This document shows positions 1 to 45,211 of a DNA stretch of 45,211 nt, in pieces. The notes under the pieces are model-generated. The model was given only the letters and a program-made list of their open reading frames with translations, searched no databases and was not told the DNA's origin. The first letter of the stretch is position 1. Each line of letters begins with the position of its first letter. The position numbers and the translations under genes are program-made. Source of the stretch: Candidatus Puniceispirillum sp. (GTDB taxonomy: Bacteria; Electryoneota; RPQS01; DYHQ01); assembly GCA_020724065.1 (NCBI GenBank), contig DYHQ01000005.1:1-45211 (forward strand), in the 5' to 3' direction.

Positions 1-51
1 GAGCGCTGGCCTCCGGAGCCAGGTGCGTGGGTTCGAGTCCCGCCGGGGGTA
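1..51 (+). tRNA. tRNA-Arg (anticodon CCG), 5' end cut off by window
   Basis: The window opens inside a tRNA. The anticodon stem is CTGGC (6-10) paired with GCCAG (18-22) around the 7-base loop CTCCGGA, which puts anticodon CCG at 13-15 (reads CGG, arginine). A 4-base variable region follows, then a T arm with stem GTGGG/CCCGC and loop TTCGAGT (27-43), the 3' acceptor strand CGGGGGT (44-50) and discriminator A51. CCA is not encoded. The acceptor 5' strand and most of the D arm lie before the window, so acceptor pairing cannot be checked. Confidence 0.9.
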
Positions 52-97
52 CAATTTTTCAAAGCCGACAGGAATTCACCAAGCCCATCTACAAACT

Positions 98-454
98 ATG
101 GCTGAAACAAATCAGGATACCTCTTCTCGGCGGCGGGAAGAGGAGATCAATGAGGATGAGAAGATTCTCGCTGTGATGGCCTATCTCCCCGTCATTTGCT
201 TGATTCCACTGATGCAGCGAGAACGCAGCCCATTTGTTGCCGGTCATGCGCGTTTGGGCTTCACGCTTTTCCTCGCGGAAGTGTTAGCGCTCTTGCTTCG
301 ATTTCGCATTATCTGGGATGCAGCTATTTTCCTCTGCGTCTGCTTGGCGCTCGTCGGCATTTACAGGGTCTTGAGGGGAAAGGAGTATGTTCTTCCCTTT
401 CTCTCTGACCTATTTCGAAGACGCTGGCAAGATCGAAGTTCAGAAAAGGAATAA
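98..454 (+). CDS. Small membrane protein, DUF4870/Tic20-like
   Basis: 118 aa. The first ~25 residues are charged and hydrophilic (MAETNQDTSSRRREEEINED), followed by the pattern KILAVMAYLPVICLIPLM, then SPFVAGHARLGFTLFLAEV and a further hydrophobic segment around residues 80-97. This layout (a first helix with YLP, a short loop, 'F..GHARLG', two more helices) resembles DUF4870/Tic20-like small membrane proteins, whose bacterial function is not established. The ATG at 98 was chosen because the longer frame from 23 would overlap the tRNA. No clear Shine-Dalgarno is visible. It ends 3 bases before the serine palmitoyltransferase start, so it is probably in the same transcript. The family call rests on pattern only. 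Confidence 0.7.
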   Translation: MAETNQDTSSRRREEEINEDEKILAVMAYLPVICLIPLMQRERSPFVAGHARLGFTLFLAEVLALLLRFRIIWDAAIFLCVCLALVGIYRVLRGKEYVLPFLSDLFRRRWQDRSSEKE

Positions 455-457
455 TCG

Positions 458-1690
458 TTGAAGATCATCGAGAAAGTTCGGAAGTTCCAAGTGGCCAGAC
501 AAGTCATGGCCGCCGGCATCTATCCCTACTTCCGCCCGATAGACTCGGACCAGGACACCGTCGTGGGTATGTATGGGAAGAAGGTTCTGATGCTCGGCTC
601 CAACAACTATCTTGGCCTGACAAATCATCCCGAAGTCAAGCAAGCGGCCATCGAAGCCATCCAGCGTTACGGAACGGGCTGCGCCGGTTCAAGATTTCTG
701 AATGGGACGCTGCGCATTCACATCGAATGCGAGGAGAAACTCGCGGAATTCATGGAAAAGGAAGCGGTCCTCCTTTATACGACGGGCTTTCAGGTCAACC
801 AAGGCGTGATTTCGGCGCTGGTGGACCGCAATAGCTTCGTTGTTACCGACTCCCTCGACCATGCTTCGATCATTGACGGCGCCCGGTTGGCTTTCGGCAA
901 AATGGTGAAATTCCGCCACAACAGCCCCTCAGACCTCGAGCGAGTCCTGAAGGGTCTTGGCTCCAAAAGTAAGCTTGTTGTGACCGAAGGTATTTTCTCG
1001 ATGGATGGTGACATTTGCAGGCTTCCGGAAATCGTGGAAGTCTGCAAAAAATATCAGGCGGACATCTTTCTGGACGACGCGCATTCGATTGGAGTCTTGG
1101 GGCCGAAGGGCGACGGAACAGCGAACCATTTCAGGCTGAATAGTCAGGTGGAGATGGTCATGGGGACTTTCTCCAAATCATTGGCTTCTATTGGTGGTTT
1201 CGTGGCGGCCTCCGACGATGTGATCCACTATTTGAAGCACAATAGTCGGGCGCTTATTTTTTCGGCGAGTCCCCCTCCTGCGTCTGTGGCGGCGGTTCTT
1301 GCGGCGCTGAAGATCATCTTGCGGGAACCTGGGAGGCGCGAGCTTCTATGGCGTAACGCGGACTACTTGCGCAACGGGCTTAAAGCCATTGGATTCGATA
1401 CAGGCAAATCGGAAACGCCGATCATCCCCGTTTTCATCGGCGATGAAATCAAAGCATTCCAAGTTTGTCATTGGCTGCAGGACGAGGGAATCTTTGCCAA
1501 CCCCGTCGTGCCGCCGGCGGTGCAGCCCGGTCAGAGTCTGATTCGTTTTTCTGTGATGTCCACGCATACGCTGGAAGAGCTCGATTTCGCTCTCGATAAA
1601 CTCGAAAAGCTGGCACGCGCTTTTCATCTTGCCCAGGAGTCTGAGAGTGTCTCTTCAAATCGAACTGATTCGGAACAAGTCGTCACTTAG
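458..1690 (+). CDS. spt: Serine palmitoyltransferase (alpha-oxoamine synthase family)
   Basis: 410 aa PLP enzyme of the KBL/BioF/SPT family. It is predicted to condense serine with an acyl thioester to 3-ketosphinganine, the first step of sphingolipid synthesis, in the cytosol. Visible features: N-terminal GIYPYFRPI and SNNYLGL, the block YGTGCAGSRFLNGTL, SLDHASIIDGARL, the PLP-ring pair DDAHSIGVLG (H209), and the Schiff-base lysine in GTFSKSLASIGGF (K240). As I remember Bacteroides SPT, the match runs through almost the whole length, including SETPIIPV and NPVVPPA near the C-terminus, which favours SPT over KBL (threonine catabolism) or BioF (biotin). The start is TTG at 458 with AAAGGA 7 bases upstream. 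Its 3' end overlaps the following acyltransferase gene, which fits ceramide synthesis. Substrate specificity is inferred, not shown. Confidence 0.82.
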   Translation: MKIIEKVRKFQVARQVMAAGIYPYFRPIDSDQDTVVGMYGKKVLMLGSNNYLGLTNHPEVKQAAIEAIQRYGTGCAGSRFLNGTLRIHIECEEKLAEFMEKEAVLLYTTGFQVNQGVISALVDRNSFVVTDSLDHASIIDGARLAFGKMVKFRHNSPSDLERVLKGLGSKSKLVVTEGIFSMDGDICRLPEIVEVCKKYQADIFLDDAHSIGVLGPKGDGTANHFRLNSQVEMVMGTFSKSLASIGGFVAASDDVIHYLKHNSRALIFSASPPPASVAAVLAALKIILREPGRRELLWRNADYLRNGLKAIGFDTGKSETPIIPVFIGDEIKAFQVCHWLQDEGIFANPVVPPAVQPGQSLIRFSVMSTHTLEELDFALDKLEKLARAFHLAQESESVSSNRTDSEQVVT

Positions 1691-2771
1691 GGAGTTCATT
1701 CATTTTCCCTGGCAGGTCTATCGAGGCGATCCGAATTGGATCCCGCCGCTTCTCATCGAACAGCGATTCCTCTTCAACAAAGCGAAACATCCTTTCTATG
1801 CACATGGGGATGTGCAGCCTTTTTTGGCGCACAGGAATGGTCGAGTGGTGGGACGAATTGCCGCGATTGTGAATCGCGCTCACAACGAGTTCCATCACGA
1901 CACGGTCGGTTTCTTCGGATTTTTCGAATCGGTAAATGATAACGAGGTTGCCGGAGCGCTCTTCAAAGCCGCTGAGGATTTCGTGAAAGCGAACGGCTTG
2001 ACGATTCTACGCGGCCCGATGAACTTCTCGACAAATGAAGAATGCGGACTGCTCTATGAAGGATTGAATCAGCCTCCCGCTGTCATGATGACCTACAATC
2101 CTCGCTATTACATTCGCCTTCTTGAGGATGCGGGTTTCGAGAAAGCCAAGGACCTCTTGGCCTATAAGATGACACAGTCTGATCTGTCGGAGCGGCTGCA
2201 GCGTATGGGGCCGGTAATCGAAAAGCGCTTACACCTTCATGTGCGCAGAATAAACATGAAGGATTTCAGGGCGGATGTCTGGCGCTTCCGCGACATATAC
2301 AACAAAGCTTGGGAGAGCAACTGGGGCTTTGTCCCCATGACCAATGCGGAGTTCGACAAGCTCGCGAAAGACCTGAAGCTCATCGTTGACCCTGATTTGG
2401 TTTGGTTTGCGGAGAACAGTGACGGTCGACCCGTGGGTGCCAGTCTGGCGTTGCCGGACATTAATCAGGCTCTTGCCAAAGTGAATGGGCGTCTGTTGCC
2501 ATTTGGCCTTTTCAAGTTGCTCTATCACAAGAGGCGAGTTGACGGAATCCGCGTCTTGGCGATGGGTGTGATTCCCGAATATCGCCGCCGAGGCGTGGAT
2601 GTTGTTTTCTATTGGCGCACCTATGAGGAAGGTGTCAAGAAAGGCCATACCTGGGGCGAATTCTCTTGGATTCTGGAGGACAACGAACCGATGAAAGAGG
2701 CCGCCACCATGATCGGCGCCAAGCCGTATAAGATTTATCGCGTCTATGAGAGGGCACTTGATCCGTGCTGA
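1647..2771 (+). CDS. YghO/bacterial ceramide synthase-like GNAT-fold N-acyltransferase
   Basis: 374 aa. The N-terminus matches a conserved pattern FIHFPWQVYRGDPNWIPPL, followed by HPFYAHGDVQPFLA and GRVVGRIAAIVNRAHN (a GNAT-like core strand), GFFGFFES, LRGPMNFSTNEECGLL and MTYNPRYY. The C-terminal half holds a second GNAT-like region with VLAMGVIPEYRRRGVD (an acetyl-CoA-type R-x-x-G-x loop) and WGEFSWILEDNEPM. This is the family of E. coli YghO, which I recall also includes the Caulobacter acyltransferase that N-acylates sphingoid bases. The start is GTG 1647, 7 bases after AGGAG (1635-1639); the TTG at 1629 has no site. It overlaps spt by 44 bases, so the two are coupled. Inferred role: N-acylation of the SPT product. 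Alternative: a general N-acetyltransferase of unknown substrate. Confidence 0.72.
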   Translation: MSLQIELIRNKSSLREFIHFPWQVYRGDPNWIPPLLIEQRFLFNKAKHPFYAHGDVQPFLAHRNGRVVGRIAAIVNRAHNEFHHDTVGFFGFFESVNDNEVAGALFKAAEDFVKANGLTILRGPMNFSTNEECGLLYEGLNQPPAVMMTYNPRYYIRLLEDAGFEKAKDLLAYKMTQSDLSERLQRMGPVIEKRLHLHVRRINMKDFRADVWRFRDIYNKAWESNWGFVPMTNAEFDKLAKDLKLIVDPDLVWFAENSDGRPVGASLALPDINQALAKVNGRLLPFGLFKLLYHKRRVDGIRVLAMGVIPEYRRRGVDVVFYWRTYEEGVKKGHTWGEFSWILEDNEPMKEAATMIGAKPYKIYRVYERALDPC

Positions 2772-2829
2772 CACTTTGTGCCCTACTGCTGCTCCTCGAA
2801 TAAGTGTCTCGATCATCAATCCACTGGCG

Positions 2830-2875
2830 CCCACCGACCTCGGTGGGACGCATGCGGGACGCAGGAGCATCCCGC
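2830..2875. repeat. Two adjacent hairpins in the spt/comM spacer, possible dispersed repeat
   Basis: The 187-base spacer 2772-2958 contains a perfect 7-bp stem CCCACCG/CGGTGGG with loop ACCT (2830-2847) and a 6-bp stem GCGGGA/TCCCGC (2854-2859 with 2870-2875). The octamer GGGACGCA occurs twice, at 2845-2852 and 2856-2863, 11 bases apart. No T-run follows, so it does not look like an intrinsic terminator. The compact, GC-rich palindromic make-up is typical of dispersed intergenic elements, but a second copy is not visible in this window. I see no gene or convincing promoter in the rest of the spacer. Confidence 0.4.
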
Positions 2876-2958
2876 CTAGTGGTCGAAAAAATAGTGGACA
2901 AACCTTTGTTGCAGATCCAACTGGTCATTTGGAGTATTTGTGAAGCGATTTGAATCCT

Positions 2959-4503
2959 ATGTTTTCTGAAGTGACATCGGCGGCGGTGATGGGGGTGGAT
3001 GCGTATCTGGTCAGGGTGGAGGCGCATCTCGAATCGGGACTCTATGCCTTCGCCGTCGTGGGTTTGCCGGATTCGGCGGTGAAGGAGTCGCGCGACCGCG
3101 TGTCCGCCGCTGTCAAGAATTCGGGATTCATCTTTCCTCATCGTCGCATCACGATTAATCTTGCTCCCGCCGATATTCGCAAAGAAGGAAGTGCTTTCGA
3201 TTTGCCAATGGCGGTCAGTCTTCTTGCAGCCTCGGGGCAACTTCAAATCGAGCGATTGAATGGCGTCGGGATCTTGGGAGAATTGGCTCTCGATGGAAAA
3301 GTGCGACCAGTCCGAGGAGTTTTGCCGATTGCGAATGCGGCAAGGCGAGAGGGATTGAAGACTCTCATTGTTCCCGACGAAAATGCCCGCGAAGCCGCGC
3401 TGGTCGAGGGGATTGATGTCTATCCAATGGAATCGCTGCGGGATACGATTGATTTTCTGATGGGCAGCGACCAAATCGAGCCTTTCACTGTGAATCGTGA
3501 GAATCTTTTTCTGGAAGCGCGCGAATTTGTCGGCGATTTCTCGGAAGTGCGCGGACAGGCTGCGACAAAACGCGCGCTCGAAGTGGCAGCGGCCGGCGCG
3601 CACAATATCATAATGATTGGTCCGCCGGGTTCAGGCAAGACCATGCTGGCAAAGCGTCTGCCGACGATTCTGCCGGAATTCTCGCTCGAAGAAGCTCTGG
3701 AAACGACCAAAGTGCACTCCGTTGCGGGGCTGCTGAAACCGGGGCAAGCGGTTGTTGCGTGCAGGCCGTTTCGCAGTCCGCATTACACGGTTTCGGACGC
3801 CGGTCTTATCGGGGGAGGGGCGGTTCCACGACCGGGCGAAGTCAGCCTGGCGCACCACGGCGTTCTCTTCCTCGATGAGCTGCCCGAATTTCACAAGAAT
3901 GTATTGGAAGTCTTGCGTCAACCGATGGAAGACGGGGATGTGACGATTTCGCGTGCCGCCATTTCTTTGACCTATCCGGCCAATTTCATGTTAGCGGCAG
4001 CGATGAATCCTTGTCCCTGCGGTTATCATACCGATCCACTTCGGGAATGCCGCTGCACGCCCGAGCAGATTGCGCGATACCTCTCGCGCGTCTCTGGCCC
4101 GCTGCTGGACAGGATTGATATTCATGTTGAAGTTCCGCGCGTCCCGTGGCAAGAGCTTTCGTCGAAAGAGCCGGGCGAGAGTTCCGAGAGAGTGCGTCAG
4201 CGAGTGTCGCTTGCTCGGCGGATGCAGCGCGAGCGGTTCAAGGGAGCACGCAAAGGGCTTTATAGCAATGCTCAGATGACCAACCGTGAATTGGAAAAGT
4301 TCGTTCCACTCTCAGATGACTGCATGAAGCTCTTGCAGCAAGCGATCACGAAAATGGGCTTCTCGGCGCGAGCCTATCACCGCATTCGCAAAGTCGCACG
4401 AACCATCGCCGACCTTGAAGCAGGTGAGAATGTCTTGGCAAGTCATGTGCGCGAAGCGATTCAGTACCGGAGCCTTGACCGAGTCCCGGGACTCAATGCG
4501 TAG
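2959..4503 (+). CDS. comM: ComM/YifB family AAA+ ATPase (Mg-chelatase-like)
   Basis: 514 aa, full family length. The N-terminal ChlI-like domain (SAAVMGVDAYLVRVE, FAVVGLPDSAVKESRDRV, INLAPADIRKEGSAFDLP) precedes the AAA+ core with Walker A GPPGSGKT at about residues 221-228, Walker B region HHGVLFLDELPEF, and the sensor segment AAMNPCPCGY. The C-terminal domain holds the RARAYHRI-type motif (here FSARAYHRIRKVARTIADLE). In naturally transformable bacteria ComM is a hexameric branch-migration helicase that extends recombination of incoming DNA; in other species the role is unproven. The ATG at 2959 is preferred over TTG 2950 because the family starts with a short M-x-x-x-V-x-SAA sequence. The Shine-Dalgarno is weak. 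The DNA-recombination role is thematically close to the addA/addB genes further on. Confidence 0.93.
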   Translation: MFSEVTSAAVMGVDAYLVRVEAHLESGLYAFAVVGLPDSAVKESRDRVSAAVKNSGFIFPHRRITINLAPADIRKEGSAFDLPMAVSLLAASGQLQIERLNGVGILGELALDGKVRPVRGVLPIANAARREGLKTLIVPDENAREAALVEGIDVYPMESLRDTIDFLMGSDQIEPFTVNRENLFLEAREFVGDFSEVRGQAATKRALEVAAAGAHNIIMIGPPGSGKTMLAKRLPTILPEFSLEEALETTKVHSVAGLLKPGQAVVACRPFRSPHYTVSDAGLIGGGAVPRPGEVSLAHHGVLFLDELPEFHKNVLEVLRQPMEDGDVTISRAAISLTYPANFMLAAAMNPCPCGYHTDPLRECRCTPEQIARYLSRVSGPLLDRIDIHVEVPRVPWQELSSKEPGESSERVRQRVSLARRMQRERFKGARKGLYSNAQMTNRELEKFVPLSDDCMKLLQQAITKMGFSARAYHRIRKVARTIADLEAGENVLASHVREAIQYRSLDRVPGLNA

Positions 4504-4510
4504 TTCACTG

Positions 4511-4780
4511 ATGAACAAGATTGACAAATCCTCGCTTTACGGGCGCCCCGAGTTCAAGGACGCGGCGCGGGCAGCGATATTGAAGGCGCATGTGGATCGA
4601 GCCTGCGCACAAATCGTCTCAGGGCATCTGAGTCGCAAAGAAGCCCATGAAATTGCAGCTCGCGCGATGAGAGAAGTGCAGAGCTTGGTCGGTGAGGATC
4701 GTGAGCTTTTTGAGCGCATATATGGGGCGCGCATGCAACGCCTCATAGAGCAGTTTACCGCATCTGAGGACGGAGAGTGA
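4511..4780 (+). CDS. Small helical protein of unknown function downstream of comM
   Basis: About 89 aa from ATG 4511 (an alternative ATG at 4496 overlaps the comM stop and would add five residues). I do not recognise it. The sequence is almost wholly predicted helix, rich in Ala, Arg and Glu (EFKDAARAAILKAHVDRAC, HLSRKEAHEIAARAMREVQ, ELFERIYGARMQRLIEQF), with no cysteine pair, signal peptide or membrane segment. It begins 7 bases after comM and ends 40 bases before the acyl-CoA-ligase-like gene, so it is probably transcribed with comM. Codon use and reading-frame quality look like those of its neighbours. No function is proposed. Confidence 0.6.
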   Translation: MNKIDKSSLYGRPEFKDAARAAILKAHVDRACAQIVSGHLSRKEAHEIAARAMREVQSLVGEDRELFERIYGARMQRLIEQFTASEDGE

Positions 4781-4820
4781 TTTTCATTTTGCAGCCCGTG
4801 GGGGCGGAAACGGAGGCCAC

Positions 4821-6389
4821 ATGGAACGGCTTCTTGACCTAATTGGCAGAAGCGCGACGGCCCATCCGGGGCGTAATGCAGTAACGCTGAATCGTCAGAG
4901 CTACTCTTATGAGATGATTCTGGAGGCGGCGAATCGCTTGCGCGGCTCTCTTCTGGAAATGGGAATCCACAGGGGGGATCGCGTGGCAATCATGCTGCCC
5001 AATTCACCGCATTTTCCCATCGTCTATTATGCTGTTCTGGGTTTGGGTGCTGTTGCGCTACCGCTGAATATCATGCTGAAGGCTCGGGAACTCGCTTATC
5101 AGCTTGAGGATTCGGAAGCTCGGGCCATCATTGCGTGGGAGAATTTTGCATCGGAAATCGAAAAGGCCACAGCAAGCCTTGAGATGCTGACCTTTCGCAT
5201 TTACCTCGGTGACGCTGTTCCTTCGGCATCATTGAATCTTGTGGACCTAATTCGCCAGGGCAGTCCGGTGCTGCCCTCTACGGAAGTTGTGCCGGAGGAT
5301 GTGGCGGTGATTCTCTACACGGCGGGAGTGACGGGACGGCCAAAAGGCGCTGAGTTGACTCACCACAATCTTGCCTATCACGCTGTAGAATTTCGCAATC
5401 TGTTGCGCATGAGCGTCAAAGACCGATTGCTCGCGGTCATACCCTTTTATCATGCGTTAGGCCAAGGGATGCTGCTGAATCTCGCCTTTGTCAGTGGGGC
5501 CGAGATTGTGATTCAATCGCGATTTCACCCCGGAGATGCGCTTCGCGCTCTCCAGGACGACGGCATCACTTACTTTCTCGGTGTCCCTACGATGTACAGC
5601 TTGATCTCGGGTTTCCCTTCGGCTCAAAAGTATGATACGCGTTCACTGCGTTACTGCATTTCGGGAGGCGCGAAGCTGCCCGCACAGCTTGCCCTCCAAT
5701 TCGGAGAGCACTGTGGGCATATCCTCATTGAAGGTTATGGGCTTTCCGAGACCAGCTCGATGGTTTGCCTGAACCTGATGGCCAACTCTGGGTACAATGG
5801 TTCTGTCGGCTCTGCAATCCGAGGGATTGCCCTGAAAATCGTAGGCGATAATAATGTGGAGTTGCCTATTGGCGAAGTCGGGGAGATTCTGGTTCGAGGC
5901 GAGACCGTAATGCGCGGCTATCGAGGGCGACCAGAACTCAGCGCCCAAGCCCTTCGTGATGGCTGGTTTCATACGGGTGACCTTGGACGGATGGATATTG
6001 ATGGGAACCTCTATTTGGTTGATCGCAAGGATGACATGATTCTCAAGAGCGGATTCAAAATATATCCGCGTGAAATCGAGGAAGTCCTTGAACAACTGCC
6101 TCATGTCCAAGAGGTGGCGGTTGTGGGAGTGCCAGATACACTGGTTGGTGAAGAAATAAAGGCCTGCATTGTGCTGAAAGATGGTGCTGATCTGAGCTCT
6201 GGGGACATCATCGAGTATTGTCGGGAGCACATGGCCGCTTACAAGTGCCCTCGGGCGGTGCGATTCTACAAGGAACTTCCCAAGGCTCCTGGAGGTAAGA
6301 TAGTGAAGGGTGAGCTGCGGGGAGGTAGTGAGCCGATTCTTCCTATGAAAGAGCGCGAGAATACATTCGTCGTTGACGACTCGCGGTGA
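4821..6389 (+). CDS. Class I adenylate-forming enzyme, probable acyl-CoA ligase
   Basis: 522 aa ANL-superfamily enzyme, predicted to activate a carboxylic acid (probably a fatty acid) with ATP and load it on CoA. Motifs in order: the phosphate-binding loop LYTAGVTGRPKGAELTHHN (residues ~165-183), GYGLSETSSMVCLN (A5), GWFHTGDLGRMD (A7), VDRKDDMILKSGFKIYPREIE (A8 hinge) and the terminal LPKAPGGKIVKGELR with the A10 catalytic lysine. The P-loop departs from the usual TSGTTGxPKG by S-to-A and T-to-V changes. It has a close GGAGG upstream of ATG 4821. The next gene starts 6 bases after its stop. Substrate chain length cannot be read from the sequence; a synthetase for aromatic or dicarboxylic acids is possible. 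Confidence 0.85.
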   Translation: MERLLDLIGRSATAHPGRNAVTLNRQSYSYEMILEAANRLRGSLLEMGIHRGDRVAIMLPNSPHFPIVYYAVLGLGAVALPLNIMLKARELAYQLEDSEARAIIAWENFASEIEKATASLEMLTFRIYLGDAVPSASLNLVDLIRQGSPVLPSTEVVPEDVAVILYTAGVTGRPKGAELTHHNLAYHAVEFRNLLRMSVKDRLLAVIPFYHALGQGMLLNLAFVSGAEIVIQSRFHPGDALRALQDDGITYFLGVPTMYSLISGFPSAQKYDTRSLRYCISGGAKLPAQLALQFGEHCGHILIEGYGLSETSSMVCLNLMANSGYNGSVGSAIRGIALKIVGDNNVELPIGEVGEILVRGETVMRGYRGRPELSAQALRDGWFHTGDLGRMDIDGNLYLVDRKDDMILKSGFKIYPREIEEVLEQLPHVQEVAVVGVPDTLVGEEIKACIVLKDGADLSSGDIIEYCREHMAAYKCPRAVRFYKELPKAPGGKIVKGELRGGSEPILPMKERENTFVVDDSR

Positions 6390-6395
6390 GGTGTC

Positions 6396-7133
6396 ATGCG
6401 AAGTCAGCGCCTTCTATTGGTCTGTGGAATTCTTTTTTGCGCAGCGAGGCTTTTTTCTGCGCCGACGCAGGAAGTAACATTCGTGACAGCCGACAGTGTA
6501 ACGATTCATGGTACACTTTACCTTTGCGACGGAGACCAAAAGTCGCCCGCGCTCGTGCTGCTGCACATGCTCAGACATAAGCGTCAAGATTGGGATGTGT
6601 TGGCTCGTGAGGCGGTTCAAACCGGCTTTGTCGTGCTGACGATTGACTTGCGCGGTCATGGCCAAAGCGTGAAAGAGGGCAGCCGCACACTCGATTTCAA
6701 GGAATTCTCGAATGCTGAATTCGCGGCGATGCTCGAAGATGTGAAATCGGCGGTGAGCTTTCTACGGAATGAGGCAAGCGTTGACGCGAATTGCCTTTCG
6801 CTGGCGGGGGCGAGCATCGGTGCGAATCTCGCGTTGAAATATGCGGCCATAGATACTGCCATCCAGAGTATCGTGCTCTTGTCTCCCGGCCTTGAGTACC
6901 GTGGCCTGACGACGGAAGAAGAAATGAAAAGCTATGGAAAGCGACCTGTACTTCTAATCGCGGCTCGAGACGATGACTATTCCAGTGATTCCATCCAGAA
7001 GTTGGCGACGCTTGCCAGAGGTCCGGCGAGGCAGCAACTCTATGAGAGTGCTGGACATGGCACCTTCATGTTCCAGGCCGAACCCGGCCTTGGCAAACTT
7101 ATCCTCGACTGGCTGAAGTCGGCTGCCGAATGA
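6396..7133 (+). CDS. Exported alpha/beta hydrolase
   Basis: 245 aa. The N-terminus (MRSQRLLLVCGILFCAARLF, then SAPTQE) reads as a cleavable signal peptide, so the enzyme probably acts in the periplasm. The fold is clear: strand plus oxyanion region ALVLLHMLRHKRQDW, LTIDLRGHGQS, the nucleophile elbow LAGASIGANLAL (G-A-S-I-G), the acid in LIAARDDDYSSD and the catalytic histidine in ESAGHGTFMF. This arrangement resembles dienelactone-hydrolase or esterase-like members. The start ATG 6396 follows GAGGT and lies 6 bases after the ligase stop, so the two are coexpressed. A short-chain ester or lipid substrate would fit the neighbour but is inference. Confidence 0.85.
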   Translation: MRSQRLLLVCGILFCAARLFSAPTQEVTFVTADSVTIHGTLYLCDGDQKSPALVLLHMLRHKRQDWDVLAREAVQTGFVVLTIDLRGHGQSVKEGSRTLDFKEFSNAEFAAMLEDVKSAVSFLRNEASVDANCLSLAGASIGANLALKYAAIDTAIQSIVLLSPGLEYRGLTTEEEMKSYGKRPVLLIAARDDDYSSDSIQKLATLARGPARQQLYESAGHGTFMFQAEPGLGKLILDWLKSAAE

Positions 7134-7162
7134 GGCGGTTTGGAGTGCTTTTCTGAGCCTGC

Positions 7163-7191
7163 TTGACCATTGTGATTTGAATTTGTATATT
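7163..7191 (+). promoter_or_regulatory. Sigma70-type promoter for the bifunctional-nuclease-family gene
   Basis: The sequence TTGACC (7163-7168), a spacer of exactly 17 bases and TATATT (7186-7191) form a strong housekeeping promoter in the 149-base gap after the hydrolase. Transcription would begin near 7198-7200, leaving an untranslated leader of about 85 bases before GTG 7283. It is the clearest promoter in the window and probably drives the DUF1844/yceD/rpmF/plsX/fab run. Confidence 0.7.
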
Positions 7192-7282
7192 AATCCGAGA
7201 CTTGGACAGGATTTTGTGTCGTACGGGGGCGGCAGATGGACTGGAGACTTTGGCGCGGGGCTGTGAGAGAAGGAGGAGAATC

Positions 7283-7876
7283 GTGATACCTGTGGATGTG
7301 GTTGGGATTTCCGTGTGCCCACCGTATCAAGGTTATGTTGTCATTCTGAAGGAAAAGAGCGGCGACCGCTGGCTCCCCATCTTCATTGGTGCCGCTGAAG
7401 CGCAGGCTATTTCCCTGCTTCTCCAAGGTCTCGAATACTCCAGGCCACTGACCTATGACCTGTTCAACGCAATCTTGAGTGCGGGAGGGATTCGCGTCCT
7501 TGCCACGGATGTTACGCAACTGCGCGACAACACTTTCTATGCCGTCGTTCATCTGAAGAATATGAAGGGTGAGAGCAAGGCCATTGATGCGCGCCCCTCG
7601 GACGCGATTGCTCTGGCTCTGAAAACCAAAGCTCCGATTTCTGTGTCGGAGGAAGTGATGGCAGGGGCTGGGATTGTCGGCGAGCCCGTGAATCGGTCCA
7701 ATATTGAGACCATTTCCTATCTGAATCAGAAGCTGAAAGATGCCGTAGAAGTTGAAGCGTATGAAGAGGCCGCCAAGATACGGGACCAGATCCGTGATCT
7801 CGAACAGCAGCAGAGAATGGCAGGGGAGAAGAAAAGCGAATCCGACGAGGAAGAAAGCGATAGCGATAAGGTGTGA
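7283..7876 (+). CDS. Bifunctional nuclease family (DUF151) protein with UVR motif
   Basis: 197 aa. The first ~130 residues are a DUF151/BFN domain: IPVDVVGISVCPPYQGYVVIL, LPIFIGAAEAQAISLLLQG, RPLTYDLFNAIL, ATDVTQLRDNTFYAVVHL and the signature DARPSDAIALAL. A UVR (UvrB/UvrC-like) helical hairpin follows at about 155-180 (EVEAYEEAAKIRDQIRDLEQ) and then a very acidic tail. Plant and mycobacterial-type family members have been linked to nuclease activity; the role in most bacteria is uncertain. The GTG at 7283 follows AGGAGG (7271-7276) at a good distance; the longer frame from 7202 runs through the mapped promoter leader. The UVR tail suggests a protein-protein contact. Confidence 0.88.
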   Translation: MIPVDVVGISVCPPYQGYVVILKEKSGDRWLPIFIGAAEAQAISLLLQGLEYSRPLTYDLFNAILSAGGIRVLATDVTQLRDNTFYAVVHLKNMKGESKAIDARPSDAIALALKTKAPISVSEEVMAGAGIVGEPVNRSNIETISYLNQKLKDAVEVEAYEEAAKIRDQIRDLEQQQRMAGEKKSESDEEESDSDKV

Positions 7877-7965
7877 CTGTGGAGGCGCAAGTCGGCTTTT
7901 GAAAGCGGCCGGTTCTTCTGTCGGCCTGCCTATCTAAGGGAATGGATTTCGCAAAAAAGCACGAG

Positions 7966-7991
7966 CGCGCGGCATACCTTAGTGCCGCGCG
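7966..7991. other. GC-rich 9-bp hairpin before the DUF1844 gene
   Basis: A perfect 9-bp stem, CGCGCGGCA (7966-7974) with TGCCGCGCG (7983-7991), encloses the 8-base loop TACCTTAG. A run of six A lies 7 bases upstream (7953-7958); no T-run follows on the plus strand. It lies in the 162-base spacer 7877-8038 between the BFN gene and the DUF1844 start. It may attenuate, stabilise an mRNA end or act as a poor terminator; the sequence does not decide. Confidence 0.5.
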
Positions 7992-8038
7992 GCCCTTATT
8001 GGACGGGAAAGAAGATCTTCCATGACAAGGATAGGATT

Positions 8039-8374
8039 GTGGAAGCGGCGAAGACAAATACAGAAGGCCAAGCGTACTATCTTTTCCTCTATCTAATCCA
8101 CAGTTTCGAGAGCGCAGCCTTGATTGGGCTTGGGAAATTGCCCGGCCCGGAAGGTGAATGCAAGGTTGAACTGGAGGCCGCGTCCTTTGCCATTGATATG
8201 CTGGACATGATCAAGGAGCGGACTCGAGGGAATTTGAAAGAGGAAGAAGAGCACTACTTGGAAAGAGTGCTCGGTAATCTAAAATTGAACTACTTGACAG
8301 AGAAAGAAAGGCAAGAAAAGCATTCAAAGGAGGGCGGGCGAGGAGAAAAGGGAGAGAAAGCGACTACGGCGTGA
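8039..8374 (+). CDS. DUF1844 family protein
   Basis: 111 aa. The core matches the DUF1844 pattern: a helix with FLYLIHSFESAALIGLGKL, a short turn GPEGECKVELEAASFAIDMLDMI and then ERTRGNLKEEEEHYLERVLGNLKLNYL, ending in a Lys/Glu/Gly-rich tail. The function of this widespread small family is unknown. I chose GTG 8039 because AAGGA (8027-8031) sits 7 bases upstream and because homologues have short N-termini; the alternative GTG 7982 lies in the loop of a strong hairpin and has no ribosome site. In many genomes DUF1844 genes accompany translation or lipid genes; here it precedes yceD by 47 bases. Confidence 0.82.
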   Translation: MEAAKTNTEGQAYYLFLYLIHSFESAALIGLGKLPGPEGECKVELEAASFAIDMLDMIKERTRGNLKEEEEHYLERVLGNLKLNYLTEKERQEKHSKEGGRGEKGEKATTA

Positions 8375-8421
8375 GCAGTGCCTTATGGCGTTTCTGATTG
8401 ATTTCAAGGACTTTTTGACCG

Positions 8422-8877
8422 ATGAAATTGCACCTACCCTCTTATCCGCGAGGTCACCATCAGATATCAGAGACAGTTGAGTCCGCGCAACTCGATCTTG
8501 ATCGCTTACTGTTTCCGCGTGCGATTGAGGTTCGGATTCAGCTCGAGCGCCAAGATCCCTACCTCCGATTGGATTGCCAACTCAAGACCTCGATTCACAG
8601 GACTTGCGATCGGTGTCTGGCCGATTACGACAGTTCCGTGATTGCCGATGCGAGGCTGGTCTTCGTTCTTGGCGCAATGCCCTCACATCGCAATGAGGAT
8701 GCAGAGGAAATTCAATATATCCCGACCGATTCCCAAGAAATAGATCTTTCAGCCGACCTCCGGGACACCCTAATGCTTAGTCTGCCGATGAAATCTTTGT
8801 GTCATGACGATTGCAAAGGGCTATGTTCACAGTGTGGACAAAATCTCAATGAAGGCTTGTGCCGCTGTTCCCGCTGA
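8422..8877 (+). CDS. yceD: YceD/DUF177 family protein
   Basis: 151 aa. The N-terminal half is variable, with a CDRC pair at about residue 56; the family signature is the C-terminal part: EIDLSADLRDTLMLSLPMK followed by CHDDCKGLCSQCGQNLNEGLCRC, a cysteine-rich segment that could bind zinc. DUF177 genes almost always lie directly upstream of rpmF, as here (32 bases). The protein has been connected with 23S rRNA maturation in E. coli and plants; a bacterial role in ribosome or lipid homeostasis is not firmly settled. ATG 8422 has CAAGGA 11 bases upstream. Confidence 0.9.
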   Translation: MKLHLPSYPRGHHQISETVESAQLDLDRLLFPRAIEVRIQLERQDPYLRLDCQLKTSIHRTCDRCLADYDSSVIADARLVFVLGAMPSHRNEDAEEIQYIPTDSQEIDLSADLRDTLMLSLPMKSLCHDDCKGLCSQCGQNLNEGLCRCSR

Positions 8878-8909
8878 AAACTAACTGACAATATGGAGTT
8901 GAGTTCCCT

Positions 8910-9089
8910 ATGGCCGTACCGAAGAGACGAACAGGAAAAGGACGGCGAGATCGTCGTCGAGCCCACCAGGCCTTGAAGGCCCCCACTCGAGTGGTGTGTT
9001 CTCATTGTGGTGCGATGAAGCAGCCACATTGCGCATGCCCCAAATGCGGCTACTATAACGGGCGTTTCGTCTATCAGCCTAAGGCATAG
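8910..9089 (+). CDS. rpmF: Ribosomal protein L32
   Basis: 59 aa. It starts MAVPKRRTGKGRRDRRRAHQ, the usual basic L32 N-terminus, and carries the zinc ribbon as CSHC (residues ~30-33) and CPKC (~43-46), ending in GRFVYQPKA. It is a component of the 50S subunit near the peptidyl-transferase centre. Both cysteine pairs are present, so this is the zinc-binding (C+) form. The ORF is short, but the yceD-rpmF-plsX order is the common bacterial arrangement and confirms it. Confidence 0.97.
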   Translation: MAVPKRRTGKGRRDRRRAHQALKAPTRVVCSHCGAMKQPHCACPKCGYYNGRFVYQPKA

Positions 9090-9121
9090 TCAGCAGGCTT
9101 GGGCTCACATAGGCAGAAGCT

Positions 9122-10186
9122 GTGAAAGTAGCTTTGGATGGCATGGGGGGAGATTTCGCTCCCCAGTCAACGGTGCAGGGCGCTGTTGACGCGGTTCGAG
9201 AGCTGGAGAATAGTCTTCAAGTGCTTCTTGTGGGCGACGAAAAAGCTCTCAGAACCGAGCTGTCTCAGTATGATTATCCCGCTGACCGGATTTCGATCAT
9301 TTCCACTTCCAAAGTGGTCACGATGACCGACCGCCCGACGCGCGTTCTCAAGGAGAAACGAGACAGTTCTTTGATTCGGGCTGTGGAGCTTCACAGTGAG
9401 CGTGAGGCTGCAGCGGTTGTTTCAGCGGGGCACACCGGAGCGCAAGTTGCGGCAAGTCTTGTGATGCTTGGCCGTATTGAAGGGGTGCGGCGCCCGACGA
9501 TAGGCTCTTATTTTCCCTCAGAAAATGGCGTAGCTCTTTTGGTTGATGTCGGCGCCAATACGGACTGCAAACCGATTCACATGCTTCAGTTCGCCGCCAT
9601 GGGCTCCATTTTTGTTGAGCATTTCTTTGAGCGTCGGCCGGCGCGAGTCGGTCTTCTGAATATCGGCGAAGAGCAGACGAGGGGCAATCAGTTAGCGGTT
9701 TCCACCTATTACCTCTTTGAACGCAGTGGATTGAATTTTGTCGGCAATATTGAAGGGCGAGATATTTTCAAAGGAGCGGCCGATGTCATCGTTTGCGACG
9801 GCTTCGTTGGAAATATCCTCTTGAAGTTCGCCGAGACCATCTACGAGCTTCTCCTTGCTCGTTTCCAAGGTGCGCTGAATATCGGATTGCCGAATGAGGA
9901 ACTGCACCAAGCGTTGCGGGGTTTTCAGAAGGACTTCGATTACGCAGAGCATGGAGGCGTACCGCTTCTCGGAGTGAACGGCGTCTCGATTATCTGCCAC
10001 GGTCGGTCATCCGCCCGCGCCATCAAGAATGCCATTCGCGAGGCCGTTATCATGGTCGAACGGAAAATTCCGGAGGCAATCCGGGAAGGAATCGAGCAGT
10101 ATCATGCGGGTCTGTTCAGCCGTGGTATTGCGCGTCTGCACAGCTATCAAGAATGGCGGGAGCGTCATAGCCGCGAATCGGATTGA
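9122..10186 (+). CDS. plsX: Phosphate acyltransferase PlsX
   Basis: 354 aa, usual length. PlsX makes acyl-phosphate from acyl-ACP, the donor for PlsY in phosphatidic-acid synthesis; it is a peripheral membrane enzyme. The N-terminus MKVALDGMGGDFAP is diagnostic; further conserved blocks are SVVTMTDRP-like (KVVTMTDRPTRVLKEKRDSS), VSAGHTGAQVAAS, LLVDVGANTDCKP, GEEQTRGN, VGNIEGRDIFKG, CDGFVGNILLK, and the C-terminal GGVPLLGVNGVSIICHGRSS. The start is GTG 9122. Its stop overlaps the upstream region of fabH by the sequence GATTGAGGAAG, so the two genes are coupled. Confidence 0.97.
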   Translation: MKVALDGMGGDFAPQSTVQGAVDAVRELENSLQVLLVGDEKALRTELSQYDYPADRISIISTSKVVTMTDRPTRVLKEKRDSSLIRAVELHSEREAAAVVSAGHTGAQVAASLVMLGRIEGVRRPTIGSYFPSENGVALLVDVGANTDCKPIHMLQFAAMGSIFVEHFFERRPARVGLLNIGEEQTRGNQLAVSTYYLFERSGLNFVGNIEGRDIFKGAADVIVCDGFVGNILLKFAETIYELLLARFQGALNIGLPNEELHQALRGFQKDFDYAEHGGVPLLGVNGVSIICHGRSSARAIKNAIREAVIMVERKIPEAIREGIEQYHAGLFSRGIARLHSYQEWRERHSRESD

Positions 10187-10191
10187 GGAAG

Positions 10192-11193
10192 ATGGAGCGA
10201 TTGCCCACGAGGACTTGCCATAGCCGAATCACAGGCATGGGCAGTGCCGTGCCCGAGCAGGTGCTGACGAATCACGATCTTGAGCTCCTGGTGGACACCT
10301 CCGACGAGTGGATCACCGGACGCACGGGAATAAAAGAACGCCGAATGTGCAAGAAGGGTGAGCGACTCTCCGATTATTGTGTGAAGGCATGTCGCCGGGC
10401 TCTGGAAGATGCACAAGTTGAAGCAGGCGAGATTGACGCCATTCTTATCGGGACAATCAGCGGCGACTATCGCTTCCCCGCAACATCCATTTTTGTGCAG
10501 TCTGAATTGCGCGCCATGAATGCCTTCGCCCTGGACATTTCGGCGACTTGTTCGGGTTGGCTCTATGCCCTTTTCCATGCCGATGCTTTGATTGCAGCGG
10601 GCAGAGTTCGCAAGGCCCTTGTGGTCGGGGCTGAGATGCTCACCTCGATCACGGATTGGTCGGACCGCAGCACCTGTGTCCTTTTCGGCGATGCCGCGGC
10701 GGCAGCCGTGGTTGAGGCTTCTGACGGTCACGAAGGTGTGCTCTCAGTCCATATCGGCTCTAATGGAGACTTGGCTCATCTTCTCTATTGTAAGGGTGGC
10801 GGCAACGGCAAATACCTGACCGAAGAATCGATTCGCAAAGGCGAGCATTACTTGCGCATGTCGGGAAACGATGTTTTCAAGCATGCTGTGCGCACGATGT
10901 ACCGCGCATCGGTCAAAGCAATTGAATTGGCGCACATGGAGATAGATGAGATTGACTGGCTCATTCCCCATCAGGCAAATATCCGAATTATGGAGGCGAC
11001 TGCCGAGCGATTGCGCATCCCGCGAGAGCGAGTGTTCATCAACATTGACAAGTATGGCAATACTTCGGCAGCCTCTGTTCCTTTGGCGATTGACGAAGCT
11101 CGGCGTACCGGGAAACTGAAGCCGGGGCAGACTGTGCTAACGGTCGTCTTCGGCGGCGGGTTTACCTGGGGAAGCGCGGTCATCCGTTTTTGA
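10192..11193 (+). CDS. fabH: 3-oxoacyl-ACP synthase III (FabH)
   Basis: 333 aa. FabH starts fatty-acid synthesis by condensing an acyl-CoA primer with malonyl-ACP. The catalytic triad is complete: Cys120 in ISATCSGWLYAL, His in IPHQANIRIM and Asn in YGNTSAASVPLA. Other signatures are TSDEWITGRTGIKERR near the N-terminus and the final VFGGGFTWGSAVIRF. The usual Phe after the cysteine-glycine (CSGF) is Trp here, a modest change near the primer pocket. ATG 10192 follows GAGGAAG; TTG 10183, inside the plsX end, is the alternative. Confidence 0.96.
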   Translation: MERLPTRTCHSRITGMGSAVPEQVLTNHDLELLVDTSDEWITGRTGIKERRMCKKGERLSDYCVKACRRALEDAQVEAGEIDAILIGTISGDYRFPATSIFVQSELRAMNAFALDISATCSGWLYALFHADALIAAGRVRKALVVGAEMLTSITDWSDRSTCVLFGDAAAAAVVEASDGHEGVLSVHIGSNGDLAHLLYCKGGGNGKYLTEESIRKGEHYLRMSGNDVFKHAVRTMYRASVKAIELAHMEIDEIDWLIPHQANIRIMEATAERLRIPRERVFINIDKYGNTSAASVPLAIDEARRTGKLKPGQTVLTVVFGGGFTWGSAVIRF

Positions 11194-11205
11194 ACTTCGC
11201 AGAGA

Positions 11206-12150
11206 ATGATGAAGCGAGTTTTTCTGTTTCCCGGGCAGGGTTCCCAAGTTGTCGGCATGGGGAAGGACTTCGCTGCCACTTGTCCTCGGGTGCGAGAGTT
11301 GTTCGAGAAAGCGGGAGAGCTCCTGGCCTTTGACCTTGCCGAGATCTGTTTTGAGGGACCGGAGGAAGAACTCAAAAAGACTCGTGTAACGCAGCCGGCG
11401 CTCTATGTGCATTCCTATGCAATTGGTGAGGTGTTGGCTGAGCGTGGCATAAAACCCGACGCGGCAGCCGGCCACAGCCTCGGAGAGTACACTGCGCTGA
11501 GCGTCGGTGGGGCGTTTGATTTCGAGACAGGTCTGAAGCTCGTCAAGATACGAGCCGAGGGTATGCAGGAAGCCGGTCTAAAGAATTCTGGGACGATGGC
11601 GGCGATTGTCGGACTTGATCGTGACACTGTTGAGGCCGTGTGTCGGCACGCCCGAGATGAAGGAACCGTTGTTCTTGCGAATTTCAATTCTCCCGAGCAA
11701 ATTGTGATCTCGGGCACTGTGCCCGCCGTGAAAAGGGCTGCGGAAATCGCAAAAGAGAAGGGAGCGCGATTGGCCCAGGTTCTTCAGGTCTCCGGCGCTT
11801 TTCACTCGCCACTGATGGAACCCGCCGCGAAGGCTTTGACTTCGGCATTGAGAGCGGCTGATATTCGACGCCCGAAGATCCCAGTGATATCGAATGTAAC
11901 CGGTCAACCTCACGAGTCTCCTGACAAGATTCGAGAGTTGCTTGCAAGACAGCTCCTTTCACCCGTGCGTTGGGTGGAAACACTGCAGCAGTTGGCATCC
12001 GAACCGGATACGCAATGGTACGAAGTCGGTGCAGGCAATGTCCTTGCCGGGCTTCTCAGAAGAACAGTGAAGGGAACGCGGGCTACTGGAGTAGGCACGG
12101 TGGCGGCGCTGGAAACGGTGCTGGCGGAGGAAGTGAGGGTGGTGTCGTGA
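11206..12150 (+). CDS. fabD: Malonyl-CoA:ACP transacylase
   Basis: 314 aa. FabD moves malonyl from CoA to ACP to supply FabH and FabF. Visible signatures: VFLFPGQGSQVVGMG at the N-terminus, the nucleophile elbow GHSLGEY with Ser91, an arginine in VKIRAEGMQ, and the catalytic histidine in SGAFHSPLM. It lies 12 bases after fabH, has two adjacent possible starts (ATG 11206 and 11209), and its last bases overlap the GTG start of fabG (GTGA). Confidence 0.97.
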   Translation: MMKRVFLFPGQGSQVVGMGKDFAATCPRVRELFEKAGELLAFDLAEICFEGPEEELKKTRVTQPALYVHSYAIGEVLAERGIKPDAAAGHSLGEYTALSVGGAFDFETGLKLVKIRAEGMQEAGLKNSGTMAAIVGLDRDTVEAVCRHARDEGTVVLANFNSPEQIVISGTVPAVKRAAEIAKEKGARLAQVLQVSGAFHSPLMEPAAKALTSALRAADIRRPKIPVISNVTGQPHESPDKIRELLARQLLSPVRWVETLQQLASEPDTQWYEVGAGNVLAGLLRRTVKGTRATGVGTVAALETVLAEEVRVVS

Positions 12151-12896
12151 CCGGCATCCTTGAAGGACAAGTCGCCTGGGTGACGGGCGCGGCGCGAGGA
12201 ATTGGAAAAGCCATTGCGCATTCTCTGGCTGAACAGAAGGCCAATGTTGCTTTGTCGGATATTGAAGGAGAGGCGGTCAAGTCCGTAGCGACCGAGCTGG
12301 CGAGCGCACTTGGCGTCAAGGCTATCTCGGCGAAGCTGAATGTGTTGGATGCAGATGGAGTTGAGGAATTTGTTAACCGAATAACGATCGAGCTTGGTGG
12401 ACTGCATCTTCTTGTCAACAATGCTGGAATCGCTCGTGACTCCCTGCTGGTCCGCATGCGAGAGGAAGATTGGGACAGTGTGCTGGATGTCAATCTGAAG
12501 GGCGTGTTCCTGTGCACGCGCGCGGCGGCGAAGGTGATGATGCGCGCGCGTTTCGGCAAGATCGTCAATATTGCGTCGGTGGTCGGGATTACGGGAAACC
12601 CTGGGCAGGCCAACTATGCCGCTTCCAAAGCCGGCCTTATTGGTCTTACGAAATCGGTAGCGCAGGAGCTGGCCCCGCGAGGTATTCGCGTCAATGCGGT
12701 CGCTCCCGGCTATGTCGAGACCGATATGACACAGGGGCTATCAGCAGAAGTGAAGAACGAATTTTTGAAGCGAATACCGCTGGGCATTTTGGGTCAACCC
12801 GAGGATATTGCCCGTGTGGTTACGTTCTTAGTATCTCCTGCCGCTGACTATATCACCGGTCAAGTGATCTCCGTTAACGGCGGATTGCAGATGTAA
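12147..12896 (+). CDS. fabG: 3-oxoacyl-ACP reductase
   Basis: 249 aa short-chain dehydrogenase/reductase. It reduces 3-oxoacyl-ACP with NADPH during fatty-acid elongation. Motifs: Rossmann TGAARGIGKAIA, LVNNAGIARD, NIASVVG with the catalytic Ser, YAASKAG with Tyr157 and Lys161, APGYVETDM and the C-terminal ITGQVISVNGG. The start GTG 12147 overlaps the fabD stop by 4 bases; a longer frame from 11970 only reads through fabD in another frame and was discarded. Confidence 0.97.
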   Translation: MTGILEGQVAWVTGAARGIGKAIAHSLAEQKANVALSDIEGEAVKSVATELASALGVKAISAKLNVLDADGVEEFVNRITIELGGLHLLVNNAGIARDSLLVRMREEDWDSVLDVNLKGVFLCTRAAAKVMMRARFGKIVNIASVVGITGNPGQANYAASKAGLIGLTKSVAQELAPRGIRVNAVAPGYVETDMTQGLSAEVKNEFLKRIPLGILGQPEDIARVVTFLVSPAADYITGQVISVNGGLQM

Positions 12897-12942
12897 TTGA
12901 AAACCGAGCCCTGAAAACTCACAAACCTTAGGAGACCTTCTC

Positions 12943-13200
12943 ATGGCAGAAGCGAACAATCTTGAAGCGAAAGTGAAGGAGATCATCGCTGATCGACTGC
13001 AGGTGGATATCAGCAGCGTGACTCCCACGGCATCTTTCATTGAGGACCTCGGAGCGGATTCTTTGGACACGGTCGAACTGGTCATGGCCTTTGAAGAAGA
13101 ATTTGATCTCGAAATCCCCGATGAGGATGCGGAGAAGTTGCAGACCGTGGGGTCGGCGATCAGTTACCTTCAAGAAAAGCTCGCCGCAAAGCAAACATAA
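12943..13200 (+). CDS. acpP: Acyl carrier protein
   Basis: 85 aa, acidic. The phosphopantetheine site is Ser40 in [19 protein letters not shown], followed by [12 protein letters not shown], the standard ACP helix III region. It carries growing acyl chains to FabF, FabG and PlsX, and possibly to the sphingolipid enzymes. A strong Shine-Dalgarno (AGGAG at about 12931-12935) precedes ATG 12943, which suits the high expression ACP needs. Located between fabG (46 bases upstream) and fabF (12 bases downstream). Confidence 0.98.
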
Positions 13201-13212
13201 GGACTCACTGCG

Positions 13213-14454
13213 ATGAAACGCCGAGTGGTTGTCACCGGGATGGGAGCGATAACTCCGGTCGGTAACACGGTCGAGGAGTTCTGGTCAAGCCTCGTGGAGG
13301 GGCGGAGCGGAGCGACTCCAATTACTCATTTCGATGCCTCGAACTTCGCCACGCAGTTCGCTTGTGTGGTCAAGAGCTTTCATCCCGATCCGATCATTGA
13401 CCCCAAAGAGGCGCGGCGCATGGAGCCGTTCACTCAATACGCGGTTGCGGCTGCTGAGGAAGCAACGCGGGATGCCGGACTCTTGGACGGATCAGTCAAT
13501 CGTGATGGCATCGGAGTCATCGTGGGCTCCGGTATCGGGGGCATGGGCATTTTCCATGAGCAATGCCGCATTCTCGACCAAAAGGGACCGCGGCGAATGA
13601 ATCCTTTCTTCGTGCCGATGATGATCGGAGATATTGCGGCGGGGCAGATTTCGATCCGTTACGGTTATGGCGGACCGAATTTCGGCACTGTTTCTGCCTG
13701 TGCAACGGCGGGACATGCCATTCACATTGCGACGAGGCTTGTTCAGCACGGCGAGGCAGACATCATCGTCACGGGCGGGACTGAGGGAGCGATTAGTCCG
13801 GTCGCCATCGGTGGATTCAATGCGATGAAAGCCATTTCCACCCGCAATGATGCACCGGAGAAAGCCAGCCGTCCTTTCGATCGGGACCGCGACGGGTTTG
13901 TCATGGGTGAAGGGGCCGGCATTGTGATCTTGGAGGAGCTTGAGCATGCGCGCCGAAGAGGTGCAAAGATTTACGCCGAGATCATTGGCGCGGGTGCCAG
14001 TGCTGATGCCTATCACATTACCGCACCTCATCCGGATGGCCGAGGCGCCATTCGGGCTATGAACACTGCTCTGAAGGATGCGGAGATCGCACCCTCCGAA
14101 GTGGATTACATCAATGCCCACGGCACCTCGACCGATGTCGGCGATCCCATTGAGTCCCGCGCAATCCGAACGGTCTTTGGGTCCCATGCCGATGTGCTGG
14201 CCGTGTCTTCCATTAAGTCAATGATTGGTCATCTCTTGGGAGCTGCTGGAGCCGTTGAGCTCATCGCAACGATTCTGACAATCCGCGACAGCATGCTTCC
14301 ACCGACCATCAATTTAGAGAACCCTGATCCCGAATGCGACCTCTATTATGTCCCGAATCGTGCAGAGGCGCGCCCCGTGAGAACTGCAATTTCCAATACT
14401 TTCGGCTTTGGCGGTCATAATTCTACGATTGTCGTTCGTCGGTTTGACGGGTGA
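13213..14454 (+). CDS. fabF: 3-oxoacyl-ACP synthase II (FabF)
   Basis: 413 aa, usual length. The elongating condensing enzyme. The Cys-His-His triad is present: Cys in TVSACATAGHAI (about residue 163), His in INAHGTSTDVGDPIE and His in SMIGHLLGAAGAVE; N-terminal RRVVVTGMGAITPVGN and C-terminal NTFGFGGHNSTIVV are typical. FabF rather than FabB is inferred from the position after acpP and the overall pattern. Twelve bases separate it from rnc. Confidence 0.97.
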   Translation: MKRRVVVTGMGAITPVGNTVEEFWSSLVEGRSGATPITHFDASNFATQFACVVKSFHPDPIIDPKEARRMEPFTQYAVAAAEEATRDAGLLDGSVNRDGIGVIVGSGIGGMGIFHEQCRILDQKGPRRMNPFFVPMMIGDIAAGQISIRYGYGGPNFGTVSACATAGHAIHIATRLVQHGEADIIVTGGTEGAISPVAIGGFNAMKAISTRNDAPEKASRPFDRDRDGFVMGEGAGIVILEELEHARRRGAKIYAEIIGAGASADAYHITAPHPDGRGAIRAMNTALKDAEIAPSEVDYINAHGTSTDVGDPIESRAIRTVFGSHADVLAVSSIKSMIGHLLGAAGAVELIATILTIRDSMLPPTINLENPDPECDLYYVPNRAEARPVRTAISNTFGFGGHNSTIVVRRFDG

Positions 14455-14466
14455 TCAGAAAGGCGC

Positions 14467-15270
14467 ATGGCGGTGGGTGGTTTTTGGATCAGGTGGTTCC
14501 GACAGCCGGAGGACTATGGGATTGACCGGAGAACGCTGGAGAATCTCCAAGAATTAGAGAAGAGGATAGGTTATCGTTTCAAGGATCTCAGCTATCTCTG
14601 CTCTGCGTTGAAACATCGCAGTTGCCTCCAAGAGCTTGGTCAGACCGCATGGCAGGCAAACGAACGGCTCGAATTCTTGGGGGATGCTGTCCTTGATTTG
14701 CTTTCATCGGAATTCTTCTACAACTATTTTCCTGATAAGATCGAAGGCGAATTGACGAGAATGAAATCTGTCATGGTTTCAGGGTCCGTGCTTGTCAAGG
14801 AGGCAGAGCGCCTCAACCTGGGGAAGTATCTCTTTCTTTCAGAAAGCGAAGAGCGTTCGGGGGGGCGAGCGCGCAAATCTATCCTGGAAGATGCCTACGA
14901 AGCCTTGTTGGGAGCAATCTACTTGGACGGTGGATATGCCGTGACGCGGCGTTTCGTCACGCAAGGACTTCTCCGAAACTGGGAGGAGATCATCCATCAG
15001 CCTGAATTCGCCAATTACAAGAGTCAACTTCTGGAGTATGCTCAGCGTCGTTCTCTTCCAAATCCCGTCTATGTTCTCCGCCACGAAAGCGGTCCTGATC
15101 ACGCCAAGAATTTCAGAGTTGAGGTGTTTCTGAACGGCAAAGCCACCGGATGTGGAGAGGGTCCCACGAAGAAAGTCGCCGAGCAGATGGCGGCATGTCA
15201 GGCCGTACTGAAATTGGGATTGCCAACAGATTTGCCTACGGAGCCGACAATGGACACCGAGGGCTCATAG
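14467..15270 (+). CDS. rnc: Ribonuclease III
   Basis: 267 aa. Cleaves double-stranded RNA, for example in rRNA precursors. The catalytic signature NERLEFLGDAVLDLL lies at residues 65-79; EDAYEALLGAIYLDGG holds the second metal-binding acidic pair. The C-terminal double-stranded-RNA-binding domain spans roughly residues 175-250 (YKSQLLEYAQRR, FRVEVFLNGKATGCGEGPTKKVAEQMAA). The first ~30 residues are an extra N-terminal extension with GFWIRWFRQP. The AAAGG before ATG 14467 is a plausible ribosome site. The fabF-rnc order is common in bacteria. Confidence 0.96.
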   Translation: MAVGGFWIRWFRQPEDYGIDRRTLENLQELEKRIGYRFKDLSYLCSALKHRSCLQELGQTAWQANERLEFLGDAVLDLLSSEFFYNYFPDKIEGELTRMKSVMVSGSVLVKEAERLNLGKYLFLSESEERSGGRARKSILEDAYEALLGAIYLDGGYAVTRRFVTQGLLRNWEEIIHQPEFANYKSQLLEYAQRRSLPNPVYVLRHESGPDHAKNFRVEVFLNGKATGCGEGPTKKVAEQMAACQAVLKLGLPTDLPTEPTMDTEGS

Positions 15271-15320
15271 CAGAGGAATTACCAGCGCATATCGCGAGGA
15301 GGCGCAAAGAAAGGACATCC

Positions 15321-16478
15321 ATGGACCATTTCTTCAATGAAGAACAAATTGCACTTCGCGACCTTGTTCGCAAGATCGCCGATGACAAGGTGCGCCCGGT
15401 GGCGGCCAAATACGATCGAGAAGGTATTTTCCCCTGGGATCTTGTGAAGGTTTTTGCGGAAGCAGGCCTTTATGGAGTCGTCATTCCCGAGGAATATGGG
15501 GGTGCTGGAAGAGGGGTCACCGAGTTAGCGATAGTCAGCGAAGAGCTGGCCAAAGCCTGCGCCGGTGCGACCTTAGCTGTTGCCGCTTCCGCTCTGGGAA
15601 CATTTCCGATTATCATTTCCGGCAATGACGAGCAGAAGCGCCGCTACCTTCCGGATCTTGCGACAGGGAAATATTTGGCGGCTTTCTGCCTCACCGAACC
15701 GGAGGCCGGTTCCGATGCCGGGGCGATTCGAACGCGTGCAACTCGTACGGGAAACGAATATATTCTGAACGGCACCAAGATCTTCATCACGAACGGGGGA
15801 GTCGCTCATATCTATACGGTTATCGCGGTGACGGATCCTGCGAAAGGAACACGCGGAACCTCAGCCTTCATTGTCCAGGATGACTACCCCGGCTTCAAGC
15901 TGGGGAAAGAAGAAGACAAAATGGGAATTCGTGCTTCGGCGACAAGGGAGATCGTTTTCGACGACTGTCATGTCCCAGCCGAGAATCTCATAGGGCGTGA
16001 AGGAGAGGGATTTGGAGTTGCCATGAAGACCTTGGACAAGTCTCGTCCGGGAGTCGCCGCCCAAGCGCTGGGGATCGCTCAAGGAGCGTTCGACCTTGCC
16101 CTCGACTATGCCCGCAAGCGCATTCAATTCGGACAGCCCATCGCGAGCCATCAAGGGATTCAGTTCATGTTGGCGGATATGGCGACACAAATCGAAGCGG
16201 CGCGCGCGCTCCTCTATGCGGCCGCGCACCTTGTGGATTCGGGAGCGAAGAACATTGCTCAACTATCGGCCATGAGTAAGCTTATGGCCTCTGATGTGGC
16301 CATGAAAGTGACCACGGACGCTGTGCAGATCTTCGGTGGCTACGGCTACATGCGCGACTATCCGATTGAGAAGTACATGCGTGATGCTAAGATTACTCAG
16401 ATTTATGAGGGGACGAATCAGGTTCAACGCATGGTGATTGCGCGCACGCTCATACGCGAAGCGGCATCCAAGGGCTAA
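15321..16478 (+). CDS. Acyl-CoA dehydrogenase
   Basis: 385 aa flavoprotein of the short/medium-chain acyl-CoA dehydrogenase family, predicted to oxidise acyl-CoA to enoyl-CoA and pass electrons to ETF. Signatures: PEEYGGAGRGVTEL, FCLTEPEAGSDAGAIRTRA (FAD/substrate region), NGTKIFITNGGVAH, RKRIQFGQPIASHQG, and the catalytic base Glu363 in IYEGTNQVQRMVIAR. The start ATG 15321 was chosen because the longer frame from 15150 runs back through rnc. It lies 50 bases after rnc and its stop abuts the Nudix gene (one base apart). A degradative enzyme joined to the synthetic cluster is mildly unusual; no ETF genes are visible here. Confidence 0.94.
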   Translation: MDHFFNEEQIALRDLVRKIADDKVRPVAAKYDREGIFPWDLVKVFAEAGLYGVVIPEEYGGAGRGVTELAIVSEELAKACAGATLAVAASALGTFPIIISGNDEQKRRYLPDLATGKYLAAFCLTEPEAGSDAGAIRTRATRTGNEYILNGTKIFITNGGVAHIYTVIAVTDPAKGTRGTSAFIVQDDYPGFKLGKEEDKMGIRASATREIVFDDCHVPAENLIGREGEGFGVAMKTLDKSRPGVAAQALGIAQGAFDLALDYARKRIQFGQPIASHQGIQFMLADMATQIEAARALLYAAAHLVDSGAKNIAQLSAMSKLMASDVAMKVTTDAVQIFGGYGYMRDYPIEKYMRDAKITQIYEGTNQVQRMVIARTLIREAASKG

Positions 16479-16479
16479 A

Positions 16480-16995
16480 ATGGACGGCCCGCGTTACTGC
16501 GCCGCATGTGGGGCTCTGCTCGAGGTGGCCCAGGTTGAAAACCGCCAGCGCTCCATCTGCAGACACTGTGGTCATATCCACTATGTGAACCCCATTCCAT
16601 CGGTCGTGGCTCTGCTTGAGCAGAACGGCGCGGTTCTTCTTGTCCAGCGTGCCGTGGAGCCGGGAAAGGGAAATTGGTGCCTGCCGGGTGGATTCATTGA
16701 GACCGGAGAGACGATAGCGGATGCGGTGATCCGAGAAGTGATGGAAGAAACGGGGCTCGAGTGTCGCCCTTTGGAAGTGTGGGATGTTTGCAGCGACCTC
16801 GGCGGGTTCTATGGGGATATTCTCGTGGTCTGCTATCGTGCTCAGAGCCTCGGTGGGACTCTGAAAGCAGGCGATGACGCCATGCACCTTGATTTCTTTC
16901 ATAGAGACAATGTCCCTCGGCTCGCTTTCCGCTGTCATGCACGGTTTCTCGAAAAATTCTGGAGACAGAAACTTGCCTTTCACCCGCATCATTAA
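16480..16995 (+). CDS. Nudix hydrolase with N-terminal zinc ribbon
   Basis: 171 aa. The N-terminus carries two Cys pairs, CAAC and CRHC (about residues 7-10 and 27-30), a zinc ribbon like that of NadC-linked or ADP-ribose/NADH-type Nudix enzymes. The complete Nudix box GX5EX7REUXEEXGU spans G71 to L93, with R85, E86, E89 and E90 as the metal ligands. Substrate is a nucleoside diphosphate linked to something; the ribbon suggests a dinucleotide such as NADH, but this is a guess. ATG 16480 lies one base after the dehydrogenase stop. The next gene starts 7 bases downstream. Confidence 0.9.
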   Translation: MDGPRYCAACGALLEVAQVENRQRSICRHCGHIHYVNPIPSVVALLEQNGAVLLVQRAVEPGKGNWCLPGGFIETGETIADAVIREVMEETGLECRPLEVWDVCSDLGGFYGDILVVCYRAQSLGGTLKAGDDAMHLDFFHRDNVPRLAFRCHARFLEKFWRQKLAFHPHH

Positions 16996-17002
16996 GAGAT
17001 GG

Positions 17003-17971
17003 ATGAAATGGGCAGCGCCGCCGGTTCTTGGTATTGTTTGGTTGAGCTGCACCATTGAAGAGTCCCCTGAACTCCAGACAGGCAGCATCGAAGTGCGTCT
17101 CTTCGATTCGAGCGGCACAGAAATTTACAATGCCGAAATCTATGTTGACAGCGTGGTGAAGGGGCAACTAACGCCGGCAGTTCTCAGTGGCGTTGCGGTT
17201 GGCCAACGACAGCTTCGCGTCTGGAAGTCGGGTTATTATCCAGTTGACACTCTGGTGGAGGTCCTCCAGTTCGACACGATTCAAGTTTCTCTCGACACAA
17301 AGATCTCGCCGACCGGCGCGATTGAACTTCTGGATGCACCGGCGGGAGTAACTCTCCTGCTGAACGGAGAAGCGAACGGCCAAACGCCCCCTCCGGTCTT
17401 TCCAACAATCGGGATAGGCAGTTATCGGCTGTCGGCGTATCTGCCAGACCATGCAACCGACTTGCCCGCTCTGTGGCGAGAGCAGGTTACTTGGGCGGAT
17501 ACACTGCATATTGCAGTTCATTTTACTGAGGCTACGACGGGAAATCAGACAGGCAGTTTGACAATTCCATTTTCGCTCCCGAGTGACTGGAATCGCGATT
17601 ATGCAATCGAGGACTGGCGCGGCCATGTGGTGCTCCTCAATTTCTGGTTCATTGATTGCCCGAATTGTATTTTGGAGTTTCCCTATTTGCAGCAAGTCTA
17701 TCAGGAATCGGGCGGTGATGGAGGCTTTCAGATTCTGGCAGTGAATCCGTATGACGCAATGGAAGACATTCGCCAGTTCCGCACCGAGAGTGGATTGACC
17801 TTTCCGTTCCTGAGTGATGGTGAACATGCTGTCAGTCAGACCGATTATAATGTCGGAATATATCCCACAAATCTGCTGGTAGACAAACGAGGAGTCATTC
17901 GCTACCGAGTCGGGCGAGTCACCTATGACGAGCTTCGGGCTTGGGTGGATGTGCTTCTGGCGGAGCAGTGA
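17003..17971 (+). CDS. PEGA-like repeat plus TlpA thioredoxin-fold protein, possible lipoprotein
   Basis: 322 aa. MKWAAPPVLGIVWLSCTIEE is a signal peptide; the cysteine at position 16 could be lipid-modified, although Trp at -3 departs from the usual lipobox. Two PEGA-like beta modules follow at about 30-95 (IEVRLFDSSGTEIYNAEIYV, LRVWKSGYYPVDT) and 95-155 (TGAIELLDAPAGVTLLLNGE). The C-terminal ~150 residues are a TlpA/AhpC-like thioredoxin domain with active site CPNC (C219-C222) in FWFIDCPNCILEF and the cis-proline region GIYPTNLLVDKRG. Predicted envelope thiol-disulfide oxidoreductase. The CPNC dipeptide differs from the more usual CPPC or CxPC. The longer frame from 16874 overlaps the Nudix gene and was rejected. 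Confidence 0.8.
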   Translation: MKWAAPPVLGIVWLSCTIEESPELQTGSIEVRLFDSSGTEIYNAEIYVDSVVKGQLTPAVLSGVAVGQRQLRVWKSGYYPVDTLVEVLQFDTIQVSLDTKISPTGAIELLDAPAGVTLLLNGEANGQTPPPVFPTIGIGSYRLSAYLPDHATDLPALWREQVTWADTLHIAVHFTEATTGNQTGSLTIPFSLPSDWNRDYAIEDWRGHVVLLNFWFIDCPNCILEFPYLQQVYQESGGDGGFQILAVNPYDAMEDIRQFRTESGLTFPFLSDGEHAVSQTDYNVGIYPTNLLVDKRGVIRYRVGRVTYDELRAWVDVLLAEQ

Positions 17972-17992
17972 TAGAAGAGATTGAAGGAGTTG

Positions 17993-18730
17993 ATGGTGAG
18001 CATACGCATATTTTTCTTGGCGGCTCTTTGTCTCATTTGGGTGGCGAGCGGAAGCGCCCAGACATTTTCTTTTACGGCGGATACTGTCGCTCGATATGGA
18101 GAGGCGGGGGAGCTTGTTGTGTTCCATGCTATGTTCGAGAATCTATTGGACGACACTCAGTCCATTCATTTCCATGTGGATGCCTATGACTTTCCGGATA
18201 CGAACTGGACGATTGGCATCTGCAACCAAGCCGGCTGTTTCCCACCGGGTATCACTGATGTGGACTACACCTATGAGGCGCGTGCACGAGATACCCTCGT
18301 TTCCTTTGATGTTCGCATGACGGAAGTCGGAGATTCCGGACATTTCAGCACAACTTTGACTGCGGCTGTCGATCCTGAAAATCCCCAGACGATTCACTTC
18401 ACGATTTACAAAGGATCCGATGTCGTGTTGCATCAGCGGGCGATTCCCGAGGCAAGCGGTTTCGTAACTTCCTATCCGAATCCGTTCAATAATGAGACGA
18501 CATTGGAATTCTCCATGGCACGCTCTGAGGCGACAGACCTGGTCATCTACGACTTACTTGGGCGAGAAGTCGTGAGAATAGTCGATGGTGAGCGCTTGAA
18601 TCCGGGGGTCCACCGGCTTCAATGGTCCGGGACGAATCGCGACGGGATTTCTCTGCCTTCGGGAGTCTATTTCGTCGGCCTAAGACACCGAGATGAACTC
18701 AGAACTCATCGGCTATATCTTCTTCGGTAA
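17993..18730 (+). CDS. Secreted protein with type IX (Por) C-terminal sorting-type domain
   Basis: 245 aa. Signal peptide MVSIRIFFLAALCLIWVASG followed by SAQ; then an Ig-like beta domain to about residue 150 with a Cys-x4-Cys pair (C77, C82 in WTIGICNQAGCFPPG). From Tyr161 the sequence YPNPFNNETTLEFSM, VIYDLLGREVVRIVDG, HRLQWSGTNRDG and LPSGVYFVGLRH is the FlgD-like/T9SS type A sorting domain that directs export across the outer membrane. ATG 17993 sits 3 bases after AAGGAG; GTG 17996 is also possible. The gene lies between two thioredoxin-fold genes, so its disulfide may be their substrate (inference). Confidence 0.85.
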   Translation: MVSIRIFFLAALCLIWVASGSAQTFSFTADTVARYGEAGELVVFHAMFENLLDDTQSIHFHVDAYDFPDTNWTIGICNQAGCFPPGITDVDYTYEARARDTLVSFDVRMTEVGDSGHFSTTLTAAVDPENPQTIHFTIYKGSDVVLHQRAIPEASGFVTSYPNPFNNETTLEFSMARSEATDLVIYDLLGREVVRIVDGERLNPGVHRLQWSGTNRDGISLPSGVYFVGLRHRDELRTHRLYLLR

Positions 18731-18741
18731 AATGAGGTTTC

Positions 18742-19263
18742 ATGATGAGAATGGCGCAGCGATTTTTGGCATGGTTTTTCGTCGCTCTTGCTGCATTTGC
18801 TATTACAAGTCTCTCGCGCGCGCTCTTTGCTGTCCCGGCTGATTGGACTCTGAAAGACTTAGACGGAGGCCGCTTCACTCTCTCGGAAAATCTGGGCGGA
18901 TGGCCAACGATAATTCTTTTTTGGGCGACATGGTGCCGTCCCTGCAAGCAGGAAATGAAAGACTACAAGAGCATCTTTGAAAGCTATCAAGAGAAGGGCG
19001 TGAAGGTCTTGGCCATCTCGGAGGACAACTCCAAGACCCAGAGCCAGATTAAGCCGTTCATTCAAAACAATGGCTATAATTTCACGGTACTCCTTGATCC
19101 GACCGGTGAGGTTCTGAGAAGCTACGGCGGGGAGTCCATTCCTTTCACCATTGTGCTCGATTCTGTGGGTACAGTTCAAAAGACCTATCGAGGCAAGATT
19201 CAGAGGATAGATGACCTGAGCAAGCTCCTTGAAAAGTTACTTGTGGAATCGGTGGGTGAGTAG
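18742..19263 (+). CDS. TlpA-like thioredoxin-fold protein, envelope
   Basis: 173 aa. N-terminal hydrophobic segment MMRMAQRFLAWFFVALAAFA acts as a signal or anchor. The thioredoxin fold has active site WCRPC (C65, C68) in ILFWATWCRPCKQEM, LAISEDN, and the cis-proline SIPFTIVLDSVG. It probably reduces or maintains disulfides in the envelope, as TlpA/ResA proteins do. The start is ATG 18742 or 18745. Its last 35 bases overlap the longest frame of the barrel gene, so the two are likely coexpressed. Confidence 0.9.
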   Translation: MMRMAQRFLAWFFVALAAFAITSLSRALFAVPADWTLKDLDGGRFTLSENLGGWPTIILFWATWCRPCKQEMKDYKSIFESYQEKGVKVLAISEDNSKTQSQIKPFIQNNGYNFTVLLDPTGEVLRSYGGESIPFTIVLDSVGTVQKTYRGKIQRIDDLSKLLEKLLVESVGE

Positions 19264-20770
19264 CTGCTTTGTTCTTGTTGTTGCCTGCCTGGCCTGCGGC
19301 GTGACACTGGCGCCATTGAGTGCTCAGGAGATTCGGGTGGGCGGATCAAACTTGCTGCGCCTTGACGAAGGCTATGAGGTGAACCCCCTCAAGCATGCAC
19401 AGTTTCCCGACAACCGCGTTTATCGCAGTTTCTTTGAAAATCGTCTGCGCTTGAACATTGCCTATGGCAATTGGACTTTGGGAGGGCGATTCCTGCATTT
19501 CCGTCCTTCCGAAATAGACAAGCGTTTCTTTGCCGTTGAGAGTGAAACCGGGCTTGACAAGCGCTATTTCGATGCCAAGCTCCGTCCTTTGGCAATTCGT
19601 GTTGGCCACTTCGCCGAGGTTTTTGATCATGGTCTCACGCTTGGTCTGTTTGAAGACCGTGAACTCTTCTTCGATAGCGAGCTGGATGGAGTGCGTTTGT
19701 CGTTTGCACGGGGACCCGTTTCGCTCACGGCACTCAAAGGGCGCTCTCGTGCACGTGAGGGATTTCTGGTTGAGGAGGAGGGAGTCACAGGCGCCCATGC
19801 TGAAGTCGTTCCGCTCGCCGGATGGAAAGTGGGGGCAAGTTTCGTCCATCTTGATTCAAGCGGATACCCCGAAGCCCGTCTCCCCGCCGTGAGCGGTTTG
19901 GGGACGATCGGGCCTTTGCAGTTCGGGGGAGAATTCGCGTGGAAAGAGACAGACCTCGGAGTCTCGAAGACTCATGGTCAAGCCTGCTATTTAGAGGTTA
20001 TGGCGACTTCAGGCCAGTACAACTTGCTCATAAATTATAAGGATTATGACTATCGCGGCTGGACCCCGTTCCAGAATCCGCCACTCGTCAGTCGCGAGTT
20101 AGGGCCGCGGCTTCTTCAAAATCGCGAACCTCATGTCTTTTATCCTGAGGATGATGTCGGCTATCAGATTGAACTTCGCGGTGTCGTATTGAAAGAGGTC
20201 TCCGTTCTGGCTCACTTCAATCATTCGAGCCAACATGCCGATGGCCAGAAGGGAATTGCCCTGCCGACATTGCAGGAGCGCGACTGGCCCTATTGGGAGT
20301 TCTTCACGACCGTCGAGAATACCTGGCCGTCCGGATGGAGCCTGGAATGGGAGGGAGGGGTCAATGAAGAAGCCCAGACACAGTTCTGGTACAAGAAGGC
20401 GTGGATGGCCGCCAATGTCGGTGCCCCTATGGGTCAAATGGGTCGCATTCAGTTCGGGGGAGAAGCACTGAGAGTCCGCGATCAACGGAGAGACGAGGAA
20501 TTCGTGGATGAACTGGCGACTCTTGGCTGGGAGGATGGCAAGAGCTTGTCTGTCGAACTGCAATCGCAATGGACGGATGACGAAGCCCTGCGCGAGAGGG
20601 AGGGTGGTTTCTGGCCTTCGGCGGAGATCGCCTATTCGTTCGGGGAGGAACGTCATCGTGCAACTCTCTTTTGGGGCCGCGAGCGTGGAGGCCTGCGGTG
20701 TTCCAACGGATTCTGTCGGCGAGTGCAGCCGTTTGAAGGATTCCGTTTCACTCTCGAGAGTTCGCTGTGA
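19229..20770 (+). CDS. Predicted outer-membrane beta-barrel protein (DUF6029-like)
   Basis: About 513 aa. The start is uncertain: TTG 19229, TTG 19241 and GTG 19256 all give a signal peptide (SSCFVLVVACLACGVTLAPL, then SAQ). After it come alternating beta strands with aromatic ends: YGNWTLGGRFLHF, RVGHFAEVFDHGLTLGLFEDRELFFDSELDGVRLSF and repeated strands ending in GFRFTLESSL, a typical C-terminal beta signal (final hydrophobic Leu). The block 'RVGHFAEVFDHGL.LGLFEDREL' recalls Bacteroidetes DUF6029 proteins. Function is unknown; a porin-like or secretion role is possible. The stop overlaps the selA start by 4 bases. The call is by pattern, not by a catalytic motif. Confidence 0.72.
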   Translation: MKSYLWNRWVSSCFVLVVACLACGVTLAPLSAQEIRVGGSNLLRLDEGYEVNPLKHAQFPDNRVYRSFFENRLRLNIAYGNWTLGGRFLHFRPSEIDKRFFAVESETGLDKRYFDAKLRPLAIRVGHFAEVFDHGLTLGLFEDRELFFDSELDGVRLSFARGPVSLTALKGRSRAREGFLVEEEGVTGAHAEVVPLAGWKVGASFVHLDSSGYPEARLPAVSGLGTIGPLQFGGEFAWKETDLGVSKTHGQACYLEVMATSGQYNLLINYKDYDYRGWTPFQNPPLVSRELGPRLLQNREPHVFYPEDDVGYQIELRGVVLKEVSVLAHFNHSSQHADGQKGIALPTLQERDWPYWEFFTTVENTWPSGWSLEWEGGVNEEAQTQFWYKKAWMAANVGAPMGQMGRIQFGGEALRVRDQRRDEEFVDELATLGWEDGKSLSVELQSQWTDDEALREREGGFWPSAEIAYSFGEERHRATLFWGRERGGLRCSNGFCRRVQPFEGFRFTLESSL

Positions 20771-22182
20771 AGGAGGCTCGCGTTCACATAGACCCACGGC
20801 GCCTGCTGCCATCGGTGGATGTTGTTCTGCAAGAGGACGCTCTTCATGTGTTACGCGGGACAATCTCCTCTGACTTCCTAACGGCAGCGGTGCGTCGTGC
20901 TCTCGAGACTGAGAGAGCGCGAGTCGCCGATGGGCGACCTGTGCCCGATGCCAAGAAGCTGGCCGAAATGGCTGCGACTGAAGTTCGGTCTTGGTTTGAG
21001 AGCCGTCTGCAATCGGTTATCAACGGGACAGGAATCATCCTTCACACAGGTCTTGGTCGAGCTCCGTTAGCCCCAGAGGCACAGGAGGCTGTCCATCGCG
21101 TCGCTCAAGGATACTGCAATCTGGAAATTGATTTGCAGAGCGGACGGCGAGGGGAACGGCAAGAGATTCTCCTGGACGATTTCCAGTCCCTGCTGGGCGT
21201 TGAAGCTGCACTTGTTGTGAATAACAACGCCGCGGGTGTTTTTCTGGTCTTGAGTGTGTTAGCGGCAAAGAGGGAGGTTATCGTCTCTCGCGGTCAGCTT
21301 ATCGAGATTGGAGGGAGCTTCCGTCTTCCCGAAATTATGAACCGGTCCGGCGCAAAGCTCGTTGAAGTCGGAACAACAAATAAGACACGCTTGACGGACT
21401 ATGCCAACGCCATCACCTCAAAGACAGCTTTGATTCTGCGAGCCTATCCTTCCAACTACAAGATTGAAGGTTTTGCAGAGACGGTTCCTCTTGAAGATCT
21501 GGTGACACTTGGACGATCGCATGAGATTCCGGTCGTGGACGATTTGGGAGGTGGCCTTCTCTGGTCGTGGCAGCACCTTGGACTTCCGGAAGAACCTACC
21601 GTCGCTCAGAGTCTTGGAGCGGGGGCGGATCTTGTTCTTTTTTCGGGAGACAAGACGCTGGGTGGCCCACAAGCGGGTATCATCGTCGGCAAAGAGGCTT
21701 TGATCGCGCGATTGAAGCGCCACCCTTTGCTTCGAGTGCTTCGCCCGGACAAACTTCAAATTGCCGCGCTGTCAGCTACGCTGAAGCTTTTTTACGACCG
21801 TGAACACCTCCCGGAGCGGCTGCCGACTTTTGAGCGTCTTGCAGAGCCGGTTGAAAGTGTTCGGAAGCGGGCGGATGACCTTCGGCGAAGGCTGGAGAGT
21901 CGCGCAGATTGGGCGGCTCTGGAAGTCGTGGACACCAAGGCTCAGACCGGTTCCGGCACTTTGCCAGCCGAAGAACTTCCGAGCGCGGGTCTGGCGGTTT
22001 TTCCACGAGGTTGGCGTCCCCATGCCTGGGCACGACAGTTGCGCTTGAGTCGTCCCGCCGTGCTCGGAACACTGCGAGACGAGCGCTTCGTTCTTGATTT
22101 CAGGACAATCTTCCCGTGGCAGGCCGATGCTTTGGCGTCGGTGATTGAGAAAGCATTGACGAAAGAGCGCCATGAAGCGTAG
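20767..22182 (+). CDS. selA: L-seryl-tRNA(Sec) selenium transferase
   Basis: 471 aa PLP enzyme that converts seryl-tRNA(Sec) to selenocysteyl-tRNA(Sec) using selenophosphate. Signatures: N-terminal DPRRLLPSVDVVLQ, VINGTGIILHTGLGRAPLA, SGRRGERQEI, ALVVNNNAAGVFLVL, the PLP contact VVDDLGGGLLW and the Schiff-base Lys296 in FSGDKTLGGPQAGIIVGK. Length and motifs are those of bacterial SelA. The start GTG 20767 overlaps the barrel gene stop (GTGA). With selB 4.4 kb downstream it shows that the organism encodes selenocysteine insertion. selD (selenophosphate synthetase) and selC (tRNA-Sec) were not found in the window. Confidence 0.96.
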   Translation: MKEARVHIDPRRLLPSVDVVLQEDALHVLRGTISSDFLTAAVRRALETERARVADGRPVPDAKKLAEMAATEVRSWFESRLQSVINGTGIILHTGLGRAPLAPEAQEAVHRVAQGYCNLEIDLQSGRRGERQEILLDDFQSLLGVEAALVVNNNAAGVFLVLSVLAAKREVIVSRGQLIEIGGSFRLPEIMNRSGAKLVEVGTTNKTRLTDYANAITSKTALILRAYPSNYKIEGFAETVPLEDLVTLGRSHEIPVVDDLGGGLLWSWQHLGLPEEPTVAQSLGAGADLVLFSGDKTLGGPQAGIIVGKEALIARLKRHPLLRVLRPDKLQIAALSATLKLFYDREHLPERLPTFERLAEPVESVRKRADDLRRRLESRADWAALEVVDTKAQTGSGTLPAEELPSAGLAVFPRGWRPHAWARQLRLSRPAVLGTLRDERFVLDFRTIFPWQADALASVIEKALTKERHEA

Positions 22183-23464
22183 CTTTTATCCCGCAATGTG
22201 TGCGATGGCGCTGCTCCTGCTTGTGCCGATGGGCTCGGTCGGAGCCGCGCTTGTGGAATGGATCACGATAGACGGTGCGATTGGACCCGTTGCCGCGCAT
22301 TACATTCGCGAGGGCATTGACCGTGCTCAGGATAACCACGCGGAGTGTCTGGTGATCGAAATGGACACGCCTGGTGGTTTGATGAAATCAATGCGGATGA
22401 TTTGCAAAGACATCCTTGCGGCCCAAGTGCCCGTTGTGGTCTATGTTTCACCGGCGGGTTCGCGGGCGGGCTCGGCGGGCGTCTTCATTACTCTGGTCGC
22501 CCACATTGCGGCCATGGCACCGGGGACAAACATCGGAGCGGCGCATCCGATTGATATTGGCGGACAAGGCGGCGGCGACTCATCCCAAGTGATGGAGCAG
22601 AAAATCACGAATGATGCCGTTGCTTTTGTGCGCACCCTTGCCGAGAAGCGAGGCCGCAACGCCGATTGGGCGGAAAAGGCCGTGCGAGAAAGTGCTGCAA
22701 TTACAGAGAAAGAGGCTCTGGACCTCCATGTGATAGATTACATCGCTCCGACACCGGATAGTCTGCTCGCGCTCATTGATGGCGATACGATTCGAATTGA
22801 CGGTCGCGAGATTATCTTGGCGACGAAGGGAGCCGCTGTAGATAAGGTGCTGATGAATTGGCGACTGAACCTCCTGGCTCTCCTGTCGGATCCGAACATC
22901 GCCTACATTCTACTCCTCTTAGGTATTTACGGAATTTTCTTCGAGCTTTACAACCCTGGCGCCATCCTTCCCGGAATTGTCGGAGGGATCTGTCTCATCA
23001 TCGCCTTCTACAGCCTGCAGCTCTTGCCTGTAAATTTGGCAGGAGTCCTGCTGATTGCATTGGCTGTCGTGCTCTTCTTGCTGGAGATCAAGGTCATGAG
23101 CTACGGGCTGTTGTCTATTGGGGGAGTCATTTCGTTTTTGCTCGGTTCCTTGATGCTATTCGATGTTTCTTTTCCGGGAGCGAAAGTGAGTCCTAGCGTG
23201 ATCATACCAGCAACGATTTTTACTGCTCTGTTCTTCCTCTTCGCCGTCGGGATGGGCATTCGTGCCCAGAGAAGGAAAGTGACAACGGGAATGGAAGGCC
23301 TCATCGGCGAAATTGGCACGGTGGTTTCGCCTTTATCTCCGATGGGAACTGTGCTTCTTCACGGCGAACTGTGGAAAGCCGTCGCAACATCGCCGATCGA
23401 GAAGGACCGAGATGTCCGTGTGATTGCTGTCGAGCACCTGAAATTGACTGTCGAACCTATTTAA
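22172..23464 (+). CDS. NfeD-family membrane-bound serine protease (ClpP-class)
   Basis: 430 aa, NfeD1b type. A signal peptide (first ~26 aa) leads to a ClpP-class protease domain in which VIEMDTPGGLMKSMR, the nucleophile Ser101 in RAGSAGVFITLVAH and Lys144 in MEQKITNDAVAF match the Ser/Lys dyad known from Pyrococcus homologues. Four to five membrane helices lie between about residues 230 and 370 and a C-terminal OB-fold-like domain (LIGEIGTVVSPLSPMGTVLLHGELWKAVA) follows. The start ATG 22172 overlaps selA by 11 bases. NfeD proteases usually act together with a slipin, which is the next gene. Confidence 0.93.
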   Translation: MKRSFYPAMCAMALLLLVPMGSVGAALVEWITIDGAIGPVAAHYIREGIDRAQDNHAECLVIEMDTPGGLMKSMRMICKDILAAQVPVVVYVSPAGSRAGSAGVFITLVAHIAAMAPGTNIGAAHPIDIGGQGGGDSSQVMEQKITNDAVAFVRTLAEKRGRNADWAEKAVRESAAITEKEALDLHVIDYIAPTPDSLLALIDGDTIRIDGREIILATKGAAVDKVLMNWRLNLLALLSDPNIAYILLLLGIYGIFFELYNPGAILPGIVGGICLIIAFYSLQLLPVNLAGVLLIALAVVLFLLEIKVMSYGLLSIGGVISFLLGSLMLFDVSFPGAKVSPSVIIPATIFTALFFLFAVGMGIRAQRRKVTTGMEGLIGEIGTVVSPLSPMGTVLLHGELWKAVATSPIEKDRDVRVIAVEHLKLTVEPI

Positions 23465-23509
23465 TATCGTCCCCTACGGACGGAAAAGCCAAAAAAGGGA
23501 GGAGTCCCC

Positions 23510-24274
23510 ATGCCTGCTCTTGCATTTATCATCATTGTGCTGATTCTCTTGCTGGTTTCAGCCATTCGAATCCTGAATGAATATGAACGAGGGGTGATTT
23601 TTCGGTTAGGTCGCCTTATTGGCGCGAAAGGTCCCGGCTTGGTGCTGCTGATACCCATCGTTGATCGCATGCAGAGAGTCAGTCTGCGAACCATTGTTTT
23701 GGATGTGCCACCTCAGGATGTCATTACCCGGGACAATGTGTCCGTGCAAGTGAATGCGGTGGTATATTTTCGAGTCATGGATCCGAATAAAGCCATCGTC
23801 GAAGTGGAAAACTTCCTCTTCGCGACTTCTCAGCTCTCGCAGACGACTCTGCGCAGCATTCTGGGACAACAACAGCTTGATGACTTGCTTTCCGAGCGGG
23901 AAAAAATCAATCAAGAGCTGCAGACGATTATCGATCGTCATACGGATCCATGGGGGATCAAGGTATCCATGGTGGAAGTCAAGCATCTGGATTTGCCGCA
24001 GGAAATGAAGCGGGCTATGGCTCGTCAGGCCGAGGCGGAACGAGAGCGACGGGCCAAAATCATTGCGGCTGACGGCGAATTCCAGGCGTCGCAGAAGCTG
24101 GCTGATGCAGCGAAAGTGATCGCGGATTATCCGATGGCTTTGCAATTGCGCTTTCTCCAGACGCTCGTGGAAGTGGCGGCGGAGAACAACTCGACAACGG
24201 TTTTCCCCGTGCCGATAGACCTTTTCACGCCATTTCTCAAAGAGTATGCCAAGAAAGCACCCCAATCTGAATAG
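23510..24274 (+). CDS. Slipin/stomatin (SPFH) family protein
   Basis: 254 aa. One N-terminal membrane helix ([18 protein letters not shown]) followed by an SPFH/Band 7 domain with [55 protein letters not shown] and [21 protein letters not shown], then a charged helix region with [17 protein letters not shown]. It ends at residue 254, as slipins do. Slipins oligomerise in membranes and are substrates or partners of NfeD proteases. GGGAGGAG precedes ATG 23510. The gap from nfeD is 45 bases. Confidence 0.95.
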
Positions 24275-24292
24275 AAGAACAGGCCAGATCTA

Positions 24293-25693
24293 ATGGCGCC
24301 ACGATCTCACTCTTTCCGTTCGCATCCGCGTCCCTATCGAGCCGCGGCCGACATGATTTTGCGGCTCCTGCGGATTTTTGTTCCTTTGGCAATCGTCGGA
24401 GCGATTTTCTACCTACTTATTGATCGCCCGCAGACGGTCACCGGCCGACTTCGCGTAACGAGCGATGTGAAAGGAGCTGAAGTCCTCCTGGACGGTATGC
24501 AGGTCGGAGTGGTGACGGATACGACCCTCTCACGAGTCGTCGCCGGGCGCAGGTCCGTAGCGGTTCGCAAATCAGGCTATCTTGCGGAGCCGGAGGTCGT
24601 CTTTATTGATGTGAAACAAGACACTCTAACGGTCGTGACCTTTCGTCTGATAGAGCGTGCAGCCGCTTCGCGGGATAGCGATTCCATCGGATTTCTGGAA
24701 TCTCTGCGTGAAGATATTCCAGTTGACTGGGAGGAGATGGCTCCTCCATCGCTTTCATCGGACGATGCCGCACGCCATCGTCCGGATGAGTCCGAGGAAG
24801 AATTCGCAGCGACCGAGGAGATGATTGAGCAAGACACGGCTCTTCCGGTGTTTGCGGCGGAGCAGACTCCCGTGCGCGCACAAGAAGGCATTACGGGAGC
24901 CTCGATTGTCGTTTCATCGAATCCACCGGGAGCGGAGATTATTATCAACGGCGATTCGACAGGTCATCAGACCAACTACACATTCCATGATCTCCTGCGC
25001 GGAACCTACTTCGTCGCTGCGCGTAAGCAGGGCTATATCTCGAAACCCGATATTGTGCAGATTGACCTATCTCGTGATTATCAAAATGAATTGGTTGCCT
25101 TCTCGCTCACCCTGGATGCGTCGCTTCCCTCGCCACAACTGACGGTATCTACGGAACCCATCGAAGGGGGCATTCGAGTGGCGGGCAAGCCCGTGGGAAA
25201 AGGGCGCGTTACCCTTGATGTGGCTCTCGGAAAATCCCTCGTGGAGTTTGAGGAAGTCATCGGGTACCGGACACCTGAATCGCAGCTTGTGGAACTTACT
25301 CCCGAAACGACTTCAATGGAGATCATTGGGCGATACGAGCGCCTTGAAGGAAAGGCCTTTCTTGCGGTGATGCCGGCACGGACAAGAACGATTAAGGGAG
25401 AGGAACTACGCGTTTGGGTGGATAATGAGTTGTTCGTTGACAAGCTCGCGCAGAAATTGGACGGGTTCTTGATTCATAAACTTGTGGCAGGGAAACGCTT
25501 GGTCCAAGTTGAATATCAGGGTATGGTACAGAATGTCCATGTGGATCTCTTGGACGATGAGGTTTCCACAGTCACTTTTGCGATTGAGAGTTTTCTCAGC
25601 AAGAAGAGCCTGCGTCTCCGGATTGAGCCCGTGACGAGCCTCAAGGACTGGCAAAAGCGCACGCGAAAATTGGCGATCGTGGAACAGAAGTAA
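24293..25693 (+). CDS. Membrane-anchored protein with PEGA repeats
   Basis: 466 aa. A basic N-terminus, then one membrane helix at about residues 25-43 (FVPLAIVGAIFYLLI). Two PEGA domains are clear: residues ~50-118 (RLRVTSDVKGAEVLLDGMQV, VAVRKSGYLAEP) and ~203-275 (IVVSSNPPGAEIIINGDSTG, VAARKQGYISKP), with an acidic, Pro/Ser-rich linker between. A third, degenerate one spans about 282-350 (LTVSTEPIEGGIRVAGK). The C-terminal ~115 residues show no familiar domain. ATG 24293 is used; ATG 24353 is an alternative that would remove the basic N-terminus. The domains probably face the periplasm. Molecular role unknown. Confidence 0.85.
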   Translation: MAPRSHSFRSHPRPYRAAADMILRLLRIFVPLAIVGAIFYLLIDRPQTVTGRLRVTSDVKGAEVLLDGMQVGVVTDTTLSRVVAGRRSVAVRKSGYLAEPEVVFIDVKQDTLTVVTFRLIERAAASRDSDSIGFLESLREDIPVDWEEMAPPSLSSDDAARHRPDESEEEFAATEEMIEQDTALPVFAAEQTPVRAQEGITGASIVVSSNPPGAEIIINGDSTGHQTNYTFHDLLRGTYFVAARKQGYISKPDIVQIDLSRDYQNELVAFSLTLDASLPSPQLTVSTEPIEGGIRVAGKPVGKGRVTLDVALGKSLVEFEEVIGYRTPESQLVELTPETTSMEIIGRYERLEGKAFLAVMPARTRTIKGEELRVWVDNELFVDKLAQKLDGFLIHKLVAGKRLVQVEYQGMVQNVHVDLLDDEVSTVTFAIESFLSKKSLRLRIEPVTSLKDWQKRTRKLAIVEQK

Positions 25694-25739
25694 CCCTTGT
25701 ATTGGCCTGTGAACCCCTTCTGACACTGCGAATCATCGG

Positions 25740-25761
25740 ACCCTCTCCTCGAGGGTTTTTT
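25740..25761 (+). terminator. Rho-independent terminator after the PEGA gene
   Basis: A 6-bp stem ACCCTC (25740-25745) / GAGGGT (25751-25756) with a five-base loop TCCTC is followed by a T-run (25756-25761, TTTTTT). It lies 47 bases after the PEGA stop and 25 bases before the rluB start, in the 92-base spacer 25694-25785, and is the only clear plus-strand intrinsic terminator in the window. rluB and selB may therefore start from a separate promoter, not identified. Confidence 0.72.
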
Positions 25762-25785
25762 CTTAGATTCCATCTATCGCAATCG

Positions 25786-26526
25786 ATGAGAGAACGGCTG
25801 CAGAAAATCCTGGCACGTTGGGGCGTTGCCTCTCGGCGAACCTGCGAGCAACTGATTCGGGACGGACGAGTCACGGTCAATGGTGTTCCTATTCGCCAAC
25901 TTGGATCCAAAGTTGATCCGGAGCAAGATACGATTCAGTTTGATGGACACCTCCTGTCCCGTGTCCCTCCCGACAGAATTGTCATCGCCCTGAACAAGCC
26001 GGCTGGCTATCTTTCCACTTGCAAGCGTGCGGGCTCCAAGAGCCCAACCGTTATTGACCTCATTTCCGTTGAGGCGCGTCTTTTTCCAATTGGGCGTTTG
26101 GATCGCGAAAGTTCGGGTTTGCTCCTGGTGACGAACGACGGTGAGTTTGCCCATCGGATTATGCATCCTCGGTTTGGCTATGACAAAGAATATCTTGTCC
26201 ATGTGCAGGCGCCGCTGGAGCCGTCGCAGTTGAACCGGCTTCGGGGTGGAGTAGTTCTGGATGGTCGCCTCGCAAAACCTCTTGCGGTGCATCCTTCGAG
26301 CGCTGCGGCCTTCACGATGATTCTGGAGGAGGGGCGAAAGCGTGAAGTCCGCCGCATGGTAGAGGCTGTCGGCGCAACCGTCGTCGAATTGTGCCGCATC
26401 CGAGTAGGATCCTTTAGCTTAAAGGATATTCCCTCAGGCCGCTGGCGCAGACTGACAGAGAGGGAGGTGGAGGAGTTGTGCAACTATCGTCGAGATGCTT
26501 CCGGTAAGAAGTCGCTCAGCGGGTGA
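25786..26526 (+). CDS. rluB: Ribosomal large-subunit pseudouridine synthase, RsuA/RluB family
   Basis: 246 aa. S4 RNA-binding domain at residues 1-50 (ERLQKILARWGVASRRTCEQ, GRVTVNGV) and a pseudouridine synthase core: ALNKPAGYLSTC, FPIGRLDRESSGLLLVTNDGE with catalytic Asp106, RFGYDKEYLV and the C-terminal LEEGRKREVRRMVEAVG. The family modifies uridines in 23S or 16S rRNA; RluB/RluE/RsuA cannot be separated by eye, so the symbol is tentative. ATG 25786 follows the terminator; the longer frame starting at 25702 would read through it and was rejected. Confidence 0.9.
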   Translation: MRERLQKILARWGVASRRTCEQLIRDGRVTVNGVPIRQLGSKVDPEQDTIQFDGHLLSRVPPDRIVIALNKPAGYLSTCKRAGSKSPTVIDLISVEARLFPIGRLDRESSGLLLVTNDGEFAHRIMHPRFGYDKEYLVHVQAPLEPSQLNRLRGGVVLDGRLAKPLAVHPSSAAAFTMILEEGRKREVRRMVEAVGATVVELCRIRVGSFSLKDIPSGRWRRLTEREVEELCNYRRDASGKKSLSG

Positions 26527-26544
26527 CACTGCGGAGAAGGCATT

Positions 26545-28413
26545 GTGGGACACATAATCATTGGCACGGCCGGACATATTGACCACGGAAAATCGCTGCT
26601 TGTCAAAGCTCTGACGGGCACGGATCCGGATCGGCTGCCCGAAGAACAACAGCGCCACATCACCATAGACCTCGGCTTCGCTTTCTTGGACGATGTCGCG
26701 GCCATTATTGATGTTCCAGGTCACGAGCGGTTTGTTCACAATATGGTTGCGGGAGCCGCGACGATAGACTATGCCATGTTGATTGTCGCCGCCGATGATG
26801 GTATCATGCCTCAAACGCAGGAGCATCTTGACATCCTCCGTTTTCTTGGAATCGAACAGGGCGCGGTCGTCATTACAAAGGCGGATTTGGTCGAGGATGC
26901 GTGGCTCGAACTCGTGCGCGAGCAGATTGCGGAAGTCACCGCAAACACTTTTCTCCAAGAGGCTCCGGTTCATGTTGTGGATTCTGTCAGCGGTCGTGGA
27001 ATCTCGCAACTGCGGAACTTCCTGCTTGGGGAGATGCCCGCGTTGCAGCGCAAGGGCGACAGGGGGTTTTTTCGATTGCCCATTGATCGTGTCTTTCAAA
27101 TGAAAGGACATGGTACTATTGTGACGGGCACGGTGCTCTCGGGAAAAGTCTCTGTGGAAGACCGGCTCGAGTTGCTTCCTCAGAGGAGAGAAGTTCGCGT
27201 GCGCGGCCTGCAGATGCACGGCCAATCTCAGGCTTCCCTCAGTATGGGGCAGCGTGCCGCGATTAATCTGGGAGGCGTAGATCGGCAGCTTCTCGAGCGC
27301 GGAGATGTCTTGGCTACACCGGATTACATGGTGCCATCTCAGCGTCTGCGAGCAAAGATAAGTCTCTTGAAACATGTTTCACCATTAAGAAACCGACAGC
27401 GTGTTCGAGTTCATATCGGCACGCAAGAAATCATGGCGCGCGTTCTCCTTTTGGTACCGGATGGAGCCTTTGTGGATTTCACTCTCGATGTTCCAACGGC
27501 AGCGTCGCGTCTCGATCGCTTCGTCTTGCGCAGCTATTCTCCCATGGTGACAATCGGCGGTGGTGTGGTTGTGGAGGTCAGTCCCCCACAAATCATGAAA
27601 CGGAATCGTATTGCCGAGATGGAAGTGAGCCTCTCGTTGAGTGAGGCGAGTGGACAGGACTTCATTCGCATTTTTCTGGACAAGCGCGCTCCCTATGGAG
27701 CGACTCTAACGGAGTTGACTCAAGTTAGCGGTTTCGGCTCGGAGAGCGTCACTCTTTGGCTCACGAATTTGGTCGCTCATCAAGCAGTGGTGACGCTCGG
27801 CGAGAGATACCTGTCGGCAGCATCCCTGAAGCAGATTCGCCAGCAAATCCTCGATACGCTCGCGGAATTTCATCGCCAGAAGCCGGAGTTTCCTAATATG
27901 GAATGGGCCGAATTGCGTCAGGCGGCCTTGCCGGGTATTCCGGAGAATCTCCTCGCTCTCATCCTCAGGACGCTTCTCGATGATGGAAAAGTCAAACTCG
28001 AGGGCTCCGGCATTCGTCTCTCGAGCCATCGCGCGATGCTGGCTACAGAGCGTGAAGCATTGGCAGAAAGACTCTTAGCTCTAATCCAAAATTCCGGTTT
28101 TCGACCCCCACCTGTTGCTGACATCGCAAAGACCTTGGATGTGTCTTCAAACGAGATGGTCAAGATGCTGGGGTTGCTTGTCAAGCAGGGACGACTTGTG
28201 CGCTTGGAACCGGAGCTCTTCTTTCATCCAACCGTTTTCGAAGCGGCGGTCTCGAAATTGCGCAGTGAAATCGCCGCGCGTGGAGGGGTAACCGTCGGAA
28301 ACATTACGGCGCTGCTTGATTCAAGCCGGAAATATGTGGTACCGTTCTTGGAGTACACGGATAAGGTCGGCGTGACACGACGCGAGGGAGACCAACGCAT
28401 TGCCGGGTCATAG
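26545..28413 (+). CDS. selB: Selenocysteine-specific elongation factor SelB
   Basis: 622 aa, usual SelB length. The GTPase has GTAGHIDHGKSLLVKAL (P-loop, residues 7-23), DVPGHERFVHNMVAGA (G3), VVITKADLV (G4). Conserved IDLGFAF follows switch I, where RHITID replaces the common RGITID. After the beta-barrel domains (about 180-350) come the winged-helix repeats of the C-terminus that bind the SECIS hairpin (for example ALAERLLALIQNSGFRPPPV, DVSSNEMVKMLGLLVKQGRLVRL, RGGVTVGNITALLDSSRKYVVPFLEYTD). It brings Sec-tRNA to UGA at the ribosome. The start is GTG 26545, 18 bases after rluB. Together with selA it confirms a selenocysteine system. Confidence 0.96.
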   Translation: MGHIIIGTAGHIDHGKSLLVKALTGTDPDRLPEEQQRHITIDLGFAFLDDVAAIIDVPGHERFVHNMVAGAATIDYAMLIVAADDGIMPQTQEHLDILRFLGIEQGAVVITKADLVEDAWLELVREQIAEVTANTFLQEAPVHVVDSVSGRGISQLRNFLLGEMPALQRKGDRGFFRLPIDRVFQMKGHGTIVTGTVLSGKVSVEDRLELLPQRREVRVRGLQMHGQSQASLSMGQRAAINLGGVDRQLLERGDVLATPDYMVPSQRLRAKISLLKHVSPLRNRQRVRVHIGTQEIMARVLLLVPDGAFVDFTLDVPTAASRLDRFVLRSYSPMVTIGGGVVVEVSPPQIMKRNRIAEMEVSLSLSEASGQDFIRIFLDKRAPYGATLTELTQVSGFGSESVTLWLTNLVAHQAVVTLGERYLSAASLKQIRQQILDTLAEFHRQKPEFPNMEWAELRQAALPGIPENLLALILRTLLDDGKVKLEGSGIRLSSHRAMLATEREALAERLLALIQNSGFRPPPVADIAKTLDVSSNEMVKMLGLLVKQGRLVRLEPELFFHPTVFEAAVSKLRSEIAARGGVTVGNITALLDSSRKYVVPFLEYTDKVGVTRREGDQRIAGS

Positions 28414-28414
28414 C

Positions 28415-29749
28415 GTGAAGAGGAGGACTGCGCGGCCTACGCTGCTGCTGGCTGATCCCAACGGGCGAATCTTCGATTATCCCTTTCTTGAATGTGTTGG
28501 TAAGAGCGGCTCCCAGTTCACGGCAGTTAGACAATGGATCCCGCTTCCCGAGGGAAGCAAACTTTTCACGCTTCCGGAGCGGAGTGCATTGGGTTGGGAT
28601 CCGGATGCTCAACAATTGCGCGCTGTTCGGGATATATGGATAGGGGACTACGCCCCTCTTCCCGTTGCCGCCTTTCTGTCTCCAGGTTATGTTCGCACGC
28701 ACCTACCGGGAACAGAACCCGCGGAACATTCACCCTTGCTGCCGACTTGGGCCTACACATGTGTCGCGTGGCATGAGGGACAATTCGTCGCGGCGGCTTT
28801 CCGCATTGACGCCAATGCGAAATGGCAACCCGAACGATATGACGACAGGGAACTTCTGCCTCGAATCGAGGAAAGGCTCGCTGAGTCGCCTCGCAATCGT
28901 CTTCTGAAACACTTGGCCCATTGTGCGGCGGTTTATCACTGTTTCGCCGCCAAGAATCTTTTTCTGGATCGCTGGGAAGCTCCACTGCCGGTTGCATCCC
29001 GCTGCAATGCCGCTTGCCTGGGTTGTTTGTCGTGGCAACCCAAAGGACGACATGTAAGCTCGCATCATCGCATTCGTTTTCGCCCCTCGGTGAAGGAAAT
29101 TTGCGAGATTGCAGTCCGTCACTTGGAGGTCGCGCCCGAGGCGATGGTCAGTTTCGGCCAGGGCTGTGAAGGGGAACCCATACTCGAGCATGAGCTCATT
29201 GGTGAAGCCATTGCTGCAATCCGAAGCGAAACGAGACGGGGAACGATTCATCTGAACACGAATGGATCACTGCCAAAGACGCTCGAAGCCCTTGTGAAAC
29301 GAGGTCTTGACAGTGTGCGCATATCTCTGAATAGCTGTCTGCCCGAGCGGTACCATGCGTATTTCGCTCCGCAGAATTATTCATTTCTCGATGTGAAACG
29401 GAGCGCGATATTGGCTCGCCAAGCGGGAGCATATCTTCATTTCAATTTGCTCGTTTTTCCCGGCATCTCCGACCAGCAACGGGAGATTGACGCGCTCATG
29501 GACTGGATAGAAGCGACCGGTGTCAACCATCTTCAGTTGAAGAATCTCTGCATTGACCCGGACGCCTATATCGCTGCGATGCCAGATTCCAAGGACAGGG
29601 GAAAGGGGATGAGGCAGTTGGTCAAAGTCCTGCGCTCCAGCGCACGGGATGTGGCTCTGGGCTATTTCAATATTCCCAAGGAAGAGTTCGGCTTGCCGCG
29701 AAAAAGCGCCAAGAAGAAGACAATGGCTCGCGTTGGAGAAACGCCTTAA
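28415..29749 (+). CDS. Radical SAM protein of an uncharacterised family
   Basis: 444 aa. The N-terminal ~185 residues form a domain of unknown function, with a conserved-looking LPEGSKLFTLPERSALGWDPD and LPTWAYTCVAWHEGQFVAAAF. The radical SAM cluster motif CxxxCxxC is at C197, C201 and C204 (SRCNAACLGCLS); MVSFGQGCEGEPIL and HLNTNGSLPKTLEALV are the usual SAM-binding strands. I recall similar proteins in deltaproteobacteria and Clostridia, all unassigned. The start GTG 28415 follows the selB stop by 1 base (TTG 28400 is an alternative); the stop overlaps the addA start (TAATG). No accompanying peptide or cofactor gene is visible that would suggest the substrate. Confidence 0.87.
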   Translation: MKRRTARPTLLLADPNGRIFDYPFLECVGKSGSQFTAVRQWIPLPEGSKLFTLPERSALGWDPDAQQLRAVRDIWIGDYAPLPVAAFLSPGYVRTHLPGTEPAEHSPLLPTWAYTCVAWHEGQFVAAAFRIDANAKWQPERYDDRELLPRIEERLAESPRNRLLKHLAHCAAVYHCFAAKNLFLDRWEAPLPVASRCNAACLGCLSWQPKGRHVSSHHRIRFRPSVKEICEIAVRHLEVAPEAMVSFGQGCEGEPILEHELIGEAIAAIRSETRRGTIHLNTNGSLPKTLEALVKRGLDSVRISLNSCLPERYHAYFAPQNYSFLDVKRSAILARQAGAYLHFNLLVFPGISDQQREIDALMDWIEATGVNHLQLKNLCIDPDAYIAAMPDSKDRGKGMRQLVKVLRSSARDVALGYFNIPKEEFGLPRKSAKKKTMARVGETP

Positions 29750-32559
29750 TGTCAGTGAGCAGCCGCGAAGAAGCTATCCACTGGCCACCGGATCGTCCTT
29801 TGAAGGTCGTCGCCGGTGCAGGTACGGGCAAGACTCGCTTCTTGGTGGAGCGTTTTGTATGTCTGGTGAAAGAAAAGAACATTCCACCCGAGCGAATTCT
29901 CGGTCTGACTTTCACTCGGAAAGCGGCCCAAGAACTGGAAGAGCGTCTTCGAGACAAATTGGAGGTGGGGACCGAGTCTGTTGAGCTGCAGGTACATACT
30001 TTCGACAGTTTCTGGTTGCAGCTCTTGCTGGAATATCCTGCGGAGTCGAAGATCGAGGCGCCCGTCCAAATCCTTGATGATGGGCTTGCGCGCATTCTCC
30101 GACAGCGCATGGTGCATGAGATTAGTCATGGTTGCAGTGAGCTTTCTCTGACATCGTTTCATCACATGAATCTCGTGAACCTTCATCAGGCGGTGTCCGC
30201 CGCACATAAAGTGATCAATTCGGCGAGACTTTCTCTCATAGGTACTGAGAACATTTCTCTTGTGCTTCAGCAGTTGCGGGCAAGCACTTTTCCGGGAGAT
30301 CCCAATGGTGATCTTGCTCAGGAGACGATTCGATTCATAACGGGCGTCTCACAGATTGAGGAGCGGCTCTTGAGTGAGAGTGGCGCACTGGATTATGGCC
30401 ACATTCTCTTGCGCGCGCATCGCTTGTTGGCCGAGAACGCCACGATACGCGAGCAGGCTCGAAGGAGATTTCGCCATCTACTCGTTGACGAAGCACAGGA
30501 TACGAATTTCGGACAATTTGCTCTGTTGAAATTCATCGCGGCGGAAGGATTTTCAAACCTGACTGTCGTTGGCGACGCGCGCCAAAGCATTTTTGGCTTT
30601 CGGGATGCCAGCCCCGAGAGTTTGCAGGATTTTCGGGCGACCGTTTGCACGCTTGGAGAGAATTTTCGCTCGTATCAAGCGGTTCTTGACCTTGCCGTTG
30701 AAGCCCTTTGCCAAGGGAAACCGGAAGAATCCCACACCCTGACGGCACACACGGGCGAGTCGGAAAGACCGTCGGTTGCTGGCTTCCTTGCATCATCAGT
30801 TGCCGAGGAAAATCGCGTCATCTGCGATTTCATTCGGAAGGCAATCAAGAGAGGGAGTCGCCCGGGCGACATAGCCGTTCTGGCGCGCAGCCGCGCGACG
30901 CTCGCAAGGCTTGAAGATAAACTTCGAGCCGAGAGCATTCCAACAATGTCGTTGGTCGGGGGATTCTACCGACGCCCCGAAATCCTTGACGCTCGAGCCT
31001 ATCTGGCCTATCTGCTGGATTCCAATGACCGGGGCGCGGTGGCACGAATCCTTGAAAGGGGCGCCGACTCTTCTTCTCTCGCGGCAATAGGTGACGCGCT
31101 GTCAGCGTACAGTGGGTTTTCGGGAAGCGAAGCCGAGACGGCGGCGGCAAAGGAACGATGGCGCCATCTTTCAGAACTTCGAGGTGAATTCCTCGGCAGG
31201 GACTTGTCACTGAATCTGCGCTGGTTCGGTTATCTCGAAAAGGCGGGATACCTGGCTTGGCTTTCCGCCTGGGGAGAGAAGGATAGATTGCGTGCACAGG
31301 CCAATTTGCGAAAGCTCTACGAACTCACGCACCAATTGGCCACTCCACCCGTTGGGCTCTCGGAGCACGAGATTCTCAACTATCTCGATTTCGCAATTGA
31401 TGCCGGGGAAGATGAGGTCGAAGCTCTTGGTGGCGAATCGGATGGCGTGATCCTTACAACAATTCATCGTGCGAAGGGGCTGGAATTTCCCATTGTCATC
31501 TATTGCGGCGTTCATGACAAAGTGATTCAGCGTCCGCAAGGCTTCTTTGTGCATCTTCGCCCACGCTATGCGAGCGACCATTGGCATTACGAAGGAGCGG
31601 GATTACTTTTGTCAGAAGATTTCGTCAACAAGGAGGTCCAGCCTCCGCCCGACGAGCGCTACAAAGAAGATGCAAGGGGGGAAGAAAAACGACTCGATTA
31701 TGTTGCTTTGACGCGTGCGAAGAAATTGCAGATTGTCTGTGGGCACGAGAGCAAGCGAGGGGGTCTTCCGAAAGTGGTGGAGCTCCTTGAGGATTTTGCC
31801 GCCCGCAGTCCGCAAAGATTTTTCTTTTCGCGCGCACCGGACGCTGAAAGCTTGGCGAGTCTGTTGCCCGATGTGTCTGCCCGCGAGCGCCGCGCGTCGG
31901 TGACCCCCAAGAAGGCGCAAGAAGGTGCTGGCGCGGTGCTCAGTATGTTGCCACTGATTCGCTGGTCGTTTTCGGATTTTGAACGCGAGTACTCCAAGCA
32001 ACAGGGGAGCGTCCCCACACATAGCACATCCAGAGACAAAGACACGCAGAAAGACGCGATACGGCGTGGAGTGTTAGTTCATGATGTGATACGCCTCAGT
32101 GGAAAAGGCCGCGGTTGGCTTTCCACGATTCATGACTTGGATCGCGCTTTTCTCCTGTCCACCTCTGAAACTTCCCATTGGCAGAGGGTCGTGAGTGAAT
32201 TTCTCTCAAGGGATGGAGAGTCCTATTCTGAAATACCTTTCGATCTCTTGATAAGGACAGAGGAATGTCTACTGTGGCTGCGAGGTGCTGTGGACCGTCT
32301 TGAGATTCGGCACGAGAAGGGAAGACTCATTGATTTCAAGACCGGCCAGTGGAATGATGAGACGGCCGCACGAACTGAGCGACAACTCAATTTCTACGCG
32401 ATGGCTTGGCGAAAAGGACTCTGGCCGCAGGCAAAAGAGCTGATGCTTTGCGTTCTGCACTTGGACGAAGGTCGAATGATCGAGATTCCGCAAAACCCGG
32501 ATTTTGAGGATATTGTAAGAGAGACGGCACGAAGAGCCATCGCAATGGGAGCGATCTGA
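29749..32559 (+). CDS. addA: AddA/RecB-type UvrD helicase with C-terminal nuclease domain
   Basis: 936 aa, shorter than typical AddA (~1200). Superfamily 1A motifs: I VVAGAGTGKT (Lys28), Ia LGLTFTRKAAQELEERL, II LLVDEAQDT, III VVGDARQSIFGFRDASPESL, IV LGENFRSYQ, V VILTTIHRAKGLEFPIVIY, VI RLDYVALTRAKKLQI. The C-terminal ~200 residues carry a PD-(D/E)XK nuclease: RRGVLVHDVIR, LRGAVDRLEIR, LIDFKTGQW and QLNFYAMA. AddA with AddB resects double-strand breaks before RecA loading. Its stop is 7 bases before gpmI. The partner gene (42096) is 9.5 kb further on. A separate UvrD-family nuclease is the alternative, but the nuclease tail favours AddA. Confidence 0.86.
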   Translation: MSVSSREEAIHWPPDRPLKVVAGAGTGKTRFLVERFVCLVKEKNIPPERILGLTFTRKAAQELEERLRDKLEVGTESVELQVHTFDSFWLQLLLEYPAESKIEAPVQILDDGLARILRQRMVHEISHGCSELSLTSFHHMNLVNLHQAVSAAHKVINSARLSLIGTENISLVLQQLRASTFPGDPNGDLAQETIRFITGVSQIEERLLSESGALDYGHILLRAHRLLAENATIREQARRRFRHLLVDEAQDTNFGQFALLKFIAAEGFSNLTVVGDARQSIFGFRDASPESLQDFRATVCTLGENFRSYQAVLDLAVEALCQGKPEESHTLTAHTGESERPSVAGFLASSVAEENRVICDFIRKAIKRGSRPGDIAVLARSRATLARLEDKLRAESIPTMSLVGGFYRRPEILDARAYLAYLLDSNDRGAVARILERGADSSSLAAIGDALSAYSGFSGSEAETAAAKERWRHLSELRGEFLGRDLSLNLRWFGYLEKAGYLAWLSAWGEKDRLRAQANLRKLYELTHQLATPPVGLSEHEILNYLDFAIDAGEDEVEALGGESDGVILTTIHRAKGLEFPIVIYCGVHDKVIQRPQGFFVHLRPRYASDHWHYEGAGLLLSEDFVNKEVQPPPDERYKEDARGEEKRLDYVALTRAKKLQIVCGHESKRGGLPKVVELLEDFAARSPQRFFFSRAPDAESLASLLPDVSARERRASVTPKKAQEGAGAVLSMLPLIRWSFSDFEREYSKQQGSVPTHSTSRDKDTQKDAIRRGVLVHDVIRLSGKGRGWLSTIHDLDRAFLLSTSETSHWQRVVSEFLSRDGESYSEIPFDLLIRTEECLLWLRGAVDRLEIRHEKGRLIDFKTGQWNDETAARTERQLNFYAMAWRKGLWPQAKELMLCVLHLDEGRMIEIPQNPDFEDIVRETARRAIAMGAI

Positions 32560-32566
32560 GGAGACT

Positions 32567-34093
32567 ATGAGGAAGATCATTCTTGTAATCATGGATGGGT
32601 TTGGTTTGAGGGAGGCTGATCCTTACAACGCCATCGCCCTTGCGCGGAAGCCGAATCTCGACTGGATTTTTTCGCATTTCCCCGGGACGCAAATTGGCGC
32701 GTCGGGTCCGGATGTCGGCTTGCCTCAAGGACAGATGGGAAACAGTGAAGTCGGGCATCTCAATCTTGGGGCTGGTCGCATTGTTTATCAAGAAGTGACG
32801 CGGATTGACAAATGCATTGCTGACGGCGAGTTCTATCGGCTCCCGATTTTGCGGAGATTCGTTGATGAGCTTCAGCATTCAGGCGGTGCACTGCATCTGT
32901 TGGGTCTCGTGTCTGACGGGTGCGTTCACAGTTCCATTGAGCATCTTCGAGCAATCTTGGAATTGTGCCGGCATGAAAGATTTTCGCGCGTTTACCTTCA
33001 CGCATTCACCGATGGCCGGGATACTTCGCCCGAAAGCGGAATCGGTTATCTGGCCACGGTGCAACAGTGGATGCGTCAAATTGGCATTGGACAAATTGCG
33101 ACGATCAGTGGGCGTTATTGGGCGATGGATCGAGATAAGCGCTGGGAACGCACGGTGGAAGCCTACAATGCCATTCGACATGGCAAAGGTGAAATTGCCG
33201 GTGATGCGTTGGAAGCCATGCGTGCTTCCTATTCGAAAGGTGTCACGGATGAATTCGTCCATCCCACGGTGCTATGCCAGGACGGTTCGCCGATGACAAC
33301 CATCGAAGCGAACGACGGTATTTTCTTTTTCAATTTCCGAGCGGATCGAGCTCGCCAGCTTACGCGGGCTTTCAGCCAACCTGATTTCCATGAGTTTGCC
33401 GTGGACGGTCGAGTCGAGCGATTCTTGACAATGACACAATATGACGAGACTTTCGATGTCGGAGTTGTCTTTCAACCGCAGAAGTTGACGCGATTTCTCC
33501 CGCAACTGTTGGCAGAAAAAAGGCTGAAACAATTGCGAATTACTGAAACGGAGAAGTACCCTCATGTGACTTACTTCTTCAACGGTGGTGAAGAGACACC
33601 CTTTGAAGGGGAAGACCGCGTGATGATTCCCTCGCCGAAAATTGCCACTTATGATCTGCAGCCTGAAATGAGTGCCCCGCTTGTCGCGGACGAAGCGTCC
33701 CGAAGACTCCGCCTCAAGGTCTATGATTTCGTTGTTCTCAACTTCGCCAATTGCGACATGGTTGGCCATACGGGAATTCTCGACGCGGCGCGCAAGGCCG
33801 TTGAAGCGGTGGATGCCGGAGTGGGTCAGGTTTGGAGAGCTGCAGAGGAAATGGGGTACACCCTGTTGTTGACCTCGGATCATGGCAATGCCGAAACGAT
33901 GTGGGACCATGAAACCAACGGTCCCCACACGGCTCATACAACCAATCCGGTTCCATTCTATGTCCTATCGCCGCGTGAGAGGTTTCATTTGCGAGAAGGG
34001 GGAAAATTGTGCGATATAGCTCTGACGGTTCTGCAGCTCATGGGCTTGACGCAACCTCCCGAGATGACAGGGAAGAGCCTGATTACTGAATAG
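32567..34093 (+). CDS. gpmI: 2,3-bisphosphoglycerate-independent phosphoglycerate mutase
   Basis: 508 aa, standard iPGM length. Interconverts 3- and 2-phosphoglycerate in glycolysis with two Mn/Mg ions. Signatures: IILVIMDGFGLRE, the catalytic Ser60 in GQMGNSEVGHLNLGAGR, HAFTDGRDTSPESG, ISGRYWAMDRDKRWER, NFRADRARQL, EKYPHVTYFFNGG, LNFANCDMVGHTG, LTSDHGNAETM and HTTNPVPF. GAGGAGACT before ATG 32567 is a good ribosome site. In the 63-base spacer after it, GAGAGC/GCTCTC forms a 6-bp hairpin (34115-34130) without a T-run. Confidence 0.97.
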   Translation: MRKIILVIMDGFGLREADPYNAIALARKPNLDWIFSHFPGTQIGASGPDVGLPQGQMGNSEVGHLNLGAGRIVYQEVTRIDKCIADGEFYRLPILRRFVDELQHSGGALHLLGLVSDGCVHSSIEHLRAILELCRHERFSRVYLHAFTDGRDTSPESGIGYLATVQQWMRQIGIGQIATISGRYWAMDRDKRWERTVEAYNAIRHGKGEIAGDALEAMRASYSKGVTDEFVHPTVLCQDGSPMTTIEANDGIFFFNFRADRARQLTRAFSQPDFHEFAVDGRVERFLTMTQYDETFDVGVVFQPQKLTRFLPQLLAEKRLKQLRITETEKYPHVTYFFNGGEETPFEGEDRVMIPSPKIATYDLQPEMSAPLVADEASRRLRLKVYDFVVLNFANCDMVGHTGILDAARKAVEAVDAGVGQVWRAAEEMGYTLLLTSDHGNAETMWDHETNGPHTAHTTNPVPFYVLSPRERFHLREGGKLCDIALTVLQLMGLTQPPEMTGKSLITE

Positions 34094-34156
34094 GCTTGAT
34101 GACGCCACTGCTATGAGAGCCAGAGCTCTCCATAAGTGTGGAGGCAAGGACAAGAC

Positions 34157-35341
34157 TTGAAGGTCGTCTTTGTTGCCGTTTTGGTTGGAGCTGTTTTGCG
34201 GGTCGTCTTCCTCTGGCTTGCACCTCTTGAGGGCGATGCAGGCGAGGGTAGGTTGTCCGCCTACAATGATGAACAGGCGCATTTCAATTACATAGCCTAT
34301 CTGCTTGAGTATCATCGGTTGCCTGAATCCGGCGGTTCAACACGAGACAATGCCACCGGCGCAGCGGCGACATTTGAAAACTACCAACCGCCTCTCTACT
34401 ATCTGGTGTGCGCTCTCCCCGTTGCTCTGTGGCAAACGGCGGGCTGGTCAAGAAGCTATCTGGCTGCACGGGTGATCTCACTTCTTGCGGGCTTGGCGCT
34501 CTTACCGCTAATTTTTCTGATCACTGTGGCCTTCGGATTGGATCGTTCCGTTGCAGCAGGCTCAGTGATTGTGACTTCCATTCTGGGCAGCTTCGTCCGT
34601 TTTAGCTCGCTTGTCTCCAATGATACCCTTTGCTGGCTATTCTCGGGTCTTGCAATCTACCTCTGGGTGAAGAGCGAACGCGAATCTCCTGCGCGGCCCA
34701 ATAGACTGCTTTGGTGCCTGGCTATGATCGCTGGCCTGTTGACGAAGTTATCAGTCTTGCTTCTTTTGCCTTTGCCGTTGCTGTATTCGCTCTTGAAAGG
34801 CAACTGGAAGCAGGCTCTGAAATGGTCTGTTTGGGCCATCGTGGTTCTTGTCACAACACTACCCATCTGGATACGCAATGCGCAGATCTTCGGTGCGATT
34901 TTTCCACTATCGGCGGGCTTCGGGAAATGGGGAAATGAAAGCGGAGCGATTCTCTCTGTGCTCGCCTATGCAGCGCGATCGTTTTTCTTTCCATGGCAGG
35001 AATTCTGGGGCAGTTGGCCGGGCTCTTTGTTCCTCCTCAGTGTCGTTCTCGTTTGCATGTACCTGACGATTTCTTCTGGTGAGCAATTGAAGAAATTGCG
35101 AGAACCGATACTCTTCTGCCTTCTCGTGTTTACTGGAATTGGCGGATTCGCATGGCTGAATGTGCATTACTTCCAAGCTGAAGGACGCTACCTCTTCAGT
35201 ACTTGGCCAGTATGGGCTATCATGATTGGAATCGCAGGAAGAAGCGTGAGTCGCCAGTGGATATTACTCGGCACATTGCTTTCTCCCCATCTTCTCTTTC
35301 TAATTCCCTTTGGAGAGTTGGCGCGTGTTCAAGGAGATTAA
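34157..35341 (+). CDS. Polytopic membrane glycosyltransferase-like protein (GT39/DUF2142-like)
   Basis: 394 aa with about nine to ten predicted membrane helices. After the first helix comes a loop with NDEQAHFNYIAYLLEYHRLP and ENYQPPLYYLVCALP; the D-E-x-x-H-F and 'QPPLYY' patterns are those of lipid-linked-sugar transferases (PMT/GT39, DUF2142, ArnT-like), where the acidic pair is catalytic or binds metal. NDTLCWLFSGLAIY and LTKLSVLLLLPLP follow. TTG 34157 is chosen because AAGGA (34146-34150) is 6 bases upstream; GTG 34136 is the other option. It overlaps the flippase by 17 bases. Probably adds a sugar to an extracellular glycan; substrate unknown. Confidence 0.78.
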   Translation: MKVVFVAVLVGAVLRVVFLWLAPLEGDAGEGRLSAYNDEQAHFNYIAYLLEYHRLPESGGSTRDNATGAAATFENYQPPLYYLVCALPVALWQTAGWSRSYLAARVISLLAGLALLPLIFLITVAFGLDRSVAAGSVIVTSILGSFVRFSSLVSNDTLCWLFSGLAIYLWVKSERESPARPNRLLWCLAMIAGLLTKLSVLLLLPLPLLYSLLKGNWKQALKWSVWAIVVLVTTLPIWIRNAQIFGAIFPLSAGFGKWGNESGAILSVLAYAARSFFFPWQEFWGSWPGSLFLLSVVLVCMYLTISSGEQLKKLREPILFCLLVFTGIGGFAWLNVHYFQAEGRYLFSTWPVWAIMIGIAGRSVSRQWILLGTLLSPHLLFLIPFGELARVQGD

Positions 35342-36794
35342 GAGCCTTTCGCGAGAATCGCTGATCTATGGCGCAGGCCATATCCTCACGCGTTTCGTCA
35401 CCTTTTTGCTGTTACCCTATTACAGCTATCAGCTTGCACCGGCTGAATACGGCGAAGTCACCCTCTATTACCTCTTCATCGCGGTTGTGCAGACCTTCTA
35501 CTCGTATGGACTGGATATTGCTTTCCTGCGTTATTACACGCTTCAGAAAGACGAAAGCACTCGGCGGACGATTTTTGGAACGACGCTTCTGACATCGTCG
35601 CTGTCGTCTGCGGCATGGACGCTCTTACTGGTGATTGCGGCGCCGCAGATTTCGGGATGGCTGATTCGGGAGCCGGTCCACCCGGAAATTGCAGCGTCAA
35701 TGATTCGCGTTTGCGCTGCCATACTTTTCCTTGATACGCTCTCCATTTTCCCGTTCATCATGCTTCGGGGAACGCATCGGCCATTTCACTTCGCGAGCAT
35801 CAAGCTTTTCAATGTTGCTGTCAACATCGCCTTGAATATTCTGTTTCTTGGTGTTTGGCGATGGTCTGTGGCCGGCGTTCTTTGGGCAAATCTCTGGGCA
35901 TCGCTGGTCACTCTTATCATCCAGTTGCCCGGAATCTATCGTCACGCCAAGCCAGGTTTTGACAGGCAACTACTGAGGCAGATGTTGGCGTTTGGCCTTC
36001 CCAATATTCCGACCTATCTCTTTGTGATGATCATTGAATTGGCTGACAGGAAAATTCTGGAGGCTTTGCGCGGCCTCGAGGAGGCAGGGCTTTACAGCGC
36101 CGGTTACAAGCTGGGCATGTTCATGGCCGTGGTGACCGGGGCCTTTCGGTTTGCGTGGCAGCCTTTTTTCCTTTCTCACGCTGAGGACGGAGAAGCTCCG
36201 AAACTCTTCGCTCGCGTTCTGACCTACTTCGTTCTCATTTGTGGTTTTCTATTCTTGAGTTTTTCGCTTCTGGTGCCTCTCCTGGTCGCTGTGAGCATTC
36301 CGGGTCTTGGGGATGCCATCATCGAGAAACGCTATTGGGCCGGGCTTGGCGTCTTTCCTCTCATATTGCTCGCCCATGTTTTTGATGGCATCTATGCGAA
36401 TCTGATGGCGGGAGTTTACATTAAGAAAAAGACGGCAGTTCTCCCGTGGGTGACGGGCATTGCTGCGATGGTCAATGTGGGAGGGAATCTCTTGCTTGTT
36501 CCGAGCTTTGGAATGTGGGCAGCCGCCTGGCTGACATTGATTGCCTTCGCTATCGAGGCTTTCTTACTCTGGCTCTTTATCCGCCGAAGTTATCCGGTAC
36601 CCTATGAGTGGGGCCGACTCCTGCGTCTCATTCTGATAGTAGGTGGGCTTTTCTGTCTTGGTTTTCTCGGCGCTTTTCATGGACTCTTGCCCCGAATTGG
36701 ATTAGTTGCGGCGATGCCTATCGCACTGTGGGTAACAGGATTTTTGCGTCCCGAGGAACGAAATCGTTTGGAGACACTGATTCGCCACCCATGA
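35325..36794 (+). CDS. Polysaccharide flippase (Wzx/MOP superfamily)
   Basis: 489 aa, about 14 hydrophobic segments. The start FKEIKSLSRESLIYGAGHIL and the early helix RFVTFLLLPYYSYQLAPAEYGEVTLYYLF are typical of O-antigen/exopolysaccharide flippases; NIPTYLFVMIIELADRKIL and AGLYSAGYKLGMFMAVVTGAFRFAWQPFF recur in the family. It would move undecaprenyl-linked glycans across the inner membrane. GTG 35325 has GGAGAG 7 bases upstream; TTG 35310 is an alternative. The stop overlaps the next gene start (ATGA), so translation is coupled. The first of a set of surface-glycan genes without sugar-nucleotide synthesis in the window. Confidence 0.9.
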   Translation: MFKEIKSLSRESLIYGAGHILTRFVTFLLLPYYSYQLAPAEYGEVTLYYLFIAVVQTFYSYGLDIAFLRYYTLQKDESTRRTIFGTTLLTSSLSSAAWTLLLVIAAPQISGWLIREPVHPEIAASMIRVCAAILFLDTLSIFPFIMLRGTHRPFHFASIKLFNVAVNIALNILFLGVWRWSVAGVLWANLWASLVTLIIQLPGIYRHAKPGFDRQLLRQMLAFGLPNIPTYLFVMIIELADRKILEALRGLEEAGLYSAGYKLGMFMAVVTGAFRFAWQPFFLSHAEDGEAPKLFARVLTYFVLICGFLFLSFSLLVPLLVAVSIPGLGDAIIEKRYWAGLGVFPLILLAHVFDGIYANLMAGVYIKKKTAVLPWVTGIAAMVNVGGNLLLVPSFGMWAAAWLTLIAFAIEAFLLWLFIRRSYPVPYEWGRLLRLILIVGGLFCLGFLGAFHGLLPRIGLVAAMPIALWVTGFLRPEERNRLETLIRHP

Positions 36795-37867
36795 AGATTC
36801 TCTATATTGCAGCGGAGCATGTATCCGGAACGCTCTCGCTATTTCAGGCGGAGCACCGCCGTCGAGGCCATGAGTGCCGATTTGTGACTTTTTTCCACAG
36901 TCCTTATCGGTTTCCCGAAGACATCTGCTTGAACTTGCCATTCATGCCTAATAAGCGATGGGTTCGATTTGGGAAGCGAGTTCTTAAGGAATTCACCGGT
37001 TCCAAGGCGGACAGTGTGTGCACAGGACGCCCTCCTCTCTGGAATCCTCCATTCTGGGAGCGATGGCTTTTCTCCGCGCGAGACGAACTCTTGCGGTCTC
37101 GCCTCGAAGCAGCGATTGAAAGGTATGGACTTCATGACTTCGATATCTATCACTTGGATGGCGGTCTGGAATTCTACCGGGATGCGCGGACGCTCAAGAA
37201 GTGGATCGGAACGGGGAAAAAGATCGTCTGTTTTTATCATGGCACTGATCTCCGAAATCGAGGTATCCTTCCTGAAATTGATGAGCGCACCCATTTGCGT
37301 CTGACCAGTGAGTGGGACCTGATGGAGCTTGATCCGCGACTCGAGTATCTTTACCTTCCGATTGATACGGCGCGTTTTTCACCCAAGAGCGGAGATGCGA
37401 GGCAAACCGTCAAGATCTGCCACGCCGCTCGGAATGTCTATAAGGGAACGGAGTCGGTCATCCGCGCCTGTCGAGAGTTGCGCAAAGAGTTCGATATTCA
37501 GTTGGTTTTGCTGCAGAATGTTCCCTACGAGGAAGCATTGATGTTGAAATCGGAATGCGACATTTTTGTGGATCAGTTGACGAATGAATGGGGTTGGGGG
37601 TATGGAATGAGCGCGGTGGAGGCCTTGGCGATGGGGCTGCCTGTCATAACCAATATTCCTGACAAAATGGCTGAGAAACTTGCGGAACCTCCATTTGTTC
37701 AAGCGACGCCTGACACCCTTACCAAAGTTCTGTCTTCTCTGATTCAAAACAAGGATCACCGCGAAGAACTGGGCCGGAGAGGACGGCAATGGGTCGCCGA
37801 GTGGCATGACATCAAGAGAGTCGCAGATGTTCTCTACGCTTATTACCGGCGCGAAGGATGGCTATGA
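36791..37867 (+). CDS. Glycosyltransferase, GT4/GT1-like
   Basis: 358 aa. N-terminal Rossmann-like start MKILYIAAEHVSGTLSLFQ, a mid-part with FDIYHLDGGLEFYRDA and IVCFYHGTDLRNRG, and the C-terminal nucleotide-sugar domain with EYLYLPIDTARFSP, ICHAARNVYKGTESVIRA, VDQLTNEWGWGYGMSAVEALAMGLPVITN. The last segment is the GT-B E-x7-E-like pattern of family GT4 (E in SAVEALAMGLP). No signal or membrane segment, so it acts at the cytoplasmic side. The start overlaps the flippase stop; the stop overlaps the next gene. The longer frame from 36608 lies inside the flippase gene. Confidence 0.88.
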   Translation: MKILYIAAEHVSGTLSLFQAEHRRRGHECRFVTFFHSPYRFPEDICLNLPFMPNKRWVRFGKRVLKEFTGSKADSVCTGRPPLWNPPFWERWLFSARDELLRSRLEAAIERYGLHDFDIYHLDGGLEFYRDARTLKKWIGTGKKIVCFYHGTDLRNRGILPEIDERTHLRLTSEWDLMELDPRLEYLYLPIDTARFSPKSGDARQTVKICHAARNVYKGTESVIRACRELRKEFDIQLVLLQNVPYEEALMLKSECDIFVDQLTNEWGWGYGMSAVEALAMGLPVITNIPDKMAEKLAEPPFVQATPDTLTKVLSSLIQNKDHREELGRRGRQWVAEWHDIKRVADVLYAYYRREGWL

Positions 37868-38796
37868 GCCCGGAGGAAATTGACGACGAATGTCTGCCTT
37901 CTGTCTCGGTTGTGGTTTCGAGTTTCAATCAAAGGCTGATTCTTCAGTGTCTCGTGCCTCAGCTCCTTGCCGAGAAGTATCCAAAGGAGAAATTGGAGAT
38001 CATCATAGTAGATGGAGGATCAAAGGACGGCACGCGAGACTGGCTGTCCACTTTTCACTATCCCTGCCTGAATTCTCTGTTGGAGAACGAACGGCGAAGC
38101 CGGGCTGCGTTGCGTAACCATGGCATTCGAGCAGCCACCAATGACCTGCTCATCATGCTCGACGGAGATCATACGATTGAAACGGATTTCATTCATCAGC
38201 ATGTGGCACGACATCGGGAGTGCGAATGCGTTGTTTTGGGAGAATCGCAGTTCAGCAATCATTGGCGTTTTCGAGCTTTGAATCGCTATCTGAACACACG
38301 AGGCGTACGCAAAGTCCCATGCGGCAAACCGATTCCTGGGCGCTATTTCCGAACAGGCAACTGTTCTGTGCCACGGTCCATTCTTGAACGAATTGGCCTC
38401 TTTGATGAGACATTTACATCGTGGGGCGGGGAGGATTTGGATTTTGGTGTGCGTCTTGAAGAAGCGGGAATCGCGATTGTCTATGAACCGCGCGCCAAGG
38501 CTTGGCACCACCACCATCGTTCCTTGAACGACTTGCTAAGAAATCTAAGAACCTACGGCGAAAAATCCGTTCCTCGTCTGGTGGAAAAACATCCGCAGCT
38601 CTATCGTGAATTGAATCTTCACGAATTGGAGAAACCCTGGATCCATTTTCTCATGCAAGCGCCGTTCTATCATTTCATTCGCCTGATGACGCACTTTCTA
38701 TTGCCGCTGCATATTTCCCCCATCGTGTTCGATTACCTTCATCTTCGGCAATATGGAGTTGGATTCCTCCATTCCCGAGAAAAAAGAGGAAAGTAG
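37864..38796 (+). CDS. Glycosyltransferase family 2
   Basis: 310 aa. GT-A fold: SVSVVVSSFNQRLIL, LEIIIVDGGSKDGTRDWL, LRNHGIRAATNDLLIMLDGDHTIE (the DGD metal site) and the acceptor-base region SWGGEDLDFGVRLEEAG. The last ~60 residues have a hydrophobic, membrane-contacting section (FYHFIRLMTHFLLPLHI). It probably adds a sugar to the lipid-linked glycan made with the preceding genes. ATG 37864 overlaps the GT4 stop and has GAAGG 6 bases upstream; ATG 37858 is less likely because it follows GAAGG directly. Eight bases separate it from folD. Confidence 0.9.
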   Translation: MSPEEIDDECLPSVSVVVSSFNQRLILQCLVPQLLAEKYPKEKLEIIIVDGGSKDGTRDWLSTFHYPCLNSLLENERRSRAALRNHGIRAATNDLLIMLDGDHTIETDFIHQHVARHRECECVVLGESQFSNHWRFRALNRYLNTRGVRKVPCGKPIPGRYFRTGNCSVPRSILERIGLFDETFTSWGGEDLDFGVRLEEAGIAIVYEPRAKAWHHHHRSLNDLLRNLRTYGEKSVPRLVEKHPQLYRELNLHELEKPWIHFLMQAPFYHFIRLMTHFLLPLHISPIVFDYLHLRQYGVGFLHSREKRGK

Positions 38797-38803
38797 GTTC
38801 ACG

Positions 38804-39661
38804 ATGCCCGAGATTCTGGACGGCCGGAAAATCTCCCAAGACATAAAGAGTGAAGTTGCTTCCGCCGTGGAGACTCTGCGGCTCAAAATAGGGATCCGAC
38901 CTCGCTTGCATGTCTTGCTTGTCGGCAACAATCCTGCCTCCGAAGTCTATGTGAAATCAAAGACAAAGACAGCCAATGACTTGGGGATTTCCTCGCAAAC
39001 GGCGAGACTGCCTGAAACGAGTTCGCAGGAACAGGTTGTTGCGATAATTAATCGTTGGAATGATGACGGCGAAGTTCACGGAATTCTCGTTCAATTACCG
39101 TTGCCGGCTCATCTGCACACCGACACAATTCTCGAGCGCATTCTTCCGACGAAGGATGTTGACGGTCTTCATCCGCTGAATTTGGGTCTCCTGGCTGCGG
39201 GACGGCCACGATTCATTCCGTGTACTCCGTATGGAGTATGGGAGCTTCTCAAACGAACAGGTCATTCACCCACAGGGAAGCAGGTGGTTATTCTTGGTCG
39301 CTCAAATCTTGTGGGAAAACCTTTGGCTTTGCTCTTGTCTTTGAAGGCACCCGATTGCGATGCGACGGTGACACTTTGTCATTCGCAGACACCCGACCTC
39401 CGCGGCATGGCCGGTCGGGCAGATATTCTCATATCAGCCATTGGAAAGCCGGAATTTGTCACATCGGACATGGTGAAACCGGGGGCCGTTGTTATTGATG
39501 TGGGGATTCATCGAAGAAACGATGGAAATCTCGTTGGAGATGTCGCTTTTGAATCCGTCGCTCCGATTGCATCGGCTATCACGCCGGTGCCCGGTGGCGT
39601 TGGTCCCATGACGATTGCCATGCTGATGCAGAACACCGTGCAGGCAGCCACTTCGACTTGA
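38804..39661 (+). CDS. folD: Methylenetetrahydrofolate dehydrogenase/cyclohydrolase
   Basis: 285 aa, bifunctional enzyme that oxidises 5,10-methylene-THF to methenyl-THF and hydrolyses it to 10-formyl-THF. Signatures: LLVGNNPASEVYVKSKTKTA with Tyr49 and catalytic Lys53, GILVQLPLPAHL, PTKDVDGLHPLN, FIPCTPYGV, VILGRSNLVGKPLALLL and TPVPGGVGPMTIAML. ATG 38804 begins 8 bases after the GT2 stop; the frame from 38753 only adds GT2 overlap. The C-terminus is complete. Confidence 0.97.
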   Translation: MPEILDGRKISQDIKSEVASAVETLRLKIGIRPRLHVLLVGNNPASEVYVKSKTKTANDLGISSQTARLPETSSQEQVVAIINRWNDDGEVHGILVQLPLPAHLHTDTILERILPTKDVDGLHPLNLGLLAAGRPRFIPCTPYGVWELLKRTGHSPTGKQVVILGRSNLVGKPLALLLSLKAPDCDATVTLCHSQTPDLRGMAGRADILISAIGKPEFVTSDMVKPGAVVIDVGIHRRNDGNLVGDVAFESVAPIASAITPVPGGVGPMTIAMLMQNTVQAATST

Positions 39662-39666
39662 TTTTT

Positions 39667-39701
39667 TGGAGGCATGAGGTTAAATTAAATGTGGTCCTCC
39701 A
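39667..39701. other. Inverted repeat in the folD/maeB spacer
   Basis: The 100-base spacer 39662-39761 holds TGGAGG (39667-39672) and CCTCCA (39696-39701), a perfect 6-bp inverted repeat around a 23-base AT-rich loop (TTAAATTAAAT). A T-run (TTTTTT at 39662-39667) lies before the first arm, so the element is not an intrinsic terminator for the plus strand. It could be an operator or a chance palindrome. A promoter for maeB is expected here but the best pair (TTGGCA 39712, TAGAAT 39732) has only a 14-base spacer. Confidence 0.3.
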
Positions 39702-39761
39702 TTTGTATCTGTTGGCAAGCAGAACCTGAAATAGAATCATTTCTGATGGGAATTGCCGAAC

Positions 39762-42023
39762 ATGGAAAGCAAAATTATTCGCCGTGCTGAAGCTCTTGAA
39801 TATCACAGTCGCGCCCGAAAGGGAAAGGTCGAGGTCATTGCGACGAAACCGTGCAAAACTCAGCGAGACCTTTCTATGGCCTATACTCCGGGAGTCGCGG
39901 AGCCTTGCCTTGAAATCGCCAAAAATCCTGAAGATGCCTATGTCTATACGGCGAAGGGCAATCTCGTAGCGGTGGTGTCCAATGGGACTGCCGTGCTTGG
40001 TCTCGGTAATATCGGAGCATTGGCAGGAAAACCCGTGATGGAAGGTAAGGGTGTTCTTTTTAAGCGATTTGCGGATGTGGATGTTTTTGATATCGAACTG
40101 AATACCGAGGATCCCAACGAAATCATCAAAGCTTGCAAACTGTTGGAGCCGACCTTTGGTGGAATCAACCTCGAAGACATCAAAGCTCCGGAGTGTTTCT
40201 ATATTGAGGAGGCGCTCATTCGTGATCTCTCCATTCCTGTCTTTCATGATGATCAACATGGAACCGCGATCATCTCAGGGGCGGGTTTGCTCAATGCTCT
40301 CAAAATCGCCAGCAAGAAGATTGACCAAGTCAAAGTTGTTTTCAACGGGGCGGGCGCTGCAGGCATCGCGTGTGCTTCGTTCTATCTCTTGCTGGGTGTG
40401 CGCAAGGAAAACATCCTTCTCTGTGATTCCAAGGGAGTTATTCATGACGGACGAACGGATGGAATGAATCCTTACAAAGCTCGTTTTGCCGTGAAGACGA
40501 GCGCCAGAACGCTGGCGGACGCTATGAAGGGAGCGGATGTGTTCTGCGGCGTATCCGTGAAAGACTGTGTTACAAAAGAGATGCTTCGCTCCATGGCGGA
40601 TAAGCCAATCGTGTTTGCCATGGCAAATCCCGATCCCGAGATTACCTACCCTGATGCAATCGCGGCGCGCGATGATGTGATTATGGCCACGGGCCGCAGT
40701 GATTATCCCAATCAAGTGAACAATGTCCTCGGATTTCCTTTCATCTTCCGGGGAGCTCTGGATGTGCAGGCGAGCAAGATTAACGAAGAGATGAAGAGAG
40801 CCGCGGCGTATGCTCTCGCCGAATTGGCGATGGAAGATGTTCCCGACATGGTTTGCAGAGCCTACGGAGTGGAGAAACTGCAGTTTGGTCGTGACTATAT
40901 CATCCCGAAGCCCTTTGACCCTCGGGTGCTTCTCAAGGAAGCTCCGGCGGTTGCGAAAGCGGCGGTGGAGACGGGCGTCGCTCGCAAGCCGATTACGAAC
41001 TGGGAAGCCTATGTCGAAGAACTTGAGAAGAAAATCTTCCCCGGCCGTGAAGTCGTCCGCAAAATCATTAACAAGGCCAAGAAAGACCCTAAGCGCATTG
41101 TTTTTCCCGAGGGCGACCAGGAGAAGATTATTCGGGCCGCTCAAATCCTCCTGGATGAAGAGATTGGAAAACCCATTCTCCTGGGGAAGCCTGAACTGAT
41201 CCGTCAGCGTGCGCAAAGCCTTGGCTTGGATATTGGCAAGGCAACGCTCATCAGCCCGGACGAGTTTCCTAAGCTGGATACTTATGTGCAAAAATTTTGG
41301 AATCTGCGCAAACGGCGAGGCGTAACGCATCGGGATGCGCGCCACTTGGTGCTGCAGCGCAATTATTTTGGCCCCATGATGGTCTATATGGGAGACGCCG
41401 ACGCTCTGGTGGCCGGAGTCGCTCAGCACTACCCGGACACTCTGAGGCCGGCTCTTCAAGTGGTGAAGACTCGCGAGGGATCCCGTATCATATCCGGCAT
41501 CTATATGATGATCTTCAAGGATCGTGTGATTTTCTTTGCGGACACCACCGTCAATATCGAACCGACGGCCGAAGACCTTGTCGAGATTGCCATCGGAGCG
41601 GCTTCCATGGCGAAGGCACTCGATTTTGAACCGCGAATCGCGATGCTGTCATTCTCCAATTTTGGCAGCGTGAAGCATCCCCAGGTCGAAAAGGTTCAAA
41701 AAGCGGTTCGCCTGCTCAAAGAGCGCTACCCAGACCTCTGCGTGGATGGTGAAATGCAGGCGGATACGGCGGTGATTCCTGAATTGCTGAACACGCAATA
41801 TCCGTTTTCTGACCTGAGTGGCAAAGGGCTGGTTAATGTGCTCATCTTCCCGGATCTCGTTTCAGGAAATATTGCCTATAAACTGCTGCAGCGATTGGGC
41901 CAAGCGGAAGCGGTCGGCCCGATTCTGGTGGGACCGGAGAAATGCATTCATGTGTTGCAGTACGGAGCCGAAGTCAATGAAATCGTGGATATGGCGGCCA
42001 TCGCTGTCGTGGACGCGCAATAG
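39762..42023 (+). CDS. maeB: NADP-dependent malic enzyme with phosphotransacetylase-like domain
   Basis: 753 aa. MaeB type: residues 1-~425 are malic enzyme ([113 protein letters not shown]), and ~430-753 resemble phosphate acetyltransferase ([73 protein letters not shown]). The enzyme decarboxylates malate to pyruvate, giving NADPH useful for fatty-acid synthesis. In studied MaeB proteins the C-terminal domain is regulatory (acetyl-CoA binding) rather than catalytic. Start ATG 39762; TTG 39753 is an alternative. Confidence 0.96.
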
Positions 42024-42046
42024 TTTTTCGCAATAGAGAGGGCTTG

Positions 42047-42081
42047 AAAAAAGTAGGCCCGTGCCGTTTGTGGCGCGGGCC
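42047..42081 (-). terminator. Intrinsic terminator oriented on the minus strand
   Basis: The 72-base spacer 42024-42095 between maeB and addB holds a 10-bp stem (42056-42065 with 42072-42081, one G-T pair) around a six-base loop GTTTGT. Upstream on the plus strand is a run of six A (42047-42052). Read on the minus strand this is a GC-rich hairpin, then TAC, then TTTTTT: a good rho-independent terminator. On the plus strand no T-run follows. It would stop antisense transcription entering maeB, although no minus-strand gene is visible here. Confidence 0.5.
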
Positions 42082-42095
42082 ACTTCATTGGTGAG

Positions 42096-44705
42096 TTGGC
42101 TGATTCAGTGGGAAACACGGTTCACGACAACATCTGGCTGAGCGGAGATCGAGGCAGCGGAAAGAGCGCGTGGCTTTGTGGAAGGTATGTGCAACTTGCC
42201 ACAGCCGGTGTATCTCCCAACGACATCCTCCTGCTTGCCATGGATGAGGCAAGAGCTCGTCATTTATGTTTGCAGATTCTGCGGCAGCTCGAGGGGATTT
42301 GGGGTGGTCGAATTCGGAGTGTCGGTGGCCTGCTGGCAGATTATGCTCGCGAGGCGTTGGCTTGTCGAGGAAATCCCCTCTATCCTCTTCGTCCAGTGTT
42401 GCGATGGCAGCTCTATGACTGGCTGAAGAACCGACTCGCGGATGACCTGAGAATTCTGACAAATCATTGCCTTTCCCTTTTTGAGGATTGGCGAAAATGG
42501 GACCTTCATCCAGCCCTGCTATCCGACATTTCACTTGCTGAGCATGCCCGGGAGCGGTGGCAGGAACTTGTGACATTGTACGGTGAGTTCTGTTCCTACT
42601 TCGATGAGAATCATTTCTCTGATTTGGTTTCCCTCGCCTATCTCTTCTCAAACGATGAGAGCAAAGAAGGTTTCCTACCTGCCCATCTCCTCGTGGATGA
42701 CGCCCATGAACTCAATGCGGCCACTTGGCCGGTCGTGTCCCGGCTTTGTCGCCACGCGACCTTTGCTCTGACTCTGTTGCCTGAAGGCCAGCTCTTTGAG
42801 GAAGTGGAGAGTGCACATCTGAGCGAAGTCCGAGCGCGCACCCGCGAGATGATTCTGGGGAAACCGCTTGATGAGCCGTTCACATTCGAGGATAGAGTCG
42901 CGCGTCTTATCGAAGGGGGAGTGAGCGAGACAAGCTGGACCTTGCTTCGGGCGGCGTCTCCTTTTGAGGAGCTCTTGCAGGGTCTTCTTTGGGCGAGAGA
43001 ACGCTACTCTATCGAGCGCGTTGTCATTTTCCTGACTTCCCCCATGACCCAACTTGAATTGCTCTTGGAGGCAGCGGCATGGTTGGAGGTGAAGCTTTCC
43101 CTTCAGGGCAGTTTCTGGAGTCATTGGATTTCTTCTCTTCAAAGACTGGAAGCGTCTGATAGTATTGCGCATAGCTCGCTGGATCTCGATGGACCTATGC
43201 TGGCAACACTGTGGCCGGGCATTCTTTTCCGGCATTTTCTCGAGGATTTTGAAAGAGCCTCGGAAGGGCAAGCCTTCCTTGACTCTCCGTCTCATCGGCT
43301 GCAGTTTCAAGAAGCTCTTGAAAAGGGATTATTGAAATGTGATTTTGCTTCGAATATTAGCCTGCATCGTGGCATTGAAGTGGCGACTTTGGAGCGCCCT
43401 GACCTGGCGCTTGGAGCTCATGTTTGGATCGTCGGTCTCACGCGCGAATCCCTGCCTTGTTCGACTCCGCGTAATCCCGTTTTTCCCGCAGAAGCAGCCG
43501 AGGAACTGCAAAGCAAATTGGCTGCCAACGGGTATCCAGTGAAATTGGAGCTGGCTCGCTCAATGTCATCATTTTTCCGCGAATCGCAGCGCATGCTTCT
43601 CGATGTACTCGCGCGGTCACAGCACGATGTACTCGTCTCTTGCGCGACCAAAGCGTGGAGAAATGAACCTATCGCCGAAAGCCCGTTCTTTCGGGCACTG
43701 GTGAAAGTCGCTCGTGCGGAGCGATATTCCACTCAATGCTCTGTGGAGTGCGTAGATTTCATTCATCCGGTCTCCTTTGTAAAACGAGACTCTCTTTCCT
43801 CAGAATCACGGCCACTTCCTGCAACGCATGCGCTGAAGTCCTTTCCTCTCTCGGCAACGGCCTTGGCCGAATTCATTCAGTGCCCTCGTAAATTCTTCTA
43901 TGAACAAATACTGGAACTCGAAATTCCTGAGCGCCCTGCAGCTCTGCTCATTGGCTTGCTTCTTCATGAAGCGATGGCCCACTTTCTCGCCCCGGGGAAA
44001 GAAGCGATAGCGCCTGAGGCCCAGGACATTGAGGAGTGGATTCACAATTGTTGCCGGAGTCACGATGAATTCGCCGGACTTTCGGAAGGCATCCGATTTA
44101 CACTGGAGAAGTTCATTGCCAAAGCGCTGAATGAGTTCTTCGCTTTTGAAGATGTATGGCAAGGAGACATTGAAGAGGTGGAGAGAGCATTTGAGCTATC
44201 CCTTCCCGGCGGATTTTCACTCAGAGGGCGCATTGATCGCGTAGACCTGACGGCTGAGGGACTGGAAGTGATTGATTACAAATCACGCAGGTCCTTTGCT
44301 TCGGCAAAATTGAAAGATGAGTTCCTCAAAGCGGAGGAGTGGATTCAGCTCCCCATTTATGTCAAGGCTGCCGAGGCTCTCTTTGATCAACCTGTTGCCA
44401 GGGCCACGATCCTCTTTTTCGGTTTGAAAGGAAAAGAAAAAGCCAGGCGCACCACGGCTCAAATCACTCAGCAAAGTCGCTCCACCTCCGAGGTGCGGGG
44501 CGCACGAGGCCTTATCTATCGTGACGAGCTTGACGAGACTTGGGCGCGTGTTTCCCGAATTGTGGAGACAATTTTCCGAGAAGATCAATCGTTCGGTCGC
44601 GGCGAGAATCCTCCTTGCGAAAAATCTGCTCTTGGTTGTCCTTTCATTCGTATTTGTCCTGTGTCAAGGCCTTTCGATGAAGAGAGCAAAGAAGACAACA
44701 CCTAA
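42096..44705 (+). CDS. addB: AddB-type helicase-nuclease with probable Fe-S cluster
   Basis: 869 aa, shorter than typical AddB (~1150). The Walker A box GDRGSGKS (Lys23) is intact; LLVDDAHELNAATWPVV stands for motif II and GLTRESLPCSTPRNPVFP matches the AddB-type GL.E..FP signature. The C-terminal PD-(D/E)XK nuclease has LSATALAEFIQCPRKFFYEQ, LLHEAMAHFL, RGRIDRVDL, LEVIDYKSR and QLPIYVKAA. One Cys (CPRKF) plus C-x6-C-x5-C near the C-terminus (CEKSALGC, IRIC) gives the four ligands of the AddB-type 4Fe-4S cluster. Start TTG 42096 or GTG 42108. It overlaps the next gene by 29 bases. Partner of AddA by inference. Confidence 0.84.
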   Translation: MADSVGNTVHDNIWLSGDRGSGKSAWLCGRYVQLATAGVSPNDILLLAMDEARARHLCLQILRQLEGIWGGRIRSVGGLLADYAREALACRGNPLYPLRPVLRWQLYDWLKNRLADDLRILTNHCLSLFEDWRKWDLHPALLSDISLAEHARERWQELVTLYGEFCSYFDENHFSDLVSLAYLFSNDESKEGFLPAHLLVDDAHELNAATWPVVSRLCRHATFALTLLPEGQLFEEVESAHLSEVRARTREMILGKPLDEPFTFEDRVARLIEGGVSETSWTLLRAASPFEELLQGLLWARERYSIERVVIFLTSPMTQLELLLEAAAWLEVKLSLQGSFWSHWISSLQRLEASDSIAHSSLDLDGPMLATLWPGILFRHFLEDFERASEGQAFLDSPSHRLQFQEALEKGLLKCDFASNISLHRGIEVATLERPDLALGAHVWIVGLTRESLPCSTPRNPVFPAEAAEELQSKLAANGYPVKLELARSMSSFFRESQRMLLDVLARSQHDVLVSCATKAWRNEPIAESPFFRALVKVARAERYSTQCSVECVDFIHPVSFVKRDSLSSESRPLPATHALKSFPLSATALAEFIQCPRKFFYEQILELEIPERPAALLIGLLLHEAMAHFLAPGKEAIAPEAQDIEEWIHNCCRSHDEFAGLSEGIRFTLEKFIAKALNEFFAFEDVWQGDIEEVERAFELSLPGGFSLRGRIDRVDLTAEGLEVIDYKSRRSFASAKLKDEFLKAEEWIQLPIYVKAAEALFDQPVARATILFFGLKGKEKARRTTAQITQQSRSTSEVRGARGLIYRDELDETWARVSRIVETIFREDQSFGRGENPPCEKSALGCPFIRICPVSRPFDEESKEDNT

Positions 44706-45211
44706 ATCCGATATTCTCGTCTCGGTGCGGTCTCTTCTGCGTCATCCTGATCCATCATCCAGCGCGCGAAGCGAGCAACAGAGCGTCTCGCAACACAGGA
44801 AAATTCAGAGTACTTTCCGTCGAAAGTACAAATCCTTCCGTCCCGAGGTCACTTTGCAGGCGGAGTACACTATTCGGGGAGCGCGGGTGCGAGTGCGCGG
44901 CCGATTGGATGGTCTTTATTGGACAAGCAAGGGTTGGAGGCTTGTTGAGATCAAACGTGAGATTCTCTCACCTTTTTCCAACCTCACCCTGCTTGAGATG
45001 CAGGAGCAGCTTCGCTACTACGCTGCTCTCGCTCAGCAATCCATTCTGAAGGGCGATGACAAAAGGCTGCTTACAGGCGAACTTGCTTTCGAGGGGCAGG
45101 AGGGACATCTGCGGCGAATGGAAGTCCCTTTGGAAAGTGCAGCACAAGCTCTGCTCACGCGTCTGGAGGTTGAACTTGACATAAAAGAAGATCAGAAGTC
45201 CCACCTACGAG
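44677..45211 (+). CDS. PD-(D/E)XK nuclease-domain protein, C-terminus beyond window
   Basis: The first 178 codons of an open frame that runs off the window end without a stop. The start ATG 44677 (MKRAKKTTPKSD) lies inside the addB end, 29 bases overlapping. After a basic N-terminal ~60 residues comes a nuclease core: VRVRGRLDGLYW (Asp78), RLVEIKREIL (Glu91-x-Lys93) and EMQEQLRYYAAL (Gln111, Tyr114), the D...ExK...QxxxY arrangement of Cas4/RecB-like nucleases. The same layout is found at the N-terminus of some XPD/DinG-type helicases with an added nuclease, so the missing part could be a helicase; this cannot be seen here. A stand-alone nuclease remains possible. Confidence 0.78.
   Translation, partial: MKRAKKTTPKSDILVSVRSLLRHPDPSSSARSEQQSVSQHRKIQSTFRRKYKSFRPEVTLQAEYTIRGARVRVRGRLDGLYWTSKGWRLVEIKREILSPFSNLTLLEMQEQLRYYAALAQQSILKGDDKRLLTGELAFEGQEGHLRRMEVPLESAAQALLTRLEVELDIKEDQKSHLR

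Follow-up and report, generated by a model that had tools for sequence, protein, structure and literature searches.

A conserved set of TlpA, DUF6029 barrel and PorA-like genes as a candidate thiol-disulfide module of the outer envelope linked to type IX secretion

The four-gene cluster described here lies in a window of 45,211 nucleotides (the whole stretch of DNA that was analysed) from an Electryoneota-type genome encoding a type IX secretion system (T9SS). On balance, it is best read as a conserved thiol-disulfide module that is linked to the T9SS and would act in the outer envelope, with a PorA-like protein reporting the status of the cell surface as the likely outcome. The TlpA, barrel and PorA-like genes form a linked set, and this linkage is well supported; the function proposed for the set is read from sequence comparison and structural models. 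The occurrence of the same gene set in distant phyla points to a putative system for handling thiols on the cell surface that has hitherto gone undescribed: no description of a PorA-like/TlpA/DUF6029/Omp28 module was found in the accessible portion of the open-licence literature.

Table 1 Coordinates of the four-gene cluster and of its two cysteine pairs in the window
Feature	Position	Strand	Remarks
Gene 1, PEGA + ResA/TlpA-type thioredoxin	17003..17971	+	322 aa; CPNC; WLSC
Gene 2, PorA-like	17993..18730	+	245 aa; signal peptide, Ig-like domain, T9SS C-terminal sorting tail
Cys77-x4-Cys82 codons of gene 2	18221..18238	+	C77 and C82 invariant in 9/9 aligned
Gene 3, TlpA/ResA-like exported thioredoxin	18742..19263	+	173 aa; WCRPC
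Gene 4, DUF6029 (PF19494) outer-membrane beta-barrel	19229..20770	+	alternative start 19241
C487-x4-C492 of the DUF6029 barrel	20699..20716	+	mini-hairpin, last two strands; predicted surface loop

All four reading frames that an earlier note had assigned to exported proteins were confirmed in their positions, and so were the domains that it had recognised. The PEGA-thioredoxin fusion carrying CPNC gave E 1.6e-8 for PEGA and E 1.1e-18 for a ResA-like thioredoxin of the AhpC-TSA/Redoxin family, and the WCRPC thioredoxin gave a ResA/TlpA-like match with E 1.2e-25; their AhpC-TSA scores were 67.8 bits (gene 1) and 90.3 bits (gene 3) against a cut-off of 26. The gene 1 protein is probably an outer-membrane lipoprotein, a call based on its WLSC sequence, which we take to be lipobox-like; its counterparts in relatives have a clear L-x-G-C lipobox. 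In gene 2, the T9SS-type sorting domain was recovered as Por_Secre_tail (E 2.3e-6; TIGR04183, 33.6 bits, cut-off 23; PF18962, 28.3 bits, cut-off 27), with the Cys-x4-Cys pair located in the N-terminal domain. The predicted barrel proved to be a DUF6029 member (83.9 bits against a Pfam cut-off of 27, E 1.3e-23), the longest version of its frame sharing 35 bases with gene 3 (19229-19263), and the same 35-base overlap of the TlpA and barrel frames was also seen in a relative (L069 of genome G001).

The SprA/Sov translocon of the window's genome scored 832.1 bits including in-frame neighbours (G000:C167; cut-off 200), and a DsbD/CcdA protein is encoded elsewhere in the same genome. T9SS and PorX genes were found in relatives, the PorX-type protein having receiver and PglZ domains; PglZ/PorX gave no match in the window's genome, which is 88.7% complete. 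Of the flanking genes, Nudix lies upstream and SelA and NfeD downstream of the cluster; they are retained in many Electryoneota loci and absent from others, and they were rejected as parts of the module, their retention being patchy among Electryoneota loci and SelA and NfeD having no match in the Bacteroidota regions examined.

Conservation of the gene order, which the earlier note had proposed as a check, was observed within Electryoneota and, in Bacteroidota/Ignavibacteria, where an Omp28-type thioredoxin-fold lipoprotein replaces that of ResA type. No partner accompanies the TlpA gene more constantly than the barrel: where at least 600 bp of upstream sequence was present, 400 bp or less separated the end of the TlpA gene from the barrel domain downstream of it in 33/35 relative loci, and in 56/60 loci of a second, overlapping set. 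In a Bacteroidota sample of 30 picked without regard to cysteines, TlpA adjoined DUF6029 in 25 (20 on the same strand within 424 bp, 5 on the opposite strand). Thioredoxin-fold domains lie at most 1.6 kb upstream of the PorA-like domain in 18 of 27 cases, and the 366.6 kb of flanking DNA contained no thioredoxin match more than 4 kb from the barrel or Cys-x4-Cys genes. In L071, L073 and L101, longer antisense frames overlie the TlpA genes, and the neighbourhoods were accordingly counted on stop-to-stop frames.

Among 36 Electryoneota loci the PorA-like gene lies within 6.5 kb of the barrel on the same strand in 15 and is missing nearby in many. The homologues are not simply dispersed, although in several genomes the Cys-x4-Cys gene is located away from the barrel. 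In two genomes (G226 and G262) the barrel has no TlpA neighbour and TlpA adjoins the PorA-like gene instead. In the Bacteroidota version, the set comprises PorA-like, TlpA, DUF6029 and Omp28 genes. PEGA-Omp28 takes the place of PEGA-thioredoxin in L284, L098 and L101. Chance neighbourhood was rejected as an explanation because the gene set is conserved over families and phyla.

Gene fusions join the same partners. PEGA-thioredoxin is fused to the PorA-like (Cys-x4-Cys) domain in three genomes (L071, L072 and L073), with both CxxC and C-x4-C kept throughout, and thioredoxin is fused to the barrel in one (L102). In one further genome, a thioredoxin with an in-frame TGA (U-S-T-C), a PorA-like domain and a sorting tail form a single protein (L104); this genome (G005) encodes a tRNA-Sec (56.9 bits against a cut-off of 47), a hairpin follows 3' of the TGA (z -2.29), and the thioredoxin is a candidate selenocysteine protein.

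The DUF6029 barrel has its own Cys-x4-Cys pair, its only invariant cysteines, present in 35/35 relative loci and in 30/30 of the Bacteroidota sample. These two sets were used to judge conservation because a further 64 loci, retrieved by scanning contigs for the pattern [ED]RGG[LIM][KRV]C[ST][SNG]G, had been preselected on the cysteine. In the barrel model (about 24 strands, mean pLDDT 94.3), C487 and C492 stand opposite one another in a tight hairpin; the pair would lie on the surface side, in the loop before the last strand, a side deduced from standard barrel topology. Of 31 PorA-like domains, 27 carry the pair, and a lack of conservation beside TlpA genes, which would have counted against the earlier note, was not borne out. 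The pair is never half lost: the other four domains (the second repeat of L083, L113, L114 and the second gene of L101) have neither cysteine. No thioredoxin gene lies upstream of L113 or L114, and in L101 the protein includes an Omp28 domain as a fusion. Covariation of Cys77/Cys82 with the thioredoxin genes, which the earlier note had listed as a check, proved uninformative: the pair is nearly always there, with or without an adjoining thioredoxin gene, and 6 of 8 proteins without one upstream retain it.

The main rival to redox exchange is structural. Both pairs may be purely structural disulfides that give rigidity to a surface loop and an Ig domain, the thioredoxins being general housekeeping enzymes of the envelope or serving other clients and the genes standing together through shared expression only. 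Classical redox centres are CxxC, unlike C-x4-C, and the spacing of the PorA-like cysteines ranges from x3 to x11, a variation that speaks more for a structural disulfide than for a redox centre; retention of the pair without an upstream thioredoxin gene and the tight-hairpin pairing of C487 and C492 in the model fit this explanation too. Against it stand the fusions of thioredoxin to the PorA-like domain and to the barrel, as well as a thioredoxin-barrel adjacency maintained over several phyla though the outer neighbours change, and we regard it as possible but doubtful.

The secreted gene 2 protein appears to belong with Porphyromonas gingivalis PorA (PGN_0123/PG2172), the T9SS cargo that feeds PorXY-SigP, by a homology that rests on intermediates because direct comparison with Electryoneota-only sequences is weak. 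The PorA sequence compared was a 52-residue stretch, which in hhalign reached a probability of 0.85% (E 0.065) against the Electryoneota-only sequences and 64.9% against the mixed profile. PorA-N (6kjk) was the top PDB profile match to the PorA-like protein (E 0.067), with its own cysteines in register, and matched the Electryoneota-only profile with E 0.17. Structurally, PorA-N ranked first in VIA (Z 11.8, rmsd 2.9, 115 of 134 residues aligned), tied with 8k2i, and fifteenth in Foldseek (TMt 0.64). A blind search of 395 genomes with the 52-residue stretch returned four weak matches, two of which were PorA-like genes beside TlpA and DUF6029; PorA was found in none of the eight genomes in the family of G109. 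DUF6029 occurs in 26 of the 29 Bacteroidota genomes with a PorA-like domain versus 56/198 overall, and, with the seed genomes left out, in 13/16 of the PorA-like-carrying ones (P 3.9e-7).

PorA and gene 2 are alike in size (246 and 245 aa), signal peptide, single Ig-like domain, T9SS tail and PorA-N fold, and the C-x3-C of PorA is in register with the C-x4-C of gene 2. They differ in that sequence identity is very low and the PorXY-SigP control role is known in P. gingivalis only; an adjacent TlpA or DUF6029 gene in that organism is not among the published descriptions in their accessible parts. According to the accessible text of these sources, the locus number next to PorA, PG2173, is an Omp28 lipoprotein (PMC9722745) and PG2174 is labelled uncharacterised in a vesicle proteome (PMC4335976); nothing on PG2175 was found in the accessible part of PMC3946380.

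The linked pathway of the earlier note, in which the two oxidoreductases set the redox state of the secreted pair, thus stands in so far as the genes travel as a set and are found fused, but it overlooked the cysteine pair of the barrel and the relation to PorA, which together make the T9SS-linked envelope thiol module, and no longer a secreted cysteine pair, the likeliest reading. In this module, gene 3 would supply a periplasmic TlpA dedicated to its partner in the outer membrane, the DUF6029 barrel, where it would handle the disulfide of the C-x4-C hairpin; the DsbD/CcdA protein would probably recharge it. The thioredoxin-fold lipoprotein of gene 1 (Omp28-type in Bacteroidota) would play the same role at the outer membrane for the PorA-like protein. 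The latter bears the second cysteine pair in its Ig-like domain and would reach the surface through the T9SS. Such electron flow would probably serve to mature the barrel and the PorA-like protein or to keep them in one redox state, and the PorA-like protein could thereby report surface status to a PorXY-type control of the T9SS.

Two more ambitious proposals let thiol chemistry itself carry the signal. To our knowledge, no protein is known to carry thiol reducing power across the outer membrane, and a trans-outer-membrane redox sensor, with TlpA acting through the barrel on surface cysteines and the PorA-like protein on PorXY-SigP control of T9SS genes, would need a crossing of this kind; the window's genome also has no PorX match, and the spacing of the PorA-like cysteines is variable. 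The predicted surface side of the barrel pair and the PorX-type protein of relatives agree with a sensor, and PorA is described, in the accessible text of both papers, as acting upstream of PorXY-SigP via unknown mediators (PMC7712824) and as bound to the PorV-Sov complex (PMC8754138), yet we consider the sensor unlikely. Still less probable is a redox relay across the outer membrane, from TlpA to the barrel pair and from the barrel and the thioredoxin-fold lipoprotein to the PorA-like pair, by which PorA would switch the T9SS via PorXY-SigP; if true, it would provide the mediator so far lacking between PorA at the surface and PorY, the kinase in the inner membrane.

The top structural matches of the barrel are the FimD/PapC ushers (3ohn, Z 20.0, rmsd 4.2, 372 residues aligned). 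DUF6029 might accordingly anchor the PorA-like protein or serve as its translocation pore, with TlpA keeping the cargo cysteines reduced until passage: surface display of P. gingivalis PorA is described, in the accessible text, as independent of Sov and the T9SS machinery, an usher-like barrel of 24 strands could provide the route that is lacking, and the best reported match of PorA-N is FimH (accessible text of PMC7712824), which is a FimD substrate. OccK porins, however, score Z 18.0, within about 2 Z units of the ushers, and the usher match may therefore be generic; DUF6029 is also found where no PorA-like gene is near, and we consider a pore or anchor improbable. A polysaccharide-export porin with thioredoxins as mere folding helpers, suggested by AlgE among the structural matches and by the HHpred resemblance reported between DUF6029 and Wzi-type barrels encoded near OPX genes (accessible text of PMC9603273), is the least probable reading, since the recurring partners in the neighbourhoods examined are TlpA, Omp28 and PorA-like proteins.

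The set of PorA-like, TlpA, DUF6029 and Omp28/thioredoxin lipoprotein genes extends from Electryoneota to Bacteroidota and supplies concrete candidate genes. For DUF6029 (PF19494), a family without assigned function, it offers a partner that can be tested and a pair of invariant cysteines; neither its linkage to TlpA nor this pair was found in the accessible part of PMC9603273, which names DUF6029. Omp28 (PF11551), a thioredoxin-fold lipoprotein with CxxC, adjoins TlpA-DUF6029 in Bacteroidota; gene 1 of the window matches AhpC-TSA/Redoxin and gave no Omp28 match at E up to 1. Genes 1 and 3 resemble ResA/TlpA/CcmG (DsbE) in their exported thioredoxin fold with WCxxC or CxxC, ResA being the best subfamily match for both, and the reductive role of these proteins needs the CcdA/DsbD that the window's genome has. 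They differ in scoring below the curated NCBIfam cut-offs for ResA (NF002854; 70.5 and 88.5, cut-off 170), DsbE (TIGR00385; 37.6 and 40.5, cut-off 123) and TlpA (NF047696; 33.2 and 39.4, cut-off 230), and the known clients of ResA/TlpA/CcmG are cytochrome c or spore proteins, not an outer-membrane barrel. Envelope thiol enzymes do work on the disulfide of an outer-membrane barrel in DsbA/DsbC and LptD, which the module resembles in function, with no relation seen between its barrel and LptD; unlike that system, the enzyme gene of the module adjoins the barrel gene and is once fused to it, and the predicted disulfide lies in the last surface loop.

The four genes, whose domains were assigned with Pfam and NCBIfam, are arranged head to tail on the same strand, with 21 bases between genes 1 and 2, 11 bases between genes 2 and 3, and a 35-base overlap of genes 3 and 4. 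The host of the window possesses a type IX secretion system (T9SS), since the sorting tail of gene 2 as a query gave 102 matches in its genome and SprA was matched with 832 bits. The selA gene overlaps the end of the barrel gene by 4 bases and lies directly 3' of the barrel in many Electryoneota loci; in several genomes, tRNA-Sec is located on the same contig (e.g., G001:C14, G002:C1, G005:C2, and G007:C101).

Features of the window around the thioredoxin/barrel gene set
Feature	Position	Strand
Gene 1: PEGA domain, then ResA-like thioredoxin (Trx) with CPNC; exported	17003-17971	+
Gene 2: N-terminal domain with C77-x4-C82 and T9SS sorting tail; exported	17993-18730	+
Gene 3: TlpA/ResA-like thioredoxin with WCRPC; exported	18742-19263	+
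Gene 4: DUF6029 barrel; exported	19229 or 19241 (start)-20770	+
SelA	20767-22182	
Further PEGA protein (two PEGA domains), a few genes 3' of the barrel, kept in close relatives	24293-25693	

The earlier note had read this gene order as a linked redox pathway, and the order itself is indeed conserved. In the window genome and 60 relatives (61 genomes), the barrel was present in 36 (E 1e-3) and the gene-2 domain in 27 (E 0.1). Neighbourhoods were taken from every barrel genome except G053, where the match was weak. Of the 35 loci that offered 600 bp or more of upstream sequence, 33 have a TlpA gene whose end lies within 400 bp 5' of the barrel domain; the other two are L085 (TlpA 3.2 kb away) and L086 (without TlpA). 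The same adjacency was found in 56 of the 60 testable loci of an overlapping 64-locus set, picked by a motif containing one barrel cysteine and drawn from Electryonea, LCP-89, Tariuqbacter, Hatepunaea, KSB1, Calditrichaeota-labelled genomes, Ignavibacteria, Eisenbacteria, Zixibacteria, Neomarinimicrobiota, and Coatesbacteria. Judged by these named relatives, the window itself is probably of the Electryoneota type. The four-gene set as a whole is conserved, with the complete order retained in, e.g., L069, L075, L078, L079, and L084. Gene 2 and the barrel share a strand and are within 6.5 kb of each other in 15 of 36 loci; away from the barrel, gene 2 often still adjoins the PEGA-Trx gene (L105, L106, L107, and L112). 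Among the gene-2 domain proteins with upstream room, 18 of 27 have a Trx-fold domain at most 1.6 kb upstream, and 366.6 kb of flanking DNA contained no background Trx match.

The segment RGGLRCSNGFCRRV near the C-terminal end of the barrel had been overlooked in the earlier note. Both barrel cysteines are present in 35/35 barrels. In an independent sample of 198 Bacteroidota genomes, the Pfam profile detected DUF6029 in 56, and the motif C-x2-G-x-C was present in all 30 loci examined. According to the confident AlphaFold model (mean pLDDT 94.3), C487 and C492 are located on opposite short strands of a mini-hairpin joining the last two barrel strands. The C-terminus of such barrels is standardly periplasmic, and, with this orientation taken, the cysteine loop is predicted to lie outside the cell; the long loops of the model, too, come after odd-numbered strands. 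The closest folds are the FimD/PapC ushers (Z 20.0 and 19.0) and OccK porins (18.0).

Gene 2 is predicted to encode a PorA-like protein. Its structure model contains an Ig-like domain (pLDDT 74.2), and PorA-N of P. gingivalis (6kjk) was the top chain in the whole PDB (E 0.067) for profile A5, the gene-2-domain profile with Bacteroidota members added, with the C-FGQ-C of PorA in register with the gene-2 cysteines. Structure comparison placed PorA-N first, tied (Z 11.8, rmsd 2.9, 115 aligned), and Foldseek ranked it 15th. When PorA is compared directly with just the Electryoneota sequences, the match is weak, so the putative homology depends on intermediates: with the Electryoneota profile, Bacteroidota members are reached at E 1.9e-17 to 1.7e-4. 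PorA, a protein of 246 residues, shares the domain layout of gene 2 (PMC7712824).

Several PorA-like proteins (L105, L109, L083, and L295) carry two or three tandem domains, and both cysteines are gone from the second repeat in L083. In the Eisenbacteria locus L181 (4928-7660), an Omp28-like lipoprotein with TTWCGWC (Omp28 match E 0.094), followed by five PorA-like repeats, is situated directly 5' of the barrel. A helix-hairpin-helix protein of ~700 aa follows the Omp28 gene in L142 (10528-12636), and frames of like size occupy this place at several other Ignavibacteria loci.

Gene fusions, each kind limited to one or a few genomes, connect thioredoxins with both cysteine-pair partners. PEGA-Trx and the gene-2 domain form a single frame of 525-581 aa in L071, L072, and L073, with CxxC and C-x4-C both kept and without the sorting tail. 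In L104 (7894-9189), one frame runs from a Trx domain through the PorA-like domain into a T9SS sorting tail. In both of these kinds of fusion, Trx and gene-2 domain must share one side of the membrane. In the L104 Trx, the first active-site residue is encoded by an in-frame TGA (U-S-T-C), a hairpin lies 3' of this codon (equal folding in 5/200 shuffles), and the genome carries tRNA-Sec above the Rfam cut-off, which makes the fusion a candidate selenoprotein that would be secreted. Trx and barrel are joined in a 651-aa frame in L102; a second ResA-like frame with an active-site TGA (WUGPC) lies a few genes away (4449-5357, minus strand).

Two pairings are constant: TlpA accompanies a barrel whose cysteine pair is invariant, and a Trx-fold lipoprotein accompanies a PorA-like protein that bears a cysteine pair. 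Trx-fold proteins of the TlpA/ResA type have specific clients whose disulfides they act upon, in most cases by reduction together with CcdA/DsbD. Two DsbD-type matches were found in the window genome; in L141, TlpA and the barrel are preceded by a Trx lipoprotein and by a membrane protein of 233 aa that was read as CcdA-like without Pfam support. The simplest reading is that TlpA and the Trx-fold lipoprotein would provide dedicated maturation or redox control of two predicted surface disulfides, those of the barrel and the PorA-like protein. The variable spacing within the PorA-like pair would allow this pair to be a structural disulfide; as the pair is nearly always present, its covariation with the Trx genes, proposed as a check in the earlier note, is not decisive. 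A signalling role is also plausible, because in P. gingivalis PorA feeds into the regulation of T9SS genes by PorXY-SigP (PMC7712824), and PorX-type proteins occur in the relatives: PglZ was matched in 39 of 61 genomes, and receiver and PglZ were seen together for L281. The window's own genome (completeness 88.7%) gave no PglZ match. No description of a TlpA/barrel/PorA-like module turned up in searches of open-licence papers, on which the claim that it is undescribed is based.

A counterpart of the module exists in Bacteroidota. In the 198 genomes, the PorA-like domain was found in 29, of which 26 carry DUF6029 (56/198 overall); 13 of the 29 were profile seeds originally found beside DUF6029, and with the seeds removed the proportions were 13/16 versus 43/185 (P 3.9e-7, uncorrected for phylogeny). 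A query of 52 PorA residues against 395 genomes gave four sub-threshold matches (E 0.03-0.09 per genome), two being PorA-like genes adjoining TlpA and DUF6029 (L282 and L284) and two looking like noise. In two genomes, G226 and G262, the barrel (L201 and L200, respectively) has no TlpA neighbour, and TlpA adjoins the PorA-like gene instead (L296 and L297). Wider regions, taken for 20 of the 56 DUF6029 genomes plus some further regions, revealed a recurring layout, with a divergent PorA-like gene next to TlpA, DUF6029, and Omp28 (L228, L229, L232, L233, L234, L236, and L237; L226 without an Omp28 match). The P. gingivalis locus numbers are PG2172 for PorA and PG2173 for the Omp28 lipoprotein (PMC9722745). 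In L284/L286, PEGA-Omp28, PorA-like, TlpA, and DUF6029 genes follow the same order as in the window, with the Omp28 fold replacing the ResA fold.
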